From the NCBI GenBank assembly GCA_030608465.1, contig JAUWEC010000003.1:1-46941 (forward strand): DNA of 46,941 nt, given 5' to 3'. Source of the DNA: Chloroflexota bacterium (GTDB lineage: Bacteria; Chloroflexota; Anaerolineae; Anaerolineales; UBA11858). Position 1 is the first letter of the stretch, and each line of letters begins with the position of its first letter. Positions 1 to 46,941 of this stretch are shown here, piece by piece. The notes beneath the pieces are model-generated. The model worked only from the letters and a program-made list of their open reading frames with translations, had not been told where the DNA came from and ran no database searches. Made by a program: the position numbers and the translations under genes.

Positions 1-428
1 AGCATAGTGCTGGCGTCTGATCCGGACATGGGTTCGGTCAGGGAATAAGCTCCTATCTTCTCCCCGGAAGCCACCGGGACGATGAAAGTTTCTTTTTGAT
101 AGTCAGTCCCGTACAACAGCAATCCATAATTAAAGAGGGAATTGTTGACAGACATGATTGTGCCGTGGGACGCATCGGCTTTGCAGATTTCTTCCAATGC
201 CAGGACGTAAGACAACGTATCCATACCGGGGCCACCGTATTTTTCCGGCATTTCGATCCCCATAAAACCCATTTCACCCATTTTCTTGATCGTTTCTTTC
301 GGAAAATCACCGCTTTCGTCAAATTCTGCAGCGATGGGTTTAATTTCCTTTTCAGCGAAATCCCGGGCTGCTTTCTGAATCATTTTATGCTCATCGCTTA
401 AGGTGAACCCAAGACCATTTGCTGACAT
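1..428 (-). CDS. acyl-CoA dehydrogenase, N-terminal part (truncated by window edge)
   Basis: Reverse-strand reading from ATG at 428 gives MSANGLGFTLSDEHKMIQKAARDFAEKEIKPIAAEFDESGDFPKETIKKMGEMGFMGIEMPEKYGGPGMD..., typical acyl-CoA dehydrogenase N-terminus. It runs off the window and was not listed as an ORF. Confidence 0.88.
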   Translation of the reverse strand, partial: MSANGLGFTLSDEHKMIQKAARDFAEKEIKPIAAEFDESGDFPKETIKKMGEMGFMGIEMPEKYGGPGMDTLSYVLALEEICKADASHGTIMSVNNSLFNYGLLLYGTDYQKETFIVPVASGEKIGAYSLTEPMSGSDASTM

Positions 429-544
429 TAAATAATCTCCTTCTTCTGGTTGGCTGTGAGTGGAATTGTATTTTTGATTATAGCATCACCTAGCGTCAAA
501 ATCCTACTCAGTGGCGTCAAACTTTCAAGCTGACCGGGTAAAAA

Positions 545-580
545 TCAAAAACTGACCCGGAAACTGAAACTCCGGGCCAG
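545..580 (-). terminator. Rho-independent terminator of glmS
   Basis: Minus strand CTGGCCCGGA-GTTTCAGT-TTCCGGGTCAG followed by TTTTTGATTTTT; stem 552-561/571-580 with one G-U. Confidence 0.75.
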
Positions 581-618
581 GTATATTATTTACACAAAAA
601 TTTGTTTTGGTGGATGGC

Positions 619-2427
619 TTAGTCTACCGTCAGGGTTTTACTGAGGTTGCGGGGAAAATCCGGATCATAGCCCCGACTAAGGCTGCAGCGGTAGGAAAGG
701 ATCTGGAGCGGGATAACACTGAGTAAAGCCAGAATCGCCGATCGCAGTTCTTCCGGAACGTCAACTTCTGGGATTATGATTGTTTCATGAGCATTCCCTT
801 CTAAGCGGGAATCCTGGAATCCAATCGCGATCACGTGGCCGCCCCTGCAGGTGACCTCGTTGATTCCGCTGACGATCAACGGAATATCATCCGGTCCAAC
901 CGTAAAGATTACCGGATATCCATCACTGACAGCAGATAAAGGTCCGTGTTTAAATTCTGTAGAAAGCATACCCTCGCAATGTGTATAAGTAATTTCCTTA
1001 AGTTTTAGCGCGCCTTCCAGGGCGACTGGGTAAGTGAGCCCGTAACCGAGAATGTAGAGGTCATTCCACCCGGTCAGTTTATTTACAACACGATCGATTT
1101 GACCGGACACTTCTTCCAGGGTGCGATCCATAATCTTTGGTATATCATTTAACGCGTCCGTGTTATATCCGCCGTATCTAAGAGCCAGGTAAAGCAATGC
1201 CAGCACCTGGTTGCTGTAGGTTTTGGTCGCAGGTACGCTAATTTCATATCCGCAGGTGAGCGGCAGGTAGACTTCACTGACCAGTGTCAGAGTTGAACCG
1301 ACCACATTTACCAGTCCGAGGATACCCATACCTTGTTCTTTGGCAGTTTTAATGGCGTTCAAAACATCCTTTGTCTCTCCACTTTGACTGATAAAAATCC
1401 CCACATCCTCAGGTCCAACTGAGGATCCGTATTGGGCGGTAAACTGTGGGGCAAGGACAGGTATTGCAGCTCTGCCGGCGAATTGATTGAAGTACACCGA
1501 ACCTAGTAAACCTGCGTGATAACTGGTACCACAGGCAATCAGGTAGATATTGCGAGCCCCCGCGAGTTTATCAAGAAATGGGTTCAGGTCTGGAGAATTG
1601 TCCAACATATGCAGCAGTTCTCCCGCAACCTGGCTCTGTTCATGGATTTCTTTGAGCATAAAATGGTCGAAACCGCCTTTCTGGGCAGCTTCCATGCTGT
1701 CATCAGCAATTTCAGGTTCCCGCTTAATTATGCTGCCGTCCTCAACACTAGTGATTTCATAACCTCCAGCCCAGATCGTAATGATCTCGCCATCATTAAG
1801 GCGGAGGATATTCCTGGTAATGGGCAGGATAGAAGGTAAATCTGAGCCTATACAGGTGAGGTCCTCTGTGATGCCTGCAACCAGCCCAGAGCCTTTTTTT
1901 ATCGCATAGAGGCGGTCTTCTCCCACTTTACCGATCACAAAAGAGTAATCCCCTTCCAGGTCTCGGGTTGCCATCCGGATGGCTTCAACCATTTCGAATC
2001 CCTGGTCGTGGTAGCGCTCAACTGCATGGACACAGCTTTCGCCATCGTTTTCTGATCGGACTATCATCCCTTCTGCCGCAAATTGCTCCCTTAGTTCCAC
2101 ATTGTTAACCACATTTCCGTTGTGGGCACCGACCAGATCCCCGTCACTGTCAAGATGCGGTTGGGAGTTTATCTGGGAGGGGGCGCCAAAAGTGGCCCAC
2201 CGCAGCTGGAGGATTGCCCGGTCTCCGGACATATCTTGAAAGTTATATTTTTCAGCGATTTCCTGGATTTTACCGGCATCCTTCCGGAGATCAATCACTC
2301 CCTCTTGCGGGATAGTCGCAGCCCCCACAGTGTCATAGCCGCGGTAGGATAACCGCTCACCCGCGCCAACCAATATAGGTCCCAGGTTTTGAATTTCTTT
2401 TGTAACAATTCCGAAAATGCCGCACAT
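619..2427 (-). CDS. glmS: glutamine--fructose-6-phosphate aminotransferase (isomerizing)
   Basis: Starts MCGIFGIV (N-terminal nucleophile Cys); two SIS domains (CGTSYHAG, SQSGETKDVL); C-terminal DPDFPRNLSKTLTVD. Confidence 0.97.
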   Translation of the reverse strand: MCGIFGIVTKEIQNLGPILVGAGERLSYRGYDTVGAATIPQEGVIDLRKDAGKIQEIAEKYNFQDMSGDRAILQLRWATFGAPSQINSQPHLDSDGDLVGAHNGNVVNNVELREQFAAEGMIVRSENDGESCVHAVERYHDQGFEMVEAIRMATRDLEGDYSFVIGKVGEDRLYAIKKGSGLVAGITEDLTCIGSDLPSILPITRNILRLNDGEIITIWAGGYEITSVEDGSIIKREPEIADDSMEAAQKGGFDHFMLKEIHEQSQVAGELLHMLDNSPDLNPFLDKLAGARNIYLIACGTSYHAGLLGSVYFNQFAGRAAIPVLAPQFTAQYGSSVGPEDVGIFISQSGETKDVLNAIKTAKEQGMGILGLVNVVGSTLTLVSEVYLPLTCGYEISVPATKTYSNQVLALLYLALRYGGYNTDALNDIPKIMDRTLEEVSGQIDRVVNKLTGWNDLYILGYGLTYPVALEGALKLKEITYTHCEGMLSTEFKHGPLSAVSDGYPVIFTVGPDDIPLIVSGINEVTCRGGHVIAIGFQDSRLEGNAHETIIIPEVDVPEELRSAILALLSVIPLQILSYRCSLSRGYDPDFPRNLSKTLTVD

Positions 2428-2452
2428 AGTTCAACTCCTGTTAGACCGGATG

Positions 2453-2466
2453 GATAGTTTACTATC
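2453..2466. promoter_or_regulatory. 14-bp palindrome GATAGT-TT-ACTATC upstream of glmS start (possible operator)
   Basis: Perfect dyad symmetry about 26 bp upstream of the glmS ATG; the loop is too short for an RNA hairpin. Confidence 0.3.
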
Positions 2467-2647
2467 TATGAGGTTTGTTCTGCCGTCCGGGTTTGAATTT
2501 TCGCAGCGGCTTTATTTTACCATTCAGAGCTGCTTTGTATCGTTATGATATACTTATTGCTACATTATTAGGTAATGGTAGGGCATAATTCTAGAAGGAC
2601 GCACAGGGGATGAGAAGCCTGCGCCAATCATCGCCTTACGAATAGTA

Positions 2648-2675
2648 TTGACAAGCTGTATTTTTCATATATACT
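2648..2675 (+). promoter_or_regulatory. sigma70-type promoter driving the ncRNA upstream of the Abi gene
   Basis: TTGACA (2648-2653), 16-bp spacer, TATACT (2670-2675). Confidence 0.7.
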
Positions 2676-2681
2676 GAAAGC

Positions 2682-2739
2682 AGTATACCCGCCAGGCCTC
2701 TGTCCTTCTGGACACGCTCAACTGTGGCGGGTTTTTTTT
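2682..2739 (+). ncRNA. putative AbiF-associated structured ncRNA (candidate RNA antitoxin) with terminator-like 3' end
   Basis: CCCGCCA (2688-2694) pairs perfectly with TGGCGGG (2725-2731), extendable by A2687-T2732; inner hairpin TGTCC-TTCT-GGACA (2701-2714); CAGT 2681-2684 complementary to ACTG 2721-2724 (possible pseudoknot); T8 at 2732-2739; strong promoter just upstream; lies directly before an Abi_2-type gene. Confidence 0.65.
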
Positions 2740-2754
2740 ATGACAAAAGGTTGC

Positions 2755-3651
2755 ATGAAATACACCAAACCGGCCCTCTCTTTTGTAGAACAGGCGCAAC
2801 GTTTACTTGACCGTGGATTGATTGCTCCAGACAAAGAAACGTTGGTAAGGCTATTGAGTGTTGTTAATTATTATCGTTTAAGCGCGTATTGGTATCCTTT
2901 TAGGCATATTGACCCTGTTACAGGGAAGGAATATTTTGATTCCGGCACGAAGTATGAGATTATTTGGCGACGGTATACTTTTGACCGCCGCTTACGTTTG
3001 CTTGTGATGGATGCTATTGAGCATATCGAAGTGGCGATTCTTCGCACAAAAATGGTTGAGAATTTCACTTTGGAGCATGGTCCGTTTGGGTATTGCAAAC
3101 AATCCAACTTTAAAGCCGGACTTGACCATGGTCGTTTAATGAGGGAGACAGAAAATGCGGTTGAGCGAAGCAATGAAAAATTCGTACAACGTTTTTTCAA
3201 CAAATACACCAGTGAACCGCGCTTACCGCTCTGGATGGCTGCCGAGGTGATGACTTTCGGGCAATTATTTACATTCTTTCGTTTCTTGCATTTCAAAGAG
3301 AAACAACACTTGGCTAGGACATTCGGTTTATATCCACCCGTATTCGAATCCTGGTTACATACCTTGAATTTCACCCGAAATACCTGTGCCCATCACGCTC
3401 GATTGTGGAACCGCGAAATCCCTATCCGGCCAAAAATACCAAAAAATCTTCCTGAGTGGCATGACCCCGTGAGGATTAACAACCAGCGTGTGTTTGCTAT
3501 ATTGACTATGTTGAAATATTTACTTTCTTACATTGCACCCCAGACTGATTGGAGTAGGCGTTTGTTGAGCTTGCTGGATGAATATGATGATATTCCTCTT
3601 AGAAATATGGGTTTCCCTGATAATTGGCAAGAGAGCACTTTGTGGAACTAG
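2755..3651 (+). CDS. Abi family (Abi_2 / AbiD-AbiF-type) HEPN protein; ORF extends to 2740 but ATG 2755 is preferred
   Basis: MKYTKPALSFVEQAQRLLDRGL start and VVNYYRLSAYWYPFR typical of Abi_2; HEPN RX4H motif RNTCAH at 3376-3393 followed by HARLWNRE; AAAAGG upstream of ATG 2755. Confidence 0.88.
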   Translation: MKYTKPALSFVEQAQRLLDRGLIAPDKETLVRLLSVVNYYRLSAYWYPFRHIDPVTGKEYFDSGTKYEIIWRRYTFDRRLRLLVMDAIEHIEVAILRTKMVENFTLEHGPFGYCKQSNFKAGLDHGRLMRETENAVERSNEKFVQRFFNKYTSEPRLPLWMAAEVMTFGQLFTFFRFLHFKEKQHLARTFGLYPPVFESWLHTLNFTRNTCAHHARLWNREIPIRPKIPKNLPEWHDPVRINNQRVFAILTMLKYLLSYIAPQTDWSRRLLSLLDEYDDIPLRNMGFPDNWQESTLWN

Positions 3652-3664
3652 AAAAGCGAGTTTA

Positions 3665-3697
3665 AAGTGCGATGCACCTTATATGTGCAGCACACTT
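3665..3697 (+). other. hairpin with internal loop downstream of the Abi gene
   Basis: AAGTG-CGA-TGCAC-CTTATAT-GTGCA-GCA-CACTT: two 5-bp stems with a 3x3 internal loop; no U tract. Confidence 0.45.
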
Positions 3698-3774
3698 GAA
3701 TTGATTAAAGTCAGCAATAATCAATGATAAAATTCAAGTAAAATTTCCAGTTTCCAAATGAGAAGGAATTATAT

Positions 3775-4095
3775 ATGACAGACAAAATTTCATCGGATGT
3801 ATTTAAACGGCTAGTTGATCTTGCTTCCCTGGAGCTTCCGGAAGGAGAAGGTGAATACCTGCGGAAGGAATTAAACAATCAGATGGTCTCTATTGAGGTT
3901 CTGGAGTCAATTCCTATTGATGCAGAAACAGGGACTGCAGCCCATGGTGTTCCTTATACAGAAATGAACAGCCCTGTTCCCCGGGAAGATGTTTCCCGCC
4001 AGGATCCACACCGGGAAGATATCCTGAAACAGGCGCCGGAACTTGAAGATGGATATATCGTGGTTCCGGATATATCCCATGAGGAGCTGTATTAA
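3775..4095 (+). CDS. gatC: Asp-tRNA(Asn)/Glu-tRNA(Gln) amidotransferase subunit C
   Basis: Small protein directly upstream of gatA; ISSDVFKRLVDLASLELPEGE... and VSRQDPHREDILKQAPELEDGYIVVP typical of GatC. Confidence 0.85.
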   Translation: MTDKISSDVFKRLVDLASLELPEGEGEYLRKELNNQMVSIEVLESIPIDAETGTAAHGVPYTEMNSPVPREDVSRQDPHREDILKQAPELEDGYIVVPDISHEELY

Positions 4096-4098
4096 CTC

Positions 4099-5697
4099 AT
4101 GAAAACTTATTATCTTCCCGCCTATGCAATCGCTGATTTAATTAAAAGCCGGCAGATCTCTGCTGTAGAAGTACTGGAAGAGACTCTGGAACGGGTTCGG
4201 TCTGTGGATGGTAGAGCCGGACAAGTTGATGTATCTAATGCGCAATCTAAAGAAGATCTTAATAGTGTCCACGCGTTTACCCAACTGGCTGATGAACATG
4301 CTCGGGGACAGGCAGAAAAGATTGACCAGATGGTGAAAGCAGGAGAAAACCCTGGTCCATTAGCTGGTGTCCCTTATACAGCAAAAGATATCTTTACTGT
4401 GAAGGGTATCCCTGCGACGGCAGGTTCGAAAATCCTCTCCAATTATATTGCTCCCTACACGGCAACGGTCATTGAGCGGATGGCTGAGGCTGGCGCCATG
4501 ATGATAGGAAAAGTTAACCTGGATGAATTTACCTACGGGTCTTCCAGTGAATCTTCTGCATTAAAACCGGTTCCCCGGAATCCCTGGGATACCAGCAGAG
4601 TTACGGGAGGTTCTTCCGGTGGCAGTGCTGCGGCAGTGGCTGCCGGAGAAGGAGCAATTTCGTTAGGAACGGATACCGGAGGCTCAATCCGACAGCCGGC
4701 CGCATTTTGTGGAACAGTAGGGCTAAAACCGACCTACGGCAGGGTTTCCCGCTATGGGCTGATCGCTTTTGGATCTTCCCTGGACTGCCCCGGTCCTCTC
4801 ACCCGCAATGTGATGGATGCAGCCCTGGTCCTGCAGGCAATCGCCGGGGAGGATCCCCGGGATAATACAGCTGCAGTGGTCCCTGTACCGGATTATCTGG
4901 CCGAATTGGAGAAAGATATCCACGGGTTAAGAATTGGTCTCTCAGAAGAATTCTTCAGGGTCACTTATTTTGATGCGAAAACCGGTGAACTTAAGGAAAA
5001 CCCCATTGATAATGAAATCAAGGATGCCATATTAAGTGTGGCCGGCTATTTGGCTCAATTGGGCGCGGATATAGTGGTTGATGTCCCGCTTCCCCATACA
5101 AAATACGGGATCCCAACCTATTTTGTGATTTCACGGGTGGAAGCTTCGTCAAATTTACTCAGATATGATGGCGTGAAGTATGGCTATCGGACTGATCAGC
5201 CGTTTGCGGATTTGCGGGAGCTGTACCGGAAGACGAGAGGTGCCGCATTTGGTGTAGAGCCAAAACTTCGTATGCTGATGGGTATCTATTTAAGCGCTGC
5301 TCAATTTGATAAAGGATATTACCAGCGAGCTCTGAAGGCCAGGGCGCTCATCCGGAGTGATTTTGAAACCATCTTTGATCCCAAGGGGAAGTATCGCCTG
5401 GATGCGCTGCTGACACCGACCACCCCCTCCACGGCTTTTCCTATTGGCGGTGTTTACGGGGACTCTGTGTTAATGCAGTATTCAGACCAGCTGACTGTGA
5501 CTACAAATCATGCCGGGATTCCTGGTTTAACCGTCCCGGTGGGTTTTGATAAAGAAGGCTTGCCCATCGGCGCCCAATTCCTAGGACCAGATTATTCTGA
5601 AGGTCTTTTATTGAGGTTGGGTCGCGCCTTTGAGAAGGTGACTGAAAACGAGGATTGGCGGGACAGACGCCCTCCACTACTTCCTGCTAATGACTGA
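4099..5697 (+). CDS. gatA: Asp-tRNA(Asn)/Glu-tRNA(Gln) amidotransferase subunit A
   Basis: Amidase signature GGSSGGSAAAVAAGEGAISLGTDTGGSIRQPAAFCGTVGLKPTYGRVSRYGL. Confidence 0.96.
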   Translation: MKTYYLPAYAIADLIKSRQISAVEVLEETLERVRSVDGRAGQVDVSNAQSKEDLNSVHAFTQLADEHARGQAEKIDQMVKAGENPGPLAGVPYTAKDIFTVKGIPATAGSKILSNYIAPYTATVIERMAEAGAMMIGKVNLDEFTYGSSSESSALKPVPRNPWDTSRVTGGSSGGSAAAVAAGEGAISLGTDTGGSIRQPAAFCGTVGLKPTYGRVSRYGLIAFGSSLDCPGPLTRNVMDAALVLQAIAGEDPRDNTAAVVPVPDYLAELEKDIHGLRIGLSEEFFRVTYFDAKTGELKENPIDNEIKDAILSVAGYLAQLGADIVVDVPLPHTKYGIPTYFVISRVEASSNLLRYDGVKYGYRTDQPFADLRELYRKTRGAAFGVEPKLRMLMGIYLSAAQFDKGYYQRALKARALIRSDFETIFDPKGKYRLDALLTPTTPSTAFPIGGVYGDSVLMQYSDQLTVTTNHAGIPGLTVPVGFDKEGLPIGAQFLGPDYSEGLLLRLGRAFEKVTENEDWRDRRPPLLPAND

Positions 5698-6598
5698 GAA
5701 TAATAAAGCAATTGCAGTACTCGGCAATGTGACTCTGGATATTATTTGTAAAACAGTGGATGATGTCCCCAGATATGATTCAGTTGCCTTTCAGGAAGCT
5801 GCAGTGACCCCGGGAGGCTGTGGATCTAATACAGCCATTGGCCTTGCCAGGGAAGGAGAAGCAGTTTATTTAATTGCCTGTACCGGGGATGATGATGCCG
5901 CAGACATTCTCAACCAAACCTGGGATAGAATGGGAGTTGATACCCGATTCGTTCAGCGATTCGAAAAACAAGGATCCGGCATAAGTATTGGATTGATCGA
6001 TAGTGATTATCAGCCCCGGTTTATCCATACCTCAGGGGCGAATGCGAATCTGCGGCCAGAATCCCTTAAACCAGTCATCCTAAAAGAGCTTGAGGTTCAA
6101 CTATTACATGTTGCGGGATATTTTGTCCTGCCCGGGCTTCTTGTTCCAGGCTTTGAGGATGTATTAAGTCTTGCACAGGAGTGCGGGATATTCAATTCGT
6201 TGGATGTGGTCACTTCCCCAGCGATGGAAAACCCTGAATATTTATGGCCTCTGCTGCCCTTCCTGAATCTCTTCTTATGCAATCTCCGGGAGGCAGAAAT
6301 CTTAACCGGGTATGATGACCCCGAATCCGCTTCTGCGGAATTCCATGCGAAGGGAGCGGCTGCAGTCATCATTAAACTGGGATCAAAAGGATGCTGGCTG
6401 TCAGAGTCAGGTCAGGGATTACTCATCCCTGCGCCGCAAGTTGAGAATGTGATTGATACAACCGGTGCGGGGGACGCTTTCGCTGCCGGATTACTGACAG
6501 CGCTTCGGAAAGGTGAAAATTTAACTGGTGCCTGTCAGGCTGGAGTCTTTATTGGTTCCAGAGCGGTGCAATATCTGGGAGCCGTGAACCTTTCCTGA
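5690..6598 (+). CDS. PfkB family carbohydrate kinase
   Basis: C-terminal PfkB signature DTTGAGDAFAAGLLTAL; N-terminal GGCGSNTAIGLAREG. Confidence 0.93.
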   Translation: MTENNKAIAVLGNVTLDIICKTVDDVPRYDSVAFQEAAVTPGGCGSNTAIGLAREGEAVYLIACTGDDDAADILNQTWDRMGVDTRFVQRFEKQGSGISIGLIDSDYQPRFIHTSGANANLRPESLKPVILKELEVQLLHVAGYFVLPGLLVPGFEDVLSLAQECGIFNSLDVVTSPAMENPEYLWPLLPFLNLFLCNLREAEILTGYDDPESASAEFHAKGAAAVIIKLGSKGCWLSESGQGLLIPAPQVENVIDTTGAGDAFAAGLLTALRKGENLTGACQAGVFIGSRAVQYLGAVNLS

Positions 6599-6628
6599 TG
6601 GAGCGGACCCGCATAAACAGGATAAACC

Positions 6629-7342
6629 ATGTTTGATTGGATTGCTTTTGACGCAGATGATACTCTCTGGAAAAACGAGGAAACATACCTGCAGGGCAGA
6701 GAGGTCTTCCTACAAATCCTGGCTGATTATGATATTGAACAAGACGACCTGGATAGAGTAGATGAATTTGAAGTAGAAAATATCCAGTATTACGGTTACG
6801 GAGTGATGAGTTTTGTGCTCTCAATGATCGAGATGGCTATCGAGCTGACTGGAGAGAAGATTCATCCCGGGGATATCCGGAAGCTGCTTGATCTGGCGAA
6901 AGCGATGCTTACTGCGGAAGTTGAGGTATTTGATGGAGTCCGCCAACTGTTGGAAAAAATCTCAAAAGAGTATTCATTAATGCTGATTACGAAGGGGGAT
7001 CTTTTTCATCAGCGGCGCAAGTTGGAGGCATCCAAGTTAGCAGATTTCTTTCAGGTAGTAGAAGTTGTAAGTGATAAAACACCGGAGGTCTATCACGAGA
7101 TCCTGGAACGGCATCAAATTGACCCCCATCGTTTTATTATGGTTGGTAACTCACTTCGGTCTGATATCGTCCCGGTGTTGAAACTTGGCGCCTGGGTGAT
7201 ATATTTATCAGACCACCTTACCTGGTCCCATGAAGATGACCCGCTGGCTGAGATTATCCAGGATCGTTACCGCGAAGTGAAGGAAATTTCCCAGGTATTG
7301 AGTGTTGTAAAAACACTGGAAAAATTGACAGGAATTGCCTGA
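6629..7342 (+). CDS. HAD family hydrolase
   Basis: AFDADDTLWKNE (motif I), LITKGD (motif II), MVGNSLRSDIVP (motif IV). Confidence 0.92.
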   Translation: MFDWIAFDADDTLWKNEETYLQGREVFLQILADYDIEQDDLDRVDEFEVENIQYYGYGVMSFVLSMIEMAIELTGEKIHPGDIRKLLDLAKAMLTAEVEVFDGVRQLLEKISKEYSLMLITKGDLFHQRRKLEASKLADFFQVVEVVSDKTPEVYHEILERHQIDPHRFIMVGNSLRSDIVPVLKLGAWVIYLSDHLTWSHEDDPLAEIIQDRYREVKEISQVLSVVKTLEKLTGIA

Positions 7343-7400
7343 GTATTGTTGTAAAATTCCCTGGAATAGAATCGGAGTGGAGATTGAAGGAAAGGAATAA

Positions 7401-7919
7401 ATGATGCTTTATTTCTGGTTCTGGGTATTTTTTTCTGTGCTGCTGCTGGCCTTTACTCTCATCAGGCCCCATCCCTACCGATTTACCCGTTTTCTGGCAT
7501 TTGTTAGTCTCTTGGGACTGATATTCCTTAACGCGGACCGCTGGTTCGTTGATCCGTTTTCGGTTAGGCAGATTGTTTCCTGGATTTTCTTGGCAGGTTC
7601 TTTGTTTTTAGCTGTCCATGGTTTTACTCTGATAAAAACCGAAGGAAATCCAACCGGAGATTTTGAGGACACAACCAGCCTGATTACTCGGGGAGCTTAT
7701 CGGTTCATCCGGCACCCGCTGTATAGTTCTCTGCTGCTTTTTGGCCTGGGTGCATTCCTGAAAAGCCCTTCGTTGTTGGGAGGGGGGTTGGTGGGAGCCC
7801 TCTTTATAGGTGTGATCCTGACTGCCAGGATCGAGGAAAAACACAATCTGGAACGGTTTGGTGAAGAATATCAGCAATATATGGATAAGACCAAATGTTT
7901 TATTCCCTATATTTATTAA
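7401..7919 (+). CDS. integral membrane methyltransferase-like protein (isoprenylcysteine carboxylmethyltransferase family)
   Basis: RGAYRFIRHPLYSSLLL...EEKHNLERFGEEYQQYMDKTKCFIPYI pattern of the ICMT/PEMT family. Confidence 0.82.
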   Translation: MMLYFWFWVFFSVLLLAFTLIRPHPYRFTRFLAFVSLLGLIFLNADRWFVDPFSVRQIVSWIFLAGSLFLAVHGFTLIKTEGNPTGDFEDTTSLITRGAYRFIRHPLYSSLLLFGLGAFLKSPSLLGGGLVGALFIGVILTARIEEKHNLERFGEEYQQYMDKTKCFIPYIY

Positions 7920-7981
7920 TTGGAAAAATATGTTAGTTTTAACGGAGATTTTGTTTAACTGAAAACATAATTAAAGGAATT

Positions 7982-8656
7982 GTGATAAGAATGCGCATCT
8001 TGGAAAAACAGGGTTATCATTTGGTGTCATTGATTTTTTTGCTTTCGGGGGTATATTTCTTCAGTCAAGGAGATTTTCTGGAAGGAGCGTTTTTAGGTGT
8101 GTCTTCCAGGACATGGCTGTGGCTCTCAATTTTAGCACCGGTGGTTCACCAAGTATATGTGGTGATTTTCTGGCGCGCTGAACTCCATTATCAATTACTG
8201 ACATCATGGTTTGGAGAGCGGGCATTTTTTGTCTGGGGGCTGGGCTTTATGGTCCTGCTTCTGGCCCGTCCAGTTTTTATCTTTGGTTTAGCCATTGCAA
8301 ATCAGGGCACATTGCCTATTCCCGACTGGCTGGGAATATTTTTATCTATTCTGTGCATCCCTCCGGTAATGTATTTAGGCTATTCGGTTCTGAAATATTT
8401 TGGAATAAAGAGAGCGTTGGGCATGGATCATTTTCAACCCCGGATCTACAGGGATATGCCATTTGTTAAAAAAGGTATATTTCAATGGTCATCAAACTCC
8501 ATGTACCTCTACGGGTTCCTTTTATTGTGGTTCCCGTGTTTGTTATTGCTGTCCAAAGCCGGACTGCTCTCAGCGCTTTTCAGTCATTTGTACATCTGGG
8601 TTCATTATTATTTCACTGAATATCCTGATATGAAGTTTATCTACCAATTTGAATAA
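7982..8656 (+). CDS. multi-pass membrane protein, possibly phospholipid methyltransferase-like
   Basis: Several hydrophobic segments; ends HYYFTEYPDMKFIY, resembling E-x-PDM motifs of PEMT-like proteins. Confidence 0.6.
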   Translation: MIRMRILEKQGYHLVSLIFLLSGVYFFSQGDFLEGAFLGVSSRTWLWLSILAPVVHQVYVVIFWRAELHYQLLTSWFGERAFFVWGLGFMVLLLARPVFIFGLAIANQGTLPIPDWLGIFLSILCIPPVMYLGYSVLKYFGIKRALGMDHFQPRIYRDMPFVKKGIFQWSSNSMYLYGFLLLWFPCLLLLSKAGLLSALFSHLYIWVHYYFTEYPDMKFIYQFE

Positions 8657-8764
8657 TCTCATCTTCTCCTGATTGCCCGAATCTTATAACTTGGATTTCG
8701 GGAACTTTTGATGGGTGCTGGCCGTCATAATAGCATCAACAAGAGTTATCTCAGGAGGAGAAGA

Positions 8765-11185
8765 ATGTGTCACATCAAGGATCTCCCAAAGAAAATACTG
8801 GCTAGTTTTGGTTTCGTTTTCATCCTGCTTGGGGTCACCTATCAGCCTGCCCTGGCGGATGGTTTTGTGATTCCCGACCCACCCCCGCTGTCCGGACCTG
8901 TGCTGCTGGAGGATATTTGGTTAACCATCCGTTACCACCGGGTATCTGTCACGATCGAAAATCAAATCGCAATCACGCATGTGGAGCAGGAATTTGTAAA
9001 TGAGTATGATTGGGAGGTTGAGGGGACATATATCTTTCCTATGCCCGTGGGGGCGTCAATTTCAAAATTTGTAATGTGGGTTGATGGTGTACCCGTGGAG
9101 GGGAAAATTCTACCCGCTGACCAAGCCCGAAAAATCTATGAAGATATCGTTCGCGAACGACGCGACCCTGCTTTATTGGAATATGTGGGACGGGATGCAG
9201 TGCAGGCACGTATTTTTCCTATTCCGGCTGGCGGATCAAGAAAAATTGAGCTGGAATATACTCAGGTGCTGCCCGTAGATAATGGTTTGGTGAGATATAG
9301 TTATCCACTTAATACAGAAAAGTTTTCTGCTCAGCCGCTGGCAGAGTGCTCAGTTCATATCACCCTTGTATCAGATCAACCGCTGCACACCATATATTCA
9401 CCCACTCATCAAGACCGGGTATATATCCAGCGGGAGGGAGATCATCGAGCGATTATTGGCTATGAGGAAAGATTTGTTCTGCCGGATCAGGATTTTGATC
9501 TAATTTACACATTCAGTAAGGAAGAGATAGGTTTGCATCTACTGACCTATCCTGACAAAATGTGGTTGAACGGATTGACCTATCCTGAAAAAACAGGGTT
9601 GACCGGAACAAGTCAGGAAGGATATTTTCTTCTGATGGCAGCGCCGACCGTGGAAGTCAATCAGATCGTACCCAGAGATATCATCCTGGTTCTGGACACC
9701 TCGGGATCAATGGAGGGGGAGAAGCTTAATCAAGCCAAAGAAGCTTCTAAATACGTATTAAATAACCTTAATCAGGAAGATCGTTTTAATGTGATTGCTT
9801 TTTCTACCGGAATTAAACACTTTGCCCTGGATCTGCAGCCTGTCTCCAGGGCGCCAGAGGCTGGGTCCTGGATCGACAGGATGGATGCGCTGGGGGGAAC
9901 AAATATCAACCTTGCCCTATTGGAAGCGCTTTCTCTCAGGACCGATTTGGAAGATGGTGAAGGGGGAAGACCGCTCGTGCTGCTTTTCCTGACAGATGGA
10001 CTGCCCACAGAAGGTGTCACGGATGTCCAACAGATCATCGCAAATATCAGGGCGACGGCATCAAGCAGCGTTCGTCTCTTTGCTTTTGGGGTGGGAGATG
10101 ATGTGAATACCCTGCTGCTGGATACCCTGGCGGCAGACAATCGCGGAATAACCAGTTATGTGCGTCCCCAGGAGCGGATCGATGAGGAAGTATCCGCCCT
10201 GTTTGCCAAGATCAAAACACCCGTGTTGACTGACCTGGAGTTGGACTTGGGCGGAATCCTGGTGGAAGAAATTTATCCACCGGATATTCCTGACTTGTTT
10301 TCTGGATCACAACTACTGCTTACAGGTCGTTATCGATACCCTGCAGGCAGTTCAGGGCAAACAAAAATTAAATTGTCAGGTTATGTAAATGGCGAAAAAA
10401 GGATATTTGTCTATGAAGCTGATTTTGCGCTGGCTGATGAGCCTGGAAATTCAACCAGTTATATTCCCAGATTGTGGGCAACCCGGAAGATAGGATATTT
10501 ATTATCCCAGATCCGCCTCAAGGGTGAAAACCAGGAATGGGTGGACGCGATTGTCCAACTCAGTATTAAATATGGGATTATTACACCCTATACCTCATTC
10601 CTGATTGAAGAGAGTGATTTTTTGACTGGAGAAGGACTGGAGGATGCTGCCCGGGATTTGATGGCACAATATTCCGGACCGGCAGTAGGTGCAGAAGCCG
10701 TTGAGAAATCTGATACCGAATCAAACCTACGTTCGGCGGAATCGTTTTACCAGGCGGAAATACAAAGTGGTGATTTCGATCAGGGATTTTATCAGCCGAT
10801 CCTAAAATATATTGAAGATAAAACTTTCCTCTATCAGAATGGAATTTGGATTGACACGGCGTTTAAACCTGGATCCATGGATATTCTGAAAATTGGGTTT
10901 GGATCACAGGTCTATTTTGAGTTACTTGCGGCCAGACCCTCTTGGGGAAAATATCTTGCGCTTGGAGACCGCGTGATTTTTGTGGCTGGCGAAATTGCTT
11001 ACGAAATTGTGGAAGGGGAAGGAGAGCTGGAGAGTTTACCAGCTCTCCTTTCACACCCGGAGGACGAAAACCAGGCAAATAATACTGAGCAGCCCTCCAA
11101 CCTTTCAGGTATTAAAGGGTTTTGCACTGCGCCTTTGCTGGCAGGATTGGCAGTTTTGGGGGTTTGGAAAAAGGAAATGAGATAG
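8765..11185 (+). CDS. VIT and VWA domain-containing protein, exported (ORF extends to 8708)
   Basis: AGGAGG upstream of ATG 8765; signal peptide (ILASFGFVFILLGVTYQPALA); VIT-like N-terminal domain; MIDAS DTSGSMEG; C-terminal Cys + hydrophobic segment + basic residues. Confidence 0.9.
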   Translation: MCHIKDLPKKILASFGFVFILLGVTYQPALADGFVIPDPPPLSGPVLLEDIWLTIRYHRVSVTIENQIAITHVEQEFVNEYDWEVEGTYIFPMPVGASISKFVMWVDGVPVEGKILPADQARKIYEDIVRERRDPALLEYVGRDAVQARIFPIPAGGSRKIELEYTQVLPVDNGLVRYSYPLNTEKFSAQPLAECSVHITLVSDQPLHTIYSPTHQDRVYIQREGDHRAIIGYEERFVLPDQDFDLIYTFSKEEIGLHLLTYPDKMWLNGLTYPEKTGLTGTSQEGYFLLMAAPTVEVNQIVPRDIILVLDTSGSMEGEKLNQAKEASKYVLNNLNQEDRFNVIAFSTGIKHFALDLQPVSRAPEAGSWIDRMDALGGTNINLALLEALSLRTDLEDGEGGRPLVLLFLTDGLPTEGVTDVQQIIANIRATASSSVRLFAFGVGDDVNTLLLDTLAADNRGITSYVRPQERIDEEVSALFAKIKTPVLTDLELDLGGILVEEIYPPDIPDLFSGSQLLLTGRYRYPAGSSGQTKIKLSGYVNGEKRIFVYEADFALADEPGNSTSYIPRLWATRKIGYLLSQIRLKGENQEWVDAIVQLSIKYGIITPYTSFLIEESDFLTGEGLEDAARDLMAQYSGPAVGAEAVEKSDTESNLRSAESFYQAEIQSGDFDQGFYQPILKYIEDKTFLYQNGIWIDTAFKPGSMDILKIGFGSQVYFELLAARPSWGKYLALGDRVIFVAGEIAYEIVEGEGELESLPALLSHPEDENQANNTEQPSNLSGIKGFCTAPLLAGLAVLGVWKKEMR

Positions 11186-11210
11186 CTCTTGGAACTGAGT
11201 AAGTTAAATA

Positions 11211-11245
11211 AGAGTCGGGCGAGGAATAAAAGCCCGGCTCTTTTA
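11211..11245 (+). terminator. terminator after VIT/VWA gene
   Basis: AGAGTCGGGC ... GCCCGGCTCT-TTTAG; 10-bp stem with one G-U. Confidence 0.7.
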
Positions 11246-11300
11246 GTACTTATCACGATTCGGTTTTTTCAGGATGATTTAGGTCTGGTAAAACCTGGAG

Positions 11301-11567
11301 TTACTCCTTATCAGATTGGAGGTGGGGGATAATTTTATTATAGATCCAGGCGACCATCAGGCCGAGTAAAAAGCCGTCCACGAAACCCCACAATAGGGCA
11401 ACCAGGCTGCCAATTGGGCTGAGTGTAAATCCACGGTACATGCGGCCGAGGAACATCACCTCCCTGGTTACTCCGTCAAAGGCCATCATCCACCACGTCA
11501 CTGCAAACCAGTTAATTCCCCAGACAAGACCTGAGGCGAGGGCAAAGGCTTTAATATTCAATTTCAT
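11301..11567 (-). CDS. small membrane protein (88 aa), function unknown
   Basis: Preferred start MKLNIKAFALASGLVWGINWF at 11567 with GGGAGGAG upstream on the minus strand; two hydrophobic helices. The ORF track extends it to 11807. Confidence 0.65.
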   Translation of the reverse strand: MKLNIKAFALASGLVWGINWFAVTWWMMAFDGVTREVMFLGRMYRGFTLSPIGSLVALLWGFVDGFLLGLMVAWIYNKIIPHLQSDKE

Positions 11568-11874
11568 GAGAACTCCTCCCGGTGTGTCATCCTGGAAACT
11601 ACTTCTATTATACAGAGATTTATATTTTAGTGACAGATAATTGACTGAGTCAGCTGGAAACGGAAAATAGGTGGGGGTTTGTAAAAACATCCATTTTGGA
11701 TCAATTAGAAATAGACTAAACAGAAAACGTTGGGTCGAAAGACATGCCGTCTTTGATCGCGGGGGAATATCTGCTGAACCGAGGTCGTTTTGGATTGTTG
11801 GTGTCAATTCCTTGTGAAAAACATAACAACATAATAAATCTGTAAGAAATTATTAAAAGCCCTTTTCCTTATAG

Positions 11875-11903
11875 TGTAACATGGTACTATATGCCCTGTT
11901 ACA
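11875..11903. promoter_or_regulatory. 29-bp inverted repeat TGTAACATGG-N9-CCCTGTTACA upstream of sulfur cassette (candidate operator)
   Basis: 9 of 10 positions symmetric between half-sites; located about 85 bp before the oxidoreductase start. Confidence 0.5.
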
Positions 11904-11986
11904 TAATGCCTTGAACAAGAGAACCGGAAGTATTTGTGACTGAATCCGGAAAACCAACCTCTGCCAAGGATCGGGAGAACGCATAT

Positions 11987-13222
11987 ATGAAAACATTATT
12001 AATTCTGGGTGCCGGTACCGGCGGCACCATGGTAGCCAACAAAATGGTTCACGAACTTGATTCCCGGGAATGGGAGATCATCATCGTTGATCGGGATGAA
12101 ACTCATTATTACCAGCCCGGCTTGCTGTTTATTCCCTTTGGAATTTACAACCCCCGGGATGTAGAAAAACCCAAGCGGGACTTTATCCCCCTTAATGTCA
12201 AGTTGATCCTTTCCGATATCGAGCTGATCGAACCGGAAAAGAACCGGGTTCTGTTATCCAGAGATAAACAAGTCATCAATTATGATTACCTGGTGATCGC
12301 AACCGGCAGTCATATTCATCCTAAAGAGACTGAGGGATTGCTCGATGGCGGCGGATGGCGGAAGAACATCTTTGATTTTTATTCACCTGACGGTGCTGCT
12401 GAACTGGCGCGGTATTTGAAGTTCTGGAAAGGCGGCAGAATGGTGGTAAATGTTTCGGAAATGCCGATTAAGTGTCCAGTAGCTCCTCTGGAATTTCTTT
12501 TCCTGGCTGACTGGTTTTTTCATGAACGGGGAATACGGGATCAGGTAGAAATTGTTTATGCCACACCGCTTGATGGGGCTTTTACTAAACCCAGAGCGGC
12601 CGAGGTCCTGGGAGGGATGTTGGAGAAGAAAGGCATTAGCCTGGAGCCGAATTTCAACATTGGTGAGGTAGACAATAAAAAAAATACCATTCGTTCCTGG
12701 GATGAGCGTGAAATCCCTTATGACCTGTTGATTTCGATTCCCACCAACATGGGCGCTGAGGTCATTAAACGCTCAGGCCTGGGTGATGAACTCAACTTCG
12801 TTCCTATTGATAAACATACCCTGCAATCTTCAGCCTGGGAAAATATCTGGGTGATTGGTGATGCTGGGAATGCCCCGACCTCGAAAGCTGGATCTGTAGC
12901 GCACTTTATGCTGGATGTTCTGATTGACAATATGCTTCGGCATATGGAGGGATTAGAGCCGTTGGCGGAGTTTGATGGACATGCCAATTGTTTTATTGAA
13001 TCTGGATTTGAACAGGGAATCTTGATTGATTTTAACTACGACGTGGAGCCGCTTCCGGGGAAATACCCCCTTCCCGGATTAGGACCATTTTCACTGCTTA
13101 AAGAATCCCCAGCAAACCATTGGGGCAAAATGATGTTCCGCTGGATGTATTGGAATATCTTGCTGAAAGGCGGAGAAATGCCCTTTGAATCTCAGATGAC
13201 CATGGCCGGGAAATGGCAGTGA
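11987..13222 (+). CDS. FAD-dependent pyridine nucleotide-disulfide oxidoreductase, sulfide:quinone oxidoreductase-like
   Basis: Dinucleotide-binding start MKTLLILGAGTGGTMVANKM; YQPGLLFIPFG; CPVAPLEF; WVIGDAGNAPTSKAG. ORF extends upstream to 11936. Confidence 0.87.
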   Translation: MKTLLILGAGTGGTMVANKMVHELDSREWEIIIVDRDETHYYQPGLLFIPFGIYNPRDVEKPKRDFIPLNVKLILSDIELIEPEKNRVLLSRDKQVINYDYLVIATGSHIHPKETEGLLDGGGWRKNIFDFYSPDGAAELARYLKFWKGGRMVVNVSEMPIKCPVAPLEFLFLADWFFHERGIRDQVEIVYATPLDGAFTKPRAAEVLGGMLEKKGISLEPNFNIGEVDNKKNTIRSWDEREIPYDLLISIPTNMGAEVIKRSGLGDELNFVPIDKHTLQSSAWENIWVIGDAGNAPTSKAGSVAHFMLDVLIDNMLRHMEGLEPLAEFDGHANCFIESGFEQGILIDFNYDVEPLPGKYPLPGLGPFSLLKESPANHWGKMMFRWMYWNILLKGGEMPFESQMTMAGKWQ

Positions 13223-13231
13223 GTGTGATTG

Positions 13232-13810
13232 ATGGATAAAGATATCGTTTTACTTCATAAAAAAATAGATCAGCTGACCGCTCAGGTGGGAATTCTGACA
13301 GACCATGCTGAGATTGAACAACGCCGCAGCCGTGACCTGGATGAACTAAAGGCAGATTTAATACCAATTGGCAATCAACTGGTTCAGTTAACTATTAATG
13401 AACTGGCTGAAATTGGGACAGAATTTGAACTAGAGGATTTAATTTACCTCCTTAAAAGGGTTCTTCGAAATACCCATTTAATTCTGGCCATGATGGATCG
13501 TTTCGAGGCGCTGATGGGAATCGCCGACGAAATGGAACTGCTCGGGAAACAAGTCTTCTCAACTACCGTAGAAGGGCTTGATCGTTTAGAGAGAGAGGGC
13601 TTTTTCACCTTCGCCCGGGAAAGTTGGGGTGTGCTGGAGAAGATTGTAGCTGAGGTAGACCCGGCAGATATTCGTTCCATAGGGGAGGATCCGGGATCTC
13701 CGTCCACGATTGCGCTTTTGAGGGAATTGAACCAACCCGAAGTTCGAAAAGGAATGGCCCGTTTGTTACAGATTGTAAAGACCCTGGGTGGGAACACGCA
13801 GGATAACTGA
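13232..13810 (+). CDS. DUF1641 domain-containing protein
   Basis: LAEIGTEFELEDLIYLLKRVLRNTHLILAMMDRFEALMGIADEMELLGKQ; position directly after an SQR-like gene. Confidence 0.75.
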   Translation: MDKDIVLLHKKIDQLTAQVGILTDHAEIEQRRSRDLDELKADLIPIGNQLVQLTINELAEIGTEFELEDLIYLLKRVLRNTHLILAMMDRFEALMGIADEMELLGKQVFSTTVEGLDRLEREGFFTFARESWGVLEKIVAEVDPADIRSIGEDPGSPSTIALLRELNQPEVRKGMARLLQIVKTLGGNTQDN

Positions 13811-13841
13811 TCGTTATTTTATTAATAAAAGGAGATAGATA

Positions 13842-14150
13842 ATGACCCAAGATATTCTTGACACCGTTGCCTTTGATGATGACGGTTTTATGGAGGATGC
13901 GGCTGCCTGGACAGAAGAAATCGCCCAGGCAATTGCGGAAGCGCTGGAAGTTAACCTTTCAGATCGCCACTGGGATGTGATTAAGTTTGCCAGGCAGGAG
14001 TTTGAAACCCAGGGTGAACCGCCAACGCTGCGCCTAATCACTCAGCAAACAGAAGTCAGCATGAAAGAAATGTACCAATTATTCCCTGGGGGACCGGCGA
14101 AAATTACCGCCAATATTGCAGGACTTAAAAAACCAACCGGCTGTATCTAA
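13842..14150 (+). CDS. DsrC/TusE family sulfur-carrier protein with a single C-terminal Cys
   Basis: EEIAQAIAEALEVNLSDRHWDVIKFARQEFETQGEPPTLRLITQQ...LFPGGPAKITANIAGLKKPTGCI; terminal KPTGC-x hallmark. Confidence 0.9.
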   Translation: MTQDILDTVAFDDDGFMEDAAAWTEEIAQAIAEALEVNLSDRHWDVIKFARQEFETQGEPPTLRLITQQTEVSMKEMYQLFPGGPAKITANIAGLKKPTGCI

Positions 14151-14165
14151 GAAAAGGAGAAAAAG

Positions 14166-14678
14166 ATGGCAAAACCTTCAAGAGCTTTACATCAAGGTTC
14201 TGACGAAACTGGCGGGAGAAAGCTGGCGCTGATAGCTTCCAAAGGTTCGTTGGATATGGCTTACCCGCCTCTAATCCTGGCTAATGCTGCCAGAATGAGC
14301 GGCATTGAAGTAGAAATGTTCTTCACATTTTGGGGATTGGATATTATCACCAAGAAGAAAATGGGAAAACTAAATGTCGCTACTGTGGGTAATCCCAATA
14401 TGCACCCCTGGTTCGGGATCCCAACTTTGCTGGGAGCGCTGCCGGGAATGTCTGCCGCTGCTTCCTGGATGATGAGAGGAGAGATTAAAAAACTAGATTT
14501 TCCCCCCGTACCCGAGTTCATCAAGCTGCTCATTGATGCCGGCGCCAATGTTTATGGGTGCAAAATGTCCATGGACATGATGAAATTAACCCAGGATGAC
14601 CTGGTTGAAGGCTCAACAGTTTTGGGCGCAATGGAGTTTATGGATATTACCGAAGGCGCTCAAATTCTTTTTGTTTAA
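14166..14678 (+). CDS. DsrE/DsrF/DrsH-like family protein
   Basis: ALIASKGSLDMAYPPLILANAARMSGIEVEMFFTFWGLDII...GANVYGCKMSMDMM. Confidence 0.85.
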   Translation: MAKPSRALHQGSDETGGRKLALIASKGSLDMAYPPLILANAARMSGIEVEMFFTFWGLDIITKKKMGKLNVATVGNPNMHPWFGIPTLLGALPGMSAAASWMMRGEIKKLDFPPVPEFIKLLIDAGANVYGCKMSMDMMKLTQDDLVEGSTVLGAMEFMDITEGAQILFV

Positions 14679-14700
14679 TCTTTACAAGTGATGAAAATTA

Positions 14701-14733
14701 AAACAGCCTCGAATGATTTCGAGGCTGTTTTTT
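14701..14733. terminator. bidirectional terminator between sulfur cassette and XRE gene
   Basis: AAACAGCCTCGAA-TGAT-TTCGAGGCTGTTTTTT: 13-bp perfect stem. Confidence 0.88.
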
Positions 14734-14750
14734 CATCTCCGGTTGAAAGA

Positions 14751-15377
14751 TTATTCTGTGCCGTCCGGATCCCTTGAAGCAATATGATATTGGCTGGGGC
14801 TTTCCCCCGGTCGGAAACCGGCTATTAAGATCAGTGCGCTGGTTACAGTATTCCCTGGATTGTGCCATTTATGTTCCAGTGAGGCAGAAAATAATAACGC
14901 ATCACCTGATTCCAGGAGATAAGCGTGATCGCCTATCTCGTACTCTAATTTACCCCGTAAACATAACACAAATTCATGACCTGAATGTGTCATATGGAAT
15001 CTGCCGCTGCTTGTGCCGGCTTCAAGGGTGATCATAAAAGGCTCAATCAAGCCGTCATAATGTTCGCCACCCAATCCTTCCCATAATCCCCGGTGGAGGG
15101 GAATGCGGTTCCTCTCTGCGGATCTGATAAAAACCACATCTTGTTTTGGGGGGGTTTCTTCAAAAAATGCCGTAACTGGAATTTCGAGAGCAACTGCAAT
15201 TTTGTACAACGTGCTCACTGAGGGGGAGGAAAGACCCCGTTCAATTACACTTAAAGCATTGGCTGATAAACCGCTTAATCGGCCCAACGCCCGGATTGAC
15301 AAATCCCGTTCCTCCCGGAGAGCACGCAGCCTTTCACTGATATTAACTGAGACGGCTTCCTTATCATAGATATCCAT
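14751..15377 (-). CDS. XRE family transcriptional regulator with cupin domain
   Basis: HTH RLRALREERDLSIRALGRLSGLSANALSVIERGLSSPSVSTLYKIA; cupin GHEFVLCLRGKLEYEIGDHAYLLESGDALLFSASLEHKWHN. Confidence 0.93.
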   Translation of the reverse strand: MDIYDKEAVSVNISERLRALREERDLSIRALGRLSGLSANALSVIERGLSSPSVSTLYKIAVALEIPVTAFFEETPPKQDVVFIRSAERNRIPLHRGLWEGLGGEHYDGLIEPFMITLEAGTSSGRFHMTHSGHEFVLCLRGKLEYEIGDHAYLLESGDALLFSASLEHKWHNPGNTVTSALILIAGFRPGESPSQYHIASRDPDGTE

Positions 15378-15585
15378 AGCACCTCATCCTAAGTATACAG
15401 TCATGATTATATCAAAAGAAAACGCCATTCTGGATTTGTCGACAGGACTGTTTGTTTTTATATATTTATCGTTATTCGGAAGCAGCATTCTGGGAAGGAA
15501 ACCATAATAAACTTACAACTTTATTATGGTTTAGACGTATATCGTGGTAGAGAAACAATAATTATTATTATCAGGAGAAAGAATA

Positions 15586-15840
15586 ATGGCTAATGAACAT
15601 AAAAAACTGTATCGCTCTGTGGACGACCGGATGATTGCGGGTATTTGTGCTGGGATCGCGGAATATTTTGATGTTGATCCTACACTGATCCGGCTCCTCT
15701 TTGTTTTTGGCTTTTTTGCGACCGGCAGCGGGCTTTTCTGGGCATATGTGATCATGATGATCGTCGTTCCGGAATATGTGCCTGCAGCCCAGGATGTAGT
15801 AACCGCAGAAGCTAAAGAGACAGCCCCGAAAAAGAAATAA
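15586..15840 (+). CDS. PspC domain-containing protein
   Basis: KKLYRSVDDRMIAGICAGIAEYFDVDPTLIRLLFVF...GLFWAYVIMMIVVPE. Confidence 0.93.
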   Translation: MANEHKKLYRSVDDRMIAGICAGIAEYFDVDPTLIRLLFVFGFFATGSGLFWAYVIMMIVVPEYVPAAQDVVTAEAKETAPKKK

Positions 15841-15859
15841 TCTTACTGATAGGTTGAAA

Positions 15860-15894
15860 CAGAAAGAGCCCGGATTTTTTCCGGGCTCTTTCTG
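15860..15894. terminator. bidirectional terminator
   Basis: CAGAAAGAGCCCGG-ATTTTTT-CCGGGCTCTTTCTG: 14-bp perfect stem between convergent genes. Confidence 0.85.
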
Positions 15895-15919
15895 TTGATC
15901 TTTCATATATACTGGAGAA

Positions 15920-16300
15920 TTATTCGATAAATATTTCTACGTGTTCCTGGTCTTCCTCATCAATCACATCAACAATCTTCCCCCGGATATTTTCTGCCAA
16001 TGCTTCCTTCACAGTGTCCATCATCTGACCGCTTTTCATTTCAGGTGTAAATTGAGCGGCAATATTTAACCCCGCATCCACAAGTTTCATGGGTACGTTT
16101 ACATTAACCTTGGCTTTTCCGGTAGACATATCCGTAACCCTCACCCGCAGCCATCGATTAGAAAGACCACTTTTGGATACTTTTTTCGGTTTTTCGCTTC
16201 TTCGGGTTAAGGCCGATAAAAGCTTTGATCCTTCTTCTGCGGTGATTTTATCCTCATTGATCATATTCAGGATTTTCATCCGTTCTTCGCTGGTAACCAT
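15920..16300 (-). CDS. small SHOCT-like-motif protein
   Basis: N-terminal RMKILNMINEDKITAEEGSKLLSAL motif. Confidence 0.7.
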   Translation of the reverse strand: MVTSEERMKILNMINEDKITAEEGSKLLSALTRRSEKPKKVSKSGLSNRWLRVRVTDMSTGKAKVNVNVPMKLVDAGLNIAAQFTPEMKSGQMMDTVKEALAENIRGKIVDVIDEEDQEHVEIFIE

Positions 16301-16327
16301 GTTATTCTCCTCGTTAGGAACCGCTGC

Positions 16328-16972
16328 CTAACCAATATATATCTTTACTTGTTCTACTTCATCACCTTCATTTACGTCAATAATTAATGGCGTTTCTGCC
16401 TGGGAGCTTTCTCCCAATGCGAGAATGATTTCATCTACTCCTGTACCTTGCAGACCAGGGATGAAATTCCCAAAGGTCCGTAAGCTCCAAGCAAAGAATC
16501 GGATTGGCAGTGGAAAGCTGATCGCTATTCGCCTCGGAGTTTCTCCCGGTTTCTGCTGAATCCGGAGATGGAGCCAGGGCCCGGTCCGACTGTTCCAGCC
16601 CAGTACCAGAACACCAACTCCGATCAGAAATGGAATCCAGGCCAGGATAAATCCAAGGCCTATTCCCTCAGCAGACCAGGCCCAGTACATCAGGAAACTA
16701 CCGAACACGGTTATTCCCAACCCGATCCAGAAAGGGATAATCCACCATTTCTTCCATTTTTCAAGATCTTCCAGTACAGGTTGGGGATCAAACCCTTCTC
16801 CCGCTTCCGGGTCAGTTCCTCCTTCAAGCCTGGCTTTAGCGAGAAGGTATTCCTCGTCGAGATTATCCAGGGTTTCATCGAGCGCTTCGATTAACTTCAA
16901 ACCTTCCTGAGCGCTGATTGTTCCCCGCTGAATCATTTCTAGAATTTCCAAACGTTCGTTATTTGCGGTCAT
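16328..16972 (-). CDS. membrane protein with N-terminal SHOCT-like motif
   Basis: RLEILEMIQRGTISAQEGLKLIEALDE followed by two TM segments. Confidence 0.7.
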   Translation of the reverse strand: MTANNERLEILEMIQRGTISAQEGLKLIEALDETLDNLDEEYLLAKARLEGGTDPEAGEGFDPQPVLEDLEKWKKWWIIPFWIGLGITVFGSFLMYWAWSAEGIGLGFILAWIPFLIGVGVLVLGWNSRTGPWLHLRIQQKPGETPRRIAISFPLPIRFFAWSLRTFGNFIPGLQGTGVDEIILALGESSQAETPLIIDVNEGDEVEQVKIYIG

Positions 16973-18198
16973 CGTTTTTTCTTTCCTTCCAATGCCTTTA
17001 ATAGGTCGTCGGCTTCTTCAGGAGAGATTTTTTTCTCTTGAAGCATTTCCAGGATCATCAAGCGTTCGCTATCTGACACTGACTTTTTATCAATTTGTGA
17101 TGCAAAGAATTGATCCAGATCAAAATCCCTGGTTTTCCTTTTCATTTTTTGTGCTTTCCGTTGGGCTTTGGCGATACTCTTTTCTACCTTTGCCTGGGCT
17201 TTTACTGCCGCCAACTCTGCCTTTTGGACTGCCAGACGACTGCCTTCCTCGATTTGAATTTTGATCTGCTGCAGGTTCTCTTCAGATAAACCGGCTGATT
17301 CCATTGAATCAGACAGGCCAGATAAGGATTCCCTCAGATCAGCTTCAAAATGACGGAGATGGTTTTTTATTTGCTCAGCAGTCTGTGCTGAAAAATCAAC
17401 TGCAATATTTTCGAATTGTTCCGCGTTTATCTGGAGTGGCGATAACCAGCTGAAATTGTCGCTTGTTATAAATACGCTTCCACCTGCGGAAAGCATGATC
17501 GATGGACCTCCCTCACCGAGCTGTTTGGTGAAGTTCTTGTCGTTTACCTTTTCATCGATGCTGCCCAGTTTCACGGTTATATCTTTTTTTCCGCTCTCAA
17601 TTGAAAGCTCAGCATTACTGTCCTCTGGTACGGCAATAGATATATCGCCGCCAGCTGTGATACTGTATGCCTGCCAGGGAACCGGAGAAAAATTGACCTG
17701 GCCGTCTCCTCCTGCCAGAGCTTCAATACCGCCGGCCACTTTTTCGATCTGGATGTCTTTTCCGACCTGTTGAAGGGACAGCTGTCCTTTTACATTGTTG
17801 ATTAGACAGTCCTTACCCACATTTTCTATCACTAAATCTCCCTGGATGCGTTTCGCAAACAGATCACCGCCGACAGATTTTACATTTGATGGGCTGACAT
17901 CACTGAGTATGAGATCACCACCCACTGAGGAAATCTGAATCGGACTGCCGATTCCCTTAATCACCGCATCCTTGCCAACGGACTCGATAGTGACTGGCAA
18001 GTGATGGGGTAGATGGACAATGCCGTCATTTGGAAAGGTAATCTCAATCCGGTCTTTTTCTTTGCTGAATGAATCCTGCTTTGAAGGATCTTTGATCCGA
18101 ATCTCATCACGGTTCCAACCCGTCAGGTACAGGCTGCCTCCGGTGCTGATAATCACCAGCTGGGAGATATCATCAATAGGGATTGTATGTTGTGCCAT
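16969..18198 (-). CDS. DUF4097/YvlB-like beta-repeat protein with C-terminal SHOCT-like motif
   Basis: Repeated VGKD/VGGDL-type beta motifs; C-terminus RLMILEMLQEKKISPEEADDLLKALEGKKKR. Confidence 0.72.
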   Translation of the reverse strand: MAQHTIPIDDISQLVIISTGGSLYLTGWNRDEIRIKDPSKQDSFSKEKDRIEITFPNDGIVHLPHHLPVTIESVGKDAVIKGIGSPIQISSVGGDLILSDVSPSNVKSVGGDLFAKRIQGDLVIENVGKDCLINNVKGQLSLQQVGKDIQIEKVAGGIEALAGGDGQVNFSPVPWQAYSITAGGDISIAVPEDSNAELSIESGKKDITVKLGSIDEKVNDKNFTKQLGEGGPSIMLSAGGSVFITSDNFSWLSPLQINAEQFENIAVDFSAQTAEQIKNHLRHFEADLRESLSGLSDSMESAGLSEENLQQIKIQIEEGSRLAVQKAELAAVKAQAKVEKSIAKAQRKAQKMKRKTRDFDLDQFFASQIDKKSVSDSERLMILEMLQEKKISPEEADDLLKALEGKKKR

Positions 18199-18203
18199 AG
18201 TCC

Positions 18204-18590
18204 TTATTTCTCCTCGTCTTTCAGCTGTTTGATGGCATCCTCATAACTAATTTTCCCGTCATCCAGGTCGTTCAGAATGCTCTGCCGTTCTTTTTCAGAT
18301 AACTCGGGAATTTCCTCTTGACCACCGGGTTCGTATCCAAGCGCCCGGATGACGTCATGCAGCAGCTTGCGAATTGTGGGGTAGGAATACCCAAGTTCCT
18401 TTTCCATATGGGTGATTTTGCCTTCCAACCTGACGAAAGTTTCTACAAAATCCATTTGTTCTGGAGTTAGCTGCGAGAAAGTGCGGGAAGTAAAACGGCC
18501 TTCAATGGTTGTATTGCAATCAAGGCAATTAATCTGGGTTACAATAACTTCTCCACCACAGATGGGGCATTGTGAGGGTAATGCATGCAT
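18204..18590 (-). CDS. DUF2089 domain-containing protein
   Basis: CPICGGEVIVTQINCLDCNTTIEGRF...EQMDFVETFVRLEGKITHMEKELGYSYPTIRKLLHDVIRALGY. Confidence 0.88.
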   Translation of the reverse strand: MHALPSQCPICGGEVIVTQINCLDCNTTIEGRFTSRTFSQLTPEQMDFVETFVRLEGKITHMEKELGYSYPTIRKLLHDVIRALGYEPGGQEEIPELSEKERQSILNDLDDGKISYEDAIKQLKDEEK

Positions 18591-18622
18591 GATCGGATCT
18601 CCTTTTTCGGAATAAAAAAATT

Positions 18623-18814
18623 CTATTGGGCTGTTTGATAACGGTTGATAATTTGTTGACCAGACTCAATTAATAATCTGCCAATCGTGATGAATATTAT
18701 GGCAGTCCATGGATCTGGTTTTTCCAGCAATTTCACCAGCCGGGAATAAGCTGCCTGTCTGTGAAGCTCCGTTTCATTGGTTTTAAACTCGTGTAAAGTT
18801 ACTGTAAACATCAC
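18623..18814 (-). CDS. small hypothetical protein (63 aa)
   Basis: Short ORF in operon position between promoter and DUF2089 gene. Confidence 0.45.
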   Translation of the reverse strand: MMFTVTLHEFKTNETELHRQAAYSRLVKLLEKPDPWTAIIFITIGRLLIESGQQIINRYQTAQ

Positions 18815-18847
18815 TGCCTCCCGTGGGGGATTATGAACAATACTTAC

Positions 18848-18875
18848 AGTATATCAAAATAATTCAGTTTGTCAA
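18848..18875 (-). promoter_or_regulatory. sigma70-type promoter for the DUF2089/DUF4097 operon
   Basis: Minus strand TTGACA (18875-18870), 16-bp spacer, TATACT (18853-18848). Confidence 0.7.
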
Positions 18876-19025
18876 GAGAAAAAATAAGAAATATTGAACA
18901 ACTTATTAATATTATTGAATTGTCTTGATATGCTTAGCTTCTAAGCAGGTCAAAATGAGAAAAATTCCCTTTAAAGAACCAGCGTACTTTTTTTATTTCT
19001 TTGAGTCGAAATAGAAAAAACAACC

Positions 19026-20522
19026 CTAGGGAGTGATCTTCCGTGCGCTGAGCAGACTTTTTTCTTCTGCTTTCCCGCTGGCAATAACGGTCTCGGTAAA
19101 TCGGGTCAGGGTGCCCAAATATTCTGCTGCTCCATCATGAGCAATCCACCCGTCCAAATTGAAGGGTATAGTGCCTGAAGCGGGAATCCATTCCCCGTTG
19201 TACTTGCGGGCAATATGAATGTGAGAGCCGGTGCTTTCACCACCTTCGCAGGAAGGATGGCCGAGGAGATCTCCTGCTTCAACCGATGCTCCTTTTCGGG
19301 CTTTATCCTGGGTTCCTAGGTGGAGATATAAAATCACCCATCCAGTGAGTGTATCTCCATCGCCATCTAGGTCCAGCTCAATCAGGCCAGTATCTGATCT
19401 GGCAATAATCCCGGGTGCAACTGCTACAGCCCATTCACTGGTTATTTCACAACCGCCTGTTTCACTCGGAGGGGCAAAATCCAGCGCAGCCCAGGGATCT
19501 CCCTGCCCCCAACCGGTATGGGGACCTCCCGTGAAAGCCCAGGTCTTTCCACTTTCGAATGGAAGCCGCAGAGTCGGCTGTCTTAAACTTCCAGGAATAT
19601 GAGGCTCGCAATTCCAGGGATCCTCAAAATATGACTGATATATTTTCAGGAATCCATCCGGGCTGATTGTGTAGTCATATAATGCTTTAGGTTCCAGCTG
19701 GGAGAAGTAATACTGTAGGGCAACCGTCGCCGCATTTTGCCAGGGATCCGGATGCTCAATGGTTTGATCAAGGTACTCCAGTGTATCCAGATGGTTGACC
19801 AACCATCCGTAATATCCTTGGTTCAGAGAATTTGCAGCCCAAACTAACTGGATATATAAACCATGATAACCGGTTTTAACATAACCTAAAGGGTAATCCT
19901 CTAAATCATCAGGGGGTATGGGATTGCTTAACGCGCCGGTTTGATATTCCAATAAAGTCAGCAGCACTCGGGGACTGATGCTGAAACTTGTAGAAACATA
20001 GGAGACGATCTCTGCCCCACTGCGTTGCTGTTCAGCGGTATACTGTTGGTGATTTTTTAACCAACCGGGTTGAGACTCTACAAATTCTGTTACGTTGAAT
20101 CCAATTTGGGCAGGTCCATTAATAAAGGCGCAGTTAGGGAGGATTTGAAACTGAGATCCCCAGAGCGCTTCATAATAGATTGGGATCTGCATGGGCAAAC
20201 CTGGCGGGAGGGTTGTTGCTCCTTCTGGGATGATCGAATTTTCTGCCAGGATTTCCTCTACCGTTGTGTTAAACCTGAAAGCAAGATTAGATAATGTATC
20301 ACCGGATTGGGCGGTATAGTCCACTAATTCTCCGGGTGAATAAACTGGACGCTCTGACACCGGCCTGGGAGAGATGGTTGGGGTTGGCGTTATCGTGGGG
20401 AACTGAGTAGTAACCGGGTCCGGTATTTGCGGCAAGCAGGCGGAAAGCAGAAAAGCCAGGATCCAAAAACACTGAATCAGAAGTTTGGCTTGATTTCGAA
20501 TAAAATCTTGGAAGCGGGACAT
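19026..20522 (-). CDS. LysM + M23 family metallopeptidase lipoprotein (paralog 1)
   Basis: Lipobox LLSAC; LysM YTAQSGDTLSNLAFRFNTTVEEILAEN; M23 GGPHTGWGQGDPWAALDFA and HIHIARKYNGEW. Confidence 0.9.
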   Translation of the reverse strand: MSRFQDFIRNQAKLLIQCFWILAFLLSACLPQIPDPVTTQFPTITPTPTISPRPVSERPVYSPGELVDYTAQSGDTLSNLAFRFNTTVEEILAENSIIPEGATTLPPGLPMQIPIYYEALWGSQFQILPNCAFINGPAQIGFNVTEFVESQPGWLKNHQQYTAEQQRSGAEIVSYVSTSFSISPRVLLTLLEYQTGALSNPIPPDDLEDYPLGYVKTGYHGLYIQLVWAANSLNQGYYGWLVNHLDTLEYLDQTIEHPDPWQNAATVALQYYFSQLEPKALYDYTISPDGFLKIYQSYFEDPWNCEPHIPGSLRQPTLRLPFESGKTWAFTGGPHTGWGQGDPWAALDFAPPSETGGCEITSEWAVAVAPGIIARSDTGLIELDLDGDGDTLTGWVILYLHLGTQDKARKGASVEAGDLLGHPSCEGGESTGSHIHIARKYNGEWIPASGTIPFNLDGWIAHDGAAEYLGTLTRFTETVIASGKAEEKSLLSARKITP

Positions 20523-20534
20523 AGGTTTTCTATT

Positions 20535-22112
20535 TTACCGCTTAATTTGGCTTCCTGGAGCACTGTAAGGGCTGGCAGTGACGATACCTTCACCGGGTTT
20601 AGTGAGGCTTCCTTTATAAGCTGAAACACCATTATGCACTGTCCATCCACTTAAAAGAAAAGGAATCGGACCATCGGCTGTCATCCATTCCCCATTGTAT
20701 TTCCGCGCCATGTGGACATGGGTGCCGGTTGAAATACCACCTTCACAGGAAGGATGCCCCAGTTTGTCTCCGGAATTGACCTCATCACCCGCGTTTACAA
20801 GCCGTCCAGTAGTAGCTATATGGAGGTATAACAACACCCAGCCGGAATGCTCATTATTGTTGTAATCCAAGTTGATGGTCACTATGCCATCTTCTGCCCT
20901 GACGACCAATCCTGGCGCGGATGCTGTTACATAGGCGTAGGATTGTGAACACTCGCCTTTAAATCCAGAAGGGGCAAAATCAATTGCAGACCAGGAACCT
21001 TCCCGTTCCCAGGCCCCATGGGGGCCCCCGGTATAGTTCCAAACAGTACCCAGGGTGAAAGGCAGTTGAAGATTGGGCTGGACCAGATTGTGGGAAAAAA
21101 GGGGTTCATACTGCGTTCGATTTTCTGAGGAACCAAACATTTCTGCATAAGTTGTGATAAAGCCAGTATCATTATCCAGCGCCTGGATCCATTCATCACT
21201 TTCATGAATCTGTGAGAAAAAATACTGGAGGGCTACAGTTCCGGCGTTCAGGCTGGGCTCAATCCGGGCTGTTACATCACTAGAGGGGTTTTGGGAATTC
21301 CTAATTACAATCTCAGTCAATCGTCCTTCCCGCCAACCATAATAGCCTATCGAGAGCTGGTTGACCGCCCACCGAAGTTGATGTACGAGACCATCGTCAT
21401 CGTAATCTATGTGCCCCAGGGGATATTTCAGCTGGGCAAGGTTTTGAGGTTGACCAAATACCCAATGACTCTGGTATTCCAACAGGGCAAGCAGCAGAAA
21501 AGGATTGATGGAATTGTTTTGCGCAATCTGTTTAACAATCTCTCCCCCGCTGGTTAAGGTCGTGTGTTCATATTCTCGTGGTTTACTTAAATAGCCCCCG
21601 GCCTGTTCCACAAAACTGACCACATCAGAAGGAAAATCGGAATCCGTGATTGCTCGGGAATAAACAAATTCGCTATCTGGCAGCAGATGTACATCAGAGG
21701 TCGTATTGATTAATACCTGAGGAATAATCAGTAGGGTTCCCGGGTTGATAAAGGAAGTTTCAGGCAAAGTTACATTGGATTTGATTTGATCTTTCCCCAC
21801 GCCAAAATGGGTGGCAACAACAGCCATTGTGTCACCGGCTTGGGCATGGTAAACAATGGGTTCCCGCTCGACATTGGGCGTAGGCACTAATGTTTCTGTA
21901 GGTGGAATGAATACAGTTGGGGTCGGATAAAATTCAGCTGTGGGAGTTGCTGAATATATAAGGTCAGGTACTTGAGTTGGAGGCGGATCCGGGTTGGGTG
22001 TCACTGGCGTTGGGGTGTACCCCACGGGAGGGATAAAAACGGGAGGGTTTATTTGATATAAATTGCATCCCGTCAAGGAGAGCATGAGTAATAAAATGAT
22101 AATTCGTTTCAC
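20535..22112 (-). CDS. LysM + M23 family metallopeptidase lipoprotein (paralog 2)
   Basis: Lipobox LTGC; LysM YHAQAGDTMAVVATHFGVGKDQI; M23 GGPHGAWEREGSWSAIDFA and HVHMARKYNGEW. Confidence 0.9.
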   Translation of the reverse strand: MKRIIILLLMLSLTGCNLYQINPPVFIPPVGYTPTPVTPNPDPPPTQVPDLIYSATPTAEFYPTPTVFIPPTETLVPTPNVEREPIVYHAQAGDTMAVVATHFGVGKDQIKSNVTLPETSFINPGTLLIIPQVLINTTSDVHLLPDSEFVYSRAITDSDFPSDVVSFVEQAGGYLSKPREYEHTTLTSGGEIVKQIAQNNSINPFLLLALLEYQSHWVFGQPQNLAQLKYPLGHIDYDDDGLVHQLRWAVNQLSIGYYGWREGRLTEIVIRNSQNPSSDVTARIEPSLNAGTVALQYFFSQIHESDEWIQALDNDTGFITTYAEMFGSSENRTQYEPLFSHNLVQPNLQLPFTLGTVWNYTGGPHGAWEREGSWSAIDFAPSGFKGECSQSYAYVTASAPGLVVRAEDGIVTINLDYNNNEHSGWVLLYLHIATTGRLVNAGDEVNSGDKLGHPSCEGGISTGTHVHMARKYNGEWMTADGPIPFLLSGWTVHNGVSAYKGSLTKPGEGIVTASPYSAPGSQIKR

Positions 22113-22118
22113 TGGTTT

Positions 22119-23624
22119 TTACCGTTGAATGTGATTGTAATCAGTATTGGTATCTTCAGCCCGAATCACTTGTTCACCGCGAGTCATTATGCCCTGATAA
22201 GCAAATCCCAAACCTTGGGAAACCCAGCCGTCCATGATAAAAGAGATATCCTGATCAGCGGGAATCCATTCTCCATTATACCGTCGGGCAATGTGAAGGT
22301 GAGTTCCGGTAGAGATTCCTCCTTCACAGGACGGATGTCCAATTCGGTCTCCCGCCTTTATACGGGATCCAGTCTTAACCCGGTCTCGGGTTTCAATATG
22401 CATATACAGGATAGACCACCCGGTCTGACTGTATGGATCTCCATCCAGACTTTGGACAACGGCACCGTGATCAGACCGGACGATTATGCCATCTGCTACC
22501 GCAACTACCCATGCATTGCTGCTACTGCAGCCTACATCACCGGGAATTGGTGCAAAATCAAGTGCCGCCCAGGCAGAACCGGTATCCCATCCGCCGTGGG
22601 GTCCTCCGGAGAATAACCAAGTTACACCGTCTTCGAATGGCAGCTGAAGCTGGGGTTGGGTTAGACCTTCGGGTACAAGGGGAGAAAATGTGTAATCAAA
22701 GGGATAGCCGAACAGGCTAGAATAGGTAGAAAAGAAGCCTTCCTCTGATACGGCAGATAACCAATTCTTGTAAGGGAGGAGCCGCGAAAACAAATGCTGC
22801 ACGCCTGCTGATCCGGCATTGATGGTCGCGTTTATGGGAACGTTAATCCCATCAGTCATTGTCCAGGTACCGATTCCTCTAACTTTCCAGAGGTAGTAAC
22901 CCCGATTCAGTTCGTCCGCTGCCCAGGCTAACTGTCGGTACAACCCCTCATATCCTGCTTCTTTATGATTTAGCGGGTAGGGATTGTCTTTATCGCTCCG
23001 CGTTGTTACCCACTGACTTTGATATTCGATCAGGGCAATCAGAAGGCGGGGATTTATGGAATAATCTTCGGAGATACGCTGGACAATTTCAGATCCAGTC
23101 TGAGATTCACCGTTTACTTCTTCCTGATAATCTTTTAAATACCCCGACTGGTTATTGATATATGAAACTGTATGAAAACGGACTGTATAAGGACTATGAA
23201 CTAATTCAGAGTCAGGTATTAATTTAAAACCAGGCCCCGTATCCTTTATATCAGGTGCAGGCAGCAGCAATGCCTGTCCGGTATAGATTAGACTGGGGTT
23301 GGCAATCTCGTTTGCGTCAATAATTTGTTGAGGGAGCAAATTATTCTGGTAAGCGATGGACTTTAATGTATCTCCCCACTGAACAATATAGGTAATATCT
23401 TCTGTGCGCAACGGTGGAAGTAGTTTAGGAGCGCTTGGCGTAGGGGTATAAATCGGCTGATCTGGAATTCTGGTTGGAGGTATGTAAGGATCCGCGGTGG
23501 CTTCTGGTTCAGAATCTGATTTCACTTTGGAAAAATTTATGTAGGGTGCTGTATGCGCCTGCTTGGTGCAGGCACTGACCATTAAAACCAATAAACTGAG
23601 GAAGAATCGCCTTGAAGTAGCCAT
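22119..23624 (-). CDS. LysM + M23 family metallopeptidase lipoprotein (paralog 3)
   Basis: Lipobox VSAC; LysM YIVQWGDTLKSIAYQNNLLPQQI; M23 GGPHGGWDTGSAWAALDFA and HLHIARRYNGEW. Confidence 0.9.
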   Translation of the reverse strand: MATSRRFFLSLLVLMVSACTKQAHTAPYINFSKVKSDSEPEATADPYIPPTRIPDQPIYTPTPSAPKLLPPLRTEDITYIVQWGDTLKSIAYQNNLLPQQIIDANEIANPSLIYTGQALLLPAPDIKDTGPGFKLIPDSELVHSPYTVRFHTVSYINNQSGYLKDYQEEVNGESQTGSEIVQRISEDYSINPRLLIALIEYQSQWVTTRSDKDNPYPLNHKEAGYEGLYRQLAWAADELNRGYYLWKVRGIGTWTMTDGINVPINATINAGSAGVQHLFSRLLPYKNWLSAVSEEGFFSTYSSLFGYPFDYTFSPLVPEGLTQPQLQLPFEDGVTWLFSGGPHGGWDTGSAWAALDFAPIPGDVGCSSSNAWVVAVADGIIVRSDHGAVVQSLDGDPYSQTGWSILYMHIETRDRVKTGSRIKAGDRIGHPSCEGGISTGTHLHIARRYNGEWIPADQDISFIMDGWVSQGLGFAYQGIMTRGEQVIRAEDTNTDYNHIQR

Positions 23625-23914
23625 ATCACTGGGTACATTTTACCTTTAAGTGAGGTTTTGCCAGTCTAAAAACCAGCTGCTGAGTTAAGGTTGCAAGAAC
23701 AATGCCATTCAGAGCAGCCTACGATCATGCTCATTGGATAATAGAAGATTATGATATTATGTCGGATTGAAGTTAATAATATTTTTGATTGATAACAATA
23801 ATCGTTTGATATTTTCAAATATACTTTACTGGAAACAAGGTTTCGCTTATGATTAGGAAAATTACTGTGATTAGTTACGGTAAATTAAATATGCCTGGGA
23901 GGAACCAGCCATAA

Positions 23915-24643
23915 ATGAAAGTATTAATCATATCTGACATACATGGGAATCGCACAGCTCTGGAAGCTGTACTGGAAGACGCTGGTGCGGTAGATGCTGT
24001 TTGGTGTTTGGGCGATATCATCGGTTATGGTCCCGACCCGAATGATTGTGTATCGATTGTCCGGGATCTTCCTAATTTGATCTGCTTGCGGGGGAATCAT
24101 GATAGTGCGGTGATTGGTCTAACTGAAAATGTTAAATTTAACTACTCAGCCCAAAAAGTGCTGGCGTGGACAGACGAACAACTCAATCCGGTTCACCGGC
24201 AATATTTACAGAGTCTTTCTCCGCAGGCTGAAGTTGATGATGTAACGCTGGTTCACGGAAGCCCCCGGGACCCAATTTGGGAATACATCATGGATGTCTA
24301 CACTGCAACAGCAAATTTCGATTATTTTAAAACACCTTATTGTTTTGTAGGACATTCTCATCTTCCCGTAATGTACTATATGAAGAATGGGAAAGAACTG
24401 GCATCCGTAAACTTTGTTTATCCAGGGGATAAAACCCTGCTCCCTGAAAACACCATAGTGAATCCCGGATCAGTTGGACAGCCAAGGGATCATGATCCCC
24501 GGGCAGCTTACACAATCTATGATACCGAGGAAAAGACTTGGGCGCAGCATCGGGTTACGTATGATGTTGCAGATGTCCAGCAAAGGATGACATTGGCTGG
24601 ATTGCCAACTGAATACATTCAACGGTTGGATTTGGGATGGTAG
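23915..24643 (+). CDS. metallophosphoesterase family protein
   Basis: MKVLIISDIHGNRTAL, LGDIIGYGPDPNDC, LRGNHD, VHGSP, GHSHLP motifs. Confidence 0.95.
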   Translation: MKVLIISDIHGNRTALEAVLEDAGAVDAVWCLGDIIGYGPDPNDCVSIVRDLPNLICLRGNHDSAVIGLTENVKFNYSAQKVLAWTDEQLNPVHRQYLQSLSPQAEVDDVTLVHGSPRDPIWEYIMDVYTATANFDYFKTPYCFVGHSHLPVMYYMKNGKELASVNFVYPGDKTLLPENTIVNPGSVGQPRDHDPRAAYTIYDTEEKTWAQHRVTYDVADVQQRMTLAGLPTEYIQRLDLGW

Positions 24644-24708
24644 GGAACTTTTCTAACAGATTTAGCGTCTTAAGGGTGAAAAGTACACCTAAGAAAGGAG
24701 ATATGCTC

Positions 24709-25662
24709 ATGAGGAAACAATTAATTTTCTTGTCCGTTCTGGCCATTCTCTTATCTTCCTGTGCTGTGGGCAGTGCCGGATATGACTCCGAAGTTTTACT
24801 GGAAAGTGGAGCTCCCATGGCCAAGGGGATGGAATATACTGGTGACTCCTATTATGGTGAGGCTGAAAATTCAATCACCTCAGCATCCTACCAGGACCAG
24901 GGGATCCGAACTCAAGCAACCCAAGCCAGAATGGTAATTAAGAATGCATCCCTGTCAATTGTTGTTGAAGATCCGGGAGCAACTCTTGATGCCATCAGCG
25001 ATCTCGCTGCTGATTTGGGAGGATTTGTAGTAACCTCCAATCTGTACCGGATACAGGTAGATGGTGGTCTGGAAGTTCCCCAGGCCAATATAACAATCCG
25101 AGTACCTGCTGAGAAATTGGATCAGGCTTTAGCTGATATAAAATCAGGTGCAGGTCAGATTCTGAATGAAAACATCTCGGGGCAGGATGTAACTCAGGAA
25201 TATACTGATTTGGAATCCAGGTTGAGAAATCTAGAGAATGCGGAACAGCAGCTAACCAAGATCATGGAACAAGCCTATGAGACAGAGGATGTGTTAAGCG
25301 TCTACAACCGCTTGGTTGAGGTACAGGAACAAATAGAATTGATTAAAGGACAAATGCAATATTATGAGCAGTCTGCCTCTTTGTCCGCTATATCTGTAAA
25401 TATCCAGGCAAATGAGGCAGTACAGCCTCTCAAAATTGGGAATTGGCAGCCAGTTGGTGTAGCGAAACGAGCGATACAGGCTCTTATCAATACCCTGGAA
25501 TTTATTGCCAACCTTTTGATCTGGATTGTATTGTACATCCTCCCGGTTGTGCTAGTCCTGTATTTTCCTGTCCGCTGGATTTGGAAAGGACTGAAACGGT
25601 TATTTACCCGGAGGAAAAAGAAAAAGAATCAGGACAAAACTTCTGGAGAAAAGGAAAAATAG
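24709..25662 (+). CDS. DUF4349 domain-containing lipoprotein
   Basis: Lipobox LLSSC; coiled region ENISGQDVTQEYTDLESRLRNLENAEQQLTKIMEQA typical of DUF4349; C-terminal TM and Lys/Arg tail. Confidence 0.88.
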   Translation: MRKQLIFLSVLAILLSSCAVGSAGYDSEVLLESGAPMAKGMEYTGDSYYGEAENSITSASYQDQGIRTQATQARMVIKNASLSIVVEDPGATLDAISDLAADLGGFVVTSNLYRIQVDGGLEVPQANITIRVPAEKLDQALADIKSGAGQILNENISGQDVTQEYTDLESRLRNLENAEQQLTKIMEQAYETEDVLSVYNRLVEVQEQIELIKGQMQYYEQSASLSAISVNIQANEAVQPLKIGNWQPVGVAKRAIQALINTLEFIANLLIWIVLYILPVVLVLYFPVRWIWKGLKRLFTRRKKKKNQDKTSGEKEK

Positions 25663-25679
25663 TCTCTGAAAAGGCAATA

Positions 25680-25720
25680 AATAAAAGTCTGATTTCCGGA
25701 TTAGAAATCAGACTTTTATT
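25680..25720. terminator. terminator after DUF4349 gene
   Basis: AATAAAAGTCTGATTT ... AAATCAGACTTTTATT: 16-bp perfect stem. Confidence 0.75.
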
Positions 25721-25757
25721 ATTCCTACGCTAAAGAATCCTTTATAATTCACATCAG

Positions 25758-26468
25758 ATGGAAACCTTAAAGACGGAAACTCAGAACTTGATCGGGATAG
25801 CTCTCAGTTCTTACCAATTATCCCTCCTGGACCGGTATAGACAGGAGCTGGATGAATGGAATGACAGGTTTAATCTCACCGCGATTCATGAACCGGAAAA
25901 GATCCGGGTAAAGCATTTTTTAGATTCCTTTAGTCCCTATCTGGTCATCCAAAACACATCTATAAACCGGTTGATTGATATCGGTACCGGAGCGGGTTTT
26001 CCCGGTATTCCATTAAAGATACTGCTGCCAGATACTGAAGTGGTTCTAGTAGATTCTATAAATAAAAAAACCGAGTTTTGCCAGCATATCATAGACAGTT
26101 TGAATTTAAAGGGAATTCAGGTAATCCAGGAACGAGTAGAGCGCCTCGCCCGGGATGTGGAATTCAGGGAAAAATTTGATTGGGCAGTAGCAAGGGCGGT
26201 TGCCAAGCTTTCCACGCTCAGTGAGTACATGCTCCCGTTTGTTAAAATCGGCGGAAATATGCTGGCGATGAAAGGGGATCAAGGTCCGTCTGAAGCCCAA
26301 AAAGCCCACCAGGTAGTAGGGTTATTGGGGGGTGAATTAACCCAGATAAAAAAAGTAACGCTTCCGGGAGTAACTGAAGACAGGTTCTTAATTACGATAG
26401 TAAAGAAAGCTTCAACCCCCGAGAAGTATCCCCGGCGGGTGGGCGTGCCCAGTAAAAAACCTCTCTGA
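25758..26468 (+). CDS. rsmG: 16S rRNA (guanine527-N7)-methyltransferase
   Basis: EWNDRFNLTAI, KHFLDSF, DIGTGAGFPGIPLKI, VARAVAKLSTLSEY. Confidence 0.95.
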   Translation: METLKTETQNLIGIALSSYQLSLLDRYRQELDEWNDRFNLTAIHEPEKIRVKHFLDSFSPYLVIQNTSINRLIDIGTGAGFPGIPLKILLPDTEVVLVDSINKKTEFCQHIIDSLNLKGIQVIQERVERLARDVEFREKFDWAVARAVAKLSTLSEYMLPFVKIGGNMLAMKGDQGPSEAQKAHQVVGLLGGELTQIKKVTLPGVTEDRFLITIVKKASTPEKYPRRVGVPSKKPL

Positions 26469-27668
26469 TTAAACAGTCAGCTGACCATTTCGAATTTCCC
26501 ATCTGGTTGCGGTTTTCCGAAACTCATCAGAGAATAAATTCAGATCGGTCGTTGTTAACAGCAATTGTTCGGTTTTTGTCAGGCGTTCCAATAAATCCTG
26601 CCGGCGGTAATCATCCAATTCAGCCAGTACTTCATCAAGCAGTAATACCGGCCATTGGCCGTTTTTCTCTTTTAACCAGGCAACTTCTGCTAATTTGATT
26701 GCCAGTAAAGCAGTCCGCAGCTGCCCCCGGGAACCAAAATTACCAAGATCAATACCGTTGCTGATAAAACGCAAATCATCCCGATGTGGCCCAAGAGTGG
26801 TCACACCGCGGCTGATTTCCTCTTTCCGCTGTGCAAGAAGTCTTTCCCGGAAACCTCCCTGAATCTCCTTTAATTCCAGGCCGGATCTGTCTATCGGGTT
26901 ATCTAGCGGTAATTCAATTTGCCCGGGAGGAGATGGCATCGGTTCATAGGAGGGCAGATAGTTCAAGCGCATGATTTCTTCCCCCCTGGTGAGCTCTTGA
27001 TGGATTGAGGCAGATAAATGCCCGAGATCCCTGATCGCCTGGATCCGGGCGTGCACAATATAGGACCCTGCCTGGATGATTCTTTCATCCCAATAGGACA
27101 ATTGATCCGGGTCACCGGAGCGCTCATTAAGTTGTTTTAATAAGGCGTTCCGTTGGGTAAGGGCTTTATTATATTCTGACAGGGATTCGTTATAACGGGG
27201 ATCCACCTGGGATATGGTCATGTTGAGATAATGCCGGCGGCGCTGGGGAGAGCCTGTAGCTATCTGAAGCATGTGAGGGAGGAACAGAACCGCATTAAAA
27301 TGACCGATAACAGAATTGATTTTAGTCTGGCTTCCATCCAGCAGAACTTCTTTTCGAATGCTGGCGTTTCCATTGGACAGCGTATCCCGGATTATCCGGA
27401 TTTCCAGGTGGTGATTTTTTTCCCCTTTCCGGTAATCCGCCACGATCCTGCAAACCGCCAGGTCATTTTGAAGAGCAGAAAAATTGATCAATTCGGCTGT
27501 ATTGGATGCTTGAAATGAATCTAAAGTTGACAGGTAATTGACTGCCTCTAGAAGACTGGTTTTCCCTTGAGCGTTATCCCCGACTAATATAAGTGCGTTT
27601 TGGGGAATGTCCTGGTCAAACCGGGAGAATATTCGAAAATCTGTCAGAGATAGATGAGTGAGATACAT
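26469..27668 (-). CDS. recF: DNA replication/repair protein RecF
   Basis: MYLTHLSLTDFRIF, Walker A VGDNAQGKTSLLEAV, LGPHRDDL, LLLDEVLAELDDYRR. Confidence 0.95.
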   Translation of the reverse strand: MYLTHLSLTDFRIFSRFDQDIPQNALILVGDNAQGKTSLLEAVNYLSTLDSFQASNTAELINFSALQNDLAVCRIVADYRKGEKNHHLEIRIIRDTLSNGNASIRKEVLLDGSQTKINSVIGHFNAVLFLPHMLQIATGSPQRRRHYLNMTISQVDPRYNESLSEYNKALTQRNALLKQLNERSGDPDQLSYWDERIIQAGSYIVHARIQAIRDLGHLSASIHQELTRGEEIMRLNYLPSYEPMPSPPGQIELPLDNPIDRSGLELKEIQGGFRERLLAQRKEEISRGVTTLGPHRDDLRFISNGIDLGNFGSRGQLRTALLAIKLAEVAWLKEKNGQWPVLLLDEVLAELDDYRRQDLLERLTKTEQLLLTTTDLNLFSDEFRKTATRWEIRNGQLTV

Positions 27669-27673
27669 AAAGG

Positions 27674-28174
27674 CTAAACAGGATAGTGTTCTTCATCGGT
27701 TTCCCAGACACTCGTCGCCCGATCGGTAAAGAGGATACCATTAATATGATCGATTTCGTGCTGGAAAATCCGTGCGACCCACCCCTGCAATCGCATCTTT
27801 AATGGTTCGCCGAAGCGATCTTGACCTTCTAAAACAATTTCATCTGCGCGTTCGATTTCTCCCATTAGTCCTGGAATTGACAGGCAGCCTTCTGCCCCGG
27901 TTACAATCTCCTGGGAAAAACGGGTCACCCGGGGATTGATCACGACATACAATGTCGGTGGAATTTCCTCATTCTCTTCAGTTCCGTATTCCACCAGGAT
28001 CACCTGCTGCGGGACGTTAACCTGAGGGGCTGCCAATCCGGCTCCGGAGTTCTCATGCAGTGTTTCAATCATGTCCTCGATTAATTGTTGAAGGTCGGGA
28101 CCAAAAACAGATACTTTTTCGGATTTTTTTCTTAACGTTTGGTGGGGGACAATAATAATTTCTCGCGCTGCCAT
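27674..28174 (-). CDS. def: peptide deformylase
   Basis: GAGLAAPQV, EGCLSIPG, QHEIDHINGILFTDR. Confidence 0.97.
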   Translation of the reverse strand: MAAREIIIVPHQTLRKKSEKVSVFGPDLQQLIEDMIETLHENSGAGLAAPQVNVPQQVILVEYGTEENEEIPPTLYVVINPRVTRFSQEIVTGAEGCLSIPGLMGEIERADEIVLEGQDRFGEPLKMRLQGWVARIFQHEIDHINGILFTDRATSVWETDEEHYPV

Positions 28175-28211
28175 AGAGGGACTGCTCCAGTGATCTACCG
28201 TTAATACTCAA

Positions 28212-29840
28212 TCAGGAATCTGAATTTTCAGGATCTGGCGTTTTGCCAGTGCTTTCTTCGTGATAAGCCGCTAAAAATTCTACCATATCATCCCGCCGAC
28301 GGTGAGCATCTTCCAACTCTTTTTGTTTTACTACTGTATTATATCGTTCAAATATTTCATTTTGGACTGATATGGGATGAGCGACATATTCAAAATCTAA
28401 TTGAATATCTCCGATATTGATCGCGACTGTGCCGTAATCAAACAGCCTTTGGATTATATTCTCCCTTTTATAATCCAGGCTGAGAATATTTTCCAGCAGC
28501 GCAGAGCGCTTGGTTTCTCTCCCAAATGGTTTTCGATCCAGGTCAATGATATGTTTATCCGTAATTTGAAAACGGTCATTTGCCCAATCAGCAAACACAT
28601 AGCCCAGGGCGGCTAAATTCACAGCAAGCATTATTAAGATCACCGGTAGAGATGGATAAGGCAAAAGCTCGACTAAACGGGCGAAAAAAGAGACCCCAAG
28701 GCCGATAAAGGCCAACAAAAGCCACCAGGAATTCCGGATCAGGACAAATATATGTTTCCGATAATTGATTACCCCATTGATCTCATACCTGGCGCGAAAG
28801 AGATTAAAGAATTCCTGGAGAGGTGTGATCGTCTCAGTTAGTTGGGGGCCTCCCTCCATTTCCAAATCAGTAAACTCAGGTTCAGTTTCGAGGGAGGTTG
28901 AACTCCCTGACAGGCCCAGTCGTGTGCGGATGGTTTGGTTGATATTTGCGGTTTCTGTTCTTTGAGCTCTCGTTTTTGCAATCTCCTGCGCTTCGGAAAT
29001 AAGGTCCAGCAGCATTTCAGGATGGGCTGTGTTCCGCATTGGGATATTTCCCGTATATGTACGGACAATGACATCCCCATACCCAAATAGTCGCTGAATC
29101 TGGTTTGTTGAGATATTAACCGATAGAATTGACTGCAGGGGAACCTCTCTCCTCTGATCGTGAAGCCAGATCACTTTTTCCACCCAGGCTGCCCGTTCAC
29201 TGGTGACAAGGTAAAAATCATTCCGCCAGTCAAGCCACAACCATATGCTCCATAAACAGAAGATCAGAAAGGTAATTGGCAGAAATAGCCCTAAATTCAA
29301 ATTAAGAAGAACCGCACCGATCCCGGTTAAGATCAAAAAAATCAGCGGCAGCATCAGTTGAGAATACAAAACGTTGATGTGTTTGCGGTCAACAAAACGG
29401 ATCGTTTCGTCAGTGCCGATCCAGGGGAACACATGGGTTTGAAGAATGGCAGCACTATTTTTCATGCCGGAAATTCTGGATTTTATGGATGGGTACGCAG
29501 AGAGGATAGCCATATACCCGCGTTTATTTACTGCCAGGATGGTTGTTTTTTCTAGCGCTTGAGCTGTTTCACTTCGCAGTCCCTCTTTAATTAACTCCCG
29601 TTCTCCAAAATGACCTTTGGCGTCGATCACAGATGAGTTCTGATTTTCATCCTGGAGAATGATTTTTCCGGATACAATGAGGAAAAAATTTCTCCCCGGG
29701 AATCCTGTCCGGTAGAGCACTTCTCCCTTTTCCAATACGATAGGTTTAAATAGCGGCAAGATCTGCCCTAATTCCTCATCGGTCAGGTAATTAAAGAGAA
29801 AATGTTCGTGGAGAAAGGAGTAAATCGTTTTGGAATCCAT
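28212..29840 (-). CDS. cyclic nucleotide-binding domain + tandem bacterial PH-like domain membrane protein
   Basis: N-terminal cNMP-like beta-roll (EKGEVLYRTGFPGRNFFLIVSGKI); two TM pairs, each followed by a PH-like segment (VPLQSILSVNISTNQIQRLFGYGDVIVRT; ALLENILSLDYKRENIIQRLFDYGTVAIN). Confidence 0.82.
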   Translation of the reverse strand: MDSKTIYSFLHEHFLFNYLTDEELGQILPLFKPIVLEKGEVLYRTGFPGRNFFLIVSGKIILQDENQNSSVIDAKGHFGERELIKEGLRSETAQALEKTTILAVNKRGYMAILSAYPSIKSRISGMKNSAAILQTHVFPWIGTDETIRFVDRKHINVLYSQLMLPLIFLILTGIGAVLLNLNLGLFLPITFLIFCLWSIWLWLDWRNDFYLVTSERAAWVEKVIWLHDQRREVPLQSILSVNISTNQIQRLFGYGDVIVRTYTGNIPMRNTAHPEMLLDLISEAQEIAKTRAQRTETANINQTIRTRLGLSGSSTSLETEPEFTDLEMEGGPQLTETITPLQEFFNLFRARYEINGVINYRKHIFVLIRNSWWLLLAFIGLGVSFFARLVELLPYPSLPVILIMLAVNLAALGYVFADWANDRFQITDKHIIDLDRKPFGRETKRSALLENILSLDYKRENIIQRLFDYGTVAINIGDIQLDFEYVAHPISVQNEIFERYNTVVKQKELEDAHRRRDDMVEFLAAYHEESTGKTPDPENSDS

Positions 29841-30031
29841 AGGCTCTCTAAAAATAGATTTTAACACAACTCAAGTTTTCAATGAACGCGATTGACCCTC
29901 CTGCCCAACCTGTGAAGTTCAGGGAACAGAATAAGTTCCTGCTCGATAGTGAGAGATGAACCTGTCGATCAGGATTATCAGTGATAGAATATTGTACATT
30001 CAAAAATTGTACAGATTTAGGAGCAAGAAGT

Positions 30032-31492
30032 ATGCCTATTAATTTTGGTACTGATGGCTGGCGAGCAGTCATATCTGACACTTTCACATTCCATAATCTG
30101 CGTCTGGTAACTCAGGCGATCGCAGATGCCATTCATTCCGGTCACTGGCACCGAAAATCTGCTGGAGACATTAATCCAGACGCTGACCGGATTGTGGTGG
30201 GTTTTGACACCAGGTTTTTGTCCGATCGATATGCCCGGGATGTTGCCCGGGTGATGGCTGCCAATGGGTACACAGTGTATATTGCACAAGCAGACGCATC
30301 CACGCCATCCATATCCTATGCAGTAAAAAACTTGAATGCGATTGCCGGCATTGTCATTACTGCATCGCATAACGCCCCCCGCTATAACGGGGTTAAGTTA
30401 AAGGCTGCCAATGGATGTTCGGCTTCGTCAGAACAATCCCGACGGGTGGAAATCTATTTGAATGACAACCAGGAACGAGGACGGGGCCCGAATTCAATGG
30501 AATGGGACCAGGCAGTGGAAGACGGGTTGATTGTGAATTTTAATCCCGTTCCGGACTATTATCAACACCTGAGAACTTTGATCAATTTTGATGCGATTGC
30601 AGCAAATCCTCCCCAGGTAGTTGTGGATTCCATGCACGGGTCCGGGCGGGGTATGATTAAGGGGATTTTAACCGGGACTGGCTGCGAGGTTAAGGAAATC
30701 CGTGGAGAAATGAACCCGGGATTTGGAGGAGCGCATCCGGAACCGATTGGCTCCCATCTGGGCGCTCTGGCGGGGGCGATTAGCACAGGCATGGGTAATT
30801 TTGGTTTGGCACTGGATGGCGATGGAGATCGGATTGGTGCTATGGATGAAAGGTGTAATTTTGTTGATCCCCATAAAATCATGGCGCTGGCTTTCCGGTA
30901 TCTCGTTGAGGAAAGGGGTTGGAAAGGGCCTGTCGTTAGAACAGTATCCACCACAAGAATGATTGACCGACTGGCCGCAAAGTACGGTTTGCCTGTTTAT
31001 GAAACACCCGTAGGATTTAATCACATCGCCGATTATATGATCTCAGAGGACATCCTCATCGGAGGAGAAGAATCTGGAGGGATTTCTTTCCGGGGAAACA
31101 TTCCAGAAGGGGATGGGGTTCTGATGGGTCTGCTCTTGATTGAAATGGTTGCGGTGTACCAGAAATCGCTTAATACTCTGGTTAACGAACTGCTGGACGA
31201 AGTCGGTCCGGCGTATTATGAACGGAAAGATCAGCGGCTAAAATATCCTATCCAGAAACAAAAAATGGTGCAGTATTTGCAAGACAATCAACCGGATGTA
31301 ATCGGAGGGATCAAAGTTACTGATTTATTGACGGTAGATGGCGTGAAATATATTATGGAAGATGATTCCTGGCTGTTGATTCGGCCATCGGGAACTGAAC
31401 CGGTTCTGCGGGTATATGCTGAGTGTAGAAGCAAGGAGATGGTTCAAACTCTGTTAGCATACGGGGAAACTGTCGCAGAAAACATCACCTGA
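30032..31492 (+). CDS. phosphoglucomutase/phosphomannomutase family protein
   Basis: INFGTDGWRAVI, GIVITASHNAPRYNGVKLK, LALDGDGDRIGAMD, GGEESGGISFRGNIPEGDGV, RPSGTEPVLRVYAE; TAGGAG upstream of ATG 30032. Confidence 0.94.
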   Translation: MPINFGTDGWRAVISDTFTFHNLRLVTQAIADAIHSGHWHRKSAGDINPDADRIVVGFDTRFLSDRYARDVARVMAANGYTVYIAQADASTPSISYAVKNLNAIAGIVITASHNAPRYNGVKLKAANGCSASSEQSRRVEIYLNDNQERGRGPNSMEWDQAVEDGLIVNFNPVPDYYQHLRTLINFDAIAANPPQVVVDSMHGSGRGMIKGILTGTGCEVKEIRGEMNPGFGGAHPEPIGSHLGALAGAISTGMGNFGLALDGDGDRIGAMDERCNFVDPHKIMALAFRYLVEERGWKGPVVRTVSTTRMIDRLAAKYGLPVYETPVGFNHIADYMISEDILIGGEESGGISFRGNIPEGDGVLMGLLLIEMVAVYQKSLNTLVNELLDEVGPAYYERKDQRLKYPIQKQKMVQYLQDNQPDVIGGIKVTDLLTVDGVKYIMEDDSWLLIRPSGTEPVLRVYAECRSKEMVQTLLAYGETVAENIT

Positions 31493-31514
31493 ACGAAAAC
31501 CGGCAATTAACCAA

Positions 31515-31555
31515 ACAACCACAGCAGTTAACGAGATTGCTGTGGTTGTCTTTTT
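31515..31555 (+). terminator. terminator after phosphohexomutase
   Basis: ACAACCACAGCA ... TGCTGTGGTTGT-CTTTTTT: 12-bp stem plus U tract. Confidence 0.88.
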
Positions 31556-31591
31556 TATCAACGAAAACTGACAGGGTACTTCCTCAGGTTT

Positions 31592-32191
31592 CTACGTTGA
31601 GGATGCGCGTAAACGGCGGCTGAGGATGATTACCACCATTAACACACCCGCAGCTAAGAGAAGTCCCGGGACACCAAAATCATCTGCAAAACCCGTGTCA
31701 GGCAGTGCAGTAGTGGTCGGGATTGGCGTTTCCCCTCCTCCATCTCCCGCTTGCTGAGTCAACAGGGCTGCAACAGTAGCAGTTGCAGGATCCAGCGTCT
31801 CATCACCAGCTGCTTCAGGTGTATTGGTGGGTGCCAATACCGGAGTAGAAGTGTTGGTGGGGACCGGTGTTAAAGTTTCGGTTGGCGGAAGAGTAGCCGT
31901 TAAGGTTGGTGTCAGTGTGATTTGTTTTGCGATTGCAGTAAGCTGGGCTTCTTCCGCGACAGCTGTATTAGTGGCGTTGATTGCTGCTACCTGAGTCTGC
32001 TGTCCGGTATCACGACTGGGTAAGTAAACGACAGCGTAAGCGGCAATAGCGAGTAATGCAATCAGGAGGATTCCGCCCAGGATTCCGGCAACCACCAGGA
32101 AGGTCCGGTTGGACCCCCTGCTTGTTGAGATAGTTTCTTCGGAATCTATTTCCTCGAATTCCAGATCATCAAAATCATTCATCATGCCCAT
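31592..32191 (-). CDS. Thr/Pro-rich membrane protein with C-terminal LPDTG-like sorting signal
   Basis: N-terminal TM; Thr-rich linker; C-terminus LPDTGFADDFGVPGLLLAAGVLMVVIILSRRLRASST. Confidence 0.72.
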   Translation of the reverse strand: MGMMNDFDDLEFEEIDSEETISTSRGSNRTFLVVAGILGGILLIALLAIAAYAVVYLPSRDTGQQTQVAAINATNTAVAEEAQLTAIAKQITLTPTLTATLPPTETLTPVPTNTSTPVLAPTNTPEAAGDETLDPATATVAALLTQQAGDGGGETPIPTTTALPDTGFADDFGVPGLLLAAGVLMVVIILSRRLRASST

Positions 32192-32245
32192 AGTTCTCTC
32201 TCCTCAATTTGCCCTGTCAATTATGCAGCAAAATTGTATTTGTTC

Positions 32246-33304
32246 TTATTCCTTAAGAATCTCGACGTTTGATAGCGGAATTGCAGCTCGTTTTTCATGG
32301 CCATAGGATACTTCAGCCGTACGGGTTTCAATACCATTTGATAATAGCTGTTTTCTGGGATAAATATAGTCTATTGTCCCGATTTGAGGTGCTTGGGGAC
32401 CATTAACTATGATAACTCTTTTTCCTGAAGAAAGGGTTTCAGTCTCAATCGGTAAATCAGGTTCTGGTTGGTTAGGTTGGGAAATTATTATTTCGGGATA
32501 TTTTCCCAAAAACGGATCATACACCTGGGCGTTTAAAGCAATATTCCTGTCTCTATTGGCTACCAGTATTTTCTCTGCAGCGCTGTTCATTGGAGTTGAT
32601 CCAAATCCATCGATAACCAAGATTGGATAACTTATTGATTGAGCGGCCGGAATCAAATCTGACGAGATGCTTCCCAGGATTAACCCTTTAATAGGAATAT
32701 TGGCAGCGATTTCCAGCACTTCCGGATTGCTGCAGTATCCAGCTGCCAGAATTGCGCCCCGGAATCCGATATTTATTTGTTCCGCCGACAATTCCTGATT
32801 AAGATTATTGCTGACAGGTTGAATAACACCATAGGTGATATTTCCATTGCCCCACAAACCCTGAATTAATGCGCCCCGGGTTTCGATGATTGCTCCCCGC
32901 TCAGGAATAATATTGGTCACCGTTCCTTCCATGCCAGCCTGAAGTTCAAACGGTTGTGAGGTAATTTCGTAAAGCACTTTTCCTTCTCCGGCAATTTTCA
33001 CTAGCCCCGAAAATGGAGCCCGGATAACTCTCTGGAATAAGCCAATTGGACCAGCGATTACATCTCCTGTTGAAAGCTCATCCCCGGCTCGCCGCTGAAG
33101 CAGTTCATCTGCCCGGGCAGGAGTTACATTTAAACCCTGGGCAATATCAAGCAGTAAATATTTGGCCATGAGCGGCGCTACCACAATCACATCTGTGGGA
33201 GTGACTTTCTGCATACGGCGAACGATTACATGTCCGTCCGAAGACAGGACGCGCTCCCGCCTGATATTCGTAAGTGCGTGGATGTGCTTTACCTTACTTA
33301 ACAT
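32246..33304 (-). CDS. conserved hypothetical protein with barrel-sandwich-like and KOW-like segments
   Basis: VIRAPFSGLVKIAGEGKVLYEI; C-terminal KRVIIVNGPQAPQIGTIDYIYPRKQLLSNGIETRTAEVSYG; operon with the MutL-like gene. Confidence 0.6.
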   Translation of the reverse strand: MLSKVKHIHALTNIRRERVLSSDGHVIVRRMQKVTPTDVIVVAPLMAKYLLLDIAQGLNVTPARADELLQRRAGDELSTGDVIAGPIGLFQRVIRAPFSGLVKIAGEGKVLYEITSQPFELQAGMEGTVTNIIPERGAIIETRGALIQGLWGNGNITYGVIQPVSNNLNQELSAEQINIGFRGAILAAGYCSNPEVLEIAANIPIKGLILGSISSDLIPAAQSISYPILVIDGFGSTPMNSAAEKILVANRDRNIALNAQVYDPFLGKYPEIIISQPNQPEPDLPIETETLSSGKRVIIVNGPQAPQIGTIDYIYPRKQLLSNGIETRTAEVSYGHEKRAAIPLSNVEILKE

Positions 33305-33344
33305 AATGTACCATTATAGTTCAGGTGCCTCTGCTTTGGTTTCA

Positions 33345-35102
33345 TTATTCATATTTCAGCAGAGTTTTAATCCAGGTCTCATTCCTTTTCCAATTCTTTT
33401 CCTGATCCTGTAAAAAGTGTAGCGGACGACCCCTGGCATCAATGATGATGCCTAATGATCCACCTACTGCGTTCACCTTTCCGCTCTTGCCAGGTCCTCC
33501 CATACCGACATCGAAGCGGTGCAGGGGACGGAGGTGAAGGGAGACTTTTTCTCCTAATTCGATTGGAAGAACAGTCAATGACCCGAATTTAATTTCACGG
33601 GTAAAAGTTCTCCCATCTTCCCGGTTTACTCGGATTCTTAGAATTGGGGTTCCGGGTCTGGCATATCCCATTGGTGCAATAATTGTGCCTAAATTTAGAA
33701 ATGTATTTGATTCAATAACCTGAACTGTTAACAGGGGATTGATATCACTTGCCGCACCCAATCCGGGCAATAAGTCGTTTTGATCCAGCGCGAGAGTTGT
33801 TACGCCGGTCGGTTGAATACCATCCAGTAGAATTGACAGGCTTTGTGATCGGGTGGGAGCCTGAGTTAGAATTCTGCCTAATCCAATGATGGGTTCAATT
33901 GGAGGCATAAGCGAGCTGGACGCTGCAGATCGCTTATGAAGGCTGGGAATGGTTTTTTTAGAAGCGATTCTTAAAGCCTGTTTGGCGAGGGCAATCTCAA
34001 TTTCCAGGTGTTCAGATTCTGTCGGCAGACTGGCAGGATACGCAGACTTGGTATAGATATAGTCCCGGACGTCCTGCTCGGCTAGTTTAAGCGGCAGCCA
34101 GCGGGTAATTTCCTCAAGGGAGCTCTCCTCCAAGACTCCGGTACAACCGGCTCCAACACCAAGTCCTGGAAAGACTCGGAGTGTTTCCTCGCCCGAAGAC
34201 GCCGCGGCCAGAATTGTGGCGTACGATCCAATGTCAATACCCATGACCCCTTTTTCTGGTTCATATTTTTCGCTCAAAAAACGGATCACCCGTCCGAGTG
34301 CTGATGCGGTGGAGGTAAAGTTGTCATCCGTCCATGATAAGACTTCCCTGATTCCGCCGGTTTGCTTTATCCGGACATCTTTATAGATTTCATTGAGCTC
34401 ATTTTGGGCGGGGTAAATGTTCTCCTTTCCTAGAACCGGCTGAATATTAGGGGCGATGCGCAATTTGCTGATTTTTTCCAATCCTGACTTCACTTCTTCT
34501 TGAAGTTCTTCATTGCCGGCATATAAGATGTGAGGTCTTTGGCTTTCATCTATAAGATAACTTGATAAGCCGATGCTTTCCAAAATATTAAGGAGAGATT
34601 TTGAAGCGCCTTTATTTGTGCCCCCGGTGATGATGATTAAGTCTGGGCGCTTTTCGGTCAGTAAATTGATCCTGTCTGATGATGTGCGCCGGTCATTGAG
34701 TGAAATTTCAGCCATGATTTTGGAATATGTTGTGTGAGCCAGGTATTGGGCATTAAGCAAAGATACATTATCCAGCAGCCCAACTGTCACCACAGATATT
34801 GGATTTCCGGCGGACATGGTCGCCGCCATGATGTCAACGCCTTGATTATCCTTGGTACTGGGAATGATCAATCCCTCTTTCTCGCTGAAGAATGTCCTAC
34901 TGGTGATATGCTGAAGTTCTTCAATTGCTCTCCAGGCGCCCTCGGTTACATCAAAGAGGGGTGCGCCGGCAGTTGTGGGAGCGGATGCAGAAGCTACAAA
35001 CCGGTACTTGCCGCTCACCACATCAAAGAATAAAGCCCTGGTGATCGTGTTGCCGATATCTAATGTTATGAGAGATTTTGCCGATACAGTGGTTATATCC
35101 AT
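33345..35102 (-). CDS. glutamate mutase MutL-family (actin/Hsp70-fold ATPase) protein
   Basis: Phosphate motifs LDIGNTITRALFFD and GVMGIDIGSYATILAAA; GLGVGAGCTGVLEESSLEEITRWLP typical of the MutL family. Confidence 0.82.
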   Translation of the reverse strand: MDITTVSAKSLITLDIGNTITRALFFDVVSGKYRFVASASAPTTAGAPLFDVTEGAWRAIEELQHITSRTFFSEKEGLIIPSTKDNQGVDIMAATMSAGNPISVVTVGLLDNVSLLNAQYLAHTTYSKIMAEISLNDRRTSSDRINLLTEKRPDLIIITGGTNKGASKSLLNILESIGLSSYLIDESQRPHILYAGNEELQEEVKSGLEKISKLRIAPNIQPVLGKENIYPAQNELNEIYKDVRIKQTGGIREVLSWTDDNFTSTASALGRVIRFLSEKYEPEKGVMGIDIGSYATILAAASSGEETLRVFPGLGVGAGCTGVLEESSLEEITRWLPLKLAEQDVRDYIYTKSAYPASLPTESEHLEIEIALAKQALRIASKKTIPSLHKRSAASSSLMPPIEPIIGLGRILTQAPTRSQSLSILLDGIQPTGVTTLALDQNDLLPGLGAASDINPLLTVQVIESNTFLNLGTIIAPMGYARPGTPILRIRVNREDGRTFTREIKFGSLTVLPIELGEKVSLHLRPLHRFDVGMGGPGKSGKVNAVGGSLGIIIDARGRPLHFLQDQEKNWKRNETWIKTLLKYE

Positions 35103-35110
35103 ATTAATTA

Positions 35111-35818
35111 TTAAGTCGAAAACAGCGTAAACCCAATACTATTCAAAAATTCCCAGACAAATGTCAACCGTTCAACCAGCGCTGCTAGGGAAGATAAATA
35201 GACACCGGCGTAAAGTGCCCCAAAGGTTATTGCCAGAAAGACTTTACCGATTTTACTTATATTTTCAATAATAGGCAGTCGTTCATTCGACTGTCCCGGT
35301 GTTTCCCGAGTCCCAAAATGGAAATAAATTAAAGTAGTAATGGTACCCAAGACGATTATAAAGCCATTAATAGCCTGGTCCCATCGGCTGGTTGAGATTG
35401 CATAAGCAGATGGATCCACGCTGTTGATAGTTCCCAAGATCTGTGGGAATAACGTTCCAGTAATTGCCCCACCGACCGCGGTTGCTGCCCCAATCCCAAC
35501 CAGGATTGCTACAGACCAATTCCCCGCTTTGCGAAACGGTGTGGCTTTGGTTAATAAAAAGAGACCGGGGATAAACAACAGGAGGGATAACAAGCGTTCT
35601 CCCTGCGTTCCATTGATGAGGGGAATTATCAGGCGGGGGATCAACACATTATTGATGGTTATGAGGGCAACATATGCTGCTGAAACACCAATAAAAATGT
35701 GGATTGCAAGTCGGAAGAAAGGATTGTCTCCCAATAGGTAGCTGAAGATTAAGATGGTAAGCAAAAAACCCAGTCCAAGTCCTATGAAATCAAATAGGCT
35801 TATTATGGTGAGGTTCAC
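35111..35818 (-). CDS. multi-pass membrane protein, function unknown
   Basis: Multiple hydrophobic helices; 4-bp overlap with upstream gene. Confidence 0.65.
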   Translation of the reverse strand: MNLTIISLFDFIGLGLGFLLTILIFSYLLGDNPFFRLAIHIFIGVSAAYVALITINNVLIPRLIIPLINGTQGERLLSLLLFIPGLFLLTKATPFRKAGNWSVAILVGIGAATAVGGAITGTLFPQILGTINSVDPSAYAISTSRWDQAINGFIIVLGTITTLIYFHFGTRETPGQSNERLPIIENISKIGKVFLAITFGALYAGVYLSSLAALVERLTFVWEFLNSIGFTLFST

Positions 35819-38256
35819 TTAATCTCTCCTATCAGTCCGGCTCTGTGGCGAGAAAATAATGAAAACACGCCATTTGCCAATCCGCCAATAAATATTGTCC
35901 CCACAGTGATGAAAATGCCGATGTTAAACGGAAGCCAGGCTGCATTTGCAAGGTTCGGCTGTTCCCGGAGATGTTCATAATTCAGACCGTGAATTACTCC
36001 TGAAACGTACCCTGAGAGTAGTTGGGGAGAAGCCCGGAAATATGGCTGGATTAATGGTTCTACCTGAGCGCTGACCACCATATTCAAGGGTGTATTTTCA
36101 AGATGGGTGCCTACCTGTTCGATCCAGATTTTTGCTGTATTAGGATCATCTGTAATAACCAGAATCATAGCAAAATCCCCGATTGAATCCACTTTGGTCA
36201 GGGGAGGGGATTCCCAGGCGTTGCTTCCATCAAAAGCGAGGGGAATGATTTTTTTAGGGGCGATCATAAAGCTTACCAAACCTGCAGACTCGCCGGGTAA
36301 ATATCCCAGGTTGATATACTGCTGGTTGTGTTTATAAGCGTGTTTTTCTTGCGTGGAAGTCAGGAAAAATTCAGCCAATACCGGTCCGGTCGGTTGTGTG
36401 GAAACAAACGAAAGATATGTGCCTTGTTCCATCAGATGGTCTACAACAGCAGCCGCGGCAATGTGCATTTCAGCAGTTGCGGCGGGTTGATAATCAAAGG
36501 CTATCAAAACAGGTTGTCCGTCGTATAACTCATCAATCTGATTATATAAAGCGCCATAACCAGAATTATTGATTTGCCCTTCTGGAGGTAGTTGTGTATC
36601 AACAGTTCCCCCAAAGATAATCGTTCCACCGATTGTGATGATTAGAATGATGGCAATCAACCAGCGGAGAATTCTTTGGGTCTGAACTGGAGCGGCTTTT
36701 TTAATGGGTTTTACTTTCTTTTCTTCTCCAATAAGCTTTCTCAGCAGATTTACATATTCCTGGTGGGATTTTGTTGCTGTGAGGTCAAGAGGTTTCCTGG
36801 CTGCATGTTCTGTATCAGGGGCAAATTCGGCTTCTGCGGGAAGAACACTGGGGATTCCGGCCAGAGGGCCGTAGTTTTCGATATAGTCCTCGTCCTCCGA
36901 TAGGCCAGTCGAATCCATAGATTCAACCACTGGACGCATTGCTTCCACCCAGCCGGGTAAATCGCCGGGTGATATTTCATCTTCAATGACGAGAGTACCT
37001 TCTTCTCCAGAGGCTGTTGTCAGCCAGCTGGGAAGTTCCTCGCTAAATAAATCATCATAGAATTCCTCTTCTTCAATTTGGAATGGATCGACTCCAGCAA
37101 GGAACCGAAGTTCTTCCGGAATATCTTGGGCATCCTTCGCAGATGTACTGACATCATCGGCTGCCCAGGAAGGAAATTTCTTGTGCTCTACGCTCTCTTC
37201 AATTGATATTTGGGTCGTTTCTTTTTCCTCTATCTTCTCTTCAGAGATCGTTTCCTCAGAATCCTCGAGTTTGATATCTGAGTCATAGAGATCTTTTTTC
37301 TGTAAGAATTCATTCAGTTTTTCATCATCTCCATCCATCTGCAGCCAATCTGGCAGTTCATCCGCGGTTGCATCGGACTCCTCTGGTTTTGCTTTCTGGC
37401 CCACTTCCGTTTTTCCTGTAACTGACAACCAATCAGGAAATGAAGAGTCATCATCTACTTCATCCCTGCTCTTATTCAATCTTTTAATTTTCTCAAGCCA
37501 GTCGGTGCCGGATTTCCCTTCAAGTGGAGGGGACACAGGTACAACCTCAGATTCCCGATCCTCATCGGCGGTTGAGTCCGGATCTTGTAGCATGTCCAGC
37601 CATCCCGAGTCCTCCGAAAAGGATGCTGGCTCCAGATCCGGTTCGGCATCATCCAATGGTTCAGTCGGCTGGATGCTGATTTGATTGTCGATTTCTTCAG
37701 AAGAGAAGAAGTCATTCAGCAGGGAAGGATCATCCGATTCGGTTGGTTGGATGCTGTCTTGGTCACCAATTTCTTCTGATGAGGAAAAGTCCTTCAGTGG
37801 GGATGAATCATGTAGTTCGCTCGGCTCAAGGCTGTCACGAACATCGTCTTCATCAGGTGGAAAGAAGTCATTTCTCAGGGATGAAGCTTCTGGTTCGGTT
37901 GGTTGGATGCTGTCTTGGTCACCAATTTCTTCTGATGAGGAAAAGTCCTTCAGTGGGGATGAATCATGTAGTTCGCTCGGCTCAAGGCTGTCATGATCAT
38001 CGTTTTCATCAGGTGGAAAGAAATCATTTCTCAGGGATGAAGCTTCTGGTTCGATTGATTGGAAGAAATCATCCAGACGTGATGAATCATCGGGTTCAAC
38101 CGGCGGTAGGCTGCCAAGAGCATCGAGCTCTTCAGGAGGGAGGAGATCGTTACGTAAAGAAAAATCATCAAACCCCAAGGGGCTACCGCAAAATTCACAA
38201 GACTCTTGATCGTCTGAATTTGACCTACCGCAGGTGGGGCAGAGGATATCAGTCAT
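35815..38256 (-). CDS. zinc-ribbon, acidic-repeat, single-TM protein (start revised from 38379 to 38256)
   Basis: MTDILCPTCGRSNSDDQESCEFCGSPLG zinc ribbon at revised start; long acidic repeats; TM RWLIAIILIITIGGTIIFGG; extracytoplasmic-looking C-terminal domain. Confidence 0.72.
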   Translation of the reverse strand: MTDILCPTCGRSNSDDQESCEFCGSPLGFDDFSLRNDLLPPEELDALGSLPPVEPDDSSRLDDFFQSIEPEASSLRNDFFPPDENDDHDSLEPSELHDSSPLKDFSSSEEIGDQDSIQPTEPEASSLRNDFFPPDEDDVRDSLEPSELHDSSPLKDFSSSEEIGDQDSIQPTESDDPSLLNDFFSSEEIDNQISIQPTEPLDDAEPDLEPASFSEDSGWLDMLQDPDSTADEDRESEVVPVSPPLEGKSGTDWLEKIKRLNKSRDEVDDDSSFPDWLSVTGKTEVGQKAKPEESDATADELPDWLQMDGDDEKLNEFLQKKDLYDSDIKLEDSEETISEEKIEEKETTQISIEESVEHKKFPSWAADDVSTSAKDAQDIPEELRFLAGVDPFQIEEEEFYDDLFSEELPSWLTTASGEEGTLVIEDEISPGDLPGWVEAMRPVVESMDSTGLSEDEDYIENYGPLAGIPSVLPAEAEFAPDTEHAARKPLDLTATKSHQEYVNLLRKLIGEEKKVKPIKKAAPVQTQRILRWLIAIILIITIGGTIIFGGTVDTQLPPEGQINNSGYGALYNQIDELYDGQPVLIAFDYQPAATAEMHIAAAAVVDHLMEQGTYLSFVSTQPTGPVLAEFFLTSTQEKHAYKHNQQYINLGYLPGESAGLVSFMIAPKKIIPLAFDGSNAWESPPLTKVDSIGDFAMILVITDDPNTAKIWIEQVGTHLENTPLNMVVSAQVEPLIQPYFRASPQLLSGYVSGVIHGLNYEHLREQPNLANAAWLPFNIGIFITVGTIFIGGLANGVFSLFSRHRAGLIGEIK
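37741..38052. repeat. two near-identical 156-bp in-frame tandem repeats (52 aa each)
   Basis: GGTTGGTTGGATGCTGTCTTGGTCACCAATTTCTTCTGATGAGG... starts at 37741 and again at 37897; copies differ at only a few positions. More degenerate units flank them. Confidence 0.9.
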
Positions 38257-38258
38257 CG

Positions 38259-38903
38259 TTAGTCCCCATAAGGACGGTCTGTTCCCATAAGGATCCTGAT
38301 CCCGGTGGTTATGGTTCCCAACGCGATTCCTATCAGCAGACCGCGCGCTCCGCCGAGTGCAGGAACACGAACAATCCAATCACGAATGACATGCAGGAAA
38401 GGAAGGGTAGCAGAGGGAATAGAAAACGAGCCGAGCAGGACCAGGAGAATCACAAAAAAGAAAGTGATCGAGAAAAGATCCATCCTTTTTCGCAGGATAC
38501 TGGCCGCGGCGTAGGTCAGACTGACGGCAATAACAGCTAATAAACTAGTTTCAATCGGCAGTTGAATATAAGTGAATATCCAATTTGTCATCTGGAAATT
38601 GGGTTGTCCGAGCATGTAGGATTGGACCATGTCAATAATTCCCACCACTAAAGTCAACAAAAGAGCGATGACTAGAATGAGACTGTACCCGCTGTTTTCG
38701 TTGTCAGACCCCATCTTTTTAAAGTGGACTGAGAGCAGATTAATGATTCCAACCAGCAGCGCAACTGCAGCTAGTACCAGTCCCGTCCGTAACAAAGCGA
38801 AACGAATATTGGTGATTGATGGGATAAAATACCCGGCCAGGACGACAACCCCCACCCCGATGGCAATCGCTGCCGAGACGGGTGCTCTTAATTTAATATT
38901 CAC
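38259..38903 (-). CDS. multi-pass membrane protein, function unknown
   Basis: Several TM segments; 4-bp overlap with upstream gene. Confidence 0.65.
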   Translation of the reverse strand: MNIKLRAPVSAAIAIGVGVVVLAGYFIPSITNIRFALLRTGLVLAAVALLVGIINLLSVHFKKMGSDNENSGYSLILVIALLLTLVVGIIDMVQSYMLGQPNFQMTNWIFTYIQLPIETSLLAVIAVSLTYAAASILRKRMDLFSITFFFVILLVLLGSFSIPSATLPFLHVIRDWIVRVPALGGARGLLIGIALGTITTGIRILMGTDRPYGD

Positions 38904-39697
38904 ATTGAACCTGCCAGAATATATTCAAAGAAAGTATCAATTCCAAGAAATTTCAATAAGACACTTCCGAGAATGATGAAGATGATAATCCATCTGAAAA
39001 TATCCTGGGCAGAAATGCTGGCCAGATGGATTTTACCGGCGCCCAGGTATGCGCCGCCGGCATATAATTCTTCTCCTATCAGGGGATCTGACGCTGATGC
39101 ATATATTACAGCCTGCGCAGGAAGTTGAGCAGTGCCGGCAATTGTCGGGGTGCTCTGCCGTTCTCCAGCGGTGGTTAACCAGGTTATTTCGCTGCCAAAC
39201 CAACCGGTGTGAATATTCGCGGAAACATTTTTATCCCGGATGGTTGTGAGGGTTCCTGCCGCATAAGAAAATGGTGTCACGCCAACCAGTTCCCCGGAAG
39301 GATTTTTACCCTTGTCAGCGACACTGATTGCTTTAGAGGTCCCCTGAATGGTGTCTTGTGCCAGGATTGAAATTACTGCATTACCAGTGGAAACGACCGG
39401 GGGATAATCACATACAGATGATTTTTCAATGACCTGTTTTAATATACTTAATCCCGCCAGAGCCGCAGCGGATTCCGGACCCGTGATTCCCCCCCTCCCC
39501 AGAGAGATATGCAGCTGCGTGCCGTCTTCTACTGAGACATTTATCTCCTGGTTGATCTTATCGTAGGCAGGTATGGGTCGGATATTTTTCTGCTTCGGTT
39601 CCTGATTGATGATCGAAAAAAAGATCATTAGACCGAGGAAGAGTACAATTACCACAATCCCTGTGAAGCCTGTAGCTGACACAGTGTTAACCTCCAA
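38900..39697 (-). CDS. conserved membrane-anchored hypothetical protein (DUF6754-like)
   Basis: N- and C-terminal TM segments; GTQLHISLGRGGITGPESAAALAGLSIL. DUF assignment is from memory. Confidence 0.6.
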   Translation of the reverse strand: MEVNTVSATGFTGIVVIVLFLGLMIFFSIINQEPKQKNIRPIPAYDKINQEINVSVEDGTQLHISLGRGGITGPESAAALAGLSILKQVIEKSSVCDYPPVVSTGNAVISILAQDTIQGTSKAISVADKGKNPSGELVGVTPFSYAAGTLTTIRDKNVSANIHTGWFGSEITWLTTAGERQSTPTIAGTAQLPAQAVIYASASDPLIGEELYAGGAYLGAGKIHLASISAQDIFRWIIIFIILGSVLLKFLGIDTFFEYILAGSM

Positions 39698-39952
39698 CTA
39701 CGCTGTTGGCTCGAAGGACCTGAGAGCCTTGATAAATATTGCGGTTTCCGTTGGGTCCTCTAATATCCTGGCAAAGTCTCGGGACTGTTCATTGGAAATA
39801 AAAGGAGACAAAACTGGTTGGCTTAAATATACCAACTGGGCACCAAGCAGATTGATTGGACCTGAAGCTTCCAAAAAGGTTGCTGTGAGATGATGGAGCC
39901 GCAATTTATATAGCGTTTTGATCCAATTTTCCCTATTTTCTTGAATCTTCAT
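39698..39952 (-). CDS. small conserved hypothetical protein, first gene of the MutL-like operon
   Basis: 84-aa ORF immediately abutting the next gene. Confidence 0.5.
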   Translation of the reverse strand: MKIQENRENWIKTLYKLRLHHLTATFLEASGPINLLGAQLVYLSQPVLSPFISNEQSRDFARILEDPTETAIFIKALRSFEPTA

Positions 39953-40123
39953 AGTTCAGAATTAGTATAGCATAGTTTCATTTTTCAAGTGAGTGGTGCC
40001 TGTCTGCACGGATGTGACTTAAGATATCCAGCATTGATTATTTCTCATACTGTGCTCCCCAGGGCGGGTAAAGTAATATATGATATAGGTGGTAAGGTAA
40101 AATTGGACATTTTTGGAGGAATT

Positions 40124-40999
40124 ATGCAGCCCGATTTAACTGATAAAATCTTGGAATTGGTGCGTTTGACATCGACTGATTTACCTTGGGATGTAGAGGA
40201 AAAATTACGAAAATCAAAGGATCAAGAAACTGAGGGCTCGGCTGCAGAGGGCGCATTGGATACGATCCTGAAAAATGTTGAAATGGCCAGAGCAAATTCA
40301 ACTCCGATATGTCAAGATACAGGGACCCCAATTTTTTATATCTCTTACCCGGATGGCTGGAGTACGAGGAAACTTTCTACCCAAATCAGGGACGCGGTGA
40401 TTCAAGCAACGGCTAAGGCGTATTTGCGACCGAATTCAGTTAATTCGGTGACTGGAAAGAATACTGGAGATAACAGCGGGGATGAACATTATCCATCCCT
40501 ACACTTTCAAGAAGTTGAGGGAGATGAATTAATAATAGACCTGATGCTGAAGGGCGGAGGGTGTGAAAACGTAAGCGCTCAGTATAAACTTCCGGATGCA
40601 TCACTGAAAGCAGACCGAGACCTGGATGGTGTGCGAAAAACTGCTTTGGACGCGGTGATGAAAGCCCAAGGCAAGGGTTGTGCACCTGGTGTGCTGGGCA
40701 TTGCTATCGGCGGTGACCGCGGATCATCCTATGCTGCTTCTAAAGAGGCCTTGCTCCGGCAGGTGGATGATAAAAACCCCGATCCAACGCTGGCTGAACT
40801 GGAAGATAAGATCACCCAGCAGGCTAATCAGCTGGATATTGGTCCGATGGGATTCCACGGAAAAACTACAGTCCTGGGTACAAAAGTAAAGAACCTGCAC
40901 CGTCTTCCAGCCAGTTATTTTGTCTCCATATCCTATATGTGCTGGGCTTTTCGACGCCGACGGATGATTTTCCAAAACGGGGAAACGGAATATCAATAA
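40124..40999 (+). CDS. class I fumarate hydratase / tartrate dehydratase alpha subunit
   Basis: PICQDTGTPIFYI, LKGGGCENVSAQYKLP, GGDRGSSYAASKEALLRQVDDKNPDPTLAELE, HGKTTVLGTKVKNLHRLPASYFVSISYMCWAFRR; GGAGGAATT before ATG 40124. Confidence 0.9.
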   Translation: MQPDLTDKILELVRLTSTDLPWDVEEKLRKSKDQETEGSAAEGALDTILKNVEMARANSTPICQDTGTPIFYISYPDGWSTRKLSTQIRDAVIQATAKAYLRPNSVNSVTGKNTGDNSGDEHYPSLHFQEVEGDELIIDLMLKGGGCENVSAQYKLPDASLKADRDLDGVRKTALDAVMKAQGKGCAPGVLGIAIGGDRGSSYAASKEALLRQVDDKNPDPTLAELEDKITQQANQLDIGPMGFHGKTTVLGTKVKNLHRLPASYFVSISYMCWAFRRRRMIFQNGETEYQ

Positions 41000-41023
41000 A
41001 TCTCTCCAGAGAAAAGTTATAAA

Positions 41024-41059
41024 ACCGGACAGAAAACTAGTTCTTGTCCGGTGTTTTTT
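41024..41059 (+). terminator. terminator after fumarase alpha gene
   Basis: ACCGGACA ... TGTCCGGT-GTTTTTTG. Confidence 0.8.
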
Positions 41060-41122
41060 GTCCAGAACAGGCCATAGCCGGCAACAGGAAGAGAAACCAG
41101 TTCTTTCCCACTGAATTGTTAA

Positions 41123-42409
41123 TCAGGTTACCTTTAATTGTTTTTTTGAATACTCTTGGTAAATGCCATCTTCCAGGATGGTTTTAATCCGATTAAGTGC
41201 CCGATGAATATCTGAATAAGTGGTATATAGAGGAGCGATACCCAAACGAATATTGTCAGGGGCGCGAAAGTCCGGAATGACTCGCAGGGATGAGTCATCC
41301 GGCAAGGGATCAATTAAAGCCCGGCAAATGCGGTACGCTTCGGGATGCCTCAAGGAGACATGAGATCCCCGTTGGATTGGATCAAGGGGTGAACCGAGTT
41401 GAAAACCGAGCGGATTAAGCCACTCCTGAGCGAGATATATGAGGTACTCAGTTTGCTGGATACTCTTTTCCCGCAGGTGCCCCATACCTGCTTCCAGCAG
41501 GATATCGAGAGCCGGTTCGATTCCCATCATGGAAAGGATATGGGGAGTGCTGATTTGAAACCGGGATATTCCCTCAGCCGGAGTGAAGTCCAGATTAAAA
41601 TCAAATGGAGATTGGTCAGCAAACCAACCCCAGATGGGGGGGATTAATTGGTTCTGGAGATCCTTTCGTACATACAAAAAAGCTGGTGCCCCCGGTCCTC
41701 CATTCAAATATTTATAAGTACAGCCAACAGCCAGATCTACCTGCCATTCATTGAGTTTCAGTGGAACCGCACCCACGGAATGTGAGAGGTCCCATAAGGC
41801 AAGAGCGCCGGCTTGATGGGCAAGTTTGGTTACTGATTCCATCTCATACATGAAAGCACTTTTAAACGCCACATGGGTGAGGGCTACCAGCGCAGTGTCT
41901 TCGGTGATCGCATCTTGAATACGCTGGTCGCCGATGGTGATAGAATCTTCCGATTTAAGCAGCTTTAATCGGTGCTTATTCCCTAATAGTTCAATGACGC
42001 CCTGAAAAACATACAGGTCTGATGGAAAATTAAATTCATCACTGAGAAGGATTGATCTATCAACCCGGAATCGCAAAGCTGCAGCCGTGAGTTTAAAAAG
42101 ATTTAATGAAGTTGTGTCGCAAACCAACACTTCGTCAGGCTCCGCGCCGATCAAATCTGCCAGTTTTGCTCCCAACTGACCCGGTTTTTCAAACCAACCG
42201 CGATTCCATCCCCGGACAAGGTCTTTTCCCCATTGATTTTTGACAACGTCCTGAAGATGAGGGACGGTGGCTTGAGGAAGTCTTCCCAGCGAGTTACCGT
42301 CTAAATAAATTAAGTCAGGGTCGTCGATAACAAATCGTTCCCGGAAACCAGCCAGCGTATCCTGGTTATCAAGCTGTAGGGCATAAACTTCTTCAGTAGA
42401 TTTTTCCAT
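41123..42409 (-). CDS. kynU: kynureninase
   Basis: YLDGNSLGRLP, ALWDLSHSVGAVPLKLNEWQVDLAVGCTYKYLNGGPGAPAFLYV (PLP lysine region). Confidence 0.94.
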   Translation of the reverse strand: MEKSTEEVYALQLDNQDTLAGFRERFVIDDPDLIYLDGNSLGRLPQATVPHLQDVVKNQWGKDLVRGWNRGWFEKPGQLGAKLADLIGAEPDEVLVCDTTSLNLFKLTAAALRFRVDRSILLSDEFNFPSDLYVFQGVIELLGNKHRLKLLKSEDSITIGDQRIQDAITEDTALVALTHVAFKSAFMYEMESVTKLAHQAGALALWDLSHSVGAVPLKLNEWQVDLAVGCTYKYLNGGPGAPAFLYVRKDLQNQLIPPIWGWFADQSPFDFNLDFTPAEGISRFQISTPHILSMMGIEPALDILLEAGMGHLREKSIQQTEYLIYLAQEWLNPLGFQLGSPLDPIQRGSHVSLRHPEAYRICRALIDPLPDDSSLRVIPDFRAPDNIRLGIAPLYTTYSDIHRALNRIKTILEDGIYQEYSKKQLKVT

Positions 42410-42597
42410 GGACGAATCCCTCTTTCAAGAATATCAGTGATCACCATTACAAAGCTGGAAAATATATTACGCAACGGATCAATAATAAAATTCACCCATA
42501 ACTCTTACATGGAGCCAGAAGGATGCAAACCTTCCTCAGTGAGCAATGCGGTGTCTTGGGCTGCTCTCCAGGAGACGGGAGTGATATCTTGTGTTCT

Positions 42598-43311
42598 TCA
42601 ATCTGCGAAATGCGAATAGCGGCTTTCTGCCAGACGCTGTTTGCCTTCTTCTAATAAATCGTCTGGAATGACTCTAAAGGTCTCCCCCACATTAGGGTCT
42701 TGGGGTGTGCGGGGAGCTTTTCCATATGCAATGGAATTTATTGCTTCAACCATCAATTCTCCTGCCAGTATGGCAATGCGATAATTAATGCTTTCATAAG
42801 TATCATGGCGATAGACAGGAAGCTGCCTTGAGACAATAATGTCGCCGGTATCAATTCCTGGGTCTATAAAGTGAGCGGTAGCACCTTGCGGCATGTCTTT
42901 ATATAAAGCCCAGCCTACCGAAGATGCCCCGCGCAGCCAAGGAAGTAAGCCTGGATGTGAATTGACCGTAGATTGGCACGGCACTTCAAGGATGTTTGGT
43001 TTGATGATGCGCGTTCCACCTAATACTAGTACATCAGGTTTATCGGCTAAGAGCAATTCTTTACAGGTGTCGTCATTATGATTGGATACACAATATACCG
43101 GTATCTTCCTCCCAGAGATCAATTGCGTCAGATGCGGTGGCACTGGCTGACCTGCAATGCGCGTCAGGAATTTTTCGCGCTCTACATCACCCACATTTGA
43201 CACCTCTTGGATGATCATACTGGGTACCAAGTCGTTTTCCAATAGGATTCGCAGCATCTCCCGTCCATAGGGATGTTCTTCTAATACTAGAAAAGCAAAG
43301 TGGAGGGACAT
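42598..43311 (-). CDS. formyltransferase family protein (methionyl-tRNA formyltransferase-like fold)
   Basis: NSHPGLLPWLRGASSVGWALYKDMPQGATAHFIDPGIDTGDII. Confidence 0.87.
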   Translation of the reverse strand: MSLHFAFLVLEEHPYGREMLRILLENDLVPSMIIQEVSNVGDVEREKFLTRIAGQPVPPHLTQLISGRKIPVYCVSNHNDDTCKELLLADKPDVLVLGGTRIIKPNILEVPCQSTVNSHPGLLPWLRGASSVGWALYKDMPQGATAHFIDPGIDTGDIIVSRQLPVYRHDTYESINYRIAILAGELMVEAINSIAYGKAPRTPQDPNVGETFRVIPDDLLEEGKQRLAESRYSHFAD

Positions 43312-43342
43312 AACGGCTTACCGCCCTATACACAAGGTCAGG

Positions 43343-44569
43343 TCAGATTACTTTTATAAAACGGCGCTTACCAACCTGCAGCACCCCTTTCCCGGGGAAC
43401 TTGGCATGTGGGTCTTCCAATATTTGATCATCAAGGCGGACTGCATTTTGTTGAATCAACCGCCGGGCCTGGCTGCGGCTCTCGGTGAGACCGCTTTCTT
43501 GAAGCATATCCAGGACTGATTGGCCTTTTTTAAGTTTGTATTCATTCATCTCCTCAGGCTGGCCCTGCTCCTGGAAGACTCGGACGAATTCAGCCTCAGC
43601 TTTTTCTGCTGCCTTCTGTCCATGGTAGATGGTTACAATTTCGCGAGCCAGTTTCATCTTGGCTTCTTTTGGGTGCAGGCTGCCGCTAGAGATCTTTTCT
43701 TCAAAGGATTTAATCTCATCTGGAGTCCAGCGGGTTACCAGCCGACTGAAGATTCCCATGGCCTTATCCGGAATGCTCATTAATTTTCCATACATGTCTT
43801 TGGGATCACCTGTGATGACAATATGGTTGCCCAAAGACTTGCTCATCCTGATTTCACCGTCTGTGCCCGGCAGAATGGACATGATAATGCTAATATTGGG
43901 TTTCTTCCCCAGGGCTGTCATCAGCTTCCTGGAAGCTGTGACTATATTAAATAACTGATCGCTGCCCCCTATCTGGACATCTGCGTCCAGGGTAAAGGCG
44001 TCATATCCCTGCATCAGGGCATAATAAAATTCGTGCAGGTAAATAGCTTCGTTATTTTGAAACCGTTTGGCAAAATTATCCCGGGTCAGGAACTGTCCTA
44101 CAGTGAAATTAGAGCTTAAGTGGATCAGGTCTTTAAAGGTCAGTTTTGATAACCATTCTGAGTTGTGACGGATAATGGTTTTTTCAGGATCCAGAACTTT
44201 GAAGCTTTGTTCAGCATAGGTTTGTCCGTTTTGGGCAACCTGCTCAGGGGACAGGCGGGGTCTCAGTTTGTCCTTGTCGGAGGGATCACCTATCAGGGAT
44301 GTGAAATCGCCTATCACGAATGTCACTTCGTGACCTAGTTCCTGGAATTGCCTTAGTTTGCGCATGGTTACGGTATGACCCAGGTGCAAATCAGGAGCAG
44401 TTGGATCATATCCGCAGTAGACTTTGAGGGGGCGTTTTTCCTTTTCAGCTTGCAGCAGCCGTTCCTTTAATTCCGCTGCCATGGCTTTTTTTACCTGATC
44501 ATCACCATATTCGGCGCCCTGCATCAGGTAAGCTACTTGTTCGTCAATTGTCATTTTTTTCTTAGCCAT
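43343..44569 (-). CDS. tyrS: tyrosyl-tRNA synthetase
   Basis: CGYDPTAPDLHLGHTV (HIGH), RMSKSLGNHI (KMSKS), C-terminal S4-like domain. Confidence 0.96.
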   Translation of the reverse strand: MAKKKMTIDEQVAYLMQGAEYGDDQVKKAMAAELKERLLQAEKEKRPLKVYCGYDPTAPDLHLGHTVTMRKLRQFQELGHEVTFVIGDFTSLIGDPSDKDKLRPRLSPEQVAQNGQTYAEQSFKVLDPEKTIIRHNSEWLSKLTFKDLIHLSSNFTVGQFLTRDNFAKRFQNNEAIYLHEFYYALMQGYDAFTLDADVQIGGSDQLFNIVTASRKLMTALGKKPNISIIMSILPGTDGEIRMSKSLGNHIVITGDPKDMYGKLMSIPDKAMGIFSRLVTRWTPDEIKSFEEKISSGSLHPKEAKMKLAREIVTIYHGQKAAEKAEAEFVRVFQEQGQPEEMNEYKLKKGQSVLDMLQESGLTESRSQARRLIQQNAVRLDDQILEDPHAKFPGKGVLQVGKRRFIKVI

Positions 44570-44594
44570 CAGGTTCTCCCTGTTCTAATCAGGC

Positions 44595-44690
44595 TACTAA
44601 AAATAATAACACGCCCCCACAAGGGAGGGCGTGATGAGAAGCACTGGTCTGTTGTTCGATCCAGCGCTTCTAAAGAGGATAATAATATCC
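44595..44690 (-). promoter_or_regulatory. structured leader/attenuator-like element between ileS and tyrS
   Basis: Minus strand: GGATA-TTAT-TATCC; AGAAGCGCTGG-N13-CCAGTGCTTCT; then CACGCCC...GGGCGTG followed by TTATTATTTTT, all before the tyrS start. Confidence 0.5.
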
Positions 44691-44751
44691 AGTCAGATTT
44701 TGTGGTTTTTCACTGAACATAAATTTGATTATAACAAATAATTAATCTATC

Positions 44752-44781
44752 GGATACAGTTTCCTCAATGAAACCGTATCC
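44752..44781 (-). other. 12-bp hairpin just downstream of ileS
   Basis: Minus strand GGATACGGTTTC-ATTGAG-GAAACTGTATCC, with the G-U forming only on this strand. Confidence 0.55.
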
Positions 44782-44813
44782 TCAAAAAAAGAAACCATGC
44801 CCTACGTGTTTAT

Positions 44814-46941
44814 CTACTCAACAACCTTTAATCCCAAGGTCACTTCCTCACCTTCGAAACTTGAGGTTCCGCTGTACATGTCTTTTTCCGGGTCGCCTTC
44901 ACTCATTTCTACCGTGAGAGTCTCTTCCATGATGTAGTCTCGATGGGTTTCAATAGCGTTTTGGAGGGTTGGCGAAGCCTGGTAAACCAGGGAAATCCGG
45001 TCGGATATATTAAATTCTGCTTGTTTTCGGAAGTCCTGGATGCGGCGAATGATTTCCCGCGCAAGTCCTTCATCCCGCAGTTCCGCAGTGATCTCGGTTT
45101 CAATGGCAATGGTAAGCAGTTTGCTGTCCACTGTGGATAAGCCTTCTGCTGCTTCACTGCGGAGGAGGACTTCTTCTGCGGTGAGCTGGATTTGTTTCCC
45201 CTCCAGTTCTAGGGGTATATTTTTGCCTTCATTCACCAGGGTGACAATTTCCTCCGGATCCTTTTCAGACAAAGCGGCTTGAACTTTTGGGAAGTCCGTC
45301 CCGTACTTTGGTCCCAGGGCACGATTGTTTGGAAGCACCTTATAGACCAGGAGGGATTTTGCATCCTGGACAAATACCAGGTCCTTAACATTTAGCTCGT
45401 CTTTGACGATTTCAATCAGCTCTTTATCAAGTTCTGCTCGACCTTCTTTGACGTGAACCAGTACTTGAGCGAGAGGTTGACGGACTTTGATCCCAACATT
45501 GCTGCGGGCGCTTAGTCCCTGGCTGGCGGTTTCCCGGGCTAATTTCATCTGATCGATTAATTTTTGATCGATGGCATTCTGATCTACATCAGGCCAGAGG
45601 GTGTGGTGGATACTCTGGTGGGCATCCGGGTATAATGACCTGACAAGGTTCTGGTAGATTTGTTCGGTGAGGAAAGGAATCACCGGGGCCAAGGAGCGGC
45701 TCATCTTTACCAGGACGTGCCAGAGCGTTTCGTAGGCGGTGTTTTTATCCTGGTCAGTCTCTGTTTTCCAATATCGCCTCCGGGAGCGGCGGACATACCA
45801 GTTACTCAGATCATCCAGGAGGGACTCGAATTCCAGGGTAGCGTTATATGCGTTTGAGTTTTCCAGATCCGATGTGACCTGTTCTACGGTCTGGTTTAAC
45901 CGGGCCAGGATCCAGCGGTCCAGCGGATTTTGACTTTCTGGTGTAGGTCCTTCGGGATAATCCTGGTCAAATTTCTTTGATTCAGGGGACCAACCGTCGA
46001 TTTCGGCATAGGTGGTAAAGAAGGAATAGACATTCCAGAAAGGAATGATGAACCGGCGGCGGGTTTCCTCCGCGCGGTGATAACCAAACAACAGGTTGTT
46101 TTCCGGTTTATGCGCGCTGTACAGCCAGCGCATAACATCCACGCCCATTTTATCCGCGGCTTCGTTGAACTCTATTGAATTTCCCGAGGATTTATGCATT
46201 TCCCGGCCATCTTCTGCATGCAAGCTGGCGTAGCTGAAATTCTCCAGGAAAGGAGGCGAGTTGTCCAGAACGGTCCCCATGGCAAGTAAACTGTAGAACC
46301 AATTGCGGAATTGTCCCGGAAATGATTCGCTGATCCAGTGAGCGGGATACCACTTTTCCCAGAATTTCGGATCAGTCCGGAAACTCAAAGTGGAAAATGG
46401 CACAATGCCCGCATCCAGCCAGGGATTGCCCACATCGGGAATACGGGTCATCTTTCCACCGCATTTATCGCAGGCCAACACTACCTCATCGATAAACGGG
46501 CGGTGAGGTGTATGCCCTTTGAGGGCGTCAAATCCCTCTATGGCTCTTTCTTCCAATTCCTCTTCATCACCAATCACATGGAAATGATCACAATCCTGAC
46601 ATACCCAGATCGGCAAGGCTAATCCCCAGTAGCGTTTTTTGGAAATCATCCAGTCGTGCATGTTTCGCAGCCAATCCAATTCACGGGCGTATCCAAAATC
46701 AGGGATCCAGCGGATTTGATCCACTACATCCATAATTTGATAGCGCAGGCTGGACTCCTTCTCTTCCGCGGTAATCTCTTCCCGGGGTTTCTGGTAGTTC
46801 TCACCCATGTTGATGAACCATTCATCCACCAGACGGAAAACGAGTTCGGTTTTACAGCGCCAACAGGTGGGATAGCGGTGCGTATAGGGTTCTACATGAT
46901 ATAGAATGTCTTTTTCTTCCAGGTTTTTAAAAATTTCATCC
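44814..46941 (-). CDS. ileS: isoleucyl-tRNA synthetase, C-terminal part (continues past window edge)
   Basis: MHDWMISKKRYWGLALPIWVCQDC, GNPWLDAGIVPFS, HAEDGREMHKSSGNSIEF, C-terminal anticodon domain; the frame is open to 46941 (DEIFKNLEEKDILYHVEPYTHRYPTCWRCKTELVFRLVDEW). Confidence 0.95.
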   Translation of the reverse strand, partial: DEIFKNLEEKDILYHVEPYTHRYPTCWRCKTELVFRLVDEWFINMGENYQKPREEITAEEKESSLRYQIMDVVDQIRWIPDFGYARELDWLRNMHDWMISKKRYWGLALPIWVCQDCDHFHVIGDEEELEERAIEGFDALKGHTPHRPFIDEVVLACDKCGGKMTRIPDVGNPWLDAGIVPFSTLSFRTDPKFWEKWYPAHWISESFPGQFRNWFYSLLAMGTVLDNSPPFLENFSYASLHAEDGREMHKSSGNSIEFNEAADKMGVDVMRWLYSAHKPENNLLFGYHRAEETRRRFIIPFWNVYSFFTTYAEIDGWSPESKKFDQDYPEGPTPESQNPLDRWILARLNQTVEQVTSDLENSNAYNATLEFESLLDDLSNWYVRRSRRRYWKTETDQDKNTAYETLWHVLVKMSRSLAPVIPFLTEQIYQNLVRSLYPDAHQSIHHTLWPDVDQNAIDQKLIDQMKLARETASQGLSARSNVGIKVRQPLAQVLVHVKEGRAELDKELIEIVKDELNVKDLVFVQDAKSLLVYKVLPNNRALGPKYGTDFPKVQAALSEKDPEEIVTLVNEGKNIPLELEGKQIQLTAEEVLLRSEAAEGLSTVDSKLLTIAIETEITAELRDEGLAREIIRRIQDFRKQAEFNISDRISLVYQASPTLQNAIETHRDYIMEETLTVEMSEGDPEKDMYSGTSSFEGEEVTLGLKVVE

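Follow-up and report, generated by a model that had tools for sequence, protein, structure and literature searches.

The window is the whole stretch of DNA analysed here, 46,941 nucleotides from an uncultured Chloroflexota bacterium. It contained a module of a promoter, a small RNA and an abiF gene at positions 2648 to 3651. The features of the locus are as follows.

619 to 2427, minus strand: glmS, the divergent flank (from Pfam matches of the flanking genes).
2430 to 3717, no strand: extra DNA between glmS and gatC, missing from four sister genomes.
2648 to 2675, plus strand: sigma-70-type promoter TTGACA-N16-TATACT, from the sequence and from an equal distance to the RNA in relatives.
2682 to 2739, plus strand: abiF-type RNA, an antitoxin candidate that includes its own terminator (from the fold, model R1 and covariation).
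2687 to 2694, plus strand: 5' arm of the closing stem, ACCCGCCA, which pairs with 2725 to 2732 (8 bp); the pairs covary in relatives.
2688 to 2732, plus strand: core match to Rfam RF03085, abiF RNA (cmscan, below the gathering score).
2701 to 2714, plus strand: distal hairpin TGTCC-TTCT-GGACA (TGTCC 2701 to 2705, GGACA 2710 to 2714), with compensatory changes in 4 of 5 pairs.
2732 to 2739, plus strand: U8 tract of the intrinsic terminator.
2745 to 2750, plus strand: Shine-Dalgarno-like AAAAGG, ahead of the likely start ATG at 2755.
2755 to 3651, plus strand: AbiF/Abi_2 HEPN protein of 298 aa (PF07751, PADLOC AbiD and PDB 8vz6); the open reading frame opens at 2740 (303 aa).
3376 to 3393, plus strand: HEPN catalytic motif RNTCAH, R208 and H213 of the 298-aa protein (R213 and H218 of the 303-aa frame).
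3775 to 4095, plus strand: gatC, the downstream flank, followed by gatA (from Pfam matches of the flanking genes).

The gap between glmS and gatC is 1,347 bp in the window versus about 195 to 260 bp in the sister genomes G462, G448, G427 and G529, with distances taken from matched coordinates. These four genomes carry the empty site, and the module is an insertion in the lineage of the window. A genome of the same genus (G535) encodes a 71%-identical protein at another genomic place. The DNA similarity of that copy covers only positions 2647 to 3652 of the window (query positions 348 to 1353), from the promoter through the stop codon. Because the DNA shared with G535 runs only from promoter to stop and four sister sites are empty, the promoter, RNA and gene seem to travel together as one unit. 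The GC content of the abiF coding sequence was 42.7%, versus about 50% for glmS and gatA. The assembly itself (2.75 Mb, 86% complete) contained one Abi_2 gene and one strong match to the RNA, which agrees with the solitary gene of the original prediction. The RNA is single copy, and no repeat array was found at the locus. The Chloroflexota-like origin that had been proposed also fits, as the kin of the genome are named Anaerolineae and Chloroflexi MAGs. The G535 copy (L051, 781 to 10786) lies amid MmeI/Eco57I-type methylases, a T5orf172-domain helicase and an Mrr-type endonuclease.

The promoter was confirmed as first described, with TTGACA at 2648 to 2653 and TATACT at 2670 to 2675 separated by a 16-nt spacer. 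It is an 11/12 match. The window contains only two such matches, one per strand, and the distance from the end of the -10 box to the start of the RNA model is 10 nt in 21 of the 30 relatives with a good promoter; the match is therefore not attributed to chance.

The RNA is about 58 nt long, with a 5' end that would lie about 7 nt past the -10 box. The fold of 2681 to 2740 had a free energy of -23.6 kcal/mol (z = -3.5 versus shuffles). In the closing stem, CCCGCCA at 2688 to 2694, 12 nt after TATACT, pairs with TGGCGGG at 2725 to 2731. An inner 3-bp stem (2695 to 2697 with 2716 to 2718) separates it from the distal hairpin, and the bulges are CUC at 2698 to 2700 on the 5' side and CAACUG at 2719 to 2724 on the 3' side. 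The compact RNA and the U8 tract ending one base before the open reading frame lie where the original prediction put them, with an ATG at 2740. In 68 of 72 related RNAs the closing stem is followed by a U-rich tract, with T at no fewer than 6 of 8 positions, so a single structure in this clade is both putative antitoxin and terminator. The predicted terminator is thus present but is not an element separate from the RNA, since the closing stem and U8 tract form it. The predicted length of about 60 nt was also right, but it is typical of the clade rather than special. The consensus terminator scan omitted the U8 terminator because the loop exceeds its 8-nt limit; we counted the omission against our interpretation of the locus as a toxin with an RNA antitoxin.

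A cmscan of a 1.4-kb stretch matched the RNA to abiF RNA (RF03085) at 30.5 bits (E 0.0039). The expected kinship with this family was found, but at a score under the gathering score of 37. At the gathering threshold, Rfam gave no match in the whole window, and abiF appeared only in E-value mode on the short stretch. A search of the entire own genome with RF03085 gave no match anywhere and was uninformative. The sub-gathering score is a second point against the antitoxin interpretation. Five relatives carry RNAs in the same place, upstream of 60 to 71%-identical proteins. These five orthologous RNAs scored 37.0 to 37.8 bits (36.9 to 37.8 bits for orthologues in this position overall), so the shortfall in the window looks like lineage drift. 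It is apparently due to G2695, which forms a G-U pair, and to C2722 in the bulge. Matches to GadY, suhB and rli40 RNAs in the short-stretch search were far under threshold and were rejected. Extra matches to the RNA in the own genome (at most 22.5 bits, 32 to 33 nt) were truncated, the stretch around the best one (L215) had no abiF-like features, and these were also rejected. Divergent abiF-like RNAs upstream of Abi_2 genes (L015, 1331 to 1384; L017, 1329 to 1383; L019, 2155 to 2207) were unreported by the Rfam model even at E 1. The RF03085 model seems too narrow.

The window RNA scored 78 bits with model R1, of which it is one of the 12 training sequences. In the alignment of these 12 order-level RNAs, 98% of cells were paired and 6 pairs had double changes; slid controls were 21 to 49% paired. 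Of 80 named relatives, drawn from over 10 phyla, 68 have the RNA ahead of the gene, mostly 2 to 70 nt from the matched protein start, as counted with the model built from the window's own clade (the 12 order-level RNAs) and with alignments fitted to its structure. An alignment of 64 distinct RNAs, fitted to the model in a way that favours structure, had 91 double-change cells versus 18 in shuffles and a score of 0.276 versus 0.079, with at most 15 such cells in slid controls. The covariation expected upstream of homologous genes was strong in both alignments. The window RNA has the nested stems and conserved bulges of abiF RNA, its pairs are backed by covariation, and an Abi_2 gene follows close behind it. 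Multiple copies occur elsewhere. In a Kiritimatiellae MAG (L057, 52 to 303; SKVN01000030.1), one Abi_2 gene is preceded by three abiF RNAs in tandem, which recur every 99 nt and differ in their stems. This array begins near the contig end, and there may be further copies. L089 and L095 contain two abiF RNA copies each.

An RNA that terminates just ahead of a gene could also be a leader acting only in cis, whose terminator limits abiF expression, maybe in response to a signal, and which neither binds nor inhibits the protein. The C. difficile RNA also cuts expression by premature termination (PMC12373285). We consider this reading improbable, as such a leader has no need for the unpaired CCUCU and GCUCAA/GCGCA stretches that are conserved across phyla, phages would not carry the RNA without the gene behind it, and the C. 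difficile relative shows direct binding and inhibition in trans (PMC12373285).

The protein matched Abi_2 (PF07751) at E 5e-53, with 180.5 bits versus a curated cut-off of 25.6, as the original prediction had anticipated, and PADLOC AbiD at E 9e-75. Pfam returned only Abi_2 matches. The sole solved relative found by sequence was PDB 8vz6, the PbAbiF-ncRNA complex (PMC12737573), which aligned end to end (E 3e-49 over residues 8 to 302). In this alignment R208 and H213 match R210 and H215 of PbAbiF, and PbAbiF is inactive when these are changed, according to PMC12373285. R208, N209, A212 and H213 are invariant in nine relatives. The predicted Abi_2 reading frame with its HEPN motif stands, but translation probably begins at ATG 2755 rather than at 2740, because relatives begin MKYTKP or MHYTKP exactly there.

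The module might instead be decayed or domesticated, with a non-toxic protein that is a housekeeping RNase or is drifting. It is a single copy in a MAG outside a defence island, its RNA is slightly off consensus, and in G367 a related copy is missing about 35 residues at its N terminus. Either state is very improbable in the window, where the open reading frame is full length, all residues invariant in the alignment and the HEPN motif are kept, and the promoter, RNA pairs and U8 tract are all intact.

We conclude that the locus is very probably an RNA-inhibited AbiF HEPN ribonuclease module, an RNA antitoxin with its toxin. The RNA-antitoxin/HEPN-toxin reading first proposed is supported by the abiF RNA match, the alignment to the PbAbiF-RNA complex and the upstream covariation. 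The protein would be an RNA-inhibited HEPN ribonuclease because it is homologous to the AbiF of C. difficile AbiF-RCd22 (PMC12373285) and to PbAbiF, as reported in PMC12737573. The protein's toxicity, its binding and inhibition by the RNA, expression through read-through, the trigger and phage defence would follow the pattern of these relatives, of which PbAbiF is reported to have ribonuclease activity (PMC12737573). RNA polymerase would begin at about 2682 and would mostly halt at 2739, at the terminator made of the closing stem and U8. Frequent termination there would keep the antitoxin RNA in excess. Rare read-through would yield a longer transcript, from which AbiF may be translated from 2755. 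Two AbiF protomers would form a HEPN dimer with R208 and H213 at the interface. Each protomer would bind a single RNA by way of its folded stem and its two conserved unpaired bulges, CUC and CAA, and the ribonuclease would stay silent. Phage infection may disturb this balance, and free AbiF would then cleave RNA and stop growth. The single RNA copy is a further point against this interpretation, since antitoxins of the ToxIN type and C. difficile RCd22 are repeated.

AbiF-type RNA-controlled toxins are related to the ancestor of Cas13. The RNA could be imagined to steer AbiF to a target RNA in an ancestral-Cas13-like defence, and the distal hairpin is indeed variable among relatives. We regard this as extremely unlikely. 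The variable part is a base-paired, covarying hairpin and not a free guide, there is no spacer-repeat array at the locus, and AbiFr is reported as an inhibitor rather than a guide (PMC12737573).

Many phages also carry abiF RNAs, mostly without the toxin gene, among them the viral contigs L133 and L222 to L301 and the isolated phages L342 to L350. A strict RNA pattern matched at least 120 IMG/VR stretches, and a control pattern with both loop motifs scrambled and the closing stem intact matched none. Among the matches listed, 79 of the 81 viral loci read had no Abi_2 (HMM of relatives, six frames), and 74 of those 79 have more than 900 nt downstream of the RNA. The other two (L253 and L286) have Abi_2 directly behind the RNA. 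PF07751 was not found in 50 whole records, which comprised nine complete isolated phages and 41 viral contigs that are possibly fragments. The Rfam gathering threshold was reached by the RNAs of Synechococcus phages S-SZBM1 and S-CREM1, Aeromonas phages T7-Ah, PZL-Ah8 and PT2, Salicola phage CGphi29, Rhizobium phage RHEph21 and viral contig L133. Rhizobium phage Pasto and Pseudanabaena phage Pan2 matched model R2 only. The window and viral RNAs together (70 RNAs) had 50 double-change cells versus 9 in shuffles, in a fitted alignment in which the pattern had pre-fixed most of the closing stem of the contigs and some contigs are near-identical. The isolated phages came from BLAST and Rfam and not from the pattern.

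Viral contig L133 carries an RNA of the same Anaerolineae type as the window, with 71.3 bits in the clade model. As a pointer to its host, the metallophosphoesterase of L133 was compared with 199 genomes from the class of the window, none of which has a relative. BLAST of the window RNA against phages gave short chance matches only. A single-sequence AbiF protein query found nothing in the viral contigs, but an alignment query did match. The BLAST match in Caulobacter phage RW (L351) had no abiF RNA by Rfam or R2 and was rejected. In G295 (L354) the pattern matched a GC-rich stretch that lacks both a U-tract and Abi_2, and this match was treated as chance. Viral contig L293 (9280 to 9452) contains two abiF RNAs without the toxin gene, 82 nt apart.

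The three Aeromonas phages carry the RNA between their genes for the head-tail connector and for capsid assembly. In PZL-Ah8 (L342, 2975 to 3047; MZ851152.1) it directly follows CTGACTATAGGGATA, which by eye resembles a T7-type phage promoter. The Rhizobium phages have it ahead of the major capsid gene, with an intervening tRNA in RHEph21, and the cyanophages have it within tRNA clusters. In viral contigs it follows the stop codon of an open reading frame in 37 of 52 cases (median gap, 27 nt), and its neighbours are terminase, portal, major head or other genes. On plasmid pT75-VIM (L355, 2503 to 3541; CP113227.1), a true Abi_2 gene is preceded by an abiF RNA that shares 90% identity over 49 nt with the RNA of the Aeromonas phages. 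This plasmid RNA and its Abi_2 gene lie inside a type I restriction operon, with the M gene on one side and the S gene on the other.

We lean slightly towards the reading that phages, lytic T7-like phages and cyanophages included, carry these toxin-less copies, often in operons of structural genes or in clusters of tRNAs, as decoy antitoxins that silence host AbiF during infection, an RNA-based counter-defence against AbiF systems such as that of the window. We propose this as the simplest reading, by analogy with the ToxI mimicry of phage PhiTE (PMC3475682). As with the PhiTE pseudo-ToxI, a copy of a bacterial RNA antitoxin lies in a phage that lacks the toxin gene. The PhiTE mimicry arose in escape mutants against ToxIN, whereas the phage abiF-type RNAs are natural and widespread and their decoy role is putative. 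Alternatively, a phage terminator may have converged on the abiF RNA sequence. Convergence leaves the conserved bulges unexplained; the pattern required these bulges, but the isolated phages were found through BLAST and Rfam instead. Other alternatives are self-protection of phages that formerly carried AbiF, and the use of host AbiF by phages to cleave phage transcripts. Cyanophage abiF RNA is mentioned in the S-CREM1 paper (PMC9964418) and in a review (PMC12197685), and the accessible text of both is silent on a decoy explanation. The accessible literature, which does not include Zilberzwige-Tal et al. (Cell 2025; pmid 39970912), has no mention of a decoy role, although one may exist elsewhere.

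The module widens a kind of RNA-controlled toxin that was recognised recently. Because a single structure serves as both antitoxin RNA and terminator in this clade, the same fold would neutralise the toxin and set its amount. The phage RNAs outweigh the window locus in importance. If they are decoys, AbiF would exert real selection on phages in nature, a natural set of AbiF inhibitors would be at hand, and the natural role of AbiF would be directly testable with laboratory phages.

Several known systems can be compared with the module. CRISPR-Cas13 (type VI) differs from it, as the locus has no repeat array and the 298-aa protein has one HEPN motif. ToxIN, AbiQ and CptIN (type III) have the same layout of promoter, RNA, terminator and endoribonuclease, and a similar logic may apply. 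Unlike them, the window encodes a HEPN (Abi_2) protein and not a ToxN fold, and its RNA is not a tandem pseudoknot array. The window RNA shares its nested stems and its conserved unpaired letters with Rfam RF03085, but its distal hairpin is longer and there is an extra base after the 3' bulge, common to its clade. C. difficile AbiF-RCd22 has the same order of promoter, abiF-motif RNA, terminator and Abi_2 gene (PMC12373285). Its AbiF is toxic, its abiF RNA neutralises in cis and in trans by direct binding, and the two are co-transcribed across the intervening terminator (PMC12373285). The HEPN motif is RNQCAH in C. difficile AbiF (PMC12373285) and RNTCAH in the window. RCd22 has two abiF motifs and a separate terminator (98 to 132 nt), whereas the window RNA has one motif and a closing stem that is the terminator. 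AbiF-RCd22 is prophage-borne, whereas the window module is a chromosomal insertion. For AbiF-AbiFr (PbAbiF, PDB 8vz6; Zilberzwige-Tal et al., Cell 2025, as described in PMC12373285 and PMC12737573), PbAbiF is a full-length homologue with the identical catalytic R and H and an RNA partner. Compared as proteins, the two are distant in sequence, and they come from different phyla. The kind is already known from AbiF-AbiFr and C. difficile AbiF-RCd22, and the window locus is a further member.
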